From: Defluviitaleaceae bacterium
GTDB taxonomy: Bacteria; Bacillota; Clostridia; Lachnospirales; WQUN01
NCBI GenBank assembly: GCA_009786535.1
Contig: WQRX01000009.1
Span: 1-64,000, forward strand
Length of the DNA: 64,000 bases
Direction: 5' to 3'
Of this stretch, positions 1 through 64,000 are shown one piece after another (position 1 is the stretch's first letter; the number at the start of each line of letters is the position of its first letter). Position numbers and translations under genes: made by a program. The notes beneath the pieces were generated by a model, which saw nothing but the letters and a program-made list of their open reading frames with translations, had not been told where the DNA came from and searched no databases.

Positions 1-55
1 CTTTTTTCCTCTTTCACGCTTTTCCTCACATTTTTTTCCAAAATCAAAAATTTTA

Positions 56-81
56 CCCCCAGTCGATTGCTCGATTGGGGG
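56..81. repeat. C/G-rich hairpin at the left edge
   Basis: Eleven-base arms (CCCCCAGTCGA and TCGATTGGGGG, one G-U pair) enclose a TTGC loop. Read leftwards, the hairpin is followed by TAAAATTTTTG, so it could be a weak terminator for leftward transcription beyond pgcA. No gene is visible between it and the window edge. Confidence 0.5.
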
Positions 82-96
82 TTTGTCTTCGCTCTG

Positions 97-120
97 AGGG
101 GTTCGCATTCGCGAACCCCT
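97..120. repeat. Perfect palindromic hairpin
   Basis: AGGGGTTCGC and GCGAACCCCT form a perfect 10-bp stem with an ATTC loop. Neither side carries a convincing T-run, so it looks more like an extragenic palindromic repeat than a terminator. A TATTCGC-GAA-GCGAATA hairpin of similar style lies at 43244-43260. Confidence 0.5.
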
Positions 121-164
121 AAAATTATAGGACAAAAACCACTATCAAATAATAAAGTTTGGGT

Positions 165-207
165 CGAGCCTTTCCAAAGGCTCGTGGGGTGTGGGGCAAT
201 GCCCCAC
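165..207. repeat. Paired hairpins just downstream of pgcA
   Basis: Two adjacent stems follow the pgcA stop codon: a 9-bp stem at 165-184 (CGAGCCTTT/AAAGGCTCG, CC loop) and a 7-bp stem at 191-207 (GTGGGGC/GCCCCAC). Read leftwards they lead into CCCAAACTTTATTATTT. They may act as the pgcA transcript end. The GGGGC-GCCCC hairpin recurs in similar form near 43300. Confidence 0.45.
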
Positions 208-244
208 GGTCTTGCATTTAATCTTTAGTCCCTTGACCTTATCC

Positions 245-1954
245 CTATGCCCCTGCGGCGTCCTTCATATCCTTAGCAAGCGCGTCCAATTTCTCGGTAC
301 CGCCACTCTTTACGCCAAAATACAGCTTAATCTTCGGCTCGGTACCCGACGGGCGTACACATGCCCACGAACCGTCCTCGGTGGCGTAGTACAGCACGTC
401 GGACACAGGCAAGCCCGTTGCGGTAACGCTCCCATTGGCTAAATTCTTAACTTCTTTGGATGCGTAGTCGCGCGCCTCGATTACTTTTGAACCGCCTAGA
501 GCGGCAGGCGGGGTAGTACGCAAGCGCGTTAAAATACGCTTGATGTCCTCTAAACCCGCAACGCCCTGCATGGTAATGGAAACGATGGATTCTCGATATT
601 CGCCGTATTTAGCGTACAGCTTTTGAAGCACTTCGTACAGGCTAAGCCCCTGCTTACGGTAAAAAGCGGCGGCTTCGCATGCCAGCAGCGTAGCGGCTAC
701 TGCGTCCTTATCGCGCGCATATGTGCCCGTTAAATAGCCGTAGCTTTCCTCAAATCCGATGATGTATGTGTGGGAATTGCTTTCCTCAAACTCTTTAATC
801 TTCTCCCCAATATATTTAAAGCCCGTTAGCACCTCCATATAGGTTGCGCCGTATTCTTTAGCGATGGCGCGGGTCATGTCCGTGGAAACGATGGTGGAAA
901 TAATGGCGGCGTTCGCCGGGAGCGTTCCCTTTTCCTTCATTTGCGAGAGCAAATACTCGGTAAGGATTACCCCCGTTTGGTTGCCCGTAAGCAATACATA
1001 ATCGCCGTCGTGCTTTACAGCAAGTCCTACGCGGTCGCAGTCGGGGTCGGTGGCGAGGGCAATGTCGGCGTCTTTTTCCTTAGCAAGTTCCAGCGCCAGC
1101 GCGAAGGCTTTTTTATCCTCGGGGTTGGGGTAGCCCACTGTGGGGAAATTGCCGTCGGGTTGTTCCTGCCGGCTAACCACAAATACATTTTTAAAGCCCG
1201 ATTCTTTTAACGCGCGCTGCGTGCTAATATTGCCCGCACCGTGTAAAGGTGTGAACACAATTTTAATATCCGATTCGGGGATAATTTGCGGGTTTTGCAA
1301 GCAGCCCTTCACATGCCCAATGAAGGCATCGTCCACGGCGGGACCGGCTACGTTGTACAGTCCTTTTTCCTTTGCTTCCGCCAATGGGAGCGTTTTCACC
1401 ATGGAAAAATCGGTAATTTTATTTACCTCGGCGATAATCGCTTCGTCGCGCGGGTAAGGGCATTGCCCGCCGTCCGCCCAGTATACTTTGTAGCCGTTGT
1501 ATTCGGGCGGGTTGTGCGAAGCCGTGACAACAATGCCCGAAACACAGCCCAATTCCCGCACCGCAAAGCTAAGCAACGGTGTAGGGCGCAAGCTGTCGAA
1601 TACATAGGTCTTTATACCGTTCGCGTTAAGTACCAGCGCCGCCTCTTGGGAAAACTCGGGGGACATGCGGCGACAGTCATGTGCAATGGCAACACCCATG
1701 CCGTCTTTGTACGCATCCGATGCGAGGATATAATTCGCAAGCCCTTGCGTCGCCTTGCGAATGGTATAAATGTTCAAGCGGTTTGTACCCGCGCCAAGCA
1801 CGCCGCGCATTCCGCCCGTGCCAAATTCCAGCTCCTTGAAAAAACGGTCTTGAATTTCTGCTTCGTTGCCCTTTAAGCCTTCCAACTCGGCTTTGGTCGC
1901 CCCGTCTATTGCGGGGTCGTTTAGCCATTTTTCGTATGCCTTCATGTACGCCAT
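245..1954 (-). CDS. pgcA: Phospho-sugar mutase (alpha-phosphoglucomutase)
   Basis: This enzyme interconverts glucose 1-phosphate and glucose 6-phosphate in the cytoplasm, feeding UDP-glucose and surface-polymer synthesis. The 569-residue length fits the long Bacillus PgcA type. The catalytic phosphoserine loop VTASHNPPEYNGYK sits near residue 143, a metal-binding DPDCDR motif lies mid-protein, and the C-terminal phosphate-binding RPSGTEPKIK motif is present. The ATG start is preceded by AAGGAGCAGAAAA. It stands alone, with a leftward small membrane protein upstream and hairpins downstream. A phosphomannomutase activity cannot be excluded from sequence. Confidence 0.93.
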   Translation of the reverse strand: MAYMKAYEKWLNDPAIDGATKAELEGLKGNEAEIQDRFFKELEFGTGGMRGVLGAGTNRLNIYTIRKATQGLANYILASDAYKDGMGVAIAHDCRRMSPEFSQEAALVLNANGIKTYVFDSLRPTPLLSFAVRELGCVSGIVVTASHNPPEYNGYKVYWADGGQCPYPRDEAIIAEVNKITDFSMVKTLPLAEAKEKGLYNVAGPAVDDAFIGHVKGCLQNPQIIPESDIKIVFTPLHGAGNISTQRALKESGFKNVFVVSRQEQPDGNFPTVGYPNPEDKKAFALALELAKEKDADIALATDPDCDRVGLAVKHDGDYVLLTGNQTGVILTEYLLSQMKEKGTLPANAAIISTIVSTDMTRAIAKEYGATYMEVLTGFKYIGEKIKEFEESNSHTYIIGFEESYGYLTGTYARDKDAVAATLLACEAAAFYRKQGLSLYEVLQKLYAKYGEYRESIVSITMQGVAGLEDIKRILTRLRTTPPAALGGSKVIEARDYASKEVKNLANGSVTATGLPVSDVLYYATEDGSWACVRPSGTEPKIKLYFGVKSGGTEKLDALAKDMKDAAGA

Positions 1955-2073
1955 TTTTCTGCTCCTTTTTATAGAAAATTAGCGAACCACATCAACGGGC
2001 GATTCGCATTAAATCCCATCAAACGTCTGCCATTTCTGCCGTACCTGCACCTACCGTGCGGGTCGTATCTTTC

Positions 2074-2511
2074 TTATCGTTTGAATCGTGCAAAGAAACC
2101 GCCGCCTTTTTTCTTATCCATTTCAGCCTTACTCTTCATGCCCTTCATGCCTACGATGTAAATGCCCGCCATTTCTACGGTTACGCTCTTTTTCACAGGC
2201 AACGCAGGGTACACGGAGTTTTCACACATAAGCGTCATAATATCCTTACCCACTTTGGCTTTAACCAGCGGCACTTTCATAATACGCCCCATGCGGGGTA
2301 CCTGTGCAGCCATTGCCTTGGGCAAGCCTGCATTGGCGATTTTGTCCTTCTTCTTGTCAATAATATAGATGGTCACGCTCTGCTTATGCTTTTCCACCAT
2401 ATCGTTTTGCTGTGCCATGCGGCTGCCCGCCCAGCGATTAAGAAAATATAAAGCGACCACAATGATTATCACAATAATGGATATCAGTATGGCCCAGTCA
2501 AAAATGCCCAA
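2074..2511 (-). CDS. Small membrane-anchored protein of unknown function
   Basis: I do not recognise a named family. The start is a TTG set by the strong site AAAGGAGGG eight bases upstream; an in-frame ATG at 2655 would add 48 residues with no ribosome site. The resulting 145-residue protein has one N-terminal hydrophobic helix (about residues 5-24, isoleucine and valine rich), a soluble domain with the basic run DKKKDK, and a Lys/Gly/Arg-rich tail ending in FARFKR. This fits a single-span inner-membrane protein with a cytoplasmic domain. It lies between pgcA and the Wadjet region and need not be related to either. Confidence 0.7.
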   Translation of the reverse strand: MGIFDWAILISIIVIIIVVALYFLNRWAGSRMAQQNDMVEKHKQSVTIYIIDKKKDKIANAGLPKAMAAQVPRMGRIMKVPLVKAKVGKDIMTLMCENSVYPALPVKKSVTVEMAGIYIVGMKGMKSKAEMDKKKGGGFFARFKR

Positions 2512-2666
2512 GGGATAATCCCTCCTTTGATTGTATGCGAATGCCATTCGCGTCATGTTGGCTTGTATTATATGTAGAATTGCTAGGGTTGGCAAATTCT
2601 TGGAAATGCAATATGATTCTCTCGAAAATAATTCTTCACAACATAATATCTCCAAGGGGCAATCCC

Positions 2667-2873
2667 ACGAAAAAATTTATTAACCGCGAACGTGAACTTG
2701 CCGCGTTTGAAAGACAATATACTGCGCAAGGTGCGTCCTTCATGGTAATTTACGGGTGTCGCAGGGTTGGCATAACTACGCTTATTCGTGAATTTATTAA
2801 AAGCAAACCCGCTTTTTATTTCCTTGCCCGGGAAGAAAATGAAGCACTAATTGTCAAAAATCACAAACGGTAG
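2667..2873 (+). pseudogene. Decayed N-terminal fragment of an archaeal-type ATPase (PF01637-like)
   Basis: The reading frame matches the start of the prokaryotic AAA ATPase family that typically begins with M-KKFINREREL and carries a GRRRVGKT Walker A. Three lesions are visible. The codon after a good site (AAGGGG, seven-base gap) is ACG where ATG is expected. The Walker A reads GCRRVGITTL, with the essential Lys replaced by Ile. The frame stops at about 68 codons, whereas the family usually runs to over 400. The stop lies directly before the jetA ribosome site, so the Wadjet operon may have landed in or replaced the rest of this gene. Confidence 0.75.
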
Positions 2874-2884
2874 AGGTGCGCACG

Positions 2885-4393
2885 ATGACTCATTACATGG
2901 AATCAACCTATCCCATGTCCCATATATATTTAAAAGCACTGCGCGAAAACAACCCCGCTTGGCGATTATTAGCCTCTCCATTAGCGCCGTATATCGCCGC
3001 ATTTTTTCATCAAATATTTATCATACAAAAGCAACGCGAAGTTAACGAATCTGAACTAATAAGCCATTTGCAGGATTTTATGCAAGCTGTAAATCAAGAC
3101 AGTGAAGAAACACCCTTCAAACGCAGTGCATTGGATTATTTAAACGATTGGACAGATAACCAACACGGCTGGTTACGCAAATTTTTTCCAACGGGAAAAG
3201 ACCAAGCGCATTTTGACATCACCCCCGAGGCACAAAAAGCCATTGAATGGTTAGACGGGTTAAAACAACAAGCCTTCATTGGCACTGAATCTCGCCTGCT
3301 AACCGTTTTTAACTTATTGCACCAAATCGCCATGGGGGCGGAAACCGACCCTCAGCAACGCTTGGCAGATTTATATAAACAAAAAGATGAAATTGAACAA
3401 ACCATTAAACGCGTGGAGCAGGGCGAAATCGCGGTGTTAAGCGACACACAAATTAAAGAACGCTTTTGGCAGGCAATGGCAACTGCAAAAGAAATATTGT
3501 CGGACTTTCGCGCGGTGGAATATAATTTCCGTGAGTTAGACAAATCCCTGCGTGAACGTATTGCCGTTTGGAATAGTGGTAAGGGCGCGCTTTTAAGCAA
3601 TTTATTCGATGAGCAAGATGATATTGTACAATCGGAACAGGGAAAAAGCTTTGCTGCATTTTGGCAATTTTTAATGTCATCTTCCTCCCAAAATGATTTT
3701 TTTATTACGTTGGATAAAGTACTGGCACTAAATGCCGTATCAGAAATGGGGTTAGAACGTGAAAGCCGCAGTATTCACCATGACTGGGTGCGTGCTGGTG
3801 CGCATGTGCAAGACACTATCGCATTACTCTCTCAGCAATTGCGTCACTATGTTAGTGAAAATTATTTTGAAGAAGAGCGCCGAATCACACAAATCATGCG
3901 TAAAATCGAACGTAAAGCACTTGCCGTTAGCGATAACCCACCCAAATCAAATCAATGGAAATTAACAATAAACAGCATCACACCTAATATTCAATTACCC
4001 TTTGACCGACCGCTTTACACCCCGCGAATAAAACCCGAAGTCGACGATGATGCGATAACCGTTGGCGCTGAAGATTTTCCAACCGACATACTTTTTTCAC
4101 AGGTGTATGTTGACAAAGAAAAATTAAAATCTCAAATTTCAACGTTACTTCAAACATTGCCGCAAGTTACATTAAAAACAGTGGTCACGCATTTTCCGTT
4201 GGAAGTGGGGCTTAGCGAAATAGTTTTTTATTTAACAATCGCAGATGAAGCAGCTAACGCTGTTTTCCACACCCATAAGACCGAGGAAATTACTTGGCTG
4301 GATGGCGAAGGACGCACTCGCATGGCACACATTCCACTGGTTAACTTTACACGTTTCCCAACAGAAGGAGCATCCCATGAATCCGTCAAATGA
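2885..4393 (+). CDS. jetA: Wadjet anti-plasmid system protein JetA (DUF3375, kleisin-like)
   Basis: JetA is the MukF/kleisin-like subunit of the type I Wadjet complex, which extrudes DNA loops and leads to cleavage of small circular plasmids. The 502-residue protein has the family's opening, with LRENNPAWRLLASP near residue 20, a long helical middle (about 100-350) and a C-terminal winged-helix-like part. I chose ATG 2885, eight bases after AGAGG; a GTG at 2876 and an ATG at 2897 are alternatives. It opens the four-gene operon jetABCD and overlaps jetB by 17 bp. The operon looks more AT-rich than the metabolic genes to its right, which fits horizontal acquisition. Confidence 0.92.
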   Translation: MTHYMESTYPMSHIYLKALRENNPAWRLLASPLAPYIAAFFHQIFIIQKQREVNESELISHLQDFMQAVNQDSEETPFKRSALDYLNDWTDNQHGWLRKFFPTGKDQAHFDITPEAQKAIEWLDGLKQQAFIGTESRLLTVFNLLHQIAMGAETDPQQRLADLYKQKDEIEQTIKRVEQGEIAVLSDTQIKERFWQAMATAKEILSDFRAVEYNFRELDKSLRERIAVWNSGKGALLSNLFDEQDDIVQSEQGKSFAAFWQFLMSSSSQNDFFITLDKVLALNAVSEMGLERESRSIHHDWVRAGAHVQDTIALLSQQLRHYVSENYFEEERRITQIMRKIERKALAVSDNPPKSNQWKLTINSITPNIQLPFDRPLYTPRIKPEVDDDAITVGAEDFPTDILFSQVYVDKEKLKSQISTLLQTLPQVTLKTVVTHFPLEVGLSEIVFYLTIADEAANAVFHTHKTEEITWLDGEGRTRMAHIPLVNFTRFPTEGASHESVK

Positions 4394-4964
4394 ATTTGCA
4401 TTTTCTCGCGCTATAGTAACACTTTTTAAACATGCCATTTATCAAGAAGCCGACGTAGAACACTGGGATACACTGCTGACACAAAAGCATAGAATTGAAG
4501 ATTATGTAAGCAAAATAGGCTTAACTGTGGTTATCGACGAAGCAGACGGTTACGCCTACTTAAAGCAACGCTTATACGATAGTGGGGAAGAAGAAATTCC
4601 AAGAATAATTCCGCGGCATCAGCTTTCCTATGAAGTAAGTCTGTTACTTCTTTTATTGCGTAAGCAATTACAAGAGTTTGATGCATCAACAGGCGACCGT
4701 CGTTTAATTTTAACACGCACACAAATTGTTGACCGCATGAAGGTATATCTGGCCAATGTACACAATGAGGTAAAACAAGTCGACCAAATTAATCGCTACA
4801 TTGAGCAAGTAGCTGCATACGGTTTTTTGCGCCGTATGCGAGGCGATGACAACCGTTACGAAGTACAGCGGATTATACGCAGTTTTGTTGATACCGCCTT
4901 CTTATCAAAATTTGAAGATGATTTGTCTAATTATACCTTACACAAAATTGTTGAGGATGAATAA
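4377..4964 (+). CDS. jetB: Wadjet protein JetB (DUF4194, MukE/KITE-like)
   Basis: JetB is the MukE-like winged-helix subunit that bridges the JetA kleisin and the JetC ATPase. The 195-residue length is usual for DUF4194. The start ATG at 4377 follows AGAAGGAGCATCCC; the frame stays open about 130 bases further upstream, but that part only overlaps jetA. Recognisable family features are a predicted winged-helix core around LTRTQIVDRMKVYL and the C-terminal LRRMRGDDNRYEVQRIIRSF. It is followed by jetC after three bases, so subunits are probably translationally coupled. Confidence 0.92.
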   Translation: MNPSNEFAFSRAIVTLFKHAIYQEADVEHWDTLLTQKHRIEDYVSKIGLTVVIDEADGYAYLKQRLYDSGEEEIPRIIPRHQLSYEVSLLLLLLRKQLQEFDASTGDRRLILTRTQIVDRMKVYLANVHNEVKQVDQINRYIEQVAAYGFLRRMRGDDNRYEVQRIIRSFVDTAFLSKFEDDLSNYTLHKIVEDE

Positions 4965-4967
4965 ACC

Positions 4968-7900
4968 ATGATGGAAAATTTAAGCCTGTTTGATTTGCAC
5001 GAAGCGGAGCATATGCGCGTCACATTTCCGGGGTATCGCCTACATAAACTGGAGGTACTTAATTGGGGGACCTTCGACAAAAAAATCTGGCAATTCTCCC
5101 CCCAAGGGGAAACGGCGCTGCTAACCGGTGATGTAGGCTCGGGCAAATCAACCTTAGTAGATGCGCTCTCCACTCTATTAATAGCCCCGCGCAAAATTTC
5201 CTATAACAAAGCCGCCGACCCCGGTGCAAAGGAACGCTCCATTTCAACCTATGTAAGCGGCACATATGGACAAAAACGAACCGCTGAAGGCATGAAAAAA
5301 ATGCAGTCCCTGCGCGGCACAAGTGAATATACAGTTTTGCTGGCGGTATTTAAGGATAGCGAATTTCATTCTGTAATCACGTTAGCGCAGGTTTACTGGT
5401 TTACCGAAATGGGCGGCTCGCCCCACCGCATGTATGTAACGGCGGAAAAAGCCCTTGAAATTGAAAAAGATTTTTCGGGTTTTAAAAACGATATGCGCTT
5501 ACTAAAAAAACGCCTGCGTGAAACAGAAGGCGTGTTCATTTTTGACGACTATACACGCTATTCCCACTTTTTTTGCCAGAAGTTTAACATTGGGCGCAAT
5601 GCATTGGATTTATTCCAACAAACTATTTCCATGAAAAAGGTAGAAGCCTTCACCGATTTTGTACGCGCCAACATGCTGGATACGCCTAACACCCAAGAAG
5701 ATGTGGATAAGTTAATACGACATTTCCACGACTTAAACAGTGCCCACCAAGCGGTAGTAAAAACAAGAAAACAGGTAAATTTGCTCACCCCGCTTGTAGA
5801 AAAAGGTACTATATACACCCATTTCGTGCAGGAGCACTTGCAACAGACGCAAGCACAGCAGGCTTTACCCGCATGGTTTGCTACTCAAACTCTCGTTCTT
5901 CTTGCACAAAAAATTACCGCCACTTCCCAAGACCTGGCACTGGCAAATGACCGGCGGCAACAAGCGGAAATGGAAAAATCCGCACTAGAAAAAGAAATCA
6001 AAACCACCGAACGGGAAATTATTACCCATGGTGGCGATAAATTAGAAAGCGCAAAGGGAGAATTAGTCACCCTGGAAAATGAACTGCAAAAAATTAGCCA
6101 AGCCTTTTCTGTATACGAGTTAAATATTAACAAACTGGGGTTGCAAATACCATCCGACAGCCAATCATTTTATATATTAAAGAACAAACTACCCGATTTA
6201 CGCAAAAAAGAAGCACAGATACATGAAAAACATATGCAGGATAATAATGAAACTTTTGCAAAAATCGGTCGCATCAAACAGGAATTAATAAATATCACCC
6301 GTGAATTGGAATCCCTTCGCGCACGCAAATCCAGCATTCCCAGCGCGCAAGTTAACATGCGCAATCAACTTTGCCAAGCATTAAATATTGATGAAGAAAA
6401 GCTACCCTTCGTTGGTGAATTGTTGGAAGTACGCGAAAACGCACCGGAATGGGAAGGAGCAATAGAACGGCTGGTGCGCGGCTTTGGTTTGTCTATGCTT
6501 GTACCCGATAATTTGTACGACGCTGTAATGCGCTGGGTTGACAAAACACCACTGGGTATGCGCCTTGTATATTACCGCGTAAACACTTCAATCGAATATA
6601 TGCAAAAGCGCTCATCTGCGGCGAATACTATTCCCTATAAGTTAATCGTATCGCCCGAATCACCATTTTACGGGTGGGTTACGAAAGAATTATTCCACCG
6701 TTTTCCTCACGTTTGTTGTGAAAACGTGAAACAATTTCAAACCGAAGAGCAAGGCATTACAATGGCAGGGCAAATAAAGGCTAAGGGCGGGCACCACGAG
6801 AAAGATGACCGCCACAACATTAACGACCGTACTCGGTTTATTCTTGGTTTTTCTAACGATAAAAAAATAAAAGCGCTGGAAAGTGATGAAAAAAAACTTA
6901 CTGAAGAATTGAACAAAAACGATTATCGCCACAACAATATAAAAAACGAATTGAGGGCAACCCAAGCTCGCATTTCGGCAACATCAATCTTAGAGAATAT
7001 GCAAAATTATGCCGACATCGACACAGCAAGCAAAGAAAATGAAATACTTATCAAAAAACAGTTAATTCATACGCTGGAGCAAGAAAATGATGTGCTAAAA
7101 ACACTAAACACGCACCTTGCAACCTTAAATACTAAAATGAAAGCCCACAACGATGCAATGGATATGACGAAAAGGAGGATAATCACATTAGAAAATAATT
7201 TAACCCATTTTCATGCCGAAAGAGCAAACAAAACAGCTACTGCCGACAGCATCTCAGAAGCGATGCGCGAGGATATATTTACATTCTTACATGACCAACA
7301 CAAAATTACCTTTGCGCAACCCCTCACATTGGATAATGAAGATAACCAATCGAATGTATTTATGCAATCCTTGTCGACAAACATCGCGAAATTGAATGAA
7401 AAAATTAATAAAATTACAGGAGATATTGTTCGTCACATGCAGCAATATAAAAGTATTTATCCCGAACAAACCCACGATATCACCGCTGATGTGGATAGTA
7501 TGTCCGAATACAATGAACTACTCACACAGTTAGAAAATGACGGACTACCTCAGTTCGAAACCCGTTTTCAACAATTACTGTGCGAAGGAACCCTGAATAA
7601 TATTATATTATTGCAAACAAATTTAACACATGCACACAATAATATAAAAGAACGAATAAAACAAATTAACCACTCATTAAGCGCTATTGACTATAATGAC
7701 GGGCGCTATATTCGCCTAGAGCATGAAGAAACAAACGATAATGAAATAAAATCATTTCGTGTACAATTAAAGTCCTGTACAGAAATGATGCTGGGCGCTA
7801 CACAAGATACACAATTTTTAGAAAGCAAATTTGCACAAATAAAAGAAATAATTGACCGATTTATAGGCAGACCCGATAACACCGAAGGTGACCATCGTTG

Positions 7901-8357
7901 GACGAAAAAAGTAATTGACGTGCGCAACTGGTTTCAATTTGCTGCATCTGAACGTTGGCGCGAAACCGATGTAGAATATGAGCATTATAAGGATTCATCC
8001 GGCAAATCGGGCGGGCAAAAGGAAAAACTCGCCTACACCATTTTGGCAGCAAGCTTGGTGTACAATTATGGCTTGGAGGGCACTTCCAATAAACAGAATT
8101 CTTTCCGATTTGTGGTTATTGACGAAGCTTTTTTAAAAAGCTCAGACGAATCGGCGCGATTTGGGTTGGAATTATTTAAAAAATTGGATTTGCAGCTGTT
8201 GATTGTTACGCCCTTGTTAAAAATACCCACTATAGAGCCTTTTATCGGGTACGTAGGCTTTGTTCACCATGACGACGTGACCCACCGCTCCATGCTACGC
8301 ACCATTTCCATTGATACCTATCGAGCGGAGCGAAAAGTGCGGGAGGGTAAAGCATGA
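4968..8357 (+). CDS. jetC: Wadjet protein JetC (SMC/MukB-like ATPase)
   Basis: JetC is the motor subunit of Wadjet, an SMC-family ATPase of the MukB/COG4913 type. Its N-terminal Walker A is GDVGSGKST at residues 54-62, within the fold start YRLHKLEVLNWGTFDKK. Long heptad-rich coiled-coil arms follow (roughly 290-460 and 640-960), with a hinge-like globular part near 480-620. The C-terminal half-ATPase has the ABC signature KSGGQKEKLAY near residue 1015 and the Walker B VVIDEAF near 1050. All ATPase motifs look intact at 1129 residues. It overlaps jetD by ATGA. Two tandem ATGs open the gene. Confidence 0.95.
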   Translation: MMENLSLFDLHEAEHMRVTFPGYRLHKLEVLNWGTFDKKIWQFSPQGETALLTGDVGSGKSTLVDALSTLLIAPRKISYNKAADPGAKERSISTYVSGTYGQKRTAEGMKKMQSLRGTSEYTVLLAVFKDSEFHSVITLAQVYWFTEMGGSPHRMYVTAEKALEIEKDFSGFKNDMRLLKKRLRETEGVFIFDDYTRYSHFFCQKFNIGRNALDLFQQTISMKKVEAFTDFVRANMLDTPNTQEDVDKLIRHFHDLNSAHQAVVKTRKQVNLLTPLVEKGTIYTHFVQEHLQQTQAQQALPAWFATQTLVLLAQKITATSQDLALANDRRQQAEMEKSALEKEIKTTEREIITHGGDKLESAKGELVTLENELQKISQAFSVYELNINKLGLQIPSDSQSFYILKNKLPDLRKKEAQIHEKHMQDNNETFAKIGRIKQELINITRELESLRARKSSIPSAQVNMRNQLCQALNIDEEKLPFVGELLEVRENAPEWEGAIERLVRGFGLSMLVPDNLYDAVMRWVDKTPLGMRLVYYRVNTSIEYMQKRSSAANTIPYKLIVSPESPFYGWVTKELFHRFPHVCCENVKQFQTEEQGITMAGQIKAKGGHHEKDDRHNINDRTRFILGFSNDKKIKALESDEKKLTEELNKNDYRHNNIKNELRATQARISATSILENMQNYADIDTASKENEILIKKQLIHTLEQENDVLKTLNTHLATLNTKMKAHNDAMDMTKRRIITLENNLTHFHAERANKTATADSISEAMREDIFTFLHDQHKITFAQPLTLDNEDNQSNVFMQSLSTNIAKLNEKINKITGDIVRHMQQYKSIYPEQTHDITADVDSMSEYNELLTQLENDGLPQFETRFQQLLCEGTLNNIILLQTNLTHAHNNIKERIKQINHSLSAIDYNDGRYIRLEHEETNDNEIKSFRVQLKSCTEMMLGATQDTQFLESKFAQIKEIIDRFIGRPDNTEGDHRWTKKVIDVRNWFQFAASERWRETDVEYEHYKDSSGKSGGQKEKLAYTILAASLVYNYGLEGTSNKQNSFRFVVIDEAFLKSSDESARFGLELFKKLDLQLLIVTPLLKIPTIEPFIGYVGFVHHDDVTHRSMLRTISIDTYRAERKVREGKA

Positions 8358-9562
8358 CATCATGGACAAATGTAAATGGAGTCAAATCCATTTTACAAAA
8401 AAAATGGGAGAGCGGGCGCATCCTAACCTCGCTTTTTTTACAGGATGATTTTTTTCCGTTAAGCATTCCGCTGAAAAAACCAACAAACGCGGAAATTGGC
8501 ATACATTTCATGCAGGTAGACCAATGGAAAACAACAATGGTCAATGAAAGCAAAGCGGTAAAGAAATTCGGCTACGAATTACGTGAACAAGAAATTGTTA
8601 ACCGACAATCAGGGCGCAACTTTATACCTACTCACGCGATTATACCCACGGTAGAGGATGGGCTGTGGCTTATAGGGAAGAAAAAAGAAGCCCGGCATTT
8701 TATCCAAAGCGCACAAACAATTCTAACGAAACGCCCTGAATTGCACGACTGGATTGGGCGATATCCGTTTAAAGTGTTGCAATTTGCCGATGAGTGGACA
8801 AAGCTTTTATTAGTTCTGGAATGGCTTTGCCTCAACCGAAACAGTGGGCTGTATGTACGGCAAATTGACCTACCCGGTGTTGATACGAAATTTATCGAAA
8901 GACGGGAAAAAATATTAGCCGAATTAATGACAATTTTATTACCGGAAATGAATAGTAATATAGAAACGTATACGCAACGGTTCGGCTTGTGCGCAAAGCC
9001 CGCACAAGTACGCTTGCGAATTTTAGATAAACACTTGTATTTACACGGCTTTTCGGACATTGCAATTCCTGTGGAGCAATTAGCCGCCAATCCGTTAATT
9101 GCTTCACGGGTTTTTATCACAGAAAACGAAATAAACGGCTTGTGCTTTCCGGATATGAAAGATAGCATCGTCATTTTCGGTCTGGGGTACGCCGTGGATA
9201 TATTAAAAACCGTTACCTGGTTGCGAGAACGAGAAATTTATTATTGGGGCGATTTGGATACCCATGGCTTTGCGATGCTCAATCAAGTGCGTACGTTTTT
9301 ACCCCATACGAAGCGATTTTTAATGGACGAGGATATTTTATTTGCACATAAAAATTTATGGGGGCACGAAAAAAAAACCTTCGTCGGAACGCTTTCGCAT
9401 TTGGACGAAGGAGAACAAAGCTTGTTTTCCGCGCTAAAAGAAAATCATTGGGGCGAAAATATTCGATTAGAGCAAGAGTTGATTTCGTTTGCGTGGGTGA
9501 AGCGTGAAATTGACAGCCTTACAACCGCATACCGCCGTTCACGCTTAGCGTATGCCCTGTAA
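8354..9562 (+). CDS. jetD: Wadjet protein JetD (DUF3322-DUF2220, Toprim-like nuclease)
   Basis: JetD is the DNA-cleaving subunit of Wadjet. The N-terminal half (about 1-190) matches DUF3322 and the C-terminal half DUF2220. The Toprim-like centre can be seen as the acidic ITENEINGLCFP segment near residue 255 and the metal-binding YYWGDLDTHGF near residues 295-305. The start overlaps the jetC stop (ATGA). The 3' end runs 44 bp into the oppositely oriented fabG gene, so the last 14 or so residues are encoded antisense to the conserved FabG C-terminus. This suggests that the native JetD stop was lost at an insertion junction. At 402 residues it is otherwise of normal length. Confidence 0.93.
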   Translation: MTSWTNVNGVKSILQKKWESGRILTSLFLQDDFFPLSIPLKKPTNAEIGIHFMQVDQWKTTMVNESKAVKKFGYELREQEIVNRQSGRNFIPTHAIIPTVEDGLWLIGKKKEARHFIQSAQTILTKRPELHDWIGRYPFKVLQFADEWTKLLLVLEWLCLNRNSGLYVRQIDLPGVDTKFIERREKILAELMTILLPEMNSNIETYTQRFGLCAKPAQVRLRILDKHLYLHGFSDIAIPVEQLAANPLIASRVFITENEINGLCFPDMKDSIVIFGLGYAVDILKTVTWLREREIYYWGDLDTHGFAMLNQVRTFLPHTKRFLMDEDILFAHKNLWGHEKKTFVGTLSHLDEGEQSLFSALKENHWGENIRLEQELISFAWVKREIDSLTTAYRRSRLAYAL

Positions 9563-10238
9563 CGTACACCGATTCATCGCCGGCGAGGAATAGCGCCGCA
9601 TTTGCAATTTCTTCGGGTTGCCCTAAGCGCCCAAGCATGGTTTGGGCAGCAAATTTGTCGAGTAGGTCTTGCGGTACGGTTTTTAGGATATCAGTCATTA
9701 CATAGCCCGGATTAATGGTATTTACGCGCACGTTTCCGCCCTTCATGGCAAATTCCTTTGCCCAGCTCTTGGATAGACCGAAGAGTGCCGATTTGGTTGC
9801 GGCATAATTGGCCTGCCCAATGTTTCCGTATTCGCCAACCACAGACGAAATATTGACGATTGAACCGCCGCCCGCTGCTTGCATAAACGGACCAACATGA
9901 CGCGTTAGGTAGAAGATGCCGTTCAAGTTCACGTCAATGACCTGCGACCACTGTTCATCGGTCATTTTGCGGGTAAGTGCATCACGGGTGATGCCCGCAT
10001 TATTGATTAACACGTCTATTTTTTTGTATTTTTCTGCCGCGTAGTCGAAAAATTCTTTGCACGCGGTTGCGTCGCTTACGTCTAGCTTGTAGTATTCCAC
10101 GTTGGGGTCGCTGTAGGTGAGTTCGCCCACGTCACAGGCGATAACTTTTGCGCCCTCTTGGGAAAAACGCTGTGCAATGCATTGCCCAATACCCTTCGAA
10201 CCACCTGTAACAATGGCAACTTTATCTTGTAAACGCAT
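9519..10238 (-). CDS. FabG-type 3-oxoacyl reductase (SDR)
   Basis: This short-chain dehydrogenase probably reduces or oxidises a 3-oxoacyl/3-hydroxyacyl thioester with NADP(H). The cofactor loop VTGGSKGIGQ is near residue 10, NNAG is present, and the Ser-Tyr-Lys triad is visible as NISS...YAATK. The 239-residue length and the C-terminal VTGHTLSVNGGMRL are typical of FabG and PhaB. It is the last gene of the leftward catabolic operon, 41 bp after the thiolase. Thiolase plus FabG-type reductase recalls acetoacetyl-CoA/3-hydroxybutyryl-CoA chemistry, so a role on CoA esters is more likely than fatty-acid synthesis. Confidence 0.88.
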   Translation of the reverse strand: MRLQDKVAIVTGGSKGIGQCIAQRFSQEGAKVIACDVGELTYSDPNVEYYKLDVSDATACKEFFDYAAEKYKKIDVLINNAGITRDALTRKMTDEQWSQVIDVNLNGIFYLTRHVGPFMQAAGGGSIVNISSVVGEYGNIGQANYAATKSALFGLSKSWAKEFAMKGGNVRVNTINPGYVMTDILKTVPQDLLDKFAAQTMLGRLGQPEEIANAALFLAGDESVYVTGHTLSVNGGMRL

Positions 10239-10279
10239 AATTTCCTCCTATATGCAATTTTGGTTTACCAAAATTGCCG

Positions 10280-11488
10280 CTAATTTACATTCTTGAGAAT
10301 TACCGCCGTACCCATACCGCCGCCCGCACACAGCGATGCAAGCCCATAGGCTTTGCCCGTGCGCTTTAGCCCATGCACAAGCGTTACCATAATGCGGTTG
10401 CCGCTTGCGCCAATGGGGTGCCCCAGCCCAATCGCGCCGCCCGATACATTGGTTTTTTCCATAATTGCCTCGGGGGAAAGCGAATGCTCATCGGCAAGTC
10501 CTTGCACAACGCCCAGCGCTTGCGCGGCAAATGCCTCGTTTAATTCAAGTAAATCCATGTCGTTTAGCGAAAGCCCTGTGACTTCCAGCGCCTTTTTAAT
10601 GGCGGGAACAGGACCAAGCCCCATGATGGCAGGGTCTATACCCGCTTGCGCGTAGCCAACAATTTCTGCCATGGGCGTGAGATTGTGCTTTTTCACAGCG
10701 TCTTCGCTTGCAATAAGCATAAAGCTTGCGCCGTCGTTAATGCCCGACGCATTGCCCGCCGTTACTGTGCCGTCTTTTTTAAAAGCGGGGCGAAGCGCGG
10801 CGAGTTTTTCAAGGCCGGTTGCGCGGTTGGGGTATTCATCTGTATCGAAGGTAACCTCATTGCGCCCCTGCCGCACGGTAAGGGGAACAATTTCGTTTTT
10901 AAAATGCCCCGCGTCAACGGCAGCGATGGACTTTTGCTGGGAAGCAATGGCATATGTGTCCTGCGCCTCGCGAGTGATTTTATATTTCTCTGCCACATTT
11001 TCGGCGGTAATGCCCATGTGGTAGTTTTCGAATGCATCTGTTAATGCATCATAAACCATATGGTCAAGTGCAGTGATGTCGCCTAATTTGTTACCGCCCC
11101 GTACCTTCCCGGGGAGAATAAACGGCGCACCGCTCATAGATTCCACCCCGCCTGCGAGGATAAGCTCCGCTTGCCCAGCTTGGATGGCGTTTGCCGCGTT
11201 CATGACGACCTTCATACCGCTACAGCACACATGGTTAATCGCGTAGGCGGGTACATCGTGGGAAATACCGCCCCTGACAGACACCTGCCGCGCTATCCCC
11301 TGCCCCAGCCCTGCGGAAAGAATGTTGCCCACAATCACTTCGTCCACCGAATCGGGCGCTAATTTGCTTTCTTCCAAGATATTTTTTACGACCGCCGCGC
11401 CCATTTCCGACGGGTGCAAATCCTTTATCGTACCGAGGAAACTACCGATAGCGGTGCGTTTTGCGGCAACGATGTACACCTTTCTCAT
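10280..11488 (-). CDS. Acetyl-CoA C-acyltransferase (thiolase)
   Basis: This is a biosynthetic/degradative type II thiolase that condenses two acetyl-CoA or cleaves 3-oxoacyl-CoA. The acylated cysteine is in NHVCCSGMK near residue 88. The catalytic His is in GGAIGLGHPIGASG and the second Cys in SLCAGGGMGTA near the C-terminus. At 402 residues it is of normal length. It overlaps the upstream alpha/beta hydrolase gene by ATGA, so expression is coupled. In this operon it probably performs the last C-C cleavage yielding acetyl-CoA. Confidence 0.93.
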   Translation of the reverse strand: MRKVYIVAAKRTAIGSFLGTIKDLHPSEMGAAVVKNILEESKLAPDSVDEVIVGNILSAGLGQGIARQVSVRGGISHDVPAYAINHVCCSGMKVVMNAANAIQAGQAELILAGGVESMSGAPFILPGKVRGGNKLGDITALDHMVYDALTDAFENYHMGITAENVAEKYKITREAQDTYAIASQQKSIAAVDAGHFKNEIVPLTVRQGRNEVTFDTDEYPNRATGLEKLAALRPAFKKDGTVTAGNASGINDGASFMLIASEDAVKKHNLTPMAEIVGYAQAGIDPAIMGLGPVPAIKKALEVTGLSLNDMDLLELNEAFAAQALGVVQGLADEHSLSPEAIMEKTNVSGGAIGLGHPIGASGNRIMVTLVHGLKRTGKAYGLASLCAGGGMGTAVILKNVN

Positions 11489-12303
11489 ACAACCAATCCT
11501 TCCAACTTCGCATTTGCGAAGCCTGTAATTAAACTGATAAACAGCGCAGGGCGTTCATACATGGTGGCATGACCCACGCCGGGTAATAATACCAAATCGC
11601 TGTCTTTTATCAAGTCACGCAGTTTGTATTGGTCGCCGGGCGGGGTGATTGGGTCGGATTCGCTGGCTACAAGCAACGTTTTTGCGGTAATGTTGCATAG
11701 TTGCGCTTCCACGTCATAATCGTCTGCGCTGCGCGTTAAACGCACAATGCCGTCCATGAAAAGCTTATTCGTAAATACCTGCGTGGTGAGAAAGTCGCGC
11801 CGTACTTTTACCCAGTCGGGGCCTCCGTTATAAAATTCCTGCGAATAGATGATGGGAATGGTCGTGTTGTAAAACTGCACAGGGTCGCCGGCCGCCGCCG
11901 TCCAACTTTGCCCAAGCTCGCGTAGCCATGCGCCCGTTTTCGCCGCCGCGTTAAAAATCATTAACCGATGCACCTTGTCGGGATAGGCTGCCGCAAATTT
12001 TAACGCTACATTTCCGCCGTAGGAAATGCCCGCGATTGACACACAGGCAATACCCAAATGACTGAGCAGTTCTTTAATCACGTCCACTTGCAAGTCCAGT
12101 GTATATGCTTCGTCCGGGTTACGCGCGGACTGCCCTTGGTCAATAAAATCCACAAGAATGAGCTGATTATTTGCCGAAAGCGGCGCGATAAACGAGTGCC
12201 AGCTAAGCGTAGACATCATTATCCCGTTCAGCAAAAGAAGCGGCGCGCCTTCGCCGTGTAGTTCGTAGTGAATTTTTTTATCCTTATAATCGAAAGTTGC
12301 CAT
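11485..12303 (-). CDS. Alpha/beta-fold hydrolase
   Basis: A 272-residue alpha/beta hydrolase with the nucleophile elbow GISYGG near residue 95, an acid residue in ASESDPITPP near 215, and the histidine in LPGVGHATMYERP near 242. The arrangement resembles enol-lactonases, esterases and C-C hydrolases that act on small acids. There is no signal peptide, so it is cytoplasmic. Its place between a CoA transferase and a thiolase suggests that it opens a lactone or ester, or cleaves a diketone intermediate; the substrate cannot be read from sequence. Confidence 0.85.
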   Translation of the reverse strand: MATFDYKDKKIHYELHGEGAPLLLLNGIMMSTLSWHSFIAPLSANNQLILVDFIDQGQSARNPDEAYTLDLQVDVIKELLSHLGIACVSIAGISYGGNVALKFAAAYPDKVHRLMIFNAAAKTGAWLRELGQSWTAAAGDPVQFYNTTIPIIYSQEFYNGGPDWVKVRRDFLTTQVFTNKLFMDGIVRLTRSADDYDVEAQLCNITAKTLLVASESDPITPPGDQYKLRDLIKDSDLVLLPGVGHATMYERPALFISLITGFANAKLEGLVV

Positions 12304-12313
12304 ATGTGCCTCC

Positions 12314-13603
12314 TTATAGGTACATCAATTCCCGTGCGGTTTTTGCGAGTTCTTCCCGATAGTCGGGGTGTGCAACGTTTATTAAACGCTCGGCGCGTTC
12401 TTGTATGGACGTGCCCCGAAGTGCCGCAACACCGTATTCGGTAACAACAAAGTCCACATCGTTGCGCGAAAGGGAAACCGCCGCGCCCTGCTTTAGCATG
12501 GGCACAATGGTGGAAATGGGCACGCGTTCGCCTTCCGCATTTTTTACCTGCGCCGTGGAATACAGCGCAATAAATGAGCGCCCGTTTTTCGCCCGTTGCG
12601 CACCAATTGCCGTATCCGCTTGCCCGCCCGTACCGCTAAACTGGCGCGGACCAATGGATTCGCTGCAGCATTGCCCCGTTAGGTCAATCTCCAGCGTGGT
12701 ATTAATAGAAACTTGATTATCGTTTTTCCCAATCACCGACGGGTTGTTCACATAGAATCCGTCCATAATACACACGGCGGGGTTGTCGTTGGCAAAGTCG
12801 TATAATTCCTGTGTACCCAGGATAAATGTCGCCACCATTTTACCGCGGTGCAAATTTTTACGTTCGCCCGTAATTACGCCTTGCTTCGCCAGCTTCATTA
12901 GACCGGATGTAAGCATTTCCGTATGCACGCCAAGGTCTTTTTTGCCCGCAAGCGCTTCCGCCACGGCATTAGGGATTTTACCAATGCCCAGTTGAATACA
13001 GTCGCCGTCGTTAATATGCTCGGCGATATAGCCGCCGATTTTCTTATCCTTGTCCGAAACAACGGCATCGGGCAGTACGGGAACGGGGTAATCCACTTCA
13101 ATGGCGTAGTCGATTTTGCTGATGGATAATTCCACATCACCAAAGGTACGCGGGTAGTTAGGGTTAATTTCCAAAATAACAATATCCGCCGCGTCTACCA
13201 TTTTCCGCTCATAGGTATTGCTTACGGAAAGGCTTACATAGCCGTGGCGGTCGGGTTTTGTCGCCGCACCGATATAAATTGTGGGGCGCATATGCGCAAG
13301 GCGTTTTACCCCCGCAAGGTGCAAATGGTTGGGGATAAACGAAATATTGCCGTTAGGGTGCGCATCGCGTAACGCAGGGCAATAAAACCAGCCGTTTACG
13401 CGGAAGGTATCGGAAAATTCCTCGTTCATATAGGCGTGTACACCCATTGGCAAGCAATTGGTGATGGAGATATCCTTCACCTTGCCCGCCAATGTGTGTA
13501 CTTCCCCCATAAACGCACGAGCCTCGGCCGCGCCAAGGCCCGTTACGATATTGCACCCGTTTTGCACTAAATTTAGCGCATCGTGCAATGATATGAGTTT
13601 CAT
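12314..13603 (-). CDS. Acetyl-CoA hydrolase/transferase family CoA-transferase
   Basis: This 429-residue enzyme belongs to the family of 4-hydroxybutyrate and butyryl-CoA:acetate CoA-transferases, which pass CoA from acetyl-CoA to an incoming carboxylate. The expected catalytic Glu is in VVTEYGVAALRG near residue 395, and a GTGGQADT loop corresponds to the CoA-binding GxGGQxD motif. The ATG at 13603 starts two bases after the upstream gene's stop; an in-frame TTG at 13615 is possible. No acyl-CoA ligase is present in the operon, so this is the likely activation step for the imported acid. Confidence 0.88.
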   Translation of the reverse strand: MKLISLHDALNLVQNGCNIVTGLGAAEARAFMGEVHTLAGKVKDISITNCLPMGVHAYMNEEFSDTFRVNGWFYCPALRDAHPNGNISFIPNHLHLAGVKRLAHMRPTIYIGAATKPDRHGYVSLSVSNTYERKMVDAADIVILEINPNYPRTFGDVELSISKIDYAIEVDYPVPVLPDAVVSDKDKKIGGYIAEHINDGDCIQLGIGKIPNAVAEALAGKKDLGVHTEMLTSGLMKLAKQGVITGERKNLHRGKMVATFILGTQELYDFANDNPAVCIMDGFYVNNPSVIGKNDNQVSINTTLEIDLTGQCCSESIGPRQFSGTGGQADTAIGAQRAKNGRSFIALYSTAQVKNAEGERVPISTIVPMLKQGAAVSLSRNDVDFVVTEYGVAALRGTSIQERAERLINVAHPDYREELAKTARELMYL

Positions 13604-13604
13604 T

Positions 13605-14852
13605 TTAGTTGCCAACCCGTGCGAGCACCGCGTGTAACGATTCCAGCGGGCGCACCGTATCCCATGATTGTGTTTCGAAATTTACGCGAAGCAATGCAAG
13701 ATATTCCGTACCTGTGCGCTGCCCGTTGGAAAAATCCATAACACCCGCCATGGGTACGCTAATGGGCGTTCTTTCCATGGCGGAAATAAAGCCGTCCCAA
13801 GTCAAATCATCGGGGTCAGTAGCTTGTAAGCCCTGTACAAAAGTGCTTGCCGCTACCCAACCTGCCATTGCAAACGCGCTTCCTGCTAAAGTGGGGTCAC
13901 CGAATGCGGTTACGCCGTCAACAAAGTCCATAAAATCTACAATGCCGTCGGGGTCCAGCCATGCGGTAGAGTAAATGGGGAACGTTGCACCCGCGCCGAT
14001 ATAATCCGGTGCAATGCTGTGGATTGCCACGGCATCTGCACTTACATAGGACGTAAACACAGGCACGGTAAGCCCTGCATTTGCCATCGCATTCGCCACG
14101 ATAATAAACGAAATTTGCGACATTGCGGCGATTACTACGTCCACATCGGAGTGAATCATATCCAGTACGGCGGAAGAAACGTCTGCCTGCCCCGGGCTGA
14201 TTTGATGCTCCACAATACTAAAGCCTGCACCCATTGCCTCAATTTGCATACGCACGCCACGCAGATAGTCCATACCCGCTTCGTCGCTGGTGTAAATTAC
14301 GCCGATGGTACGTGCGTTGTATTCCTCGATGGCGCGGGCGGCAAGTACACGCCCCTCGGTTACGAAAATCGCCTGTACGGGGAAAATATTACGCCCGCGC
14401 GCGTTGTCGAATGCATCGTCGCTAAACAATGCGCCAATGCCCGACGCAAAATACACGGTGGGGATACCCGTTTCGCGCAGTAAACCCAGCGTCGCGCCGA
14501 TGGTGGGCGTACCAAAATGCCCTACAATGGCGAAAACTTGGTCGTCATGGATTAATGCTTCCGTAAAGGCAAGCCCGTTGATGGGGTCGAAGCCGTCGTC
14601 ATGGTGTACGAAGCGCAATTGCCGCCCGTGTACGCCGCCCGCTTCGTTTACGCGGTGAAAATAGGCGCGAATGCCGTCGTTAAACGGCACGCCTACCATA
14701 GCAAAACCACCCGACGTAGCCGCCGTGTTGCCCACAGTAATGGTGTCGCCGGTTACGCCTTGGGCGTAATCCGAGTCGCTTCCGCACGCCGATAGCGCGC
14801 CAAGCATTAAAACCAGCATGCCTGTGAAAATGATTGCTGCAAATTTCTTCAT
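13605..14852 (-). CDS. ABC transporter substrate-binding lipoprotein (Liv/Peripla_BP_6 type)
   Basis: This is the extracellular receptor of the importer encoded upstream. A lipoprotein signal peptide ends in the lipobox LSAC (Cys near residue 23), followed by a Ser/Asp spacer. The mature part opens with the family's ITVGNTAATSG start and contains the two-lobed type I periplasmic-binding fold; total length is 415. Such receptors bind branched amino acids, amides or aromatic and short-chain carboxylates. The enzymes around it favour a carboxylic acid. Confidence 0.9.
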   Translation of the reverse strand: MKKFAAIIFTGMLVLMLGALSACGSDSDYAQGVTGDTITVGNTAATSGGFAMVGVPFNDGIRAYFHRVNEAGGVHGRQLRFVHHDDGFDPINGLAFTEALIHDDQVFAIVGHFGTPTIGATLGLLRETGIPTVYFASGIGALFSDDAFDNARGRNIFPVQAIFVTEGRVLAARAIEEYNARTIGVIYTSDEAGMDYLRGVRMQIEAMGAGFSIVEHQISPGQADVSSAVLDMIHSDVDVVIAAMSQISFIIVANAMANAGLTVPVFTSYVSADAVAIHSIAPDYIGAGATFPIYSTAWLDPDGIVDFMDFVDGVTAFGDPTLAGSAFAMAGWVAASTFVQGLQATDPDDLTWDGFISAMERTPISVPMAGVMDFSNGQRTGTEYLALLRVNFETQSWDTVRPLESLHAVLARVGN

Positions 14853-14882
14853 TTAAGATTCCTCCTTTATGGGGGGTTGCCC

Positions 14883-15587
14883 CTAATGGCCCAGATAGGC
14901 CTCAATTAACGCCGGGTCTTTAATTAATACATCTGCCGCGCCCTCCATGCGAATTTGCCCCACCTCCAGCACATACGCATAATCGGCAATTTTTAACGCG
15001 CCTAAGGCATTTTGCTCTACCAAAAGTACGGTGGTTCCGTCTTCGCGGATATGCTGGATAATTTCGAATAAATCCTTCACAATCAACGGTGCAAGCCCAA
15101 GGGAGGGTTCATCAAGCAACAGAATTTTCGGGCTGCCCATGAGCGCGCGCCCAATGGCAAGCATCTGCTGCTCGCCGCCCGACAGCGTTTGCGCAATTTG
15201 GTTCTTGCGCTCTTGCAAAACGGGAAAGTAACGGTACACGCGTTCAAAATTTTTACTGCGCGCTGTGCCGCTAACGGTAAATGCGCCCGTGCGCAAGTTT
15301 TCTTCCACGGTCAATTCCTTAAACACATGCCGCCCTTCGGGAACGACCAGCATTCCCAGCTTGGCAATTTTATTCACCGCCGTTTTTGCAATTTCGCGCC
15401 CGAAAAGGGATATCGAGCCGGATGACTCCATGACCCCCGATATGGCACGAATGGTAGACGATTTTCCCGCGCCGTTGCTGCCAAGCAAAGTAACAATTTT
15501 GCCTTTTTCTACGGTGATATTGATACCCTTCACCGCTTTAATGAAGCCGTAGCTAACTTCAAGGTTGCGGATTTGCAACGCATACAT
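14883..15587 (-). CDS. livF: Branched-chain-type ABC transporter ATP-binding protein LivF
   Basis: One of two ATPases of the importer. It has Walker A GSNGAGKSS near residue 35, signature LSGGEQQMLAIGRAL near 138 and Walker B ILLLDEPSLGLAP near 158, with the LivF-typical EVGQIRMEG near the end. At 234 residues it is full length. Its start overlaps the livG stop by one base (TAATG), so the two ATPases are co-translated. Confidence 0.93.
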   Translation of the reverse strand: MYALQIRNLEVSYGFIKAVKGINITVEKGKIVTLLGSNGAGKSSTIRAISGVMESSGSISLFGREIAKTAVNKIAKLGMLVVPEGRHVFKELTVEENLRTGAFTVSGTARSKNFERVYRYFPVLQERKNQIAQTLSGGEQQMLAIGRALMGSPKILLLDEPSLGLAPLIVKDLFEIIQHIREDGTTVLLVEQNALGALKIADYAYVLEVGQIRMEGAADVLIKDPALIEAYLGH

Positions 15588-16375
15588 TATGCTTCATCCT
15601 TCCCCAGATATGCTTCCTGCACGTCGTGGTTTACTTTTATTTCCTCGGGCGTGCCGATGGCAAGCAGTTTGCCGAAGTTTATCGCGCATATGCGTTGGCA
15701 CACGTTGGAAACAAAGTTCATGTCATGCTCGATAAGCAAAATACCGCATTTATATTGGGAGGAAATATCCTTCACCGTTTGCACCAGCGCTTGCGTTTCC
15801 ACATCGTTTAAGCCTGCGGCAGGTTCGTCCAGGATAATCAGCTTAGGGTTAAGCATAAGCGTACGCCCAAGTTCTATGCGTTTTTGAATACCATAGGGCT
15901 GCATGAGCGCGGGCATATCCTTGAGGTGCAGCAGGTTTAAACTTTCCAGCACGGCTTCGGCACGCTTGCGCAGGACTTCTTCCTCCCGCCGCGCTTTGGG
16001 CAATTTTAATATTTGCGAGAATAAACTCGACTTAAACGCCGTATGCGCGCCCACCAGCAAATTTTCAATAACCGAAAGGCTTACGATTAACTCAACATTT
16101 TGGAAGGTACGCACCAAGCCCAGCCCAATAATGTCATGAGGTTTTTTGCCGACTAAATCAATCATGCCTTTTTCCTTGGCGTTAAAAAGCACCTTGCCCG
16201 CGTCGGGGCGATAAAATTGGGTAATGCAGTTAAATGCCGTGGTTTTCCCCGCGCCGTTTGGACCTATAATGCCGTAAATTTCGCCCTCATTCATTTCAAA
16301 GCTTAAGTCGTCTACTGCTTTTAGCCCGCCGAATGCGATGGAGAGGTTTTCTGCCTTTAACAATGCATTGCTCAT
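15587..16375 (-). CDS. livG: Branched-chain-type ABC transporter ATP-binding protein LivG
   Basis: The second ATPase of the importer, 262 residues. Walker A is GPNGAGKTT near residue 38. The signature region is the LivG-typical degenerate PYGIQKRIELGRTL, and Walker B is LIILDEPAAGLND. The C-terminal ICAINFGKLLAIGTPEE is characteristic of LivG. It overlaps livM by ATGA. Confidence 0.92.
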   Translation of the reverse strand: MSNALLKAENLSIAFGGLKAVDDLSFEMNEGEIYGIIGPNGAGKTTAFNCITQFYRPDAGKVLFNAKEKGMIDLVGKKPHDIIGLGLVRTFQNVELIVSLSVIENLLVGAHTAFKSSLFSQILKLPKARREEEVLRKRAEAVLESLNLLHLKDMPALMQPYGIQKRIELGRTLMLNPKLIILDEPAAGLNDVETQALVQTVKDISSQYKCGILLIEHDMNFVSNVCQRICAINFGKLLAIGTPEEIKVNHDVQEAYLGKDEA

Positions 16376-17379
16376 ACCTTTCCCCTCCCCCGCACTTTGT
16401 GTACCAGCACTTTTATATCATGCCAAATGTAGATAAGCCCCGCAGGGTAATACATCACCACTACGATAATTAAGACGCCCGTAAATACAAATGCCATGCC
16501 GTTTATATCGCCGATAACGGGAATATTCACCAAAATTAAATCAGGCACGCCAAACACAACAAAGGCGCCCACCACCGTACCCGCCACCGAACGCACTCCG
16601 CCAATTACAACCACGGCGAATAACATCAGCGACAAAGTAAACATCCATACATTGGGGAAGGTGAAGCGAATAAAGTGCATATACAGCGCCCCGCCCAAGC
16701 CCGCATACGCCGTAGAAACAGAGAACGCGATTAAGCGGTATTTGAAAATATTAATCCCCATGGCAGAGGCAGCCGCCTCGCTTCCCCGCATTGCCGATAA
16801 CGCCCGCCCTGTATAGCTATTGGCAAAGCTTTGTGTAACAAACATTGCCAACACCAAGAACACAACAAGCAGGATAAATGTTTGGTTACGGTTCATCGTA
16901 AAGCCAAAAAATTCGGGGAAATTTGCCGTGCGCCCAACAAAGCTGTTGGTAAAGCCGGTAAATTCGATGAAAACCTGCCGCAGAATTTCTGCCACTGCTA
17001 AGGTTGCCATAGCAAGGAAGAACCCCTCCACCCGCAGAGAAAGCAAGCCCACCAAAATGCCCAGTATACTGGTAATTACTACCGTTAGCACAATCGAGGG
17101 CAAGAAGTCCATGCCCAAATCTTGCGTGAAAAACGCTGTAAGGTATGCCCCAACGCCCATAAACGCTGCCGTGCCCAGCGACACAAGCCCCGCGTAGCCC
17201 ATCAAGAGGTTTAACCCAAGGGCAACGATGGCGTAAATAACTACACCCGCGATTAACGTAAGGTGAAAGAAGCGCAACACCCCCAGGTTCACCATCAGCG
17301 GTGCCAGGGCAAGCAACACGCCAAAAATCACATAACTTGAATAGGGGCGGCTTTTTTTATACAGTGCAAGCACATTCAT
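16372..17379 (-). CDS. livM: Branched-chain-type ABC transporter permease LivM
   Basis: A 335-residue membrane permease with about nine or ten hydrophobic helices. The central LivM motif GYAGLVSLGTAAFMGVGAY is near residue 60, and the EAA-like cytoplasmic loop around GRALSAMRGSEAAASAMGIN lies near 190. It pairs with LivH two bases upstream and feeds the same substrate to the cytoplasm. Confidence 0.92.
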   Translation of the reverse strand: MNVLALYKKSRPYSSYVIFGVLLALAPLMVNLGVLRFFHLTLIAGVVIYAIVALGLNLLMGYAGLVSLGTAAFMGVGAYLTAFFTQDLGMDFLPSIVLTVVITSILGILVGLLSLRVEGFFLAMATLAVAEILRQVFIEFTGFTNSFVGRTANFPEFFGFTMNRNQTFILLVVFLVLAMFVTQSFANSYTGRALSAMRGSEAAASAMGINIFKYRLIAFSVSTAYAGLGGALYMHFIRFTFPNVWMFTLSLMLFAVVVIGGVRSVAGTVVGAFVVFGVPDLILVNIPVIGDINGMAFVFTGVLIIVVVMYYPAGLIYIWHDIKVLVHKVRGRGKV

Positions 17380-17381
17380 GA

Positions 17382-18254
17382 CTACACCTTCTTTACGAGT
17401 TTTTTGCCGAAAATCCCATTAGGGCTAATCAGCAAAATGCCTAAAATTAGCAGATATACAATTGCGTCTGCCCACACGCTGGAAATGTAGAACGAAATTA
17501 AATTCCGCGCAAGCGCAATGAGATACGCCGCAAAAACGGGACCAAAAAACGTGCCAAGCCCGCCAAGCACACAGGCAAGCAACGCGGTAATTTGTATGGA
17601 ATCCATCATCACGAAATTAACAGTAGTGGTAGGCGCAACCATCATCGCCGCAAGAGAACCCAGCGCCGCCGCAACTGCCCACGCCCCCATGGTGACAATG
17701 GAAGTGGGAATACCCATCATTCGCGCCACCACATCGTTAGACGCGGTAGCCCGCACCGCAAGCCCCCATTTAGTTTTCTGTATCACAAAAAATAACGCAA
17801 CCATGATGGCAATGCCAATGGCGATATTCACCATGGCACTGTACGTAATGGTTGCGCCGAAAATAGAATGCGTGCCCTGTGCAAAGCGGCGGTAGGTGTA
17901 CGGGATATTGCCAAAAAACATGGGGGCAAGTCCCAGAAAAACAATGACCAAGCCCAGCGTTACAATTTGTTTGGAAACGGAGTGCAGCTTAATCATACGC
18001 TTAATAACCACTCGGTCGATGATGACGCCAACGCCCACCGCGCCAAGCACCCCCACAATGGTAGAAATAAACACATTAGCGCCCGTATTTGCCATAAAAT
18101 ACGCGGCAATAAACGCGCAAAACATGGAAATTGCACCCTGCGCGTAGTTAAATGCCTTGGAAGTACGGAAGATGAGGATAATCCCCATGGTTGCAAGGGC
18201 AAGGATACTGCCCGTTTCCAACGAGTTAAACAGAATTTGAATGAAGATACTCAT
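17382..18254 (-). CDS. livH: Branched-chain-type ABC transporter permease LivH
   Basis: A 290-residue permease with about eight membrane segments. It shows the family start with NSLETGSILALATMGI and the EAA-like loop KWGLAVRATASNDVVARMMG near residue 185. The ATG follows AGGAGGTAACAT. It is the first transporter gene in transcription order and is separated from the upstream KAS III-like gene by 45 bp that contain a small hairpin. Confidence 0.92.
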   Translation of the reverse strand: MSIFIQILFNSLETGSILALATMGIILIFRTSKAFNYAQGAISMFCAFIAAYFMANTGANVFISTIVGVLGAVGVGVIIDRVVIKRMIKLHSVSKQIVTLGLVIVFLGLAPMFFGNIPYTYRRFAQGTHSIFGATITYSAMVNIAIGIAIMVALFFVIQKTKWGLAVRATASNDVVARMMGIPTSIVTMGAWAVAAALGSLAAMMVAPTTTVNFVMMDSIQITALLACVLGGLGTFFGPVFAAYLIALARNLISFYISSVWADAIVYLLILGILLISPNGIFGKKLVKKV

Positions 18255-18270
18255 ATGTTACCTCCTAGAT

Positions 18271-18287
18271 GAATCACGTGGTGATTC
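18271..18287. promoter_or_regulatory. Intercistronic hairpin between KAS III-like gene and livH
   Basis: GAATCAC-GTG-GTGATTC forms a 7-bp stem a few bases before the livH ribosome site. There is no T-run. It could mark an mRNA processing or stability point that separates expression of the enzyme genes from the transporter genes. Confidence 0.35.
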
Positions 18288-18299
18288 GTCCCCCGGGCT

Positions 18300-19313
18300 T
18301 TACCCCCAGCGAATCATATTTGCCGCCCAAACATAGCCAATGCCTGCCGATAACATGCATACTGTGCTTCCGTCTTTGACCTTTCCTTCCTTTAGCGCAA
18401 GTTCCAGGGAAAGGATTTGGTCAATTTGCCCGAGGTGCCCGTAATTTTCCAAGTAAATTGACTGCGCGGGGGTAAGTCCAAGCTCGTTAAGCATCGCGCT
18501 GTGCCCCGACCGCTTGATGTGCAAAATCGCCAAATAATCCAACTGCACCCGCGTGAGTTGTGATTTTTCCAGTGCTTTGTCAATACATGTGAACCAGTTG
18601 GACATGGACACTTCGTTAAGGCGGGCTTTCATGGCTTGTGCGTCCATTAACCGCAAAGATTTAGCAGCTTGGGAAATATTTTGTGCTGTAATCGGGTTTA
18701 CCTGCCCGCCAATTTCCACCCCTGCAGTACGCGACAAAGATGCATCTGCAATAATGTGCGTACCCAATACGCGGTTGCGCCCATGATTTTTCTTTAATAA
18801 AATCGCGCCGCCGCCATCGCCAAGGTTAAACATAAACGATACATTGCTGTCGGTATAGTCGATAAAATCGCCGTTCCTATAACCACCTGCGATAAGAATT
18901 GTATTTATCTCATCGTCTGCGATAAGCATATCCTTCGCGATTTTTATTGCGGCAACGGTGGTGCAGCAGCGGTTTTGCAGGTCTATGCCCCACGCATTGG
19001 TTGCGCCGATTTTGTCTTGGATATACAGCGCACTTGTGGTAAGCGGGTATTCCTTGTACTCCTCGCCCATGCACAGCACTACATCAATTTCCCGCGGGTC
19101 AAAATTTGCGTTTTGCAAGCACGCTTTTGCAGCAAGATAACCCAGTTCCTGCGTGCCTTCGTTGGGCGCGGCGACAGGCTTTTTTACGATACCCAGCTTG
19201 TCGGTGATAGCTTTCTCTGTCCATTTCCCTTGGGTTGCCGCCGAAATATCGCCCGCCGTGATATATGTGCGGGGGATATACGTGCCAACGCTTACAATAC
19301 CTACGCTATTCAT
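18300..19313 (-). CDS. KAS III (FabH)-like thiolase-fold enzyme
   Basis: This 337-residue protein has the two-domain ketoacyl synthase III fold. The expected nucleophilic Cys is Cys116 in LQNRCCTTVAA, and a His is at 265 in LAILHIKRSGH. By eye, the third catalytic position, normally Asn in YGN, is His293 in NYGHLGQIDQ. The GDGGGAILL glycine loop is present. It overlaps etfA by 8 bp inside a catabolic operon without ACP, FabD or FabF, so a role in fatty-acid initiation is unlikely. It may condense or cleave acyl-CoA compounds, like HMG-CoA synthase or OleA-type relatives. Confidence 0.78.
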   Translation of the reverse strand: MNSVGIVSVGTYIPRTYITAGDISAATQGKWTEKAITDKLGIVKKPVAAPNEGTQELGYLAAKACLQNANFDPREIDVVLCMGEEYKEYPLTTSALYIQDKIGATNAWGIDLQNRCCTTVAAIKIAKDMLIADDEINTILIAGGYRNGDFIDYTDSNVSFMFNLGDGGGAILLKKNHGRNRVLGTHIIADASLSRTAGVEIGGQVNPITAQNISQAAKSLRLMDAQAMKARLNEVSMSNWFTCIDKALEKSQLTRVQLDYLAILHIKRSGHSAMLNELGLTPAQSIYLENYGHLGQIDQILSLELALKEGKVKDGSTVCMLSAGIGYVWAANMIRWG

Positions 19314-20304
19314 TTGCTATCGCTTCCAATCGCGTAATTAGCTTGGGAAGGATTTTGTGCATATCGCCTACAATGCCCACATCGGCAACATCAAAAATGG
19401 GCGCGCTCGCGTTTTTATTAACGGCAATAATAAGTTCCGATTCTTCCATGCCCGCAAGGTGCTGTATCGCGCCCGAAATTCCGCATGCCATGTATAGCTG
19501 CGGGCGCACGGTTTTACCCGTTTGCCCTACTTGGCGATCCTTAGGGGCGAAGCCTTCGTCCACCGCCGCGCGAGAAGCGGACACCTGCCCGCCAAGCAAT
19601 TGCGCGACATTCTCCAATACGGCAAAACCTTCCTTGCCCGTTCCCCTGCCGCCCGAAATGAGGATTTTTGCCTCGGTGATGTCCTTTGTTTTTTTCGCGG
19701 CGCGTACCGTTTCTAGGATAATTACATTTTTGTCGGATTCTTTTAAATTCGCGTCAAAGCTACGGATAATACCCTTGCGTGTATTGTCTTGCACGGGGGC
19801 AAGCATTACACCCGGGCGAATCGACGCCATTTGCGGACGATGTTCGGGGCAAATAATAGTTGCCAGAATATTCCCACCGAATGCGGGGCGCGTCATGAGT
19901 AATTGGCGCGTTTCGCCATCAATTTCCAAGGAAGTACAGTCTGCGGTTAGTCCCGTTTTTACGCGGGCGGCTACGCGCGGAGCTAAATCACGCCCGATAG
20001 CCGTTGCGCCGATAAGGACAATTTCGTAATTACCTTCGCGCAGTACGGCGGTCATTGCCTTGGTGTACGGTTCGTTCATATAGTCGCCTAAATAGGGATG
20101 ATCTACGTGAATTACTTCGTCTGCGCCGTGTGCGATAAGAGTGCTGCATAGGTTTTCTACGCCGCTACCCGGTAATAACGCCACCAGATTTTGCCCAAGG
20201 GTATCCGCGAGCTTGCGCCCTTCGCCCAAAAGCTCCAGCGACACTTTTTGCAAAATGCCGTCGCGTTGCTCGCAAAAAACTAACACATCTTTTGATTGGC
20301 TCAT
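19306..20304 (-). CDS. etfA: Electron transfer flavoprotein alpha subunit
   Basis: EtfA carries the FAD that takes electrons from acyl-CoA dehydrogenase. The C-terminal FAD-binding domain is clear: SGGRGTGKEGF, then RAAVDEGF, QVGQTGKTV and ACGISGAIQHLAGM, ending with ADVGIVGD. The 332-residue length is normal without an extra ferredoxin domain. It overlaps etfB by ATGA. With the dehydrogenase it forms the redox core of the operon; electron bifurcation is possible in Clostridia but is not shown by the sequence. Confidence 0.95.
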   Translation of the reverse strand: MSQSKDVLVFCEQRDGILQKVSLELLGEGRKLADTLGQNLVALLPGSGVENLCSTLIAHGADEVIHVDHPYLGDYMNEPYTKAMTAVLREGNYEIVLIGATAIGRDLAPRVAARVKTGLTADCTSLEIDGETRQLLMTRPAFGGNILATIICPEHRPQMASIRPGVMLAPVQDNTRKGIIRSFDANLKESDKNVIILETVRAAKKTKDITEAKILISGGRGTGKEGFAVLENVAQLLGGQVSASRAAVDEGFAPKDRQVGQTGKTVRPQLYMACGISGAIQHLAGMEESELIIAVNKNASAPIFDVADVGIVGDMHKILPKLITRLEAIANE

Positions 20305-21086
20305 AGTATGTGATGCTCCTTTAGCTTTTGGATGATGATGCTTACGGATTCATCATCCGATACTTGGTGTAGTTCGCCCTTGCCCTTGGGTTGTTTGGTA
20401 AAGGATTTTTTAACCCGCGTTGGCGAGCCTTTTAGCCCAATATTTTCTTGGCTCACGTACGCCTTTAAATCTTCATACGTAAGGGTGCGAATTTCTTTTT
20501 CATACGCATTTACCACGCCGCCCACCGACATGTAACGCGGCTCGTTTAACTCCGAAAGCGCGGTAATTAATAGCGGATAATTGGCTTGGATACGTTGATA
20601 GCGGTCTTCGTATTGGCGCTTAACGGTAATGTTATCGCGGGTCGCATTAATTTCCTCTGCATAAGAAATTACGGGAATACGTAAATGCTCCGCCATTTGC
20701 GGTCCAACCTGCGCGGTGTCACCGTCGATGGCTTGCCGCCCTGTGATAATTAGGTCGAAACCCAGTAATTTTGCCGCGCCGGCAAGGGTGCTGGAAGTCG
20801 CCCACGTATCCGCCCCCGCAAAAGCGCGGTCGGAGATAAGATACGCCTCGTCACAACCCATTGCCAGCGCTTCACGCAGGGCAATGTCCGCTTGGGGCGG
20901 TCCCATGGTCATCACAGAAACATGGGCGCCTACATTGTCTTTTATCAACAACGCCGCTTCGATACCGGCAAGGTCATCGGGGTTAATAATAGAGGGTACA
21001 CCCTCGCGCATGAGCGTGCCTGTTTCTTGGTTAAGCCGTACTTCGTTGGTGTTTGGCACTTGCTTTATGCAGACGATAATTTTCAT
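20301..21086 (-). CDS. etfB: Electron transfer flavoprotein beta subunit
   Basis: EtfB, 261 residues, pairs with EtfA. It begins MKIIVCIKQVPNTNEVRL, typical of EtfB, and contains the nucleotide-binding stretch ITGRQAIDGDTAQVGPQMAE near residue 125, and the conserved region around ALSELNEPRYMS. It lies 10 bp after the dehydrogenase gene and overlaps etfA. Confidence 0.95.
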   Translation of the reverse strand: MKIIVCIKQVPNTNEVRLNQETGTLMREGVPSIINPDDLAGIEAALLIKDNVGAHVSVMTMGPPQADIALREALAMGCDEAYLISDRAFAGADTWATSSTLAGAAKLLGFDLIITGRQAIDGDTAQVGPQMAEHLRIPVISYAEEINATRDNITVKRQYEDRYQRIQANYPLLITALSELNEPRYMSVGGVVNAYEKEIRTLTYEDLKAYVSQENIGLKGSPTRVKKSFTKQPKGKGELHQVSDDESVSIIIQKLKEHHIL

Positions 21087-21096
21087 AGCGCCCCCC

Positions 21097-22239
21097 TTAA
21101 TTCACTTTCATATGGCTTGCGATAACCATTTTTTGCACTTCGGACGTACCTTCGTAAATTTCCGTAATTTTTGCGTCGCGCATCATGCGTTCTATAGCAT
21201 ATTCGCGGGTATAGCCGTAACCGCCATGCAGTTGAAGGCAACGGCGCGTAATGTCTGATGCCGCTTCCGACGCAAACAATTTTGCCATTGCTGCATAATT
21301 TGCGTAAGGTTCGCTTCTATCTTTGAAAAAGGCGGCGCGGTAGGTTAACAAACGCGCCGCGTCCACCGTTGTTTGCATGTCCGCCAATTCGAATTGCGTA
21401 TTTTGAAATTGGGAAATTCGCTTGCCAAATTGTACACGCTCTTTTACATAATTCACGGTAATATCTATCGCGCCTTGGGCAACGCCCAGCGCTTGCGCGG
21501 CAATGCCAATGCGCCCGCCGTCCAGCGTTTGCATGGCAATTTTAAACCCCTGCCCCTCTTTGCCCAGCAAATTTTCCTTGGGAACGATGCAGTCGCGCAT
21601 AATCAGCTCGCAGGTTGCCGAACCGCGAATGCCCATCTTCTTCTCCTTTTTCCCTACCGAGAAACCCGCAAAATCCTTCTCAACAATAAACGCACTGCAT
21701 CCGCGCGTCCCCTTCATTTTGTCCGTCATTGCGATGATAATATACACATGTGCGGCGTCTGCATTGGTGATAAACAGCTTTGTACCGTTTAAAATATAGT
21801 TGTCGCCGTCAAGTACAGCGGTGGTTTGCTGCCCCGCCGCATCTGTACCCGCGCCCGCCTCGGTTAGCCCAAAGGCGCCAAGCCATTCCCCCATTGCAAG
21901 CTTGCGCAAGTATTTTTCCTTTTGCGCTTCTGTTCCGTTTTCAAAAACAGGTGCGGCACACAAGCTGGTATGGGCGGAAACTATAACCCCCGTGGTGGCG
22001 CACACCTTTGATATTTCTTCTACCGCCATGGCGTAGGCTAAATTATCTGCGCCCGCGCCACTGTATTCGACGGGTATGGGAATGCCCAAAAGACCGTAAC
22101 GTGCCAATTTTTCCACCGTTTCGTGCGGGAAACGCTCTTGCTCGTCCACCTCGGCGGCAAGGGGCTTAACCTCGGCGCCGGCAAATTTGGTACATAAATC
22201 GCGCATGAGCAGGTGCCTCTTCGAAAGATTAAAGTCCAT
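21097..22239 (-). CDS. Short-chain acyl-CoA dehydrogenase
   Basis: This flavoenzyme oxidises (or, run in reverse with Etf, reduces) the alpha-beta bond of an acyl-CoA. The start is the ATG of MDFNLSK at 22239, preceded by GGGAG; 14 extra in-frame codons upstream do not resemble the family. The signature ITNADAAHVYI, the SCAD-type EKKMGIRGSATCEL and the catalytic Glu in IYEGTSEVQ near residue 365 are all present; length is 380. It is the promoter-proximal gene of the 13-gene operon. The missing partner is an enoyl-CoA hydratase, which is not encoded in the operon. Confidence 0.93.
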   Translation of the reverse strand: MDFNLSKRHLLMRDLCTKFAGAEVKPLAAEVDEQERFPHETVEKLARYGLLGIPIPVEYSGAGADNLAYAMAVEEISKVCATTGVIVSAHTSLCAAPVFENGTEAQKEKYLRKLAMGEWLGAFGLTEAGAGTDAAGQQTTAVLDGDNYILNGTKLFITNADAAHVYIIIAMTDKMKGTRGCSAFIVEKDFAGFSVGKKEKKMGIRGSATCELIMRDCIVPKENLLGKEGQGFKIAMQTLDGGRIGIAAQALGVAQGAIDITVNYVKERVQFGKRISQFQNTQFELADMQTTVDAARLLTYRAAFFKDRSEPYANYAAMAKLFASEAASDITRRCLQLHGGYGYTREYAIERMMRDAKITEIYEGTSEVQKMVIASHMKVN

Positions 22240-22325
22240 AAACTGCACTCCCGTAAACATGAATAGTGATTCATATTTCAAATTTTGTGAACATTAACAT
22301 ATGATTTAGCGGTTGTCAACAATTT

Positions 22326-22355
22326 TTTATATTATTTTGCCAAAGGCATTGTCAA
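22326..22355 (-). promoter_or_regulatory. Sigma-A-type promoter of the acyl-CoA dehydrogenase operon
   Basis: Read leftwards, TTGACA (22350-22355) and TATAAA (22326-22331) are 18 bp apart, ahead of the dehydrogenase start at 22239. The -35 is consensus and the -10 has one mismatch. It is the only strong promoter seen for the whole catabolic operon. Confidence 0.75.
22338..22348. promoter_or_regulatory. Candidate TetR operator in the spacer of the operon promoter
   Basis: The palindrome TGCC-AAA-GGCA lies between the -35 and -10 boxes of the leftward promoter, where a bound repressor would block RNA polymerase. The adjacent divergent TetR-family gene is the obvious candidate binder. A shorter dyad, TTGT-CA-ACAA, lies downstream at about 22314-22323. 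Confidence 0.5.
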
Positions 22356-22421
22356 ACTTTGCCGTAATTATTGAAATATGTTACATTTGTGTGGATTGTC
22401 ATGGTGAAACGAGGGAACGTG

Positions 22422-23021
22422 ATGGAATACGTAAAGCAACCAAAAACCAAACGCGGCGAAAAAACACTAAAAAAAATATGTGACGCGGCAGAAACGCTTT
22501 TTTCGCAAAAAGGCTACTACGCCACAGAAATTAAGGACATAACCCAACTGGCAAAGGTAGCGACGGGAACCCTTTATGTATACTTCCCTGATAAACTAAG
22601 TCTATTCCTTCACTTGATGGACGGGCTTGGGCGCAAACTACGGCGCGAAATACGCGACGCAAAGAGCAAATGCACCGATACATCCATTATCGAGCAGGAG
22701 CGCATTTCTATCCGCGTATTTTTTTCATTTGTGCGGGCGCACTTCGGCTTGTTTCGCATCGTGTGGCAAGCACAGTTTGTTGACGAAGCGGCGTTTAAAA
22801 ATTATTACGAGCGGTTTTCGCAGGGGTATATCAACGAAATTTCCAAAGCACACACGCGCGGAGAAACACGGAATGTTGACTCTACCGTAATATCCTATGC
22901 GCTAATGGGGATATATAGCTTTGTTGCGCTTAAATGCTTCGTGTTTGATAAATCCGAACCCGATGATGCGACAATTGAACAGCTTGTGAACTTTATCTCA
23001 TTTGGAATAAGCGCACAATAA
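22422..23021 (+). CDS. TetR/AcrR family transcriptional regulator
   Basis: A 199-residue regulator with an N-terminal TetR helix-turn-helix (about residues 15-60; ETLFSQKGYYATEIKDI, then TGTLYVYFPDK) and a helical ligand domain. The start ATG at 22422 follows GAGGGAACGTG; an upstream in-frame ATG at 22371 lacks a ribosome site. It diverges from the acyl-CoA dehydrogenase operon across about 180 bp, the arrangement of FadR-type repressors that sense acyl-CoA. It could also control the rightward genes that follow it after 21 bp. Confidence 0.88.
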   Translation: MEYVKQPKTKRGEKTLKKICDAAETLFSQKGYYATEIKDITQLAKVATGTLYVYFPDKLSLFLHLMDGLGRKLRREIRDAKSKCTDTSIIEQERISIRVFFSFVRAHFGLFRIVWQAQFVDEAAFKNYYERFSQGYINEISKAHTRGETRNVDSTVISYALMGIYSFVALKCFVFDKSEPDDATIEQLVNFISFGISAQ

Positions 23022-23042
23022 TTCTATAAAAAGGGTGATAAT

Positions 23043-24845
23043 ATGATTACATTACCGGCAATTTTTTCGGACGGAATGGTGGTTGGGAAGCGCGCGCGCA
23101 TCTTTGGGAGCGCTCCCGTTGGGGAAGCGGTACGACTCACATTTATGGGGAAAACGCAGGAAACCTTGGCGGATAGAAGCGGTAAATTCGCCTTTGAACT
23201 AGAAGCCCTGCCCTACGGCGGTCCCCACGAAATGATAGTCGGCGACCGCGTAATCCGAGATGTTTACGTAGGGCATTTATGGCTGTGCGGCGGTCAATCC
23301 AACATGGAGCAGCCGCTGGAACGCGCCCGCGCGCTGCTGGGGGACTGTATTAGTCCACTGATACAGTTGCACGCCTTCCAAGTGACGAAAGACGTTAAGT
23401 TTGACGCGCCCGCGCAAGACGTAACAGGGCAGTGGAATACCGCAGCAGGGGACTTTTTACAGCACCTGTACGCCGTACCCTATTTTTTTGCGAAGCTGAT
23501 TATAGAGACGCTAAACGACGGCATACATGTGGGTTTAATTAACATCGCCGCAGGGGGAACGCCCATAGAGGGCTGGCTTCCCGAGGAAATTATTCGCGAA
23601 TACCCCGCGCTGTATGAGAAACTGGAAACCGTCCGCGCCACGGGTTACATGGAAAACTTGCAAAAAGAAAACGACGAAGCCAACCGTATTTGGTACGAGC
23701 AGTTAACCCGCAAGGATAAATGCGCAACAGGCGAGGACGGCTGGCATACACGCATGTTACTGGACGATACCGACCTACCCCACGGCGCGGTATGGTACAA
23801 AAAGAAAGTTGCTATCGGGAGCATTCCCAATAGCGCGGTTACACTAAGCCTTGGGCGCGCGCAGGATAGCGTTAAGGTGTATGTAAACGGCACGGAAGTT
23901 AAATCCGTGGACTATCAATACCCCCCCTGCCTGTGTGAAATTCCCGAAGAGGTGCTTCGCCAAGGGGAAAACGAAATCGCCCTACGTTTAATCGGCAACG
24001 GGCAAAAACCGAAGTTCATCGCGGGGAAGGAGTATTCTCTCGCGTGGCGGGGGGACGGGAGCGCTCCCGATGGGCGTATTCCCTTGGACGGGGAATGGTT
24101 ATGCCGCGTTGGGGTGGAGATGCCCCTCCTTGCGGGTGGGGCGTGGTTCTACGGTTATCCGTGCTGTGTGTACAACTACATGCTCGCGCCTGTATTGGGC
24201 GTTCAGGTGGACGGTGTTATCTGGTATCAGGGCGAGTCCAACGTAGGCAACCCAACGGTATACAAGGAACTTTTCACCCGCTTTATAACAATGCTGCGCC
24301 AGCACAGCGGAGAAAACTTGCCCGTCTATTTCACACAGCTTGCCGATTATGTTGACCCCAACAATATGGGGGAAAACTGGGCATTTCTGCGTGAAGCACA
24401 GCGTAATTGCTTGGAAATCCCCAACACCCGCATGGCGGTAGCTATCGACTGCGGCGAGTACAACGACCTACACCCGCAGGATAAAAAAACCGTAGGGGAA
24501 CGCCTTGCCTTACATGCACTGCGCAATGTATACGGATTAGATATTCAAGCCGATGGTCCAACGGTTTTTAAAGCTACACAAAAGGATAATAAAATAATTG
24601 TCTGTTTTGACCATGCCCGCGGCTTGTGGGCAAAAAACGGGCGTCCGCTGGTAGAGGTGGAAACCCATGAAGGCATAATCCACCGCCTTTACGCCGCCAT
24701 TAACGGGCAAACCCTCACCATAAACGTTGGGAGCGTTCCCACCCCCGTAAAAACCCTGCGTTATGCCTGGGCAGACTGCCCCCCGGTAACCCTGTACAAT
24801 GCTCATAATCTCCCCGCTTCGCCCTTTGAAATTGCGGTAACGTAG
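23043..24845 (+). CDS. Sialate O-acetylesterase-like SGNH hydrolase
   Basis: A 600-residue protein of the sialate O-acetylesterase family, which removes O-acetyl groups from sugars. The SGNH block I serine is in LWLCGGQSNMEQ near residue 84. The middle part resembles a jelly-roll insert (about 220-340), and a second conserved block is VIWYQGESNVGNP near 400. A catalytic Asp/His region is found around YNDLHPQDK near 480. No signal peptide is visible, so it should act on imported sugars. It follows the TetR gene closely and is followed after one base by a kinase-like gene. Two GGGAGCGCTCCC and one GGGAGCGTTCCC motif lie inside it. Confidence 0.85.
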   Translation: MITLPAIFSDGMVVGKRARIFGSAPVGEAVRLTFMGKTQETLADRSGKFAFELEALPYGGPHEMIVGDRVIRDVYVGHLWLCGGQSNMEQPLERARALLGDCISPLIQLHAFQVTKDVKFDAPAQDVTGQWNTAAGDFLQHLYAVPYFFAKLIIETLNDGIHVGLINIAAGGTPIEGWLPEEIIREYPALYEKLETVRATGYMENLQKENDEANRIWYEQLTRKDKCATGEDGWHTRMLLDDTDLPHGAVWYKKKVAIGSIPNSAVTLSLGRAQDSVKVYVNGTEVKSVDYQYPPCLCEIPEEVLRQGENEIALRLIGNGQKPKFIAGKEYSLAWRGDGSAPDGRIPLDGEWLCRVGVEMPLLAGGAWFYGYPCCVYNYMLAPVLGVQVDGVIWYQGESNVGNPTVYKELFTRFITMLRQHSGENLPVYFTQLADYVDPNNMGENWAFLREAQRNCLEIPNTRMAVAIDCGEYNDLHPQDKKTVGERLALHALRNVYGLDIQADGPTVFKATQKDNKIIVCFDHARGLWAKNGRPLVEVETHEGIIHRLYAAINGQTLTINVGSVPTPVKTLRYAWADCPPVTLYNAHNLPASPFEIAVT

Positions 24846-24846
24846 T

Positions 24847-25701
24847 ATGGCAAACAACACGCATATCCAGTGGGTGAATGGTATTTCCTACAGGTTAAAC
24901 GCGCCATTCGATTTTTCCTTTCTAAGCAAGTACGGCAAAGTGTTTAAAGCCTTTGACGGACAAGGCTCAGGCAATATTGCCTTTGGCGTGGAGAAGGATA
25001 ACAAGCGGTATTTCGTAAAATTCGCAGGCGCGCCCAAGCCTAATTACATTGCCAACCGCGACAGCGGCGAAGTGGACGCGGCACAGGCAATAAAATTGTT
25101 AGAATCGGCTGTATCCATGTACAAAACACTGGCGCACCCAACTTTAATAAAATTTATCACCGCCGAGGAAATTGGCGGCGGCTACGCGGCAATATTTGAA
25201 TACGAAAACGCCGTAGGCATTGAGCCGAAAGACTCGCCTGATTATTTACGCTTTATGCAAATGCCCATCATACACAAAATGAAGGCGTTTGAAGATATTG
25301 TGGAATTCCATATCCACGTTGCGCAAAAAGGTTATGTCGCCCTCGATTTTTACGATGGCAGCATCCTGTACGACTACGACAAGGAAAAAGTGATTGTCTG
25401 CGACATTGATTTATACCAAAAATCTCCCTTCGTAAACGTAGAAAAAATGGGGTTAATCGGCTCTGTGCGATACGTTTCGCCCGAGGAATATATCGAAGAT
25501 GAAACGCTGGACGAGATTACAAACGTATACACCATGGGCGCAACGGCGTTTGCCCTGTTTGCGTATGGGGAGCGCTCCCAAGAAAAATGGTTGTTAAATA
25601 AGGAACTATACGAAATTGCAACAAAAGCAGTTAGTAAAGAACGCGAAAACCGACACCCAAGCATTTTACAATTTCTCGCAGAATGGAGGGCGGCAAAATA
25701 A
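24847..25701 (+). CDS. Protein kinase-like (serine/threonine kinase fold) protein
   Basis: A 284-residue protein with a kinase-like layout. There is a glycine-containing loop region (FDGQGSGNIAFGVE, about residues 37-50), then an invariant-type Lys in YFVKFAG. The catalytic loop is degenerate, VALDFYDGSILYD near 165, without HRD or the usual Asn. A DID triplet stands at the DFG position near 187, and an APE-like YVSPEEY follows near 215. It may be a small-molecule or divergent protein kinase; activity is uncertain. It is translationally close to its neighbours (one-base gaps on both sides). Confidence 0.7.
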   Translation: MANNTHIQWVNGISYRLNAPFDFSFLSKYGKVFKAFDGQGSGNIAFGVEKDNKRYFVKFAGAPKPNYIANRDSGEVDAAQAIKLLESAVSMYKTLAHPTLIKFITAEEIGGGYAAIFEYENAVGIEPKDSPDYLRFMQMPIIHKMKAFEDIVEFHIHVAQKGYVALDFYDGSILYDYDKEKVIVCDIDLYQKSPFVNVEKMGLIGSVRYVSPEEYIEDETLDEITNVYTMGATAFALFAYGERSQEKWLLNKELYEIATKAVSKERENRHPSILQFLAEWRAAK

Positions 25702-25702
25702 A

Positions 25703-26488
25703 ATGACGCTCACACCCATCACCATAAACCCCGACAGTTTTCCCGCCGATTTGCGTCCCCTACTCCGCAACGCCATGTGCTACGACAGCGCTTGCTCCCC
25801 CGAGATGCGGGTTATTTTCATAGACAAGGATAACGGGTATTTCTTAAAAATCGGAAGTCAAGGCGCACTAACCCGCCAAGCCGAGCATATGCGCTATTTC
25901 CATAAGAAAGACTTAACGGCACGGGTTTTAAGTTATATTTCCGAGGAAATGGACTATTTACTAACGGAAAAAATCCACGGCGATGACTGCACGGCGGAGA
26001 AATATCTTGCCCGACCCGAAAAATTATGCGACCTGCTCGCCGAGCAATTATTACGCCTACACGCAATGGATTTTTCCGACTGTCCAACCCAAAACCACAC
26101 GGCATGGTACCTTGCAAAAACCGGAGAAAACTACCGCAACGGCACATACAATAAAGACGATTTCCCCGACAGCTTCGGGTATAAAAATGAAGCCGAAGCA
26201 TGGGCGGTGGTACAAGCAAACCGCAATATTTTGCAAAATACCGCCCTCATCCACGGCGATTATTGTTTGCCCAATGTGATGCTCAACGATTGGCATTTCG
26301 CGGGCTTTATCGACCTGGACAATGCGGGCGTTGGCGACTCGCACGTAGATATTTTCTGGGCAATATGGTCTTTGCGCTTCAATTTGCACACGGATAATTA
26401 CCGCCAACGTTTCATAGACGCCTACGGGCGCAGCAAAATAGACGAAGAAAAACTCCACATTATCGCGGCAATGGAGGTATTCCTATGA
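25703..26488 (+). CDS. APH(3')-like aminoglycoside phosphotransferase
   Basis: A 261-residue phosphotransferase close in pattern to APH(3') enzymes. The catalytic HGDYCLPNVML motif is near residue 187, and the metal-binding Asp is in GFIDLDNAGVGD near 205, followed by the conserved DIFWAIWSLRFNL. The ATG at 25703 is 12-15 bases after a GGAGGG stretch, somewhat far; the frame is open further upstream but only overlaps the previous gene. It may phosphorylate aminoglycosides or a natural amino-sugar. Overlap with the next gene is ATGA. Coupling to an AAC(6')-like gene makes an antibiotic-modification role plausible. Confidence 0.82.
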   Translation: MTLTPITINPDSFPADLRPLLRNAMCYDSACSPEMRVIFIDKDNGYFLKIGSQGALTRQAEHMRYFHKKDLTARVLSYISEEMDYLLTEKIHGDDCTAEKYLARPEKLCDLLAEQLLRLHAMDFSDCPTQNHTAWYLAKTGENYRNGTYNKDDFPDSFGYKNEAEAWAVVQANRNILQNTALIHGDYCLPNVMLNDWHFAGFIDLDNAGVGDSHVDIFWAIWSLRFNLHTDNYRQRFIDAYGRSKIDEEKLHIIAAMEVFL

Positions 26489-27408
26489 AAATCACATACC
26501 GCAAGGCAACCCCCGCCGACATGCACGAAATTACTACCCTGCTTGCCGCGTTATACGAAATGCCCTTTGACGAGATGCGGGAAGAAAATGAAGAACTCTT
26601 CGCAGACAAGAATCAAGCCTTTTTTTTGGCGTACGATAATGAAAATCCCGTCGCCGTTTCCCACGGCGCTATCCGCCGTGAATACGTAAACGGCACAGAT
26701 GAATCCCCCGTGGGCTTTCTTGAAGCGATTTACGTCACGCACGAATATCGCAAGCACGGTATCGCCGCCCGGCTTGTCCGTTTCACCGAGTTATGGATGG
26801 CGCAAAACGGCTGCCGTCAAGCCGCAAGCGACTGCGAAATTACCAATACCGTTAGCCGTAATTTCCACCTAAAAATCGGCTACCGGGAAACGGAACGCTG
26901 CATCTACTTCGCAAAACCCCTCGCCCCGCCCGCGTATGAAATTTGCCCCATCAACGACACCTATCGTGCAGAAATACAGCCTGTTTTAAATGAATCGTGG
27001 CGCGGTCCGTTCATCGCCGTAAACGCAAAACTGTGGGATACGCGGGAAATGGCAGGCTTCGCGGCGATACATGATGGCGAGGTGCTGGGCTATTTGCTTT
27101 ACGAATTTCATAGCAATGTGTGTGAAATTATGGTACTGGAGAGTTTGGCGCAAAACATCGGCATCGCATCTGCCCTTATCAAGGAAACAAAGCAGCTTGC
27201 CCGCACAAAGGGCGTGCAAAAAATCATCGTGCAAACCAACAACGCCAATTTCCACGCCATTCGCTTCTACCAACGGCGCGGATTTATCCTGCGCGAGGTG
27301 CGTATCAACGCCTACGAAGCCGCACGTAAAATAAAGCCATCCATTCCGCTTCACGGAAAAGAGGGCATACCCTTGCGGGATGAAATTGAGTTTGAAATTT
27401 CAATTTAA
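26485..27408 (+). CDS. AAC(6')-like acetyltransferase fused to a second GNAT domain
   Basis: Two GNAT domains are joined in 307 residues. The first (1-147) follows the AAC(6')-I pattern: YVNGTDESPVGFLEAIYV, YRKHGIAARLV as the acetyl-CoA loop, then AASDCEITNTVS and IGYRETERCIYF. The second (about 150-280) has its own acetyl-CoA loop around SLAQNIGIASALIKETKQLA and a C-terminal RFYQRRGFILREV. AAC(6') enzymes are normally single-domain. It is coupled by ATGA to the APH(3')-like gene. A resistance role is possible; house-keeping amine acetylation is the alternative. Confidence 0.82.
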   Translation: MKITYRKATPADMHEITTLLAALYEMPFDEMREENEELFADKNQAFFLAYDNENPVAVSHGAIRREYVNGTDESPVGFLEAIYVTHEYRKHGIAARLVRFTELWMAQNGCRQAASDCEITNTVSRNFHLKIGYRETERCIYFAKPLAPPAYEICPINDTYRAEIQPVLNESWRGPFIAVNAKLWDTREMAGFAAIHDGEVLGYLLYEFHSNVCEIMVLESLAQNIGIASALIKETKQLARTKGVQKIIVQTNNANFHAIRFYQRRGFILREVRINAYEAARKIKPSIPLHGKEGIPLRDEIEFEISI

Positions 27409-28250
27409 CCAAACGCCGACTGGTTCATATTCGGGCTTGCGCGTTTTTCAAGGTCGGGATAGCGCCCTTCAAAAAACGCACGGGAAATTTCGATATTCTC
27501 ATACACCTCCTGAGGCAAATGCGCACCCACCGTTACCATATCGCATTTACGCAACGTAGCCCACGCGAAATTTAGCCCAACATAGGGGGTACAGCGCCCC
27601 GCCGCCATGGGCTTTATCGTCATTACAGGCTTCTTCGCGTTGTGGATAATTGAGGCGATGGTTTCAATTTCAATTTGCATGAGAAAGCCAAGGCAGTTAT
27701 AAATTTGAATGTAGGTTTCCACATCGTAGCCGTTATCGTCGCTGTAGGTAATTAGCTCGGGCATGTGGGCAGAAAGCCCCGGTATCATGCCGTTGTCGCG
27801 TATCATTTTTGTGTAGTCGTCGATACGGCGTATTTTGCGGGCGTTTTTGTCCACCAATTCCTCTACGCTGGAATGGTGCGGCAGACAAAAGGTCGCGCCC
27901 AACTCCTTGCACCTTTTAATAGAGGCGAGGGCACTTACACGCCCCTCCGTAGTATCATTTACGTCAATCATGGGTGTGTCTATGATAATGATTTTTTTGC
28001 CCGTTTTATCTTCCGCCATTTTTACCGCGTCGTAAATGGCAGGGACAAGCCCCATGGGCGCCATAATGGCGTCGATGTCGTTTTCCAAATAAGCAAGCAA
28101 AACGGGAAGTACGGCGCTTGCATCGGCAAACTTCATTTTAATGTGATTATCTGCCGAAGGGGAGCGGTGACTCCACCCCGCAAGCCAATTTGTACCCATA
28201 ATCATACGCGGCAGGGATATGCCCGCCACCGTTGTACGAGGAAAGTCCAC
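27405..28250 (-). CDS. Uncharacterised TIM-barrel-like protein
   Basis: I do not recognise a named family. The protein has about 281 residues if started at GTG 28250, which lies eight bases after AAAGGG; a GTG at 28280 has no ribosome site and would cover the promoter of the divergent kinase gene. The repeated pattern of short hydrophobic strands (DAIMAPMG, KIIIIDTPMIDV, ATFCLPHHSS, VMTIKPMAAGRC, MVTVGAH) suggests a TIM barrel. The last third resembles the end of aldo/keto reductases, but the usual reductase catalytic residues are not evident. It diverges from the sugar kinase operon and converges with the GNAT gene (4-bp overlap). Confidence 0.65.
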   Translation of the reverse strand: MDFPRTTVAGISLPRMIMGTNWLAGWSHRSPSADNHIKMKFADASAVLPVLLAYLENDIDAIMAPMGLVPAIYDAVKMAEDKTGKKIIIIDTPMIDVNDTTEGRVSALASIKRCKELGATFCLPHHSSVEELVDKNARKIRRIDDYTKMIRDNGMIPGLSAHMPELITYSDDNGYDVETYIQIYNCLGFLMQIEIETIASIIHNAKKPVMTIKPMAAGRCTPYVGLNFAWATLRKCDMVTVGAHLPQEVYENIEISRAFFEGRYPDLEKRASPNMNQSAFG

Positions 28251-28274
28251 AAAATCAACCCTTTCGTGTATAAT
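28246..28274 (+). promoter_or_regulatory. Promoter of the sugar-phosphate operon
   Basis: A perfect -10 TATAAT (28269-28274) is 17 bp from TCCACA (28246-28251, four of six -35 matches). It lies 30 bp before the kinase start, which has the site AAAGGAG. It overlaps the 5' end region of the divergent TIM-barrel gene, so the two genes may interfere. Confidence 0.55.
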
Positions 28275-28303
28275 ACGCACAGTGTATCACAAAGGAGAAT
28301 CCT

Positions 28304-29209
28304 ATGAAACCGAAAATCTTATGCATTGGCAGCGTAAACATGGATTTACTTTTGCTCACGCAGCGTATCCCTCGCGCGGGTGAAACGCTGGTTTCCGAAA
28401 AATATCAATTCAGTGCCGGCGGTAAAGGCGCAAACCAAGCCGTAGCCGCGTCACTGCTGGGTGGCGATGTTTCTTTCGCGGGTAAAGTGGGCGACGACGA
28501 GTTTGGCGAGCATCTGCTTAACACGCTACAATCGAAGAATATAAATACCGCAAATGTAAATACCAGCAAATCAAACCCTTCGGGTTTTGCCGTCATTATG
28601 TTGGAAGACGGCAATAACCGCATTATTTCTCACCTCGCCGCTAACGCGGACATCACAACGGCGGAAATTGACCGCGCCCTCACAGCGCCCTACCACGGGC
28701 TGATTATTAACTTCGAAATTTCTCAGGAAATTGTTATCCACGCCTGTACGCAAGCACGTAAGCGCGGCATTCCCTTTATCGTGGATACAGGTCCGGCTAT
28801 GGACTTTCCCTTGGAAAAAATACGCGGCGCACGCATTTTAAGCCCCAATGAAACGGAAGCCGAGGCGCTAACGGGCGTCAAGCCTTCCGACGAAGCCTCT
28901 TACACCCGCACGGCAGAAATTTTGCAAAGGCGTGCCGATGCATCGCATATTGTGTTAAAATTGGGTGAAAATGGGGCATTCCATTACCACGGCGAAAAGG
29001 GCAAGCACTTCGCGCCTCATATCGTAAAAGTGGTAGATACCACCGCTGCGGGAGATGTTTTTACAGCAGCAATGGCGGTGCAATACCTACAGCACGGCGA
29101 AATAGCAAAGGCTATCCGTTACGCCAACGCCGCAGGGGCATTAACCGTAACAAAAGCGGGCGCACAGGAGTCTATTCCCACCGCGCGCGAAGTGGAGGAG
29201 ATACTATGA
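28304..29209 (+). CDS. rbsK: PfkB-family sugar kinase (ribokinase-like)
   Basis: A 301-residue PfkB kinase that phosphorylates ribose or a related sugar. PfkB signature 1 is seen in SAGGKGANQAVAASLLGG near residue 40 and signature 2 in VVDTTAAGDVFTAAMA near 245, containing the catalytic Asp. The N-terminus LCIGSVNMDLLL matches ribokinase. It overlaps the epimerase gene by ATGA. Because the next genes include an AlsE-like epimerase and RpiB, the natural sugar could be ribose, allose or allulose. Confidence 0.85.
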   Translation: MKPKILCIGSVNMDLLLLTQRIPRAGETLVSEKYQFSAGGKGANQAVAASLLGGDVSFAGKVGDDEFGEHLLNTLQSKNINTANVNTSKSNPSGFAVIMLEDGNNRIISHLAANADITTAEIDRALTAPYHGLIINFEISQEIVIHACTQARKRGIPFIVDTGPAMDFPLEKIRGARILSPNETEAEALTGVKPSDEASYTRTAEILQRRADASHIVLKLGENGAFHYHGEKGKHFAPHIVKVVDTTAAGDVFTAAMAVQYLQHGEIAKAIRYANAAGALTVTKAGAQESIPTAREVEEIL

Positions 29210-29862
29210 AGCTGCACCCAAGCATTATGTGTGCCGACTACGGCAATCTTGAACACGAGATAAAACTGCTCACCGAGGCGGGTATCGACTACTTCCATGT
29301 TGACGTGATGGACGGTAGTTTTGTGCCGAATTTCGCCTGCGGCACGGAAGTTTTTAAATGCCTAAAGCAATTTAGCAATGTGCCAATTGACGCGCATCTT
29401 ATGGTGCAAAACCCCACCCACCACATCGACTTTTTTAGAAAACTTGGCGCAGATATGATAACCATCCATGCCGAAGCCGACCCCCACGCCGCCCGCACCT
29501 TGGCAAAAATAAAGGACGTGGGAGCGGTACCGGGGCTGGCAATTAACCCGGGCACGTCTATTGAAACGGTGAAGGAATTACTGCCCCTATGCGGGCATGT
29601 ATTAGTAATGACGGTGAATCCGGGCTTCGCGGGGCAAGCATTTTTGCCCTTTACCATGAATAAAATCCGCGACCTGTGTGCCCTGTCAAGCACCCACGGA
29701 TTTACCCTATGCGTGGACGGCGCAATGACGCCCGAACTGGTGCGCGAACTGCACAAGATGGGTGTTCATGCCTTTGTGCTGGGCACGAAAGTCATGTTTT
29801 TTAAAGATATATCGAAACGAAATTACGCCGCCACTGTGCGCGAACTTAGGAGTGCTGTATGA
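29206..29862 (+). CDS. Pentulose/hexulose-phosphate 3-epimerase (Rpe/AlsE family)
   Basis: A 218-residue TIM-barrel epimerase. Metal and catalytic motifs are present: FHVDVMDGSFVPNFACG near residue 33 and AHLMVQNP near 64. The strand MTVNPGFAGQAFLP near 140 is closer to AlsE (allulose-6-phosphate epimerase) than to Rpe, which usually has SVNPGFGGQ, and LCVDGAMTPE follows near 170. It overlaps both neighbours by ATGA. Ribulose-5-phosphate remains a possible substrate. Confidence 0.85.
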   Translation: MKLHPSIMCADYGNLEHEIKLLTEAGIDYFHVDVMDGSFVPNFACGTEVFKCLKQFSNVPIDAHLMVQNPTHHIDFFRKLGADMITIHAEADPHAARTLAKIKDVGAVPGLAINPGTSIETVKELLPLCGHVLVMTVNPGFAGQAFLPFTMNKIRDLCALSSTHGFTLCVDGAMTPELVRELHKMGVHAFVLGTKVMFFKDISKRNYAATVRELRSAV

Positions 29863-30326
29863 AAATAGCCATAGGAAGCGACCACGCCGCCCCCGAAATG
29901 AAGGCGCAACTTATTGCCCACCTTCAAGCCCGCGGCATTGAAATTACCGACATGGGAGCGTTCCCGCAAGACGAAGGAAAATACGAATACCCTGTAATTG
30001 GCTACCGCACCGCAAAGGCCGTGGCAAGCGGGCAATTTGACGCGGGCGTGCTGGTATGCGGTACGGGGGTGGGCATTTCCCTTGCGGCAAACAAGGTGAA
30101 GGGCATCCGTGCCTGCGTGTGCAGTGAGCCGTACACGGCGCGGCTTTCCAAGGAACACAATAACGCAAATATCATCGCCATCGGCGCACGGGTAGTGGGC
30201 GCAGAAATGGCAAAAGCCATCGTAGACGCATGGCTGGACGCGGAATTTATGGGTGGGCGTCACGCCCGCAGGGTGGATTTAATTAACGAAATTGATGCCA
30301 CAGGAGGGCTTAGCAATGAATCGTGA
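29859..30326 (+). CDS. rpiB: Ribose-5-phosphate isomerase B (or allose-6-phosphate isomerase)
   Basis: A 155-residue LacAB/RpiB sugar-phosphate isomerase. It has the GSDHAA start, the catalytic Cys in VLVCGTGVGISLAANK near residue 68 and the phosphate-binding LSKEHNNANIIAIG near 100. It overlaps the epimerase by ATGA and the DUF4003 gene by 11 bp. Kinase, AlsE-like epimerase and RpiB together would convert allose or ribose to pentose/hexose phosphates. No sugar transporter is in the operon. Confidence 0.9.
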   Translation: MKIAIGSDHAAPEMKAQLIAHLQARGIEITDMGAFPQDEGKYEYPVIGYRTAKAVASGQFDAGVLVCGTGVGISLAANKVKGIRACVCSEPYTARLSKEHNNANIIAIGARVVGAEMAKAIVDAWLDAEFMGGRHARRVDLINEIDATGGLSNES

Positions 30327-31311
30327 ATTGGAAAACCGACTAACACATTTCGTAAAAAATACCCACAGTATAAAAAGTAGCTTCCCATGGCAGGAAATGA
30401 TGATTAAACGGCTTGCCGCCCTTATTTTCACCATGGAAGGGCGCGACATGAACGCCCCCGCCGTAGTAAAAACCCACAAGCTGCTCAAGGACGAAACGGG
30501 CATTTTTTCCACCTTCCGCGGTAATTTGTCGGTACTGATTGCGGCAATGGCTTCTACGGCAGACAACCCCCGCGCCCGTATCATGGACACGTTACACGTA
30601 TACGACCTGTTAAAAGCCGAAAAGTTCCGTTTTTCGGACTATCTCGTAGCCGCCGCGTATGAAATTGCATCCCAAGCCAAAGAAGCTGACTATGCAACTA
30701 TCGTACACAATACCCGCGAAATTTTCCTTGCCATGCGGGCAAACAATCGCTTTCTTATAGATGCAGACGATTATATTTACGCGGCAATGCTTGCCCTCGC
30801 GGGCTTTGACTCGGCAACGGCAAGCGATAGGGTAAAGCACATGTATGCCGACCTGCGGGCGGATTTTCCCTTCACGGTAAGTCGCAGCTGTCTGCTGCAT
30901 TTAGCACAAATAATGGTATTAAGCGACCGCACCAACCACTGCGTACCCAACCTCGTGCATATGAACCGCGTTCTGCGTTCGCACAAAGTAAAGCTGGACA
31001 GGGCAATGGTATTGCCTTCACTGGGCATACTTTCTATGCTGCCCGTCGACCCCGACTCACTGGCAAACGAAATAATTTCTGTCGTTAATTTTTTGCGCAC
31101 GCAAAAGGGCTTCGGCGCGTTTTCCGTAATGCAAGCCGAGGCAAATATGATGGCGACGGCGCTGATTAGCACCACGCACCTTGCCCAATCAACCACCACT
31201 ACAGCCATTACAAATATGCTTATTGCCCAGCAAACGGCAATGATGACGGCAATAATTGTGGCAAATTCTGTGGCAGTTTCTTCAGCGGCTTCGGCTTCGG
31301 GCGGGTGTTAA
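30316..31311 (+). CDS. DUF4003 family protein
   Basis: A 331-residue, mostly helical cytoplasmic protein that matches the DUF4003 pattern: an N-terminal FPWQEMMIKRLAALIFTMEG near residue 20, a middle YLVAAAYEIA and repeated helical units. No function is known to me for this family. The end (about 295-331) is an Ala/Thr/Met/Val-rich hydrophobic helix. The ATG at 30316 follows AGGAGGGCTTAGCA. It overlaps rpiB by 11 bp and abuts the next gene, so it is part of the sugar operon transcript. Confidence 0.75.
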   Translation: MNRELENRLTHFVKNTHSIKSSFPWQEMMIKRLAALIFTMEGRDMNAPAVVKTHKLLKDETGIFSTFRGNLSVLIAAMASTADNPRARIMDTLHVYDLLKAEKFRFSDYLVAAAYEIASQAKEADYATIVHNTREIFLAMRANNRFLIDADDYIYAAMLALAGFDSATASDRVKHMYADLRADFPFTVSRSCLLHLAQIMVLSDRTNHCVPNLVHMNRVLRSHKVKLDRAMVLPSLGILSMLPVDPDSLANEIISVVNFLRTQKGFGAFSVMQAEANMMATALISTTHLAQSTTTTAITNMLIAQQTAMMTAIIVANSVAVSSAASASGGC

Positions 31312-31998
31312 ATGGAAGCGGCTGTCAACCTCGAAAAACAGTATTTCGACGAAATGCAGAAAATAAAGCTTCAATTATTGAATAGAGAAATTCCTGATGT
31401 ATACCCGCAACCGCCTAAAAATCGTCGCCCAAAACCGGAAGATGCATACTATGTTGACCGTTACGAATTTGTAAACCTCTCCGCCTTTGCGCAAATCTCC
31501 AAACGTTGGGTGCAACCATTGGCAAAATATATTGGCAACACGCCGTGCTTAGAAATTATGGCGGGTAAGGGCGTACTCGCGAAGGCGTTAAGCGACTGCG
31601 GCGTACAAATTCGAGCCACTGATAATTTCGCATGGGAATGGGTGAAAAATACGAACGCTACGGACGCGCAGACGTTAAAGGAAGAAGACGTGTGGTACAA
31701 CGTTGCGCAGTTAGACGGCGTTGAGTCGGTAGAAAAATACGGCACGGAAATTGGTTTTCTGCTGTGCTGCTGGCCGTCATTTCAAGACCCTACCATTCAC
31801 AATGCATTAATAAAAATGCGGGAAGTTAACCCATCTTGTAAACTTATTTATATCGGCGAGCCCAAAGGGGGATGTACCGCAAACGACGATTTTTTTAATG
31901 CTGTCAAATGGATAACCAACGATGAACAATTTAATAAAATGGCTGATTTATACCAACGATGGCATATCCGCGTTGACAAACCTATGCTAGCACAATAA
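31312..31998 (+). CDS. SAM-methyltransferase-like protein
   Basis: A 228-residue protein with a Rossmann-type start: CLEIMAGKGVLAKALSDCG near residue 79 fits methyltransferase motif I, and IRATDNFAWEW fits the following acidic strand. Later strands (GFLLCCWPSF near 143 and KLIYIGEPKGG near 173) also fit a class I fold. The substrate is unknown. It begins directly after the DUF4003 stop (TAA-ATG). Sure of the fold, not of methyl transfer. Confidence 0.6.
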   Translation: MEAAVNLEKQYFDEMQKIKLQLLNREIPDVYPQPPKNRRPKPEDAYYVDRYEFVNLSAFAQISKRWVQPLAKYIGNTPCLEIMAGKGVLAKALSDCGVQIRATDNFAWEWVKNTNATDAQTLKEEDVWYNVAQLDGVESVEKYGTEIGFLLCCWPSFQDPTIHNALIKMREVNPSCKLIYIGEPKGGCTANDDFFNAVKWITNDEQFNKMADLYQRWHIRVDKPMLAQ

Positions 31999-32020
31999 AA
32001 AAATTACAGGAGGTTTTCCC

Positions 32021-32713
32021 ATGCAAGAAGAAAACAAATTGTTACTGGAATTGTACAGAGATTTTCGCGTAGCCGATGTACGCGACGGAATGGACTGGGT
32101 AGGCTATCACAACTTCGGCTCGCTTTCGCCCGAGGTGCGTCCGTTGTTCCGCACCCGCGCAGTGGGCATTGCCCGCACGACGCGGTATTTGCCCTTCGTA
32201 GGACCGTATCCCGACAAGTGCGGCGACGATTACACCGAGTGGCAGGGCTGGTACTACGGCAATGTTTGTACCTATCCATGGATGGATGAAATACAAGACG
32301 GCGACTTCATGGCGATAGACGTAAGCGGCGTAAACGTGGGACTAATGGGTTCGGAAAACACACTTCGCGCGGTACAACGCGGGGTAAGAGGCTTTGTCAC
32401 CAACGGCTCGGGCATACGCGATACGGACGAAACGATACTGCAAAAAGTACCTGTTTGGTCTAGCTTTGTTTCCCAGTCGATGGTACAGTGCAAGATACAA
32501 TTTGACCAAAAAGATGTGCCCGTTGCCATTGGCGGGGTCACCATTTTCCCGGGCGATATTATCGTGGCAGACGGCGACGGCGTAATTGCCGTGCCCCGTG
32601 CGGTGGCAAAAGACGTGGCAAAATACGCATCAAAAGTGCTGAGTGACGACAAGGTAACGCGCCGCAAATTATATGAAGCCTTGGATAGGGAACTGGACGG
32701 AACCGTAATTTGA
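32021..32713 (+). CDS. RraA-like / HMG aldolase family protein
   Basis: A 230-residue protein of the RraA fold, which includes 4-hydroxy-4-methyl-2-oxoglutarate aldolases and oxaloacetate decarboxylases. It shows VADVRDGMDW near residue 18, and the core GVRGFVTNGSGIRDTDE near 120, whose Arg-Asp pair binds substrate and metal. VFPGD-like IFPGDIIVADGDGVIAVP near 180 is also typical. The start follows AGGAGGTTTTCCC. The stop overlaps the TTG start of the next gene. Confidence 0.82.
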   Translation: MQEENKLLLELYRDFRVADVRDGMDWVGYHNFGSLSPEVRPLFRTRAVGIARTTRYLPFVGPYPDKCGDDYTEWQGWYYGNVCTYPWMDEIQDGDFMAIDVSGVNVGLMGSENTLRAVQRGVRGFVTNGSGIRDTDETILQKVPVWSSFVSQSMVQCKIQFDQKDVPVAIGGVTIFPGDIIVADGDGVIAVPRAVAKDVAKYASKVLSDDKVTRRKLYEALDRELDGTVI

Positions 32714-34587
32714 ACCGTAGATTTATCGCCGCCTGTGTGCTGCTTGCATTTTTGTGCAGCGGGTTGTTTTATTTCCTCGTTATCCATGAAAGCACGCCGC
32801 GCCAGCAAACTACGGGCATTACGCCACCCGATGCGGGTATTCCCATACGGCATATAAACCCGCCGCCTGCATTGCTTCCTGTAGATAGTGCGATTTATGT
32901 GGAATTTTCGCATGAGGCGGTTTTTTTTGATGCATCGTTCTACTTAGAAATCTCCGCGCCCGAGGGTGCGGAGATTTTCTTTACACTGGACGGGAGCATT
33001 CCCGGCGTGTATGCAACGCGGTTTACATCACCGTTATTTTTGTACGCACCTTCGCCCGACCTTGCGGTGAAGGGCTTTGCGCGTGATGCGGAAATACTGG
33101 CTTCACGGGTACAAGCCGTGACGGTTCGCGCCATTGCTATTCGCGATGGGAGCGCCTCCGAAGCGATAACCCGCAATTTTGTAATGGGGACGGATGTTTT
33201 TACGCGCTTCTGCGAAAACACACTTATTTTTGCCCTAACTTCCGACCCGCATGGCTTATTTGACCACTATGAAGGCATTCTGGTTGCGGGCGTAGACCGC
33301 GAACGCTGGCGCTATGAATTTACGCTTCGCCATGGGCGCGCACCCATTTATGGCTACAATGGCGCAGACGAAAACCCCGCAACACCCGCCAATTTTAACC
33401 GCCGCGGGCGCGAATCGGAGCGGGTCGCCTATGTGGAAATGTTTGACTATACGGGCGTTTTGCATATTTCCCAACATATTGGTATACGTGTACGCGGGGG
33501 ATTTTCACGCGCAAGCGAACCACAAAAATCGCTGGAATTATTCGCACGGGAAGAATACGGCGACCGCAACAATTTTGCCTTCGCCTTTTTCCCGGACGAA
33601 TTTACCCACGATGGCTACCTAATTGACCGTTACCGCCGTGTGCGCCTCCGCAATGGAGGAAGCGACCGTTATCCCGCGTTTTTGCGCGACGAGTTGAGCC
33701 AAGCGCTTTTCCGCCAAGCGGGACACAGCACAACGCAAACGCACCGCCCCGCTGCGGTGTTCCTCAACGGCGAATACTACGGCGCGGCATGGTTAAAAAC
33801 CCCACGCACCGAGAACCACCTCGCCCGCATTTTTGGCGGCAATTCCTCACAATTTGAAATCATCGGCGGCGGCGAAAACCGCCACACGAGTTGGTGGGAC
33901 GGGAACGCTCCCGCCGTGGAAGACTTTACACAGGTGCATCAGCTTGCGGTGCAGGGCTTCACAGGTACGGGGGGCGAGGCGCGCTTTGCACAATTCCAGC
34001 AACGAGTAGATTTGCCCGAGCTTATTCGCTATTACGCCATGCAAATTTACATTAATAATTTGGACTGGCCGAATAATAACATCGAATTTTGGCGCTACTT
34101 CCCCACCCCCGAGGAAGCGAACGACTCCACGCTTCACCCATTTTTGCGCGACGGGCGCTGGCGTGTTTTTGCCCACGACTTAGAAGCATCATGGGGCATT
34201 TGGGATAATTACAACCGGCGTGTACATGACGACACGCTACATTATATTCTAACCGGGAGCGGGCCCGGGTGGAATTGGGCGGGCGGTTCGGCAATTTTGC
34301 AAGCCTTCGTTGACCGCGAGGAAACGCGCCAAATGCTGGCGGAAGCCTTCGAAGAACTCATAAACGGCGCATTTGCCCCGCACAATGTGGAATATGTACT
34401 GGATTCACTCATCGCACAAATTCAAAACGAACATGAATATATGATAAAAATGGACGGAATTGGCGTAGGCAACGATTGGTGGCCAACCCCCTACAGCGTA
34501 GCGGAAAGCCGCGACGCAATACGTTACTTCGCACACCACCGTCCGCAGGCAGTGCGGGATATGGTGCGAAGGCATTTATCCCCGTAA
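32710..34587 (+). CDS. CotH-like kinase family protein, membrane anchored
   Basis: A 625-residue protein. An N-terminal hydrophobic segment (about 5-25) is a signal anchor. Residues about 65-160 form a chitobiase C-terminal-like domain ([12 protein letters not shown]). Residues about 230-560 form a CotH kinase domain with [24 protein letters not shown] and the catalytic-type [17 protein letters not shown]. CotH phosphorylates spore-coat proteins in Bacillus; in Clostridia such proteins are also tied to cellulosome and cell-surface functions. The start is TTG, overlapping the previous stop (TTGA). The 3' end overlaps copA by 12 bp, convergently. Confidence 0.85.
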
Positions 34588-36831
34588 CCGCACTTTTTTC
34601 AACCGAAGCACATTTGCAATCAGCGATAGCGAGCTAAGGCACATCGCAACCGCCGCAATCATAGGGTTAAGCAACGGTCCGCCGAAGATGTATAAAAGCC
34701 CCATTGCTACGGGAATGCCCATTACATTGTAGGCGAATGCCCAAAATAAATTTTGTTTGATATTTCTAATGGTCGCCTTGCTAAGTCGTATTGCCGACGC
34801 AACGCCCATCAAATCGCCCCGCATAAGCACAATGTCTGCCGATTCTATGGCTACGTCCGTCCCCGAGCCAATGGCGATGCCTACGTCCGCTTGGGTAAGC
34901 GCCACCGCATCGTTAATGCCGTCGCCCACCATTGCAATTGTAGGCGAGGTTTGCAGGTTTTGTATTGCTTCTGCCTTTTCGTGGGGAAGGACTTCGGCTA
35001 AGACCTGCGTAATGCCCGCTTGTTTGGCTACGGCTTGCGCTGTTGCGGCATTGTCGCCCGTTAGCATAATTACGTCTAATCCCATATCGCGCAAGCGCTG
35101 CACGGCAGCTACGCTGGTGGGCTTTAAAGTATCGGCAACGGCGATGATGCCCGCAAACTGACGGTCAATTGCTACATACATCGGCGTTTTTCCTTCATTT
35201 GCAAGGCGTGCCGAATCAATTGAAGCTACAGAAAAATCAATCCCCTGCCCTTCCATTAACGCGCGGTTGCCTACGGCAATGCGGCGGCTTTCTATTTCGG
35301 CGATAAGTCCTTGCCCTGTAATGGCTTCAAATTTTTCTGAACTATCTGACGCAGGGAGCGCTCCCACTTCCCGTGCGTAGCGTACAATGGCTTCGCCAAG
35401 GGGGTGTTCACTATACACCTCTGCCCGTGCGGTTAAGCGAAGCAAATCTTCTTTGGGAACGTTCCCAAGGGCAAGGATATCCGTTACCGTGGGCTTCCCC
35501 TCGGTGAGTGTACCTGTCTTATCCAGCACCACGGCGGTAAGCTTATGCGCCGTTTCCAACGCTGCGCCGCTTTTAATAAGAATACCGTTCTCCGCACCCT
35601 TACCCGTCCCTACCATAATGGCGGTGGGCGTAGCAAGTCCCAGCGCACACGGGCAGGCAATGACCAGTACGGAAATGAAAATCCTAAGCGAAAACGCAAG
35701 CCCCGCGCCGCTAATCAGCCACCCAATGCCCGTAAGCAACGCAATAATAATAACCGCATGTACAAAATAACCCGAAACAACATCCGCAAGCCTTGCGATA
35801 GGCGCTTTGCTTGCTTGCGCGTTTTCCACAAGTTGAATAATTTGCGCAAGCACCGTATCCGCACCCACTTTTGTCGCCTTGTATTGCAGCGCGCCGTTTT
35901 TGTTAATCGAAGCGCCGATTACCGCATCGCCAATTTGCTTTTGCACAGGCATACTCTCGCCTGTAAGCATGGATTCGTCCACCGCACTTGCGCCAGAGGT
36001 CACAACGCCGTCTACGGGAATTTTCTCCCCGGGGCGCACCTGTACAACATCGCCCACACGCACTTCCTCGATTGGGACTTCTAGTTCTGTGCCGTCGCGG
36101 ACAATTTTTGCCGTTTTCGGCGCAAGCCCGATAAGTTTTTCAATCGCTTCGCCGGTACGACCCTTTGCTTTTTCTTCGAAGTATTTGCCAAGCACAATCA
36201 GTGTTAAAATTACTGCAGAAACCTCGTAATACGGCATGTAATGGGCATCGGCGAATATGTTCATTCCCGTTAAATACATACTGTAAACAAAGGCAACCAG
36301 TGTACCTTTTGCAATAAGCGAATCCATATTCGGCGCACCCGCAAACAAATTTCTAAACCCGTCACGGAACACGCGCCGATTAATTAAAAGCACGGGAAGT
36401 GTTAATAAAAATTGTGTAATTGTGTTAAATGCAGGATAGTGCATCGGATCAATAGCATGAGGAAGCGGACGCCCCAAGCCATCTGCAAACATAGGCACCA
36501 TGGAAAAAATCGCCAGCGGAATGGTAAATACCGCCGACCAAATGCACCGCCGCTTGTAGGCATCCGCCTCGGCAGATTTGCGGGCGGCGCGTTGCGCCGT
36601 CTGCGTTTGAATATTTTCATTGGAATGCCGCGCCAGCCCGAAACCTCGCTTCACCACCGCGGCTTCAATTTCTTCGTACGTAATTACCGATTCATCGAAG
36701 TCGATGGTCGCTTTTTCTGTGGCGTAGTTGACCGTGCATTTTTCCACGCCCTGCAGCTTTTTTACCGTTGCGGTCACGTTTGCCGCGCACGCCGCACAGT
36801 GCATTTTTAGTACATCTGCCGTAATTTGCAT
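34576..36831 (-). CDS. copA: Copper-translocating P1B-type ATPase
   Basis: This 751-residue pump exports Cu(I) from the cytoplasm. One N-terminal heavy-metal domain carries the metal motif MHCAACA at residues 9-15. The membrane CPC motif is in [15 protein letters not shown] near residue 392, the phosphorylated Asp in [13 protein letters not shown] near 435, the HP motif in SEHPLGEA, and the hinge [12 protein letters not shown] near 635. Neither a CopZ chaperone nor a CsoR/CopY repressor is nearby. It starts by one-base overlap with the rhomboid gene (TAATG) at the end of a long housekeeping transcript. Confidence 0.94.
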
Positions 36832-37421
36832 TATATTGTATCCCCTCGCCAGCCTTCTTTGTTAGCAAAAAAACCGAAGCCCGCACCGCACAAACCGCCC
36901 ACGATATGGCTTAAATACGCGATGTTATTATCTGCATCCGCGCCGATTGCCGCCACCACCTCGCGCCCGATAAAAATAGCAAGCACCAGAATAAGCGTTA
37001 GCGGAACGCGCCCGCGCTGTAAATTAGTAAACGAACCCAGCAGAATTAACATGAATACAATCCCGCTTGCGCCAAGCTTTGCGCCGTCGCTCACCATAAT
37101 GTGCAAAAGTCCCGTAACCAGCGCTGTTACTGCCATCATTATAACCAGCCATTTACCGCCGTAGCGCTCTTCAAGCAACGGTCCGATAAGCAGAATTATC
37201 ATAAAGTTGGCAATAAAATGCGCGTAATTCGCATGGCCGAATACATGGGAAAACATGCGCCAATACGTTAGCGGGTCGGTGGGCGAAGCGCGAAAAACCG
37301 AGAATAATCGTTGGTATGTTATCGGTTCAAAAACCTGCTGTAGCCCCAACACCAATAACGACAACAACGCAAAGGTGAGAATTACGGGGGCATTATACTG
37401 GATTCGTTTTATAGGATTCAT
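36831..37421 (-). CDS. Rhomboid family intramembrane serine protease
   Basis: A 196-residue membrane protein with about six helices. The expected catalytic Ser is in KLGASGIVF near residue 119, the catalytic His in [14 protein letters not shown] near 172, and the oxyanion-type HxxAN is seen as HFIANFM near residue 68. Both catalytic residues are intact. The ATG follows AAGGGGAACCGT. It sits between glpK (10 bp upstream) and copA. Substrates of bacterial rhomboids are mostly unknown. Confidence 0.88.
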
Positions 37422-37431
37422 ACGGTTCCCC

Positions 37432-38922
37432 TTACTTTTTTAATGTGGAGCGAACTGCCGCATCCCAACCTGCTGTCAGCTTTCTTGCCGTTTCTACATT
37501 CATTTGCGGCGAAAAAATACGCTCAATGCCGCGGTTTGCCGTAATTTCTTCCACGCCTGCCCAATACCCAACGGCAAGCCCCGCAAGATATGCCGCACCC
37601 AGCGCCGTTGTTTCTATTACGCTTGGGCGCTCCACAGGTACGCCCAAAATATCGGCTTGGAACTGCATAAGAAAATTATTTGCACAAGCGCCGCCGTCCA
37701 CGGGGAGCGCTCCCAAGGCACGCTTTACCCCGTCGGCGCTAATATCCGCTTCCATGGCACACACAATGGCTTGCACTTGGTATGCCATACTCTCTAACGC
37801 GGCGCGTACAATATGTGCGCGGTTTACACCCCGCGTTAGCCCTGTTATTGCGCCGCGGGCGTGGGCATCCCAATACGGTGCGCCAAGCCCAACAAAAGCA
37901 GGGACAACATACGCCCCCAAGGTATCGGGAACGCTCCCTGCCAGTGCGTCCGTTTCCGCCGCGTGGGTGATTAAACCCAACTCATCCCGCAGCCATTGTA
38001 CCACCGCACCGCCAATGAAAACGCTCCCTTCCAAGGCATACTGCACCTTACCGCCGTAGGAAGCCGCCATGGTGGTAAGCAAGCCATGGTTTGACTTCAC
38101 GGGCTTTTCCCCTGTATTCATTAGCAAAAAGCACCCCGTGCCGTAGGTATTTTTCGCCTGCCCCGCTTCGAAGCACGCCTGCCCAAATAACGCGGCTTGC
38201 TGGTCGCCTGCAATGCCCGCAATAGGAATTTCCCCGCCAAAAACGGACGTATGCGCCACAATTTCGCTTGACGAATGCACTGTAGGCAGCATTTCGCGGG
38301 GGATATCCAGCAAATCCAATATTTCCGCGTCCCATTCGCGCTTATGTATATTGTAAAGCATGGTGCGCGAAGCGTTGGTATGGTCGGTTACGTGCGCCGC
38401 GCCTTCGGTTAAATTCCATATCAGCCACGTGTCTACCGTACCGAATAACAATTCTCCTCGCCTTGCCCGTTCCCACGCGTTGGGAACGCTCCCAAGAAGC
38501 CACGCCAGCTTGGTTGCGGAAAAATACGCATCCAGAGTTAGCCCCGTTTTTTCCAAAAAAAGAGGCGCATGTCCGTCTTCACGCAGCCTATCGCACATAT
38601 CCGCCGTGCGGCGGCACTGCCACACAATGGCGTTATGTACGGGCTTGCCTGTAGCACGTTCCCATAGCAGCGTGGTTTCCCGCTGGTTGGTAATGCCCAA
38701 GGCGGCAATGTCTGCCGCTTTTAAACCCGCTTTTTGCATGGCGTCCTTGCCCACGCCGTATTGCGTTTCCCATAAAGCGGCGGGGTCATGCTCTACCCAG
38801 CTCGGCGCGGGGTAAATTTGCGGAAATTCCCGCTGCGCCCGCGCCGCTACGCGCCCGCTTTTATCAAAAATAATACACCGCGAACTGGTCGTTCCTTGGT
38901 CAAACGCCATGATATATGCCAA
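37432..38922 (-). CDS. glpK: Glycerol kinase
   Basis: GlpK makes sn-glycerol 3-phosphate for lipids, polyol polymers or glycolysis. The N-terminus [17 protein letters not shown] and [13 protein letters not shown] near residue 75 are diagnostic. [12 protein letters not shown] near 260 and [18 protein letters not shown] near 400 match FGGY signatures. I placed the start at TTG 38922, eight bases after GGGAG, giving [13 protein letters not shown] 38931 directly abuts the ribosome site. Usual partners glpF and glpD are absent. It lies 5 bp after the preceding small membrane protein gene. Confidence 0.93.
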
Positions 38923-38927
38923 AAAAA

Positions 38928-39350
38928 TCAACTCCCATAATCTTGCAAAAGCCGTGCCAAGGATTCTTCACAGTAAATGCGAATGCCTTCTTGTAAACGC
39001 GCCCTATCGGTATAGGGCAGTACATCGGCGGGTGTTGTGGTTAGCTCCATTAAACCACCGCCCTCGTGTTCGGCATAGAAAACGGCAATATAACCGTCCA
39101 GCATCGTTACCACGTAGCGATGGGTTTCTTCGGAGATAAGCAGCACTTCTTCCGCTTCTTCCGCGGCGGCAACCACCTCATACACCGTACCCGAAACAAC
39201 GGGAACGGTCCCATGCGCCCGCGTTCCCGCATAAATACTGGCACGTACCGTTGCCCCGCCAAACATTACATAGCCAAAAGCAACGCCAAGCAAAATAGAA
39301 AGCATACACGCGCCTAATACCAAAAACAACTGATTACGTTCATTTTCCAT
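38928..39350 (-). CDS. Single-span membrane protein with a BofC-C-like domain
   Basis: A 140-residue protein with one N-terminal hydrophobic helix (about 8-32). The extracytoplasmic part from about residue 80 has [18 protein letters not shown], then a segment ending [10 protein letters not shown]. That pattern, a short beta domain with a Gly-Tyr-Ile-Ala-Val-Phe core, recalls the C-terminal domain of forespore protein BofC, but the resemblance is by eye. The ATG follows AAAAGGAG. It is placed next to rsfS and nadD-yqeK. Confidence 0.65.
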
Positions 39351-39407
39351 CGTGCAACACTCCTTTTACCCCGAAGTATTAACAACAAATGGAAAAACTA
39401 TACCACT

Positions 39408-39761
39408 TTACGAAGCGTGCGTTACCCGTGCATCGCCCCACACCCGTTCCAGGTTATAGAACCGGCGATTCTCTTTATCAAACAAATGCACAATGACCGC
39501 GCCAAAATCAAGCAGTACCCAGTTACCCGATTGCATCCCTTCGATATGGCTTAGCTGCAAGCCATTTGCTTTTAGCGTGATTTCTGCCGCATCGGCAAGG
39601 GCGGTTAATTGCGGTTGGCTCGTGCCTGTAGCTATCACAAAATAATCGGCAATGGTACTTATACCGCGCAAATCCATTACCACTATATCTTCACCAAATT
39701 TGTCGTCCAATGCTTTGCGAAGCGCGTTCACCGCCGCGCCCTCCATTGAAGTATCCTTCAT
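39408..39761 (-). CDS. rsfS: Ribosome silencing factor RsfS
   Basis: RsfS binds ribosomal protein uL14 and blocks 50S-30S joining during starvation. The 117-residue protein shows the family pattern DIVVMDLRGISTIADYFVIA near residue 22 and SGNWVLLDFGAVIVHLFDKE near 83. The gene starts 5 bp after nadD-yqeK, the standard clostridial neighbourhood. Confidence 0.94.
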   Translation of the reverse strand: MKDTSMEGAAVNALRKALDDKFGEDIVVMDLRGISTIADYFVIATGTSQPQLTALADAAEITLKANGLQLSHIEGMQSGNWVLLDFGAVIVHLFDKENRRFYNLERVWGDARVTHAS

Positions 39762-39766
39762 TTACA

Positions 39767-40972
39767 TCATCCTTTCTCGGAAGCTTTTAACTCCGCAAGT
39801 GCATCATAGCTTGCGGGGTGTACGGGGTTTTTCGCCGCCATTTCTTCCTTTATAGTATATTTTATGCCCGCGCGCAATGCTTTGTTTATGTCCGTGTATG
39901 CCAGCGCGCGCATTTTAGCCAGCGGGGGATAATCCTCGCGGTAGGGCTCTATGAAGTCGGCAAGCATTATAACTTTATCCAGCATTGTCATTTCGCCGTG
40001 CCCTGTGGAATGGTAGCGAATCGCCTGCAAAATCGCCTCATCGGTTACATAATAGTCCCGCCGTGCCGATTCCGCCCCCATGGGTCCATGGGTTAAGTCA
40101 ATCGCCGAGGTATTTTCATCGTCCAGCGGAATGCCCCATTTTGCGCACAGGGCTTTCTTTTTTTCGGTGGAATACTCCTTCGCACAATCATGCAAAAGCG
40201 CCGCCCACCGTGCTTTTTCTACATCTGCACCATAAAAACGCGCAAGCTTATCCGCTTCTTTTATTACGCCCAACGTATGCACAAACCGCTTGGGCGAAAG
40301 CCGTTTTTGCAATGCCGCCTTTACCGCGTCAAAGGTAAGCGCGGGGCGGTATAAATTATTTGCCAGCGCATAATCCTCTACAGCGCGGGGTACAAAAGCG
40401 CGAACGCTCTTCCCCTCCGCAAACCGCCGCCGAATCTCCGTGCTGGAAATATCAACTTTCTTCATGTCTAACAAAAATACGCGCTCGCCAAACTTTTTAT
40501 TTATCATCTTTATCATTTCCGAAACGGATTTTTTGCTGTACCCCTGCCGCGGCACAACCACAAAGCAGCACAGCTTTAACAAAGCTTCTGCGTCCTTCCA
40601 TGCAGGCAAATGCATGAGCGAATCCGCCCCAATGATAAAATATATATCCGCGCCCTTGGGGCACGCTTGCACCAGTCGCCGTGCCGTATCCACGGTATAC
40701 GATTTGCCTGCCCCGTCCGACTCCATGCGCGAAACATCATAAAACAGGTGGTCACACGTGGCAAGCTGTACCATTTGGTAGCGATGCTCGGCGCTGCTTA
40801 TTTTCCCATCCTTATGCGGCGGCTGTCCGCACGGCATAAAAAGAAGGCGCTGCGGTGCAAACCGCGTAAGCACCGCCTCCGCCACGGCTAAATGTCCGTT
40901 GTGTATCGGGTCAAATGTACCGCCAAACACAGCAAGACTGTGACAGCGGTCAAGGTAATCTCTATTTTCCAT
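39767..40972 (-). CDS. nadD: Fused NadD nicotinate-nucleotide adenylyltransferase - YqeK HD hydrolase
   Basis: Two enzymes joined in 401 residues. Residues 1 to about 195 are NadD, which makes nicotinate adenine dinucleotide; the nucleotidyltransferase motif GGTFDPIHNGHL is at about 14-25 and DISSTEIRRR near 175. Residues about 205-401 are YqeK, an HD-domain diadenosine tetraphosphate hydrolase, with ALLHDCAKEY near 260 and LTHGPMGAE near 290. I chose the ATG at 40972, where the homology begins; 26 further in-frame codons upstream look non-coding. In most Firmicutes these are separate adjacent genes. No frameshift is needed for the fusion. Confidence 0.93.
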   Translation of the reverse strand: MENRDYLDRCHSLAVFGGTFDPIHNGHLAVAEAVLTRFAPQRLLFMPCGQPPHKDGKISSAEHRYQMVQLATCDHLFYDVSRMESDGAGKSYTVDTARRLVQACPKGADIYFIIGADSLMHLPAWKDAEALLKLCCFVVVPRQGYSKKSVSEMIKMINKKFGERVFLLDMKKVDISSTEIRRRFAEGKSVRAFVPRAVEDYALANNLYRPALTFDAVKAALQKRLSPKRFVHTLGVIKEADKLARFYGADVEKARWAALLHDCAKEYSTEKKKALCAKWGIPLDDENTSAIDLTHGPMGAESARRDYYVTDEAILQAIRYHSTGHGEMTMLDKVIMLADFIEPYREDYPPLAKMRALAYTDINKALRAGIKYTIKEEMAAKNPVHPASYDALAELKASEKG

Positions 40973-41035
40973 AAAAAGCAGTCTACCATTAATAACGGTC
41001 TTTACACAACATTTGCACGCGTTACATATAATATG

Positions 41036-41044
41036 TGATATAAT
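41036..41044 (+). promoter_or_regulatory. Extended -10 promoter of glmM
   Basis: TG-A-TATAAT at 41036-41044 is a perfect extended -10 element, 29 bp before the glmM start. A second TATAAT lies just upstream at 41027-41032. No good -35 is seen, as is usual with extended -10 promoters. Confidence 0.6.
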
Positions 41045-41073
41045 CCGCACGATTTTTGAATTGGAGGAACGAT

Positions 41074-42438
41074 ATGGGAAAATTATTCGGAACAGATGGC
41101 GTGCGCGGGGTAGCCAACCGCGAGCTTACACCGGAGCTTGCGCTTCGCCTTGGCCGTGCAGGCGCATACGTACTTACGCGGGAGACGCACCACGCGCCAA
41201 AAGTATTGGTAGCAAAAGACACCCGCCGCTCGGGCGAAATGCTGGAAGCCGCGCTTACCGCGGGCTTATGCTCGCTGGGCGCACAGGTGTATTTGGCGGG
41301 TGACATGCCAACCCCTGCCGTGGCATACCTTATTAAAGCATACAAATTTGACGCAGGGGTTATGCTGTCCGCTTCGCACAACCCCATGCCCGACAATGGG
41401 ATAAAATTCTTCAATTCCGACGGGCAAAAGCTGTCCGATGCATTGGAAGAAGAAATTGAAGCGCTGGTATATGAAATTGAAGCAAATGATACCCTACCCC
41501 GCCCCGAAGGCGCAGACATAGGCATTGTACAAACCTGCGACCGCGCCGAGGCGGACTATGCAGGCTTTTTACTTTCCACCGTACCCGATGTAAAGCTGCC
41601 CGCCGACTTCACCATTGCGCTGGACTGTGCAAACGGCGCAACAAGCAATATCGCATCCCGCGTATTTATGCTGCTGGGTGCAACGGTGCATACCCTGCAC
41701 AATAACCCCGACGGGCTAAATATCAACGATAACTGCGGCTCTACCCATATGGATTCGCTACTGGAATTTGTACAGGAAAAAGGCGCGGATATTGGGCTTG
41801 CCTTCGACGGCGACGGCGACCGTATGCTTGCCGTAGACGAAAAGGGAAATATGCTGGACGGCGACGCAGTTATGGCAATTTGCGGACTTTCGTTAAAAAA
41901 CCGCGGGGCGTTGGCAAACGACACCATCGTGGGCACGGTAATGAGCAACCAAGGCTTAGATGTCTTCTGCCGCGAAAATGATATTACCCTTGTGCGTACC
42001 GATGTAGGCGACCGCTATGTACTGGAAAAAATGCTTGCCGACGGGCTTACGCTGGGCGGCGAACAGTCGGGGCATGTAATTTTCCGCCAATTTGCGGATA
42101 CGGGGGACGGCATTCTCACTGGCTTGCAGCTTGTGGCGGCGTTGGCGGCTTCGGGCAAGCCCCTTTCGGAGCTTCGTAAAATAATGACGGACTTCCCGCA
42201 GGTGCTGGTAAATGCGCAAGTGGACACGGCGAAGAAGAATGAATTTTCTACCCACCCTGCCGTTGTTTCCGCCCAAAAGGAAATTGAAGAGAAGCTGGCG
42301 GCACAGCAAGGACGCATTCTGGTACGTCCCTCGGGAACAGAGCCGCTGGTACGCGTAATGATTGAAGGGCGCGACCAAGCACAAATTACTATGTGGGCGC
42401 AAGATTTGGCGCAAATTATCCGCACAAACTTGGGATAA
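41074..42438 (+). CDS. glmM: Phosphoglucosamine mutase
   Basis: GlmM converts glucosamine 6-phosphate to glucosamine 1-phosphate for peptidoglycan. The 454-residue protein starts GKLFGTDGVRGVANRELTPE. It has the phosphoserine loop MLSASHNPMPDNGIKFF near residue 98, metal site GLAFDGDGDRMLAVD near 240, and the C-terminal VRPSGTEPLVRVMIEG. The ATG at 41074 follows GGAGGAACGAT. It diverges from nadD-yqeK over about 100 bp. Confidence 0.96.
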   Translation: MGKLFGTDGVRGVANRELTPELALRLGRAGAYVLTRETHHAPKVLVAKDTRRSGEMLEAALTAGLCSLGAQVYLAGDMPTPAVAYLIKAYKFDAGVMLSASHNPMPDNGIKFFNSDGQKLSDALEEEIEALVYEIEANDTLPRPEGADIGIVQTCDRAEADYAGFLLSTVPDVKLPADFTIALDCANGATSNIASRVFMLLGATVHTLHNNPDGLNINDNCGSTHMDSLLEFVQEKGADIGLAFDGDGDRMLAVDEKGNMLDGDAVMAICGLSLKNRGALANDTIVGTVMSNQGLDVFCRENDITLVRTDVGDRYVLEKMLADGLTLGGEQSGHVIFRQFADTGDGILTGLQLVAALAASGKPLSELRKIMTDFPQVLVNAQVDTAKKNEFSTHPAVVSAQKEIEEKLAAQQGRILVRPSGTEPLVRVMIEGRDQAQITMWAQDLAQIIRTNLG

Positions 42439-42449
42439 ACCCGCGGCAA

Positions 42450-42471
42450 AAATATTTTTACAAAAATATTT
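42450..42471. repeat. A/T-only palindrome after glmM
   Basis: AAATATTTTT-AC-AAAAATATTT is a perfect 10-bp inverted repeat beginning 11 bp after the glmM stop. It could be a weak terminator or a protein-binding site for the next gene; nothing further can be said. Confidence 0.35.
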
Positions 42472-42562
42472 CATTTATGTTAAGTTTTTCTAAATGTTTA
42501 TCCGATACACACATAGAGGAGTACAAATGTGCAGTTTTGCACAATTACAAGGAGGTAATCCC

Positions 42563-43180
42563 ATGAGCATTCCCGGCACAACATACCCGGTGAACAATCC
42601 CGCGCAAAACTACCAAACAGGCGGTACACAAACAACCCCGCCCGTAACCGAAGCACCCGTTACGCCCCCCCCCGCGCAGGAAGAACCCGCTGGTGTGTAC
42701 ACCCCAAGCGGTGAAACGCCCCCTGCAAATAACAACTTCCGCCCCGACCGCGCCCGTATGGAGCAGTTGTGGAACCATCACCAGCAGCAAGTGGATAACT
42801 TCCGCCGCATGATGGAGGTCCTCTTCAACCGCCAAGCGCAAGAGCAGGGCATTGCTGCCGGCACATGGAACCCCCAAGAAATTGAATTAACCGACGAAAT
42901 GCGTGCAGCAGCAGCCGAACAGGTGGCAGAAGGCGGGTACTTTAGCGTGGAAGAAACCGCCGCCCGTATTTTAGACTTTGCCGTGGCTATTTCCGGCGGC
43001 GACCCCGAGCGTCTTGATGTGCTTCGCGGCGCTATCGAGCAAGCGTTTGAAAACGCCGAGCGCATTTGGGGCGGTCAACTCCCCGAAATTAGCCAACAAA
43101 CCCGCGCCGCCGTTATGGAAGGGCTTGACCAATGGGCAGCCAACGGCAACGTAGCGGACATTGCGCTTCTTAACCGCTAA
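42563..43180 (+). CDS. DUF5610-like protein beside flagellin
   Basis: A 205-residue protein. Residues 1-60 are rich in Pro, Thr and Gln and probably disordered. The C-terminal 110 residues form a helical domain, with ARILDFAVAISGGDPERLD near 140 and GGQLPEISQQTRAAVMEGLD near 178, matching my memory of the DUF5610 pattern. No signal peptide or membrane span is seen. The ATG at 42563 follows the strong AAGGAGGTAATCCC; an in-frame start at 42494 is weaker. A terminator follows, then the flagellin gene. The function is unknown. Confidence 0.7.
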   Translation: MSIPGTTYPVNNPAQNYQTGGTQTTPPVTEAPVTPPPAQEEPAGVYTPSGETPPANNNFRPDRARMEQLWNHHQQQVDNFRRMMEVLFNRQAQEQGIAAGTWNPQEIELTDEMRAAAAEQVAEGGYFSVEETAARILDFAVAISGGDPERLDVLRGAIEQAFENAERIWGGQLPEISQQTRAAVMEGLDQWAANGNVADIALLNR

Positions 43181-43192
43181 TTTATGACCACT

Positions 43193-43224
43193 AAAGAGCA
43201 GGCATTGCGTCCTGCTCTTTTTTT
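43193..43224 (+). terminator. Rho-independent terminator after the DUF5610-like gene
   Basis: A perfect 10-bp stem AAAGAGCAGG/CCTGCTCTTT with an 8-base loop is followed by further Ts, giving seven in a row. It begins 12 bp after the stop codon. Confidence 0.9.
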
Positions 43225-43233
43225 GCATATAAT
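43205..43233 (+). promoter_or_regulatory. Candidate flagellin promoter inside the preceding terminator
   Basis: TTGCGT (43205-43210) and a perfect TATAAT (43228-43233) are exactly 17 bp apart. The -35 lies in the loop of the terminator and the spacer is its descending stem and T-run. No sigma-D-type flagellar promoter (TAAA with GCCGATAA) was found upstream of flagellin. Confidence 0.5.
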
Positions 43234-43243
43234 TACCAGCGTG

Positions 43244-43312
43244 TATTCGCGAAGCGAATATTACAACCCGCCCGTAGCGTAGCGGCGGGGATTGGGGCAG
43301 CGCCCCATAAAA
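43244..43312. repeat. Hairpin cluster in the flagellin leader
   Basis: TATTCGC-GAA-GCGAATA (43244-43260), a CCGCC/GGCGG pairing and GGGGC-AGC-GCCCC follow each other in the untranslated leader. The same style of hairpins (TTCGCGAA-type and GGGGC/GCCCC) is found at 97-207, so this may be a dispersed extragenic repeat rather than a specific control element. Confidence 0.5.
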
Positions 43313-43331
43313 ATCGAAAGGATGATGCTTA

Positions 43332-44120
43332 ATGACGGTAAACAACATTGCAAACGACCAAATGGCACTCTCTATGGCGCGTATAGCCAGCGGGCAACGC
43401 GTTAATTCTGCCGCTGATGATGCCGCAGGTCTTGCCATTGTGCAAGGTATGGAGGGTCAAATCCGCGGACTTGACCAAGGCATAGACAACACCCGCGACA
43501 TGCAAAACCTGCTTAACACCGCCGACGGCGCGCTGGAGAACATAGGCGACGGGCTTAACCGCATTCGCGAGCTAAGCATTCAGGCGTCCAACGGCACGCT
43601 AACGCAGGCCGACCGTGACCGTATTCAAAGCGAAATATCGGAAATGGTTGACCATATCGAAGCAAGCACCCGCAACACGCAATTTAACACAATGCCCCTT
43701 TTAGACGGCTCGTACCAGAACCAAAACACGCAAATCGGTCCTAACTTTGGCGGCGGACAAATGGTAAATATCGGCGATATGAGCGAAGTGGCACAAGCAA
43801 TCACTTCCTTCAACGTAACCGAGGAATTATCCTTTGACGCGCTGGCAAACCTTGACCAAGTAATGGCCGATGTAAACGGCGAACGCGCCAACCTTGGCGC
43901 AATGAACAACCGCCTGGACTCTGCTGTAGAAAACAACGCCACAGCCTCCGAAAATCTCATTTTGGCACAAAGCCAAATCCAAGATGCAGACATTGCAGAA
44001 GAAATGGCAGAGCTACAGCAAGCCAACGTATTAAACCAAATGGAAATTCTTATGCAGCAACAAGAGCAGCAGCTTGAGGAGCAACAAACCGTAGCCCCAT
44101 TAATGGCAGCGGGCGCGTAG
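43332..44120 (+). CDS. Short flagellin-like protein
   Basis: A 262-residue protein with the flagellin D0/D1 core. RIASGQRVNSAADDAAGLAI is near residue 17, QNLLNTADGALENIGDGLNR near 56 and the C-terminal IQDADIAEEMAELQQANVL near 215. There is no D2/D3 variable region. Two things are odd. The N-terminus lacks about 15-20 residues of the usual D0 helix (no MRINHNIxA start). The C-terminus ends in a Gln/Glu-rich stretch and PLMAAGA instead of the conserved QSVLxLLR. No other flagellar gene is in the window. It may be a minor flagellin, or a secreted flagellin-like protein. Confidence 0.85.
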   Translation: MTVNNIANDQMALSMARIASGQRVNSAADDAAGLAIVQGMEGQIRGLDQGIDNTRDMQNLLNTADGALENIGDGLNRIRELSIQASNGTLTQADRDRIQSEISEMVDHIEASTRNTQFNTMPLLDGSYQNQNTQIGPNFGGGQMVNIGDMSEVAQAITSFNVTEELSFDALANLDQVMADVNGERANLGAMNNRLDSAVENNATASENLILAQSQIQDADIAEEMAELQQANVLNQMEILMQQQEQQLEEQQTVAPLMAAGA

Positions 44121-44139
44121 TTTAAACATCTAACCCAAG

Positions 44140-44174
44140 GGACTGTATTGGTCGAATAATACAGTCCTTTTTTT
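44140..44174 (+). terminator. Rho-independent terminator after flagellin
   Basis: A perfect 10-bp stem GGACTGTATT/AATACAGTCC with an 8-base loop is followed by seven Ts, 20 bp after the flagellin stop. Confidence 0.92.
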
Positions 44175-44190
44175 ATAGGAGGCTCTAGCC

Positions 44191-47100
44191 ATGAAAAGAA
44201 CTTGGAAGTGTGCTGTTTCTTTTATGTTGGTGGCGGTGCTAACACTTGCCACACTCCCCACATTCGCGGGCGAATACATCCCCTATGACATTGATGATGT
44301 GTACGACAATTACGATTCAAATGTTGTAGATGATTATGGTTACTACAATAATTATTACTACGATTATTATTATTGTGATTACTATGTAGAAGATAATTAT
44401 TACGTAGAAGATGAAGAAAAATATTATGAAGATGACTATGATTATTATTACGACTATACAGAAGGATACGAAGATTGTGAAGAATACTATGACTACGACG
44501 ATGAATACTACTACACAGAAGAAGAACCCCCCGTGGCAATACTCGCGCCCGTTATAGACGAACCCGTAATAGAAATGAGTGCAACCGAGGGCGACCCCTT
44601 GCAGGTGTCTTTTATGCCTGCATCGTTGTTTGCGCCCTTGTCGGCGTGGACACCCGCCGAACCCTTGCCCCGCCGTCAGCTTACCGCCGACGAGTTGCAA
44701 GCGTGGATAGCCCACTACTGCGCGACAGGTGGCGTAAGTGATTTTGAACGCGAAGTGCTTCGCTTAACCAACATTCAACGCGCAAATGTAGGCGCACAGC
44801 CCCTTACGCTGGACTATGGTTTATCACGGGCTGCGCGTTTTAAATCGCAGGAAATGGTAGACTTGCAATACATGGCGCACAACAGCCCCGTTTACGGCGA
44901 CATGATGAACATCCCCAACTTGTTTGTTAACTGGCACCGTTTGGGCGCATGGGTAGGCGAAAACCTACTTACCGTACGCAACGGTTTTTATTCCTTTGTA
45001 ACGCCCGAAATGGTAGTAACAGGGTGGATGAATTCCCCACCCCACCGCAGAAACATGTTAAACCCCAACTGGACCACCCTGGGCGTAGGCGTAGTATGGG
45101 AAGACCCCTTCGGCAACCCGTGGCGTATTAACGCGGGTGCAACCCAACTCATGGGGCTTGGGGTAATTCAAACGCCACCGTGCTTGTGCGCCCCCATCCG
45201 TTCCGCTACTGCATGGGCAAACTTACAAGGTATGATTACCGACTCGCCTGAGGGGGCAACCTCACCCACGTTTATTAACATCCCCACGGGGACAACCATT
45301 GTCGCACCTACAGGAGCAAGCCCGCTACTTGTAGAAAACGGGCGCAACATTACGCTAATCGGCGGAGGTACAATTGACCGTGGACTAGCGACTAGCTTAC
45401 CTCAAACCAACGGATACGTCATTTCTGTAGGGCGCGCAAGTGGCGGACGTCCCGCAACCCTTACCTTGGAAGGACCTACCTTAACAGGGGGGAATAGTAC
45501 AAACATGGTAGGGGGTGTAATGCTTACCACGGGCGGTACGTTTATCATGAATAGTGGTGAAATTATTAACAACCACGTAAGGGGTGATACATCGGCGAGT
45601 AATACCGCAGCAGGGGGTGTACGTGCGGGTGCAGCTACCACTCGTTTTTATATGAATGGCGGACGCATCGCAAATAATTCAACTTCGGGTGGCGCAAATG
45701 GCACAGGTGGCGGTGGCGTTTTTGTTACCGGTGGCGGTGTGTTTATTATGACATATGGCGAAATTTCTAATAACACAGCCCAAAATGGTGGCGGTGTATC
45801 TGCGCTTGGTAATAGTACCTTTACTATGTTGGACGGTCGAATAATAAACAATATCGCAACAGGCAATGGCGGGGGCGTAAACTTGGCGCTCGCCTTCACC
45901 ATGCATGGGGGCGAAATTTCGGGTAATACCGCATCGGGTAATGGCGGGGGCGTAAATTTGATGAATCCCCCAACCGCCGTCCTACGCCTTAACCCCAACG
46001 TAGGCGACAGTGGCGTGATAATTAACAACACCCCCCACGACATTTACCCATCAGACCCGCCCGTGTTCACTTCCCCCAACAACTTTACCACAACAACAAT
46101 CACGCGTTATAGCTTCCGCGTAACGGCGAGTGGATATCCATTACCGACGTTTTCGCTGGTTGCGCCCCCTGCGGGCTTTAGTATTGAAGCAAACACGGGC
46201 GTAATTTCCATTGCGGATAGCGTAAGCGCGGGCGTTTACAATTTAGAAATACGCGCAACCAACGCAGGCGGAACGGTAACACAAAACTTTACGCTTACTC
46301 TTGCGCAAGCAGAGGCAACCGCGCCCATCATTTTCAACGAACCCCTTAACCAATATGTAGACGAAGGGGAGGAAGCCTACTTCACCGCCATTGTTATAGA
46401 CGGCTACCCACTTGCGCAAATCACGTGGCAAGTAAGCACAAACGAAGGCGCAACGTGGAGTACAATCCCCTACGCCACTACCGAAACGCTAACCATTCCC
46501 ACCGCAATGGCGTATATGGACGGCAACTGGTACCGCATACGCGTAAGTAATAGCGCGGGTACGGTATATTCTGCCCCTGCTATGCTGGTGGTAGATTTTA
46601 CGCTGGTTTTGCCCTCCATTACAACGACGGCACTACCCAACGGAATGGAAGGCACGCCCTACAATTTTGCGCTTTCCGCTACGGGTACAAAGCCCATAAC
46701 ATGGAGCGTAAACGGACTGCCCGCAGGGTTAACAATGACGAGCCTTGGCGTAATTTCCGGCACGCCTACGGCAACGGGTACGTTTATTGTAAATATAACG
46801 GCAACCAACCTTGCAGGGGCAACGTACGCTTTTACGTACACCTTCACCCTTACCATCGAAAAAGCCCCCGAATTACCCCCTGTACTACCCCCCGTACTGC
46901 CTCCTGTATTGCCCCCTGTTAATGGCGGGAATGGTAATGGCGGGAACGGCGGTGACGGGAACGGCGGTGGAAACGGCGGTGGAAATGGTGGCGGGAACGA
47001 TAACGGAAGCGATAACAACGGCAATGGCAATGGCAACCAAGAACCCGAACCGCCCCCGCAGGACACCTACACACCCACCACAACGCCCGAACCTTCTGCG

Positions 47101-48075
47101 CCTGCGCCTACCGCACCCGTAATTGACACCGCCGCAGTAACCGTAACCGAGGAACACGTATATTCCACGCGCATAGACGATTATCTTATGGAAGCCAAGC
47201 TCTATGCGCAAAACGCACTCATTGTTATAGATTTCTCTGAAATAGCCGATACAACGGAAATGTCGTTCTACGGACCTACGGCAAACACCTTTGCGGAAGA
47301 TAGCGTAACCGTGGAACTCATTTTCCCCAATGCATCCCTCACCCTTACGCCACAATTGTTAAACGAACTGGCACAGGTGTACGATACCCCCGATGCGGTA
47401 ATTCTTCTTTCCCTTACCGCAATGCCCGGCGAAATTGATAACCACCTCTACACGCTTACGCTTAACGTGTCGGTTAATGAAATGCCTCTTTCGCACCTGC
47501 GCGAGGCAATCGCAATTACCGTGCCCCTCACGGACGAAAACCTAGCGGAGCGCAACACCTACCGCCTTGTGGCGTTATACGGCAATCCACAAGTAATTGG
47601 CGGGGCGTTTAACCACGAAACAGAGGAGTTTACCTTCAACGTATACCATGCGGGTACATTCACCGTTGCGTATGTTGAAACGCTGAGAAGGCTGGTACTG
47701 CACATGTTTTCGCCCGTTATTGTAGACCTGGCAGACAACGCGCAAACCCAAGTAATGGACGTATTGCCCATCACACACAACGGGCGCATTCTACTGCCCC
47801 TACGGTTTATCTCCAATGTATTGAATGCCGAAGTAGACTGGATACGCGCCACCGAACGCGACCCCGCCACCATTTTGCTTACGCAAAACAATACAACCTT
47901 GCAAATACCGCTGGGCATTATCGCGCCCGAACTTGCCCGCCTGGGCATGGACGTACCCGCGCAAATAGTAAACGACCGCACTTTGGTACCCCTGCGGTTT
48001 ATTAGCGAATTTTTTGGCGCACACATCACTTGGGACGACCAAACCCAAGCAATAGAAATTATTTGGGCGGAGTAG
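44191..48075 (+). CDS. Large secreted CAP-domain surface protein
   Basis: A 1294-residue exported protein with several modules. A signal peptide (cleavage about A26) is followed by an extreme Tyr/Asp/Glu tract (29-112). A CAP/SCP-like domain (about 185-325) has LRLTNIQRANVGAQPL, MAHNSP and WMNSPPHRRNMLNPNW. A right-handed beta-helix-like repeat (about 340-620) has recurring GGG-V and NN-T/A turns. Ig-like and putative-Ig domains follow (about 640-890; GLPAGLTMTSLGVISGTPT). A Pro run and a Gly/Asn-rich linker come next, and the C-terminus (about 1165-1294) is a copper-amine-oxidase-N-type domain with two LLPLRFIS/LVPLRFIS repeats. It sits between two terminators, so it is monocistronic. It may bind wall or matrix; the substrate is unknown. 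Confidence 0.88.
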   Translation: MKRTWKCAVSFMLVAVLTLATLPTFAGEYIPYDIDDVYDNYDSNVVDDYGYYNNYYYDYYYCDYYVEDNYYVEDEEKYYEDDYDYYYDYTEGYEDCEEYYDYDDEYYYTEEEPPVAILAPVIDEPVIEMSATEGDPLQVSFMPASLFAPLSAWTPAEPLPRRQLTADELQAWIAHYCATGGVSDFEREVLRLTNIQRANVGAQPLTLDYGLSRAARFKSQEMVDLQYMAHNSPVYGDMMNIPNLFVNWHRLGAWVGENLLTVRNGFYSFVTPEMVVTGWMNSPPHRRNMLNPNWTTLGVGVVWEDPFGNPWRINAGATQLMGLGVIQTPPCLCAPIRSATAWANLQGMITDSPEGATSPTFINIPTGTTIVAPTGASPLLVENGRNITLIGGGTIDRGLATSLPQTNGYVISVGRASGGRPATLTLEGPTLTGGNSTNMVGGVMLTTGGTFIMNSGEIINNHVRGDTSASNTAAGGVRAGAATTRFYMNGGRIANNSTSGGANGTGGGGVFVTGGGVFIMTYGEISNNTAQNGGGVSALGNSTFTMLDGRIINNIATGNGGGVNLALAFTMHGGEISGNTASGNGGGVNLMNPPTAVLRLNPNVGDSGVIINNTPHDIYPSDPPVFTSPNNFTTTTITRYSFRVTASGYPLPTFSLVAPPAGFSIEANTGVISIADSVSAGVYNLEIRATNAGGTVTQNFTLTLAQAEATAPIIFNEPLNQYVDEGEEAYFTAIVIDGYPLAQITWQVSTNEGATWSTIPYATTETLTIPTAMAYMDGNWYRIRVSNSAGTVYSAPAMLVVDFTLVLPSITTTALPNGMEGTPYNFALSATGTKPITWSVNGLPAGLTMTSLGVISGTPTATGTFIVNITATNLAGATYAFTYTFTLTIEKAPELPPVLPPVLPPVLPPVNGGNGNGGNGGDGNGGGNGGGNGGGNDNGSDNNGNGNGNQEPEPPPQDTYTPTTTPEPSAPAPTAPVIDTAAVTVTEEHVYSTRIDDYLMEAKLYAQNALIVIDFSEIADTTEMSFYGPTANTFAEDSVTVELIFPNASLTLTPQLLNELAQVYDTPDAVILLSLTAMPGEIDNHLYTLTLNVSVNEMPLSHLREAIAITVPLTDENLAERNTYRLVALYGNPQVIGGAFNHETEEFTFNVYHAGTFTVAYVETLRRLVLHMFSPVIVDLADNAQTQVMDVLPITHNGRILLPLRFISNVLNAEVDWIRATERDPATILLTQNNTTLQIPLGIIAPELARLGMDVPAQIVNDRTLVPLRFISEFFGAHITWDDQTQAIEIIWAE
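44275..44526 (+). repeat. Low-complexity tract coding a tyrosine-rich acidic segment
   Basis: About 84 codons of TAT/TAC, GAT/GAC and GAA encode roughly 31 tyrosines among mostly acidic residues, with clusters such as YYYDYYYCDYY. Two cysteines are included. It lies directly after the signal peptide of the secreted CAP protein. Confidence 0.9.
46921..47040 (+). repeat. Gly/Asn-coding imperfect tandem repeat
   Basis: Repeated units of GGNGGG-AAYGG coding Gly-Asn-Gly runs form a flexible linker between the Ig-like part and the C-terminal domains of the secreted protein. Copy number probably varies by slippage between strains. Confidence 0.75.
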
Positions 48076-48090
48076 ATAACGCCAATAACA

Positions 48091-48125
48091 AAAAAAGCTG
48101 GCTTGTTGGATAAGCCGGCTTTTTT
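48091..48125. terminator. Bidirectional terminator between convergent genes
   Basis: AAAAAAGCTGGCTT and AAGCCGGCTTTTTT form a stem with one T-G pair, with T-runs on both strands. It lies between the secreted CAP protein gene and the converging PLP enzyme gene and can serve both. Confidence 0.88.
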
Positions 48126-48162
48126 GTTTACTTCCGCAAAATTTCATTTACTTCACAATAAT

Positions 48163-49296
48163 TTACCCTATCGCCTGCCGCAAATCCTCAATTAAATCCT
48201 CGGCGTTTTCTATACCTACGGAAAGGCGCAATAATCGGTCGCTTATACCGCGGGCTTCGCGTTCTTCGGGGGGTACGTCCTCGTGGGTGCATAGCGTGGG
48301 AATGGTGATAAGCGTATTTACGCAACCCAGACTTTCTGCATATGAAATGATGCTCACGCGGTTTAATATTTCGCGGGCGGTTTGCGGGGTGTCGGTTTCG
48401 AAGGAAATCATGGCACCAAAGCCGCGCGCCTGCTTTTTAAGTATTTCGTGTCCTTTGTGTGTAGGCAAGCCCGCATAATTGACCGAAGTGATTTTAGGCT
48501 GCGCGCTAAGCCATTCGGCGATGGCCATGGCGTTGGCTTGCGCCTTGTCCATGCGCAGGGCAAGGGTTTTTATTCCGCGGATAATTAAAAAGCTGTCAAA
48601 GGGGGACAAGCACGCCCCAATAGACTTATGCAACGTGCGCAGGCGTGTGCGCAGGGCATCGTCGTTTAATACGGCAAAACCTGCCAACGTATCGCTGTGA
48701 CCGCCTAAATATTTTGTACCGCTGTGTATAACAATATCTGCCCCAAGTGCAAGGGGGTTCATGTAATACGGCGTAAGGAAGGTATTATCCGCAATAAGGA
48801 GTATGTCAAGCCCCTGTATTGCGGTTTTTACGGCGGGGATATCGGTAATTTGTATCATGGGGTTGGTGGGTGATTCTACATACACGGCGCGGGTATTTGG
48901 CTTTATTTTGGCTTGTATTGCCGCAATATCGGCGGTATCTACATAATCAAATTCGATATTGCGGTTTATGCAGACGGTATTAAACAAGCGGATAGAGCCG
49001 CCGTACAAATCCTCCGTAGCAATAACGTGGGAATTTGGGGGGATAAGCTCCATTACCGTCATAATTGCAGCCATACCGCTGGCGAAGGCGAAGCCTTCCT
49101 TTGCGCCTTCCAAGGCGGCTACGGTCTCTTCTGCCGCTTCCCGCGTTGGGTTTTGCAAGCGCGTATAGCAATAAGGGGCGTTGGCGTTTACCTCGGGGTA
49201 CACAAAGGTAGATGCTTGGAAAATGGGCACGGTTATCGCCCCTGTTTTATCGGTTTTGTGCTTATAACCGTGAATGCATAGGGTATCTTTTTTCAT
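48163..49296 (-). CDS. Cys/Met metabolism PLP enzyme (cystathionine gamma-synthase/lyase family)
   Basis: A 377-residue PLP enzyme acting on sulfur amino acids. It begins with the family's TLCIHGYKHKTDKTGAITVP and has the Tyr-rich ASTFVYPE. The PLP-binding Lys is in SGTKYLGGHSDTLAG near residue 194. Gamma-synthase, gamma-lyase and beta-lyase functions are not separable by eye. The start overlaps the upstream MalY/PatB gene by ATGA, so the two probably work together in cystathionine or homocysteine metabolism. Confidence 0.9.
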   Translation of the reverse strand: MKKDTLCIHGYKHKTDKTGAITVPIFQASTFVYPEVNANAPYCYTRLQNPTREAAEETVAALEGAKEGFAFASGMAAIMTVMELIPPNSHVIATEDLYGGSIRLFNTVCINRNIEFDYVDTADIAAIQAKIKPNTRAVYVESPTNPMIQITDIPAVKTAIQGLDILLIADNTFLTPYYMNPLALGADIVIHSGTKYLGGHSDTLAGFAVLNDDALRTRLRTLHKSIGACLSPFDSFLIIRGIKTLALRMDKAQANAMAIAEWLSAQPKITSVNYAGLPTHKGHEILKKQARGFGAMISFETDTPQTAREILNRVSIISYAESLGCVNTLITIPTLCTHEDVPPEEREARGISDRLLRLSVGIENAEDLIEDLRQAIG

Positions 49297-50459
49297 TGGG
49301 TTATCCTTTCCAGTTTACATAGCGACTCTTGCAAAACGGAGCGGGGGCAAGCCACATTAATGCGGGCAAAACCCGCGCCCCCTTCACCAAATATGCGTCC
49401 GTCGCTTAACCATAGTTTTGCCTTGTTTGTAATGGCGTCGTCCAGTGCTTGCGGGGTCATGTTAAGGGCAGTGCAATCCAGCCACGCTAAGTACGTAGCT
49501 TCGGCTTGAACGGGCTTTATTTTGGGAATATTCACCCGTAAATATTCGTGGGTTAGCGCCATATTACCCGCAAGATAATTTAACAATTCCTCCAGCCACG
49601 GTGCGCCGTGTTCGTATGCCGCCTTGCACGATACCAGCCCCATTAACGCAGGTTGCCCCAAGCCGGAAGCCAAGTACGTTTGCCGGTATTTTTCGCACAT
49701 TTTTTCATTGGCGATAAATACGTTGGAAAGCTGCAGCCCCGCAAGGTTAAATGTCTTGGAAGGCGCAGTCGCGGTAAGCGTAATATCGCCGAAGGCGGGT
49801 TTTTGCATGGCAAAGGTACGGTGTCGATGCGGTGCGTAAATTAAATCCTGCCAAATTTCATCGGCAAAAACGGGGACGTTATATTTTAGACATATTTCGC
49901 CCATTTGCACAAGCTCGTCCTGTGTCCACACGCGCCCCACGGGATTGTGGGGACTGCATAGGATAAACAATTTCGCTTGCTTAATTTTTTCTTCGAAGTC
50001 TTTAAAGTTAATGGAATAACGCCCGTTTTCATACCGCAGGGGGTTTACCAAAAGCGTGCGTTTTGTGTGATGCACCGCGCCCTCGAAAGGATAATACACG
50101 GGCTGTTGAATAAGCACACCATCCCCTTTACGGGTAAGGGCGCGAATGGCAATAAAAATAGCGGTAACTACCCCCGGGGTAATGGTGAGCCATTCCCGCT
50201 GTACCTGCCAATGGAAGCGGCGGGCAAACCAGCTTTGTACCGCGTTAAAATACGCCGCGTCCGGCTCGGAATAACCAAATATACCAAAGCGGGCGTACTG
50301 CGCCAGCGCTTCGGTAACGCAGGGCGGTGCGGGAAAGTCCATATCCGCCACCCACATGGGGTGTACGTCGGCGGGCTTGCCCCGCGCGGCGGGGTCATAT
50401 TTTATGCTGTAGGTATTTTGCCGGTCGGTTACCTTATTAAAATCATAATTCAAAGTCAT
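49293..50459 (-). CDS. PatB/MalY-type aminotransferase (cystathionine beta-lyase)
   Basis: A 388-residue fold-type I PLP enzyme. It has YDFNKVTDRQNTYSIKYD at the start, HPMWVADMDFPAPP near 33, and the PLP Lys in TLTATAPSKTFNLAGLQ near 235. The family cleaves cystathionine or cysteine C-S bonds. ATG 50459 directly follows GGAGGG with no spacing; a TTG at 50453, six bases from it, gives the more typical start MNYDFNKV. The gene lies 48 bp after the polymer operon's last gene and may be read with it. Confidence 0.9.
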   Translation of the reverse strand: MTLNYDFNKVTDRQNTYSIKYDPAARGKPADVHPMWVADMDFPAPPCVTEALAQYARFGIFGYSEPDAAYFNAVQSWFARRFHWQVQREWLTITPGVVTAIFIAIRALTRKGDGVLIQQPVYYPFEGAVHHTKRTLLVNPLRYENGRYSINFKDFEEKIKQAKLFILCSPHNPVGRVWTQDELVQMGEICLKYNVPVFADEIWQDLIYAPHRHRTFAMQKPAFGDITLTATAPSKTFNLAGLQLSNVFIANEKMCEKYRQTYLASGLGQPALMGLVSCKAAYEHGAPWLEELLNYLAGNMALTHEYLRVNIPKIKPVQAEATYLAWLDCTALNMTPQALDDAITNKAKLWLSDGRIFGEGGAGFARINVACPRSVLQESLCKLERITQ

Positions 50460-50507
50460 CCCTCCAAGGCACTTCTATGCACCCAGAGTAACACTAAGCA
50501 ATTTACA

Positions 50508-51224
50508 TTACAACCACATAACAATCTGTTGATTTTCAGTTATTTCAAAAAGGGCACGGAAGATGTAATAATCTGCGGGGTTGGTTATTTTTAGATTATT
50601 AGGGGTACTGGGTACGGTAAAGGTTTCTACCCCATACAGGCTGCACAAATGGGCAGAATCTATACTGCGCTTGCCCTCCCTGCGAGCGCGAATATACAAG
50701 TCCTTTATTTGACCGTAGCGAAAAGACTGGGGTGCTTTGGCTACATACATATCATTTCTGGGCGGCACTTGAACAATTTTTCCACTGCCGCGGCTTACAC
50801 GTACTACACTCTCCTTTACAGGCTCGGCAGTAATTGCGTTACCGCATTCCTTTACCTTTTCTATGTTGGCAGTAATTAGGTCGGCAGTTATTAGCGGGCG
50901 CACGCCATCGTGGATTAATACAATATCCTCTGCCGTATTTTGCATGGCATTTAACCCATTAAAAATAGAACGGTCGCCCCCGTCGCCGCCTTCTACAATG
51001 CGGCTTACTTTGTTAATATTGTATTGCTTTAGCATATCCGCCAGCCTATCCACCCACCCTGCGATGCAAACAACAATAATATTATCCACCTGCGGATGGT
51101 TTTCAAAATGCTCCAGGGTATAAATAATTACGGGCTTGCCGTGTAATGCTAAAAATTGCTTGGGCTTGGCAAGGGTATTCATCCTTTCTCCCATACCACC
51201 GGCAAAAACGAGCGCGGTCACCAT
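50508..51224 (-). CDS. IspD/TarI-like cytidylyltransferase
   Basis: A 238-residue enzyme that makes a CDP-polyol from CTP. The CTP-binding N-terminus is FAGGMGERMNTLAKPKQFL, and IHDGVRPLITADLI near 103 is the conserved active-site loop. In isoprenoid synthesis this would be IspD; here it lies at the end of a LicD/glycerophosphotransferase operon, so a TarI-like role (CDP-ribitol or a similar activated polyol for a surface polymer) is more likely. It starts 3 bp after the upstream stop. Confidence 0.85.
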   Translation of the reverse strand: MVTALVFAGGMGERMNTLAKPKQFLALHGKPVIIYTLEHFENHPQVDNIIVVCIAGWVDRLADMLKQYNINKVSRIVEGGDGGDRSIFNGLNAMQNTAEDIVLIHDGVRPLITADLITANIEKVKECGNAITAEPVKESVVRVSRGSGKIVQVPPRNDMYVAKAPQSFRYGQIKDLYIRARREGKRSIDSAHLCSLYGVETFTVPSTPNNLKITNPADYYIFRALFEITENQQIVMWL

Positions 51225-51227
51225 AAC

Positions 51228-52652
51228 CTAAAACGCCCCCGTTTGATTTTTTACGTATTCATAAATTTTAATGCCGCTTGTGCCATCAGAATTTGCAAAA
51301 TCATTTATAACAGGTTTGCTTGGAATTTCATTTGCAACTACTTTATTAATAAAGGCGGAAATCCGCGCTTCTTCCGCATCCGGGGGTTGGTTAAGGTATT
51401 TACTTATACGCCGCGGCCTGCCCGTGGTGCCAAATAATGCCCACATCGAACCGCCATCTCCATAATACGCATCTGCCCACGTTATAGCGCGGTGCAAATC
51501 GGGAGATGTATCATAAATGCCCTTACCTGCGTGGATAAAGGCATTTAACATGTCTTTGTATTCATTGTAATACGATGGAAGTGCTTGTTGCAGTTGCATT
51601 AAATAATACGGGTGCGGTCGATACCAAAGAACAATATCTGTACGGTTATGAAACAATTCAAAGCAACGGCGCTTCGTTTCAATTAAATGAGCGTTATTTA
51701 TGTCCAACGCTTCAAGGGTTGTATTATATAAAAATACTTTTTTATTACCGATGCGTTCCTTCCAATCCTCGGGCAGCGGGCAGTTTTTACGATTTGTGTT
51801 AATCACTTTATCCAACTTTGGGCTGCCCATAGCAATAAATTTAGTGGCAGCACTTCCGTATTGAGTTGCATATTTTTTCCCATGTATTTTACTATTGTAT
51901 TCGCTGTATTTATTAAATGCATTGCTGTAAATATTTTTTATCCGTTCAGATTGTAAAATAGTTTTATGCGCATACAAGCACCCCGAAGAGGTAATTAGCC
52001 GCTCGTGTACGGTTCTGTTAGTAATAAAATAAGGCACATATACCAGCATATCTGTTAATCCGCGCAGCCGCGCGCAATAATAATCCGTATGGATACGGGT
52101 TAAATAATTCATTTCGTCATATGGCGCAAAAGTAAAAATTATATCGGGCCGGCGTGCTTCTATATCGTAGCTTTGCCAATCGGTACATTCGATATAATCA
52201 GGATAATTTTCTGCGCCTTCATACACTGTATTTATTACTTTACTGTCGGAATTTATTTCATCATAAGGGATAGGAATAAAATAAGCATCACAAGCGGGGT
52301 CTGCTTTAGCAGCAAGGTAAATGGATTCGATACAATCACTTAATGCTGCTTTATAGCTTATAAAAGCAATTTCAATTTTGCTTGGCTTTAGCTCATTGTT
52401 TATGCTATTTTCTATTTTAATTACATGCTTTCGCAAATATTTTATAGTAAGCTCCCCGTTATTTGCTTTAAATAATAGCTCACAATAAGCAATTAACAGC
52501 GCTACCGTTTCCGTGCCTTCTCCCTTTAAATTATCAATAAAATCACAAAGAGAAAGCGCCGCATCTTGACACAACGCATACTGCCCCACTGACTGTGCTT
52601 GCCGTATTGTAGCCAGCATTTCAATGATTTGGTTTTTGTGAAATTTTCTCAT
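51228..52652 (-). CDS. CDP-glycerol glycerophosphotransferase-like polymer transferase
   Basis: A 474-residue protein with a C-terminal GT-B-like half in the TagF/TarL pattern. KKVFLYNTTLEA is near 285, DIVLWYRPHPYY near 327, and IYDTSPDLHRAITWADAYYG with GDGGSMWALFGTTGRP near 377-410 corresponds to the nucleotide-polyol site of CDP-glycerol transferases. The N-terminal 200 residues do not match anything I recognise. It overlaps the SDR gene by ATGA. Likely adds polyol-phosphate units to a surface glycan at the membrane. Confidence 0.75.
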   Translation of the reverse strand: MRKFHKNQIIEMLATIRQAQSVGQYALCQDAALSLCDFIDNLKGEGTETVALLIAYCELLFKANNGELTIKYLRKHVIKIENSINNELKPSKIEIAFISYKAALSDCIESIYLAAKADPACDAYFIPIPYDEINSDSKVINTVYEGAENYPDYIECTDWQSYDIEARRPDIIFTFAPYDEMNYLTRIHTDYYCARLRGLTDMLVYVPYFITNRTVHERLITSSGCLYAHKTILQSERIKNIYSNAFNKYSEYNSKIHGKKYATQYGSAATKFIAMGSPKLDKVINTNRKNCPLPEDWKERIGNKKVFLYNTTLEALDINNAHLIETKRRCFELFHNRTDIVLWYRPHPYYLMQLQQALPSYYNEYKDMLNAFIHAGKGIYDTSPDLHRAITWADAYYGDGGSMWALFGTTGRPRRISKYLNQPPDAEEARISAFINKVVANEIPSKPVINDFANSDGTSGIKIYEYVKNQTGAF

Positions 52653-53692
52653 ACGTTATACCCCTGCCATTCGTTAATCATATTTTTATACATTTCCGCC
52701 AACCCGTAGGTGGGTTTCCAACCCAAGGCACTTAGCTTGTCCGCGTTTAATGTAAAATTACTGCTTGGCGCATAACCGCGCTTATTAATATCAGGGGGTA
52801 TATCCACTACTACTTTTACTGCTCCGCCAAAAATTTCAACCGCTACCATTTCTGCCATTTCGCGAATGGTTTTGCCGGCTTGCGGATTAACAATATTGTA
52901 AGCTTCGCCGTTTTTTCCCTTTACCAATAAAAGTATTAACCCCCGTACCGCATCGGAAATATCGCAATAATTCCCCCGCGATTGCCCTGTAGTGTGTAAA
53001 ACAATATTCTGCCCCGCTACACCTGCCCGTGCGAATTGGGCAAAAACGCGTGTGTCGTCCATTGGCGTACCCGCACCAAAGGTTTGAGCGAGTCTTGCAA
53101 TTTTTACGGGTGTGCCGTATTGGGAAGCATAGGCAGTGCACAGCATTTCGCAATAACGCTTACTTTCGGGGTAGGATGACCTTGGATTGGATAAATCTAA
53201 ATAACCCAAATCAATTTCACACACTTCGGTTTGTGTCATTTGTCCATATATTTCCATAGAAGAAAGATAGACCAAGCTCTTTACATTTTTTTCTTTTGCT
53301 AAAGCAAGAATGCCCACAGTTCCATCAACGGCAGTTGTCATAACCTGTACAGGCTCGCTCACCATTTGTGCCGATGCAGTTATTGCGGCACAATGAAATA
53401 TGTAATCCACCCTTTCGGGTAAGCTTTTTAACCAATGGGGTTGACGTATATCGCCATAAATAAAATCAATACCGTGCTTCTTTTGTATGACTTCTCCTTT
53501 TTCACGACTACGCCCATGCCCAATGATATGCAACGAAAGCCCACGCGCATTGCTAACGGCAGAAAGCGCTCCCGCCAACGCACCCCCCACCAAGCCTGTT
53601 GCACCTGTAATCAAAATAACGGCGTTTTTTAAGGTTTCCCATGGGATAACAGTATCGTTAATAATTTGATTTGCATTTATGCTTTTTCTCAT
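52649..53692 (-). CDS. Extended SDR NAD-dependent epimerase/dehydratase
   Basis: A 347-residue extended short-chain dehydrogenase acting on a nucleotide-sugar or CDP-polyol precursor. The cofactor loop ILITGATGLVGG is near residue 25, DYIFHCAAITAS near 90, and the catalytic YPESK near 175. The start ATG at 53692 lies nine bases from AAGGG; ATG 53701 overlaps the previous stop but abuts the ribosome site. With the IspD-like enzyme it could form the activated-precursor pathway of the operon. Confidence 0.85.
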   Translation of the reverse strand: MRKSINANQIINDTVIPWETLKNAVILITGATGLVGGALAGALSAVSNARGLSLHIIGHGRSREKGEVIQKKHGIDFIYGDIRQPHWLKSLPERVDYIFHCAAITASAQMVSEPVQVMTTAVDGTVGILALAKEKNVKSLVYLSSMEIYGQMTQTEVCEIDLGYLDLSNPRSSYPESKRYCEMLCTAYASQYGTPVKIARLAQTFGAGTPMDDTRVFAQFARAGVAGQNIVLHTTGQSRGNYCDISDAVRGLILLLVKGKNGEAYNIVNPQAGKTIREMAEMVAVEIFGGAVKVVVDIPPDINKRGYAPSSNFTLNADKLSALGWKPTYGLAEMYKNMINEWQGYNV

Positions 53693-53697
53693 GACTA

Positions 53698-54555
53698 TCA
53701 TCCCTTTATTATCATTTGAAGCAACGACCGTTCTTTTTCTTTTATTATTTCTAACTCTATCGGCGAAAAAATATTTGATATAAAGGCATAGTCATAAAAC
53801 AATATGCGCTTAGTTTCTTGTCTAATCCATGGTATCCATTCAATATCGTTATATAAAGCAATTACAAACCGATGTGTACCATCTTTTATATCCCGGTCAT
53901 TGGAAATTGAAATTTCACAATCTTTATCAAATCCGTTTTCGTTAATAATCTTGAATAAATGTTTAAATTTTTTTACTTTACCCGATAAATCAATACCTTT
54001 TATATGTCCGAGATATGCAAAAAACCGTTCATAAAAATTAATCCCATTCACGCTTTTTCCGTCAAATTCTTCAAGGACCATATATCTTATAATAATATCT
54101 ACTCTGTCCAAGGTTCCGCCCCGCTTAAATTGGTCATGAAAAAGTTGTCTTGTTCTATACCATTTCTTTTGAGTATCGTCTATTTTCACTAAAGTAAACA
54201 AATCCCAATGGTTAGTTGTATAGTATACATGTATTTGATTTTTTGGCGTGGGAAATGCCCTTGCAATCATATCTGCAATGGATTGTCCCCCCCCCAGTTC
54301 GGCTTTTGTTATACTTACAAGCAAGTCAATGTCATGCTCCATCCCCATCATTTCATCTATTGATATAACAGGTATGTTTGTTCCGTTTTCTAAAATTATT
54401 GGATCCACTTTTTTCATATCACATATAAAATCAGGTATAGGAAATACACTTGAGCTAAGAAAGCGCTTGCCGTTTATCCCATATCCATACAACACAAATA
54501 TCCTGCTTTTATCTCTATGTGTATGAAAATCATGCCATGTTTTATAATGATACAT
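53698..54555 (-). CDS. Unknown protein with Rossmann-like start and ENGFDK-HR domain
   Basis: I do not recognise a named family. Residues about 18-85 look like a small Rossmann unit (IFVLYGYGINGKRF, then an acidic FICDMKKV strand). Residues 150-240 form a second domain with RVDIIIRYMV, INENGFDK (206-211) and IKDGTHR (225-229). The same ordered motifs occur in the upstream 696-residue protein, so the two are paralogous. The DG-HR element resembles the ParB-type nucleotide-binding core. The start overlaps the upstream gene by 14 bp. The gene looks strongly AT-rich compared with the metabolic genes. Confidence 0.6.
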   Translation of the reverse strand: MYHYKTWHDFHTHRDKSRIFVLYGYGINGKRFLSSSVFPIPDFICDMKKVDPIILENGTNIPVISIDEMMGMEHDIDLLVSITKAELGGGQSIADMIARAFPTPKNQIHVYYTTNHWDLFTLVKIDDTQKKWYRTRQLFHDQFKRGGTLDRVDIIIRYMVLEEFDGKSVNGINFYERFFAYLGHIKGIDLSGKVKKFKHLFKIINENGFDKDCEISISNDRDIKDGTHRFVIALYNDIEWIPWIRQETKRILFYDYAFISNIFSPIELEIIKEKERSLLQMIIKG

Positions 54556-56632
54556 GGCTTCTTCTTCGCTCCAATTCTTTAGTTAATTGTTTTTTGAATT
54601 GCTCCTTTTCATCAAAAAACATTGCAAAATCTTGGAATATTTCAATAAGTTTCACATCATCCTTATCTTTTTTCCGACTTCGGGAATCATGTTTTTTTTG
54701 CAAACGAATAATATCTAAGTTGGCAAATTTACAACCAAAAAAGATAAAATGATAAGCGTCATTATTTATAAGCACGTCATCTTCTAAATATTTATCATTT
54801 CCAATTTGAATATGCCGCAACGGGCGCACATCTATATTCGTTTCAACGGTTCGTCGGCTGTTACCAAATAATTTCCTATGTTTTGTTAGAGGAACGAAGT
54901 CGATTTCAGTTTTAGATTGTCTAATGTCGAACACTTCGAGGACAGATCCACCAACGATACAAACATCGTTTAAGTCAATTTGGGTTATCGCACAATATTG
55001 CTTAAAGCGGTCTATTGATGTTAAAAATTCATCTCGATATTTTATGTTTATCATCATTTTATAATGATTCAAATTATTATGTGACAATAATACATTTTTC
55101 ATATGAAGAAATTCACTTCGTTTATCACATCCATGTAATAAACAAAATCCATTTTTATCAGTATCAAAAGATAAATTATCTCGTAAAGATTGTTTGATAT
55201 AAGTCATTCTGCCATACAGATTTTCGTTTATATTATTTTCATCACTTACAAGAACTATTTTTAGTTTCAAAGGGGCAAATTTTAAAATGTTTATTTTACT
55301 TTTTATTTTAATCCCTTGGACTGAGTACATTTCGTTTATCACATTATGAAACGCAAAATAGTTATTAGTAAAATCTAAATCAACATCACCCACAATGCGC
55401 AGTTTTTTTGATAGTTGCGCCCTTATATACTCCCAATGTGGGAATGCAGGATAAAATAAGATGAATATTCCGCAGGATGAATATAAATCGGCAAAGGTAC
55501 GCAATATTTTTATACGTTCCTCAAGGTTAAATCCGTTGTTTACAAACCAATCGAAGGTATAATTAGGCGATTCATGAGTAAAAGGATAAAAATTAACCCA
55601 AACTTTTTCATTTAATGCCAGCGCAGCAGCAATTCTATGTGCGCCATTACATATGGTATTTTCTGCAACAGGTATATAATGATTTTTATCAAAGCCGTTT
55701 TCTTTAATATTTACGCACAGTTCTTCTGCTTTTTCTATAAATTCATGGACTGTATGCTTTGCCTGCGCTGTGAATGTACCAATCTTTTCTTCACCGCCAA
55801 CCAGTGATAAAATCATGCGGGCATACAATGATTTATGTTTTTCATCGTCAATACCGTGCACAATATCCTTAAAAAGCAAATACCGAATGGATATGTCCAA
55901 TCTGTTGCTGCTTAAAATTTTATGAGGATCAATTTTAACGAGGGTTGCCTTTCTTTCCCGTTCATCATCGCCTATGTATTTTGTTGCTTCATTTGCAAAA
56001 ATTATTTTTGCGCCAAGTGATTCATAGTCATTCCTAACATCTGCTGAGGTATAAAACATGCCAATTCCCGTTCCCACAATCGTAAAATCATATAAATGAA
56101 TGGTAGTTTTTAATTCATTAATATCTTGTACGGGGTATCCTCTGAAATGATAATTAATTAATTTACAATTATCAGGCGCAGCAAACAAGGCAACTACACA
56201 ATCCAACAAATCTGTTTTGTGCAACGCTTTTATTACATATTCCGTATAATTGCTTGTTCCTACCAACGCGATTTTATCGCCTTTACATATATTGTATTCA
56301 CCTACCAACAGTACTAGCTCGTCTATACCGGGAAGAAAATCATAAAAATTTGTAAATTCATATATTCCCACAGAAAGTAATTGTTCAGCAAGCTCATTCG
56401 CGTAATGATTGGAAGTTAAGTATAAACGAAATCCTGCTTTTCCTTTATATGTTATTATATATTCATCAAAGGAAATTATTTTTTTACCTAAGAAAAGTTC
56501 TCTTGCTTTGTTGGGGTTGTTATCAACAAAGCAAGCAACCTTATCAAAACCAAAATGATGTAAAGCAGTACGCCCTGCATCACCTGCACCAAATAAAATA
56601 GCTTTTTCCTCAAATATAGACAAATCGATCAA
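54542..56632 (-). CDS. Multidomain protein: two Rossmann-like units, ENGFDK-HR domain, nucleotidyltransferase-like end
   Basis: A 696-residue protein I cannot assign to a named family. Residues 10-60 are Rossmann-like (AILFGAGDAGR, then ACFVDNNP). A second such unit is at 118-190 (IALVGTSNYTEYVIKAL). Residues 243-350 match the neighbouring 285-residue protein: RLDISIRYLL, IKENGFDK (311-316), ICNGAHR (329-333). Residues about 555-665 fit the nucleotidyltransferase pattern: VGGS (560-563) followed by TEIDFV (575-580), with a basic KKHDSRSRKKDKDD tail. The part at 380-530 is unassigned. The start is a TTG, 8 bp after licD, with a weak ribosome site. Confidence 0.6.
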   Translation of the reverse strand: MIDLSIFEEKAILFGAGDAGRTALHHFGFDKVACFVDNNPNKARELFLGKKIISFDEYIITYKGKAGFRLYLTSNHYANELAEQLLSVGIYEFTNFYDFLPGIDELVLLVGEYNICKGDKIALVGTSNYTEYVIKALHKTDLLDCVVALFAAPDNCKLINYHFRGYPVQDINELKTTIHLYDFTIVGTGIGMFYTSADVRNDYESLGAKIIFANEATKYIGDDERERKATLVKIDPHKILSSNRLDISIRYLLFKDIVHGIDDEKHKSLYARMILSLVGGEEKIGTFTAQAKHTVHEFIEKAEELCVNIKENGFDKNHYIPVAENTICNGAHRIAAALALNEKVWVNFYPFTHESPNYTFDWFVNNGFNLEERIKILRTFADLYSSCGIFILFYPAFPHWEYIRAQLSKKLRIVGDVDLDFTNNYFAFHNVINEMYSVQGIKIKSKINILKFAPLKLKIVLVSDENNINENLYGRMTYIKQSLRDNLSFDTDKNGFCLLHGCDKRSEFLHMKNVLLSHNNLNHYKMMINIKYRDEFLTSIDRFKQYCAITQIDLNDVCIVGGSVLEVFDIRQSKTEIDFVPLTKHRKLFGNSRRTVETNIDVRPLRHIQIGNDKYLEDDVLINNDAYHFIFFGCKFANLDIIRLQKKHDSRSRKKDKDDVKLIEIFQDFAMFFDEKEQFKKQLTKELERRRSHVSL

Positions 56633-56640
56633 TCCGATCT

Positions 56641-57867
56641 TTAATTAAAATAACACATTCTGTCATGTGTATAACGTCGCTCCTCCGGTGGTAGCATACG
56701 ATAATCCAATAAATATATTTGCATTAAATATTCATGCCACATCACAGGAACAGAAAATAATTCACCTTCAAATTCCATTTGAATACTATCTTTAAAATAT
56801 TCTTTGCTTACATATTTTTTATATAAAAACCGTTGTTTTACGAATTTTTCTCTTACTTCATTAAATATAATAGACTTCAACTTGAAAAAAGGCTCTTTAA
56901 CAAAATCATGCAGCTGCACCACCACTTCACTACCTTCGTAAGGCATGTCCCGCTTTGCTTGTTCAATATCCTCTCGCATATCGGGAACAGCGTCACCTAG
57001 CAAATCCCGTTCATTCATATGCTTGTACCACATAAAATCAAGGGCTGCCTTTTTCGTTATATATTTTTCAAATGCAATGGGTTCCTTGGGGGCGCCGTTT
57101 AAAGGAATAATGCACATGGTTAAAGGCTTTTTACGCACACTAAGGAAACGGCCATCCAACAACGTGGTTTCATTATCGGCAAAGCCTGCTATATCAAAAG
57201 CATCGTTATATCCTGTACGCCAGTGGATAACTTCATATCTTTCATTTCTTGGGTAAATATCAATAAAACGAAGATAATCCTCATAAGGCATAAAAACATC
57301 CACATCATCGTCCCATGGGATAAAACCCTTATGCCTTGCCGCACCAATTAACGTACCCCCGCCAAGAAAATAACGCAGTTGATGGGCATTACAAAAATTG
57401 CGGAATACAACTAATAAATTAAATAGCGTATTTTGTATTTCTCTTAAGCTCATTTTTTTAAGAAATTGCAATTCTTTGTTAAAGGTTTGATATGCTTTTT
57501 GCACCGCATGCGTACGGCAAATAATAATGCAAATATGACACGCATCAATCCCCATAGCGCATAATGCGTCTTTAATTTCCACCGCGTCTTCAGCATGGAT
57601 TATGTATAAAACATTTGCTTCGTGTCTTTTCATAGAAAAATCCATAGGCACAACAAGCAAGTTATCATATAAAATATCGCCATGATACGCTTTATTTTGT
57701 TCTATCACGTAATGGATGCGCTTGCCGTGGTGTAATAATGCTTTTTGGATAACATCTGTATAGGACGTTTTCCCATACCACGCAATTTTTTTATTGGTTG
57801 CATTCACCAATGCGAGGGTTTCTTCAAATATATATTTTAATGCGTTTATATTACTTACCTGCGCCAT
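56641..57867 (-). CDS. LicD-family phosphotransferase
   Basis: A 408-residue protein. Residues about 135-400 are LicD-like, with RYFLGGGTLIGAARHKGF and IPWDDDVDVFMPYEDY near 165-200, the metal-binding nucleotidyltransferase centre that transfers phosphocholine or another phospho-alcohol to surface glycans. The first 125 residues form a Rossmann-like unit (IAWYGKTSYTDVIQKAL) similar to the second unit of the downstream 696-residue protein. The ATG follows AAAGGGG by seven bases. It is the first gene of the operon behind the putative invertible promoter. Confidence 0.85.
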   Translation of the reverse strand: MAQVSNINALKYIFEETLALVNATNKKIAWYGKTSYTDVIQKALLHHGKRIHYVIEQNKAYHGDILYDNLLVVPMDFSMKRHEANVLYIIHAEDAVEIKDALCAMGIDACHICIIICRTHAVQKAYQTFNKELQFLKKMSLREIQNTLFNLLVVFRNFCNAHQLRYFLGGGTLIGAARHKGFIPWDDDVDVFMPYEDYLRFIDIYPRNERYEVIHWRTGYNDAFDIAGFADNETTLLDGRFLSVRKKPLTMCIIPLNGAPKEPIAFEKYITKKAALDFMWYKHMNERDLLGDAVPDMREDIEQAKRDMPYEGSEVVVQLHDFVKEPFFKLKSIIFNEVREKFVKQRFLYKKYVSKEYFKDSIQMEFEGELFSVPVMWHEYLMQIYLLDYRMLPPEERRYTHDRMCYFN

Positions 57868-57889
57868 AAATGTACCCCTTTAATTATTT

Positions 57890-57913
57890 CACTACCGGTT
57901 TTTGCCGGTAGTG
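57890..57913 (-). promoter_or_regulatory. Hairpin in the leader of the LicD operon
   Basis: CACTACCGG/CCGGTAGTG form a perfect 9-bp stem with a 6-base loop, about 25 bp before the licD start and without a T-run. It would be part of any transcript entering the operon from the invertible segment. It may protect the mRNA 5' end or influence translation. Confidence 0.55.
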
Positions 57914-57925
57914 TATTCGCGCTCC

Positions 57926-57944
57926 CATAAAGTGTACCTTTTGA
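57926..57944 (+). repeat. Left inverted repeat of the putative inverton
   Basis: CATAAAGTGTACCTTTTGA, an exact 19-bp reverse complement of 58085-58103. The match stops at both ends. Confidence 0.9.
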
Positions 57945-57951
57945 GAAGGCT

Positions 57952-57996
57952 CCCAATCGGATAATTATGTGTTAAAAATCCGATTGGGCTTTTTTT
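57952..57996 (+). terminator. Orphan rightward terminator inside the inverton
   Basis: CCCAATCGGAT/ATCCGATTGGG is a perfect 11-bp stem with a 15-base loop, then C and seven Ts. No rightward gene ends here, so the terminator has no visible client in the present orientation. When inverted it would lie just past the recombinase stop in the correct direction. Confidence 0.85.
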
Positions 57997-58038
57997 GTGA
58001 AATTGCCGAAACCCCGATAAATAAAGTAAAATCTTGTG

Positions 58039-58067
58039 TTGCATTTTTTTACACAGTATGCCATAAT
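58039..58067 (+). promoter_or_regulatory. Rightward promoter inside the inverton
   Basis: TTGCAT (58039-58044), 17-bp spacer and CATAAT (58062-58067) with a TG extension one base upstream (TGCCATAAT). In this orientation it would give transcripts antisense to the recombinase gene. After inversion it would face licD. Confidence 0.55.
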
Positions 58068-58084
58068 CACCCGCGAGCGCAGTT

Positions 58085-58103
58085 TCAAAAGGTACACTTT
58101 ATG
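58085..58103 (-). repeat. Right inverted repeat of the putative inverton
   Basis: Exact 19-bp reverse complement of 57926-57944. It is centred in a larger dyad, CAGTTTCA-14 bases-TGAAACTG (58080-58109 or so), giving about 30 bp with two-fold symmetry, as expected for a serine recombinase dimer site. Confidence 0.9.
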
Positions 58104-58112
58104 AAACTGTTA

Positions 58113-58718
58113 TTATATTGACTTTATACTGCGCAATTCCCGCAAACGCCTGTAAAACGTTGATTTTGTTAGCCCTGTTTGCACCAGTGCTTCTTCAAAC
58201 GTTAGCACCCCTTCTTCCCATTGCGCCACCACCTCTGCGAAATTTTCGGGAGGCTTTTTTATAGGACGCCCAAATTGTACGCCACGTTCCTTGGCGGCGG
58301 TAATGCCTTCCGCTTGGCGGGTAAATATGTTTTCCCGCTCGTTCTGCGCTACAAAAGATAAAATTTGCAATACTACATCTGTAAGGAATAAATCGACCAA
58401 GCCTTTTTCACGCCGCGTGTCTAACAAAGGCATGGTAATTACGGCAATGTCTACGCCGCGTTCTTTGGTAAGTGTGCGCCATACTTGTTGGGTTTCCTCA
58501 TAATCGCGCCCCAGGCGGTCTATGGAATGAATGTACAGCAAATCCCCCGCCGTTAATCGACCCATCAATGCCAGCCATGCGGGGCGGTCAAAATCCTTGC
58601 CCGACTGCTTGTCCACATAAATATGTGTAGGCAATATGCCCATCGCGTGCAGCGCGTTTAATTGACGCGCTTCGTTTTGCTCCGCTGTAGATACACGGCA
58701 ATAACCGTATGTTTTCAT
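58113..58718 (-). CDS. Serine recombinase (resolvase/invertase family)
   Basis: A 201-residue small serine recombinase. The nucleophile is Ser10 in YGYCRVSTAEQN. The catalytic Arg region is HSIDRLGRDYEE near 65, followed by the long E helix with FVAQNERENIFTRQAEG near 125. A C-terminal helix-turn-helix (about 160-195; EALVQTGLTKSTFYRRL) binds DNA. Length and layout match Hin/Pin invertases and Tn3-type resolvases. The ATG follows AAGGAGAAAGCT. No transposase accompanies it, and the exact 19-bp inverted repeats lie immediately downstream, so an invertase role is favoured. Confidence 0.9.
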   Translation of the reverse strand: MKTYGYCRVSTAEQNEARQLNALHAMGILPTHIYVDKQSGKDFDRPAWLALMGRLTAGDLLYIHSIDRLGRDYEETQQVWRTLTKERGVDIAVITMPLLDTRREKGLVDLFLTDVVLQILSFVAQNERENIFTRQAEGITAAKERGVQFGRPIKKPPENFAEVVAQWEEGVLTFEEALVQTGLTKSTFYRRLRELRSIKSI

Positions 58719-59197
58719 AGCTTTCTCCTTTTCAACACAAAAAGCACGACCATATCGTCACATAGCCGTGCTTTCGCATTGTAAATAAATTAGGTTGTTT
58801 GCTTTGCGGTACTGCACACGGTAGGCACATTGTCATTTTTACCGCTGCTTACACGCCTGTACAGTTAAAATTAACGTGTAAACAACGAACGACAACGCAC
58901 TTTTCCATGTCGGATAACCGGCGGCTTCGCGTTTGAAAACAACAAACCGCACAAGCATCACCACGCGTGTAAATATACGTGATACTCGCTTGGTTTTTTC
59001 AAATTTGATACATAGTTATCCTAGGGGTAAGTCTTGAGGGGTCAGTACGTCGTCCGTTTTGCGCCGGAGTCGGGTCTTTGCAATAGCCTCGATATAGCGT
59101 GCGGGAGTCGGTCATGTGCCTCTTGACTTGCGCCCAGTATACACCACGGGTTTTGACATTTCCTAAGATTTTGTCAAAGAATATTTTTTACGTGCGC
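58719..59197. other. 479-bp interval without a recognised gene
   Basis: It contains a hairpin at 58741-58774 and two imperfect direct repeats around GGAGTCGG (near 59064 and 59103). There is also a TTTGACA/TGTCAAA dyad near 59151-59175 and repeated GTGTAAA words. I see no tRNA, no coding frame and no insertion sequence. It may hold the recombinase promoter and the remains of earlier insertions. Confidence 0.5.
58741..58774 (-). promoter_or_regulatory. Leader hairpin upstream of the recombinase gene
   Basis: AAAGCACG/CGTGCTTT pair across 18 bases. Read leftwards the stem runs into TTTTTGTG, so it could act as a weak attenuator ahead of the recombinase start, 23 bp downstream. Confidence 0.4.
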
Positions 59198-59773
59198 TTA
59201 ATGCCCTTCTTCCAACTCTGCAATTGCCTTTGTGGGGTGTACCGTGCCAAAGGGGTGCTGGGGCGGTGCGTAGATGGAGTACAGCTTTATTGGCGTATGG
59301 CCAATGTTGGTAAGGTTGTGCCACGCACCTGCAGGTACAAAAATGGCAGAATCTTCAAACGCGGTTTGACGGAAGCTGAGGTTATTTTTGGATGGACCCA
59401 TTTGTACAAGCCCCTGCCCGCCTTCTACGCGCAGAAACTGGTCGGTATGGGGGTGTACCTCCAAGCCGACACTTTCGCCCGGAAGAATGGTCATTAACGT
59501 GCATTGCAAGTTATTCCCCGTCCATAACGTAGTACGGAAGTTTTGATTTTGCATCGTAGCCGCATTAATATTAACTACATAGGGCTGTCCGCCATGGTCG
59601 CAGATAATCATTTCGGGTGGTGGTGGCGGCGTGTAGGGTGGACGAGGAGGCGGAACAGGATGATACGGCGGGTTATACGGCGGGCGGGGCTGGGGGGGTA
59701 CCGGACGCGGTGGCGGCGGGGGATACGGCGGGCGCGGTCTTCCCACAGGCGGGCGGAAAATTCTTCTCATCAT
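59198..59773 (-). CDS. Cupin protein with a proline-rich N-terminus
   Basis: A 191-residue protein. Residues 8-54 are about half proline (repeats of RPPYxPPPPP type). Residues about 70-180 form a cupin: GESVGLEVHPHTDQFLRVEGG supplies two His and a Glu-like metal site (in two parts), and AIFVPAGAWHNLTNIG gives the second cupin motif. The start ATG at 59773 follows GGAGG by seven bases. No signal peptide is seen. The cupin resembles mannose-6-phosphate isomerase-like proteins of unknown substrate; the proline tail may mediate binding to partners or coat layers. Confidence 0.82.
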   Translation of the reverse strand: MMRRIFRPPVGRPRPPYPPPPPRPVPPQPRPPYNPPYHPVPPPRPPYTPPPPPEMIICDHGGQPYVVNINAATMQNQNFRTTLWTGNNLQCTLMTILPGESVGLEVHPHTDQFLRVEGGQGLVQMGPSKNNLSFRQTAFEDSAIFVPAGAWHNLTNIGHTPIKLYSIYAPPQHPFGTVHPTKAIAELEEGH

Positions 59774-59835
59774 ACATAAACCTCCATGCGATAATTTGTA
59801 CACTTCATCTTATGCATGAGTCTTCTCGACGGTTA

Positions 59836-59859
59836 ATACAAATTAATTCGAATTTGTAT
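59836..59859. promoter_or_regulatory. Palindrome between divergent cupin and Hsp70-like genes
   Basis: ATACAAATT-AATTCG-AATTTGTAT is a perfect 9-bp inverted repeat in the 187-bp divergent region. Its position suits an operator for both genes. It does not match the CIRCE element of chaperone operons. Confidence 0.5.
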
Positions 59860-59960
59860 CATCTAGATTTTTTTCGTCAAAAATAGTATGATGGGCAGAC
59901 AAAACAACACGCACCGCACGTATATAAGAACATATTACATTTTCTTAGGAGGGCAATTTT

Positions 59961-61637
59961 ATGGGCACACTTGGACTGGACACGGAACGCGGTTTATTTT
60001 TAGGCATCGACTTCGGTACAACCAACTCTGTGGTAAGCATCTATAATTTCCAAGAAGGGGAAGCGCAGACTATACCCATCGACGGCTCTAACATTTTTCC
60101 AACGGCTATACAATTTGAATCCGACCCGGAGGACGAAAACAAGCTTTCGCGCATTTTTGGCGTACAAGCCAAGGAAGCGGCAATCATTTACCCCCTGTCC
60201 ACGGTGCTTTCCATTAAGCGCTATTTGGGTAGCGAGCAAAAAATTTCTGTAGTGGTGGACGAGAAGGAATACCCCTTCACCCCTGAGCAAATCGCGGGGG
60301 AAATTTTGGGGCATCTCAAGCAAAAAGCCGACGAATACGCACAAGAGGAATTGGGCATTACGGGGGAATTTTCGGGCTGTGTAATCACCGTGCCCGCAAA
60401 CTCTACCGACAAGCAGAAGAAAATGACCAAGGACGCCGCCGTGCTTGCAGGCTTTGACCCCGAGAGCATCTTCCTTCGGCTGGAACCCGCCGCTTCCGCC
60501 ATTTCCTACGCCGTGGGCGAATCGGCAGATAAAAAAGTGCTGGTATACGACTTTGGCGGCGGCACCTTCGACGCCTGCGTACTGCAAATTAAAGTAGAAG
60601 AAACAGGCGAGCCTTCCATTTCAATCCTGTCCACCTACGGCGATAACAACCTGGGCGGCAATGATGTGGACAAAATTATTATGGATATCGTATATGAAGA
60701 ATTTAAAAAACTCACCAACGAAGAAATTGACCTGTTTGACGAAAACGCCGACGACGGCGTATCCAAACGGCAGAAAAAGGTCGCCCTTGTGCGCCTGCAG
60801 CAAGCCGCCAACCAAGCAAAGGAGCGCCTTTCCCACACCAAATCCACCAAAATCACCCTTGCACCCCTCATTCAAGAGCCGCGCATCGTGAATATTAATA
60901 TGGAAATTACGCGCGAGCAATTTCTTTCGCATCAAAGAGTTAATGCTTTGGGCGACAGCGACGCGATTTTTGAAAAATTTCAAGGCAAATCCGTTACGGA
61001 TTTAATTGAAGAAACCCTGCAATGCGTAACCCGCTGTCTGGAAGCGGGCGAATTAAAGGAAGCCGACATTGACGAAATTTTCCTTGTTGGCGGAAGCTCG
61101 TCCATTCTCTACGTGGGCGAAAAAATCACCGAGCGTTTTGGTAAAGAGCCGTTTAAATCGCGTATTTCCCCTGCCCTATCCATTTCACAGGGCGCAGCGC
61201 ATTATTGCAATATGATTATGATGCCCACCGTGCGCGGTCCCGTGGTACATGAACGTACCATTCACCCGCTGGGGCTGGAAATCTCCGGTCGCCGCTTCTT
61301 AGAAATTGTACCCGCGGGGCAGGATATCCCCAAAGAAGGACTTACCATAGACGCGGCAGAGCCGCTTGTAACCAACCACGATAACCTAACCAGCGTTGCC
61401 ATCGTAGTCTACGAAAGCACTTTGCCCACGGGCGAAAAAACGCCTTCCGTCAACCAAGAGGGCATGAAGCGCCTTGCGGGTACGTCCCTTCGCGGCATTC
61501 CCCAAGGTCCGCGCGGGCAGGAAAAAGTAAAGGTCATCTTCCACGTAGGGCAGGACAATATGCTAAAAGTAATGGCACACAGCCTAAGCACCGACGGCGT
61601 TATGACGGAGTTGTCGGTAGATGAGCTGTATGCGTAA
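59961..61637 (+). CDS. Hsp70/DnaK-like protein without the C-terminal lid
   Basis: A 558-residue Hsp70-type ATPase. The nucleotide domain shows LGIDFGTTNSVVS near residue 13, VLVYDFGGGTFDACV near 195 and VGGSSSILYVGEKI near 378. A short beta-type substrate-binding part follows (about 425-558), with TIHPLGLEISG and RRFLEIVPAGQDIP, but the alpha-helical lid of DnaK is missing and no EEVD-like tail is seen. It resembles DnaK-related single-gene proteins, not the main chaperone. The start ATG follows AGGAGGGCAATTTT. Its end overlaps the convergent kinase gene by 38 bp. Confidence 0.88.
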   Translation: MGTLGLDTERGLFLGIDFGTTNSVVSIYNFQEGEAQTIPIDGSNIFPTAIQFESDPEDENKLSRIFGVQAKEAAIIYPLSTVLSIKRYLGSEQKISVVVDEKEYPFTPEQIAGEILGHLKQKADEYAQEELGITGEFSGCVITVPANSTDKQKKMTKDAAVLAGFDPESIFLRLEPAASAISYAVGESADKKVLVYDFGGGTFDACVLQIKVEETGEPSISILSTYGDNNLGGNDVDKIIMDIVYEEFKKLTNEEIDLFDENADDGVSKRQKKVALVRLQQAANQAKERLSHTKSTKITLAPLIQEPRIVNINMEITREQFLSHQRVNALGDSDAIFEKFQGKSVTDLIEETLQCVTRCLEAGELKEADIDEIFLVGGSSSILYVGEKITERFGKEPFKSRISPALSISQGAAHYCNMIMMPTVRGPVVHERTIHPLGLEISGRRFLEIVPAGQDIPKEGLTIDAAEPLVTNHDNLTSVAIVVYESTLPTGEKTPSVNQEGMKRLAGTSLRGIPQGPRGQEKVKVIFHVGQDNMLKVMAHSLSTDGVMTELSVDELYA

Positions 61638-64000
61638 GTAATAATTCCTGTACCGCTTCCACCACCCCATCAAAATCACTATCCGAGTACAACAGACTGC
61701 GCGTGTCTTCTATGAAACGCGCAGTTTTTGTTTTCCACGTTTTTTGCGCCAGTGCATCAAATGCTTTGTACGCCGTTGTGTCGTCATAGTCTTCGCAGGC
61801 ATTTTTGATAAGGATTAACTGTTCGTGCAGGAAGGGGGTGTCTTCTTCTACGTCTTCCCCGTTTATTTCTTCGGGTTCTTGTAAAGTTTGCAAGAAAGTT
61901 TCTAGTTGTTTAATAAACGCATTTGAATTGGCGTGGATATAGTCCGTATTTCCGCTGTCGCCCGCTTCTTCTAATTTTTTTGCCATTGCAGACATTTCCG
62001 CCTCGTTTATATTGGCAAGGCTGGATTTCATCCCATGCACGGTAACGGTGTACAGTTTTATGTCATTGTTTTCCAACGATTCGCGTATTACATCCAGCGC
62101 TTTGTGGGCATCGCGCTTAAAAGCGCGGGCAAGTAACCCCGTATCTATGGCGGTGGGTGCGCCGGCCGGCAGTTCCTTTTCCGCTTCTTCGGGGTGGCGC
62201 CCCCGTACAAATTTGTTTAAAATCGCATCCAATTGCCGTATGTCTATCGGTTTGGATATGAACTCATCAAACCCGTTTTGCATAAACATTTCCGCGTTAC
62301 CCACCAAGGCGTTTGCCGTTAACACAACAATTACGCCTTCGTATTCTGCCTCGCGTAGCTTGCGGGTGGTTTCTATCCCGTCCATGATGGGCATCATGTG
62401 GTCCATAAAAATGATGTCGTAGGTGTTGCCCTCTCGCACTTTTTCAATCGCGTCAAACCCGCTAAGAGACGTTTCAATTTGCAACTCGTAAGGCGTAAGT
62501 AGCCCCGTTGCCACTTGCAAATTGGTTTCCACATCGTCTACCACCAACACGCGCCCATAAGGCATTGCATAGCGTGTACCCAGCAAATTGTCCATATGGC
62601 GGTGTCCCGCAAAAGTAAAGTCGCATAATTGTGTAACAAGCGCTTCATCAATTATGTCCTTATCCACCCATTTTTGTTTAATGACAACAGTAAACGTAGT
62701 GCCCTTGCCGTATTCGCTTTCCGCCGTAATTGTACCGTCCATCATTTCCACGAGTTGCTTGGTAATGCTAAGCCCAAGCCCCGTGCCTTGTTTCGTGCGG
62801 TTTACGTCCATATTAAAGCGCGAATATTCAGAGAACAACGCCTTTAAATCTGCGGGTTTTAACCCCTGCCCCGTATCTTGTACAATAAAGCACAAGGCTA
62901 CGTCCTCGCCCTCGGTTTCCTGCGAGACGGACAAGGTCACTTGCCCCATGTCGGTATATTTAATCGCGTTGGAAATTAAATTGTTTAAAATTTGTTTAAT
63001 GCGCAATGCATCGCCAAACAAACGGAAGGGTAACGTGCCGTTAATTTGCAACGAAAATTGAATATCCTTGGAAGCGATACGCACCGTGTTTATGCTAATG
63101 GTATCGTTTAGCAGGCTGGGTACTTCGTATTCGTCGTTATACAGTTCCATTTTACCCGTTTCAATTTTAGACATATCCAGGATATCATCCATAATGCCCA
63201 GCAATTCGTCGCCCGATATACATAATTTACGGAAGGTATTTGCCGTGCGTTGCGATAAATCGTTAAAGTTTAGCTCAATTTGAGACAGCCCAAGAATCGC
63301 ATTTAACGGGGTACGCAACTCATGGCTCATATGCGCAAGGAAGCGCGACTTCGCTGTATTGGCGATGCTCGCCTCATTTAATGCAGCCACCAGCATAAAT
63401 TGGTCACGTAAGTCTATTGCGTGGGCAATAATGCAAACCTCGTCTTCCATTTGTATGGGTACAAGGGTTACCTTTAGGGGACGTTCCTCCCCACTACGGG
63501 ATTGGTGCATCCAATTATCGTACACCATAGATTCACCTGTTTCTATCACTTGCTTGAACATCTTTAACATCATGGGGATAGACGGCTCGCCATTGGGTTG
63601 TAGCTCGGGCGTAGTTTCGCGGAAGTTGTCGATATACTCCTGCTTAGAAGTAAATCCGTAAAATTCCAATGCGGCTTGGTTCACGTCCAACACATTTGCA
63701 TTTTTATCAAACAACGCAATAATGCTGGGGGAAGAATCCAACATAACTTGGAAGCGGTCCTTCTCGCGGGACAGCGTAACGTCTGTCGCATAGGTAATTA
63801 CCACGGTTTCGTTATTGTATTCCGTACGCAAGCCCTCTACGTCAAAATACGTAAGCGTACCTCCGCACGGGCGCTCCGCAAACTCTGCATTGCCACTGCC
63901 TTCTTCAAATATTTCTTGCAAAAACGCGTTCCATTTATCGTCAAACGACGTGCCGTCTGCTTGGAAGGTATACGCCTGACCCGAATTAGCGAGTGCAAAA
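61600..64000 (-). CDS. Hybrid sensor histidine kinase (PAS-HisKA-HATPase-REC-Hpt), 5' end outside the window
   Basis: The frame is open to the right edge, so the true start lies outside. About 800 residues are visible. A PAS domain (near 63370-63800) is followed by HisKA with the phospho-accepting His in HMSHELRTPLN (near 63323) and an ATPase domain with NLISNAIKY and GTGLGLSITKQLVEMMDG. The receiver has VLVVDDVETNL and acceptor Asp in IIFMDHMMPIMDG (near 62400). A C-terminal Hpt has the His in VTVHGMKSSLANI (near 62035). No membrane span is visible. A full internal phosphorelay is thus in one cytoplasmic protein; output is unknown. Confidence 0.93.
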   Translation of the reverse strand, partial: FALANSGQAYTFQADGTSFDDKWNAFLQEIFEEGSGNAEFAERPCGGTLTYFDVEGLRTEYNNETVVITYATDVTLSREKDRFQVMLDSSPSIIALFDKNANVLDVNQAALEFYGFTSKQEYIDNFRETTPELQPNGEPSIPMMLKMFKQVIETGESMVYDNWMHQSRSGEERPLKVTLVPIQMEDEVCIIAHAIDLRDQFMLVAALNEASIANTAKSRFLAHMSHELRTPLNAILGLSQIELNFNDLSQRTANTFRKLCISGDELLGIMDDILDMSKIETGKMELYNDEYEVPSLLNDTISINTVRIASKDIQFSLQINGTLPFRLFGDALRIKQILNNLISNAIKYTDMGQVTLSVSQETEGEDVALCFIVQDTGQGLKPADLKALFSEYSRFNMDVNRTKQGTGLGLSITKQLVEMMDGTITAESEYGKGTTFTVVIKQKWVDKDIIDEALVTQLCDFTFAGHRHMDNLLGTRYAMPYGRVLVVDDVETNLQVATGLLTPYELQIETSLSGFDAIEKVREGNTYDIIFMDHMMPIMDGIETTRKLREAEYEGVIVVLTANALVGNAEMFMQNGFDEFISKPIDIRQLDAILNKFVRGRHPEEAEKELPAGAPTAIDTGLLARAFKRDAHKALDVIRESLENNDIKLYTVTVHGMKSSLANINEAEMSAMAKKLEEAGDSGNTDYIHANSNAFIKQLETFLQTLQEPEEINGEDVEEDTPFLHEQLILIKNACEDYDDTTAYKAFDALAQKTWKTKTARFIEDTRSLLYSDSDFDGVVEAVQELLLTHTAHLPTTPS

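What the first reader, a model, noticed from the sequence alone, without database searches (positions are those of the whole stretch)
57926..58103. Putative recombinase-driven promoter switch in front of a LicD-type surface-polymer operon
Seen directly: exact 19-bp inverted repeats 140 bp apart; between them a strong terminator and an extended -10 promoter, both oriented rightwards; a serine recombinase gene that ends 10 bp outside the right repeat; an operon that starts 59 bp outside the left repeat. The terminator has no rightward gene to serve and the promoter points into the antisense strand of the recombinase. Flipping the segment would give each a role: promoter facing licD, terminator ending the recombinase transcript. 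Known biology: serine invertases control phase-variable surface structures (Hin, and Mpi-dependent capsule promoters). Inference: the present orientation is the OFF state for promoter-driven expression of the 50.5-57.9 kb operon, unless read-through from the recombinase gene supplies it.
Basis: partly seen in the sequence, partly recalled or inferred. Interest (0 to 1): 0.93.

Follow-up and report, generated by a model that had tools for sequence, protein, structure and literature searches.

The report
Invertible promoter switch before surface operon
A short promoter-bearing DNA segment, built to be flipped by the neighbouring recombinase, sits in front of a cell-surface gene cluster in a gut bacterium; the same recombinase-segment-gene unit recurs across many Clostridia, where some close relatives carry it in opposite orientations, so it probably switches surface genes on and off and is usually found off.

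Summary
In detail: an exact 19-bp inverted repeat flanks 140 bp holding an intrinsic terminator and an extended -10 promoter, between a small serine recombinase gene and a licD operon. The interpretation (an invertible promoter, now OFF) is well supported, by comparison rather than by reads. Of 130 related recombinase loci, 89 carry an inverted repeat at the recombinase's 3' end, against 11 of 1248 control windows. Most arms are dyads around an identical, usually non-palindromic central dinucleotide (mostly GT/AC), as in serine-recombinase crossover sites. A sigma-A promoter sits about 40 bp inside one arm. It faces the recombinase in about 67 loci (OFF) and the gene in 9 (ON), the mirror position; 47 are ambiguous. 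In two orthologous locus sets (L105/L108; L335 versus L125/L350) flanks align directly but the segment aligns better flipped. The next gene is co-directional in 78 of 84 loci; many are surface, flagellar or glycan genes. The window genome holds two near-copies, one with its recombinase gutted. Flipping at this exact locus is unproven.

The parts
57926..57944 (+). left (gene-side) recombination site, CATAAAGTGTACCTTTTGA, central GT at 57934-57935
   Evidence: perfect inverted repeat; dyad around GT
58085..58103 (-). right (recombinase-side) recombination site, central dinucleotide at 58094-58095
57945..58084 (.). 140-bp invertible segment, shown in the OFF orientation
   Evidence: near-copies at C20
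57952..57996 (+). intrinsic terminator reading rightwards; it would insulate licD from recombinase transcripts after a flip
   Evidence: fold -17.7 kcal/mol, z -4.5, then T7
58039..58067 (+). extended -10 promoter TTGCAT-17-CATAAT facing the recombinase 3' end; its -10 ends 36 bp from the outer edge of the right arm
   Evidence: slot score 8.9, same position as in relatives
58113..58718 (-). small serine recombinase, 201 aa, Ser10 and the other invariant residues present
   Evidence: PF00239; alignment A1; nearest solved structure Sin
58719..59177 (-). recombinase leader: promoter block with dyad 59152-59177 and TATACT 59136-59141, structured RNA, terminator-like hairpin 58741-58774 in front of the RBS
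56641..57867 (-). licD-family gene, first gene of the presumed target operon
   Evidence: PF04991
50508..56632 (-). rest of the presumed operon: two genes without a Pfam family, NAD-dependent epimerase, a gene without a family, IspD/ribitol-5-phosphate cytidylyltransferase-like gene; most neighbours overlap or nearly touch

Best explanation
57926-58103 is a site-specific invertible promoter (an inverton). The adjacent small serine recombinase binds the two 19-bp sites, cuts at their central GT and inverts the 140 bp between them. In the window the promoter faces the recombinase's 3' end (antisense), so the licD operon has no promoter from the segment in front of it: OFF. After inversion the promoter's -10 would lie about 95 bp upstream of the licD start codon, facing it, and the terminator would stand behind it and stop recombinase transcripts: ON. 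This would make the LicD-type surface-polymer operon phase-variable. Shown: the anatomy, recurrence of the module across relatives, the mirrored promoter position in ON and OFF loci, and opposite orientation of the segment in orthologous loci of relatives. Inferred: that this recombinase acts on this segment, that the promoter drives licD, and that the polymer varies. The strong OFF bias is observed; its cause (directional recombination, antisense damping of the recombinase, or selection) is open.
For: IR at the recombinase 3' end in 89/130 relatives against 11/1248 control windows. Dyads with the same central dinucleotide in both arms 103/103, non-palindromic 95/103. Promoter at a fixed distance inside one arm: 43 loci on the recombinase side only, 5 on the gene side only; 67 against 9 with a lower threshold and more loci. 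Flipped segments between directly alignable flanks: L105/L108 and L335 versus L125 and L350. First gene beyond the segment co-directional in 78/84, many of them surface, flagellar or glycan genes. Read-based inversion near chemotaxis genes in Clostridia has been reported (PMC5903667).
Against: No reads, so no direct proof at this locus; no other genome of the family holds this segment. All three copies in this genome and most homologous pairs have the same orientation. In the flipped pairs the segments have diverged a lot (58-68% identity when flipped), so the inversion signal rests mainly on the promoter half. The window promoter is a weaker match than in most relatives (slot score 8.9). 41 of 130 relatives have no detectable IR.
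Confidence: 0.83

Rival explanations
1. The segment no longer inverts here. It is a fixed module whose promoter makes an antisense RNA that limits the recombinase, and the repeats are only recombinase-binding operators.
For: The same orientation in all three copies of this genome and in most homologous pairs; the promoter reads into the recombinase antisense.
Against: Relatives with flipped segments and mirrored promoter positions. Operators alone need no identical, mostly non-palindromic central dinucleotide. Where the segment precedes the recombinase, the promoter faces it in sense.
Confidence: 0.1
2. A small mobile element: recombinase, segment and leader moved together, and the repeats are element ends or resolution sites rather than a switch.
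For: Three copies in one genome that share segment and leader but have different neighbours; the enzyme is nearest to Sin and transposon resolvases.
Against: Both repeats lie on one side of the recombinase, so they do not bound it. The next gene is co-directional and near in most loci. Relatives on viral contigs mostly lack the module (9 of 80).
Confidence: 0.04
3. licD is already expressed in the present orientation by read-through from the recombinase gene, and the inversion, if any, changes the level only.
For: Read toward licD, the hairpin has no T-run after it, so this orientation does not block read-through.
Against: The recombinase sits behind a structured leader with a terminator-like hairpin before its RBS, so read-through should be low.
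Confidence: 0.1

Closest known systems
Invertible promoters (invertons) of gut bacteria, e.g. PMC11892184
   Same: Short IR-bounded promoter segment next to surface genes; often strongly biased to one orientation
   Different: The clostridial group 139 there is tied to tyrosine recombinases; here a dedicated small serine recombinase lies directly beside each segment
C. difficile RecV switches (PMC5903667, PMC7446863)
   Same: Clostridial invertible segments upstream of surface or flagellar genes
   Different: RecV is a tyrosine recombinase acting on several loci (own knowledge); here a serine recombinase sits at each locus
Sin / gamma-delta / Tn552-type resolvases
   Same: Closest solved structures to the recombinase family; small serine recombinase architecture
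   Different: Those resolve direct sites with accessory sites (own knowledge); here two inverted sites flank a promoter
Bacteroides Mpi master DNA invertase
   Same: Serine recombinase that inverts promoters of capsule operons (own knowledge)
   Different: Mpi acts globally; this protein scores 18.9 bits against the Mpi model cut-off of 272
Hin / Gin invertases
   Same: Small serine recombinase, inverted sites, promoter switch (Hin)
   Different: hin lies inside its invertible segment (own knowledge); here the recombinase lies outside

Membership tests
Invertible promoter (inverton) | Inverted repeats bounding a promoter-bearing segment upstream of a target gene | tested here: met
Invertible promoter (inverton) | Both orientations exist in a population | not testable with these tools
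   No reads for this genome. Between species, opposite orientations were found in relatives
Invertible promoter (inverton) | Expression of the target depends on orientation | not testable with these tools
   Needs RNA-seq or reporters
Small serine recombinase (resolvase/invertase) | Resolvase catalytic domain with Ser10 and the conserved arginines | tested here: met
   PF00239; invariant R8, S10, R68, R71 in alignment A1
Small serine recombinase (resolvase/invertase) | Crossover sites that are dyads around a 2-bp centre, non-palindromic for oriented inversion | tested here: met
   Window sites match 15 of 20 dyad positions around GT; family-wide counts
Mpi master invertase family | Score above the curated cut-off of NCBIfam NF009949 | tested here: not met
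   18.9 bits against 272
Hin/Gin Fis-dependent invertases | Recombinase gene inside (Hin) the invertible segment | tested here: not met
   Recombinase gene lies 9 nt outside the right arm
Hin/Gin Fis-dependent invertases | Fis-bound recombinational enhancer | not tested
   No Fis-site search was done

The most novel reading that the evidence does not exclude
A family of dedicated Sin-like serine invertases spread over Clostridia, each paired with a promoter inverton, with built-in directionality that holds nearly all loci OFF. In this genome the recombinase itself sits behind a structured, attenuator-like leader whose promoter dyad recurs at about 20 places, so several switches could be released together by one signal.
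Probability: 0.3. Interest if true: 0.82.

Novelty: new variant of a known kind. Interest (0 to 1): 0.64.

Why it matters
Promoter inversion in Clostridia is known mainly through tyrosine recombinases. A widespread family in which each switch carries its own serine invertase, with a recognisable signature (recombinase, GT-centred dyads, promoter about 40 bp inside one arm, co-directional target), would let phase-variable surface, flagellar and glycan genes be predicted from assembled genomes alone, including uncultured termite- and mammal-gut bacteria. The strong OFF bias, seen even where the OFF promoter would drive the recombinase, poses a concrete question about the direction of recombination.

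Tried and rejected
DNA search for this segment in 38 family genomes found only the own genome. Rfam found nothing in 57000-60000. Viral contigs, hoped to give one locus in both orientations, mostly lacked the module (9 of 80). Antisense repression as the general cause of the OFF bias was weakened by the divergent architecture. Terminator position as a second orientation marker was too sparse: a strong hairpin in 12 of 52 OFF segments (9 on the gene side) and in none of 7 ON. Seven paper searches found no description of this serine family; supplements were not readable, and subscription papers are not held.

Full report
What is there. The window is part of contig C9 of a 3.4-Mb, 72-contig assembly. 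Two relatives match termite-gut 'Defluviitaleaceae' MAGs by contig number, length and match position (G015 = WQSR01, G033 = WQVY01), so the host is probably an uncultured termite-gut clostridium (inference; that these MAGs are from termites rests on their isolate names and my own knowledge).

Other copies in the genome. The segment recurs at C20:53055-53228 (98%), with its own intact recombinase (75% protein identity) and an acyltransferase gene next, and at C20:64481-64652 (92%), where the recombinase gene is reduced to remnants of its two ends and the next gene has no Pfam family. In the third copy both inner half-sites have changed together from GTACC to GTAGG. The segment is far more conserved between the first two copies than the recombinase gene. 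A fourth locus, C13, pairs a 56%-identical recombinase with an unrelated IR segment and then a flagellin-type (FlgL-like) gene. All have the order recombinase, segment, gene.

A family of such modules. Relatives occur in 29 of 38 family genomes (E <= 1e-30), in 93 of 392 order genomes (E <= 1e-58), and at 583 or more places in the GTDB collection, of which the best 80 were fetched, mostly from gut Clostridia. I pooled 135 loci. Of the 130 with enough sequence, 89 have an inverted repeat (score >=13, gap 60-320) near the recombinase stop, against 11 of 1248 control windows from the same loci. A further order-level set gave 39 of 75. The arms are dyads around a dinucleotide that is the same in both arms in 103/103 well-formed cases and non-palindromic in 95, GT or AC in 76. 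That is the expected anatomy of small serine recombinase crossover sites arranged for inversion (established knowledge of that enzyme family). The first gene beyond the distal arm is co-directional in 78/84. Among 72 such proteins Pfam finds AMP-ligases, glycosyltransferases, BspA leucine-rich repeats, CsrA, flagellin-type proteins, MCPs, capsule and teichoic-acid enzymes, and 35 of 82 have an N-terminal hydrophobic segment by a crude test.

Orientation. With a simple sigma-A matrix, the best promoter faces the recombinase in 37 of 40 first-set segments. Its -10 commonly ends 33-47 bp from the outer edge of the arm it faces. In that slot, 43 loci have the promoter on the recombinase side only and 5 on the gene side only: the mirror image expected of an inverted segment. 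With a lower threshold and the enlarged set there are 69 OFF and 10 ON calls, or 67 and 9 after removing three duplicate loci, with 47 ambiguous. The window is OFF (slot score 8.9). The matrix is my own approximation, and the threshold is symmetric for both sides.

Flipped orthologs. L105 and L108 (two Lachnospiraceae MAGs) share 88% identity over 500 bp on the recombinase side and 97% over 500 bp downstream, but their segments align better when one is flipped (46% direct, 65% flipped). L335 against L125 and L350: flanks 69-76% identical, segments 51-53% direct and 58-68% flipped; by BLAST the promoter half of L335 matches L125 at 83%, L130 at 79% and L350 at 77%, all on the opposite strand. 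L112/L360 and L152/L339 share promoter halves on opposite strands. The promoter-based ON/OFF calls agree with the flips (L105, L335, L112, L152 ON; partners OFF). Homologous pairs in the same orientation are still the majority.

OFF bias and its cause. Antisense transcription into the recombinase could damp it in the OFF state, but in three loci (L051, L073, L078) the segment lies between a divergent secreted-protein gene and the recombinase start, and the promoter faces the recombinase in sense, yet these too face away from the surface gene. So directional recombination or selection against expression are equally live. In PMC11892184, over half of read-detected gut invertons have a minor orientation below 1%, so a strong bias is not odd.

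Recombinase control. A terminator-like hairpin lies within 140 bp upstream of the start in 50 of 133 relatives (score >=14) against 0 of 133 shuffled; some of these may end upstream genes. In the window a long leader (z -4.3) ends in such a hairpin before the RBS (z -6.9). Read-through into licD in the OFF state is therefore unlikely to be strong (inference).

Comparison with the known. It works like an inverton. The enzyme is a small serine recombinase, closest among solved structures to Sin, not a member of the Mpi model, and not Hin-like in layout. The closest clostridial systems use tyrosine recombinases (C. difficile RecV, own knowledge; PMC11892184 group 139). PMC5903667 reports inversion signatures near chemotaxis genes in Anaerotignum propionicum and Clostridium thermocellum; some may belong to this family, which I could not check. 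I found no paper describing this serine family, but subscription papers and supplements were out of reach, and group 125 of PMC11892184 could be the same sites.

Verdict. Observation confirmed; interpretation supported at 0.83, with the exact locus awaiting reads. New variant of a known kind.

Noticed in passing
window 58719-59177 (minus strand); loci L255-L279, L374-L402: The recombinase leader starts with a promoter block (dyad TTGACAAAATCTTAGRAAATGTCAAA, then TATACT) found at 21 places in the genome with up to 3 mismatches and none for the reversed control. Many copies are followed by related structured non-coding leaders, up to about 375 bp. Genes after the copies are mixed: recombinases, a restriction-like and a helicase-like gene, a BrnT-like protein and a ribosomal protein, judged from sequence by eye.
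   Followed up: partly
L051, L073, L078: Second architecture: the invertible segment lies between a divergent secreted-protein gene and the recombinase start, with the promoter facing the recombinase; a flip would swap surface-gene and recombinase expression.
   Followed up: partly
L061 and L089: More than two sites beside one recombinase, including long nested repeats in L061, as if several segments could flip in combination.
   Followed up: no
L016, L063, L064, L069: A second short inverted repeat joins a place upstream of the recombinase start to a place inside the segment (e.g. TGACATGGTAGCCG / CGGCTACCATGTCA); perhaps an operator shared by both.
   Followed up: no
L060, L068, L168: In three loci the first gene after the segment looks like csrA, so a switch might act on a global post-transcriptional regulator.
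   Followed up: no
window 57884-57907 (minus strand): A strong hairpin (z -7.9) without a T-run lies in the licD 5' untranslated region, outside the invertible segment.
   Followed up: no
G000 C20:64481-64652 (L014): Segment copy with intact, jointly changed sites (GTAGG) beside a recombinase reduced to remnants; it would be locked unless another recombinase serves it.
   Followed up: no
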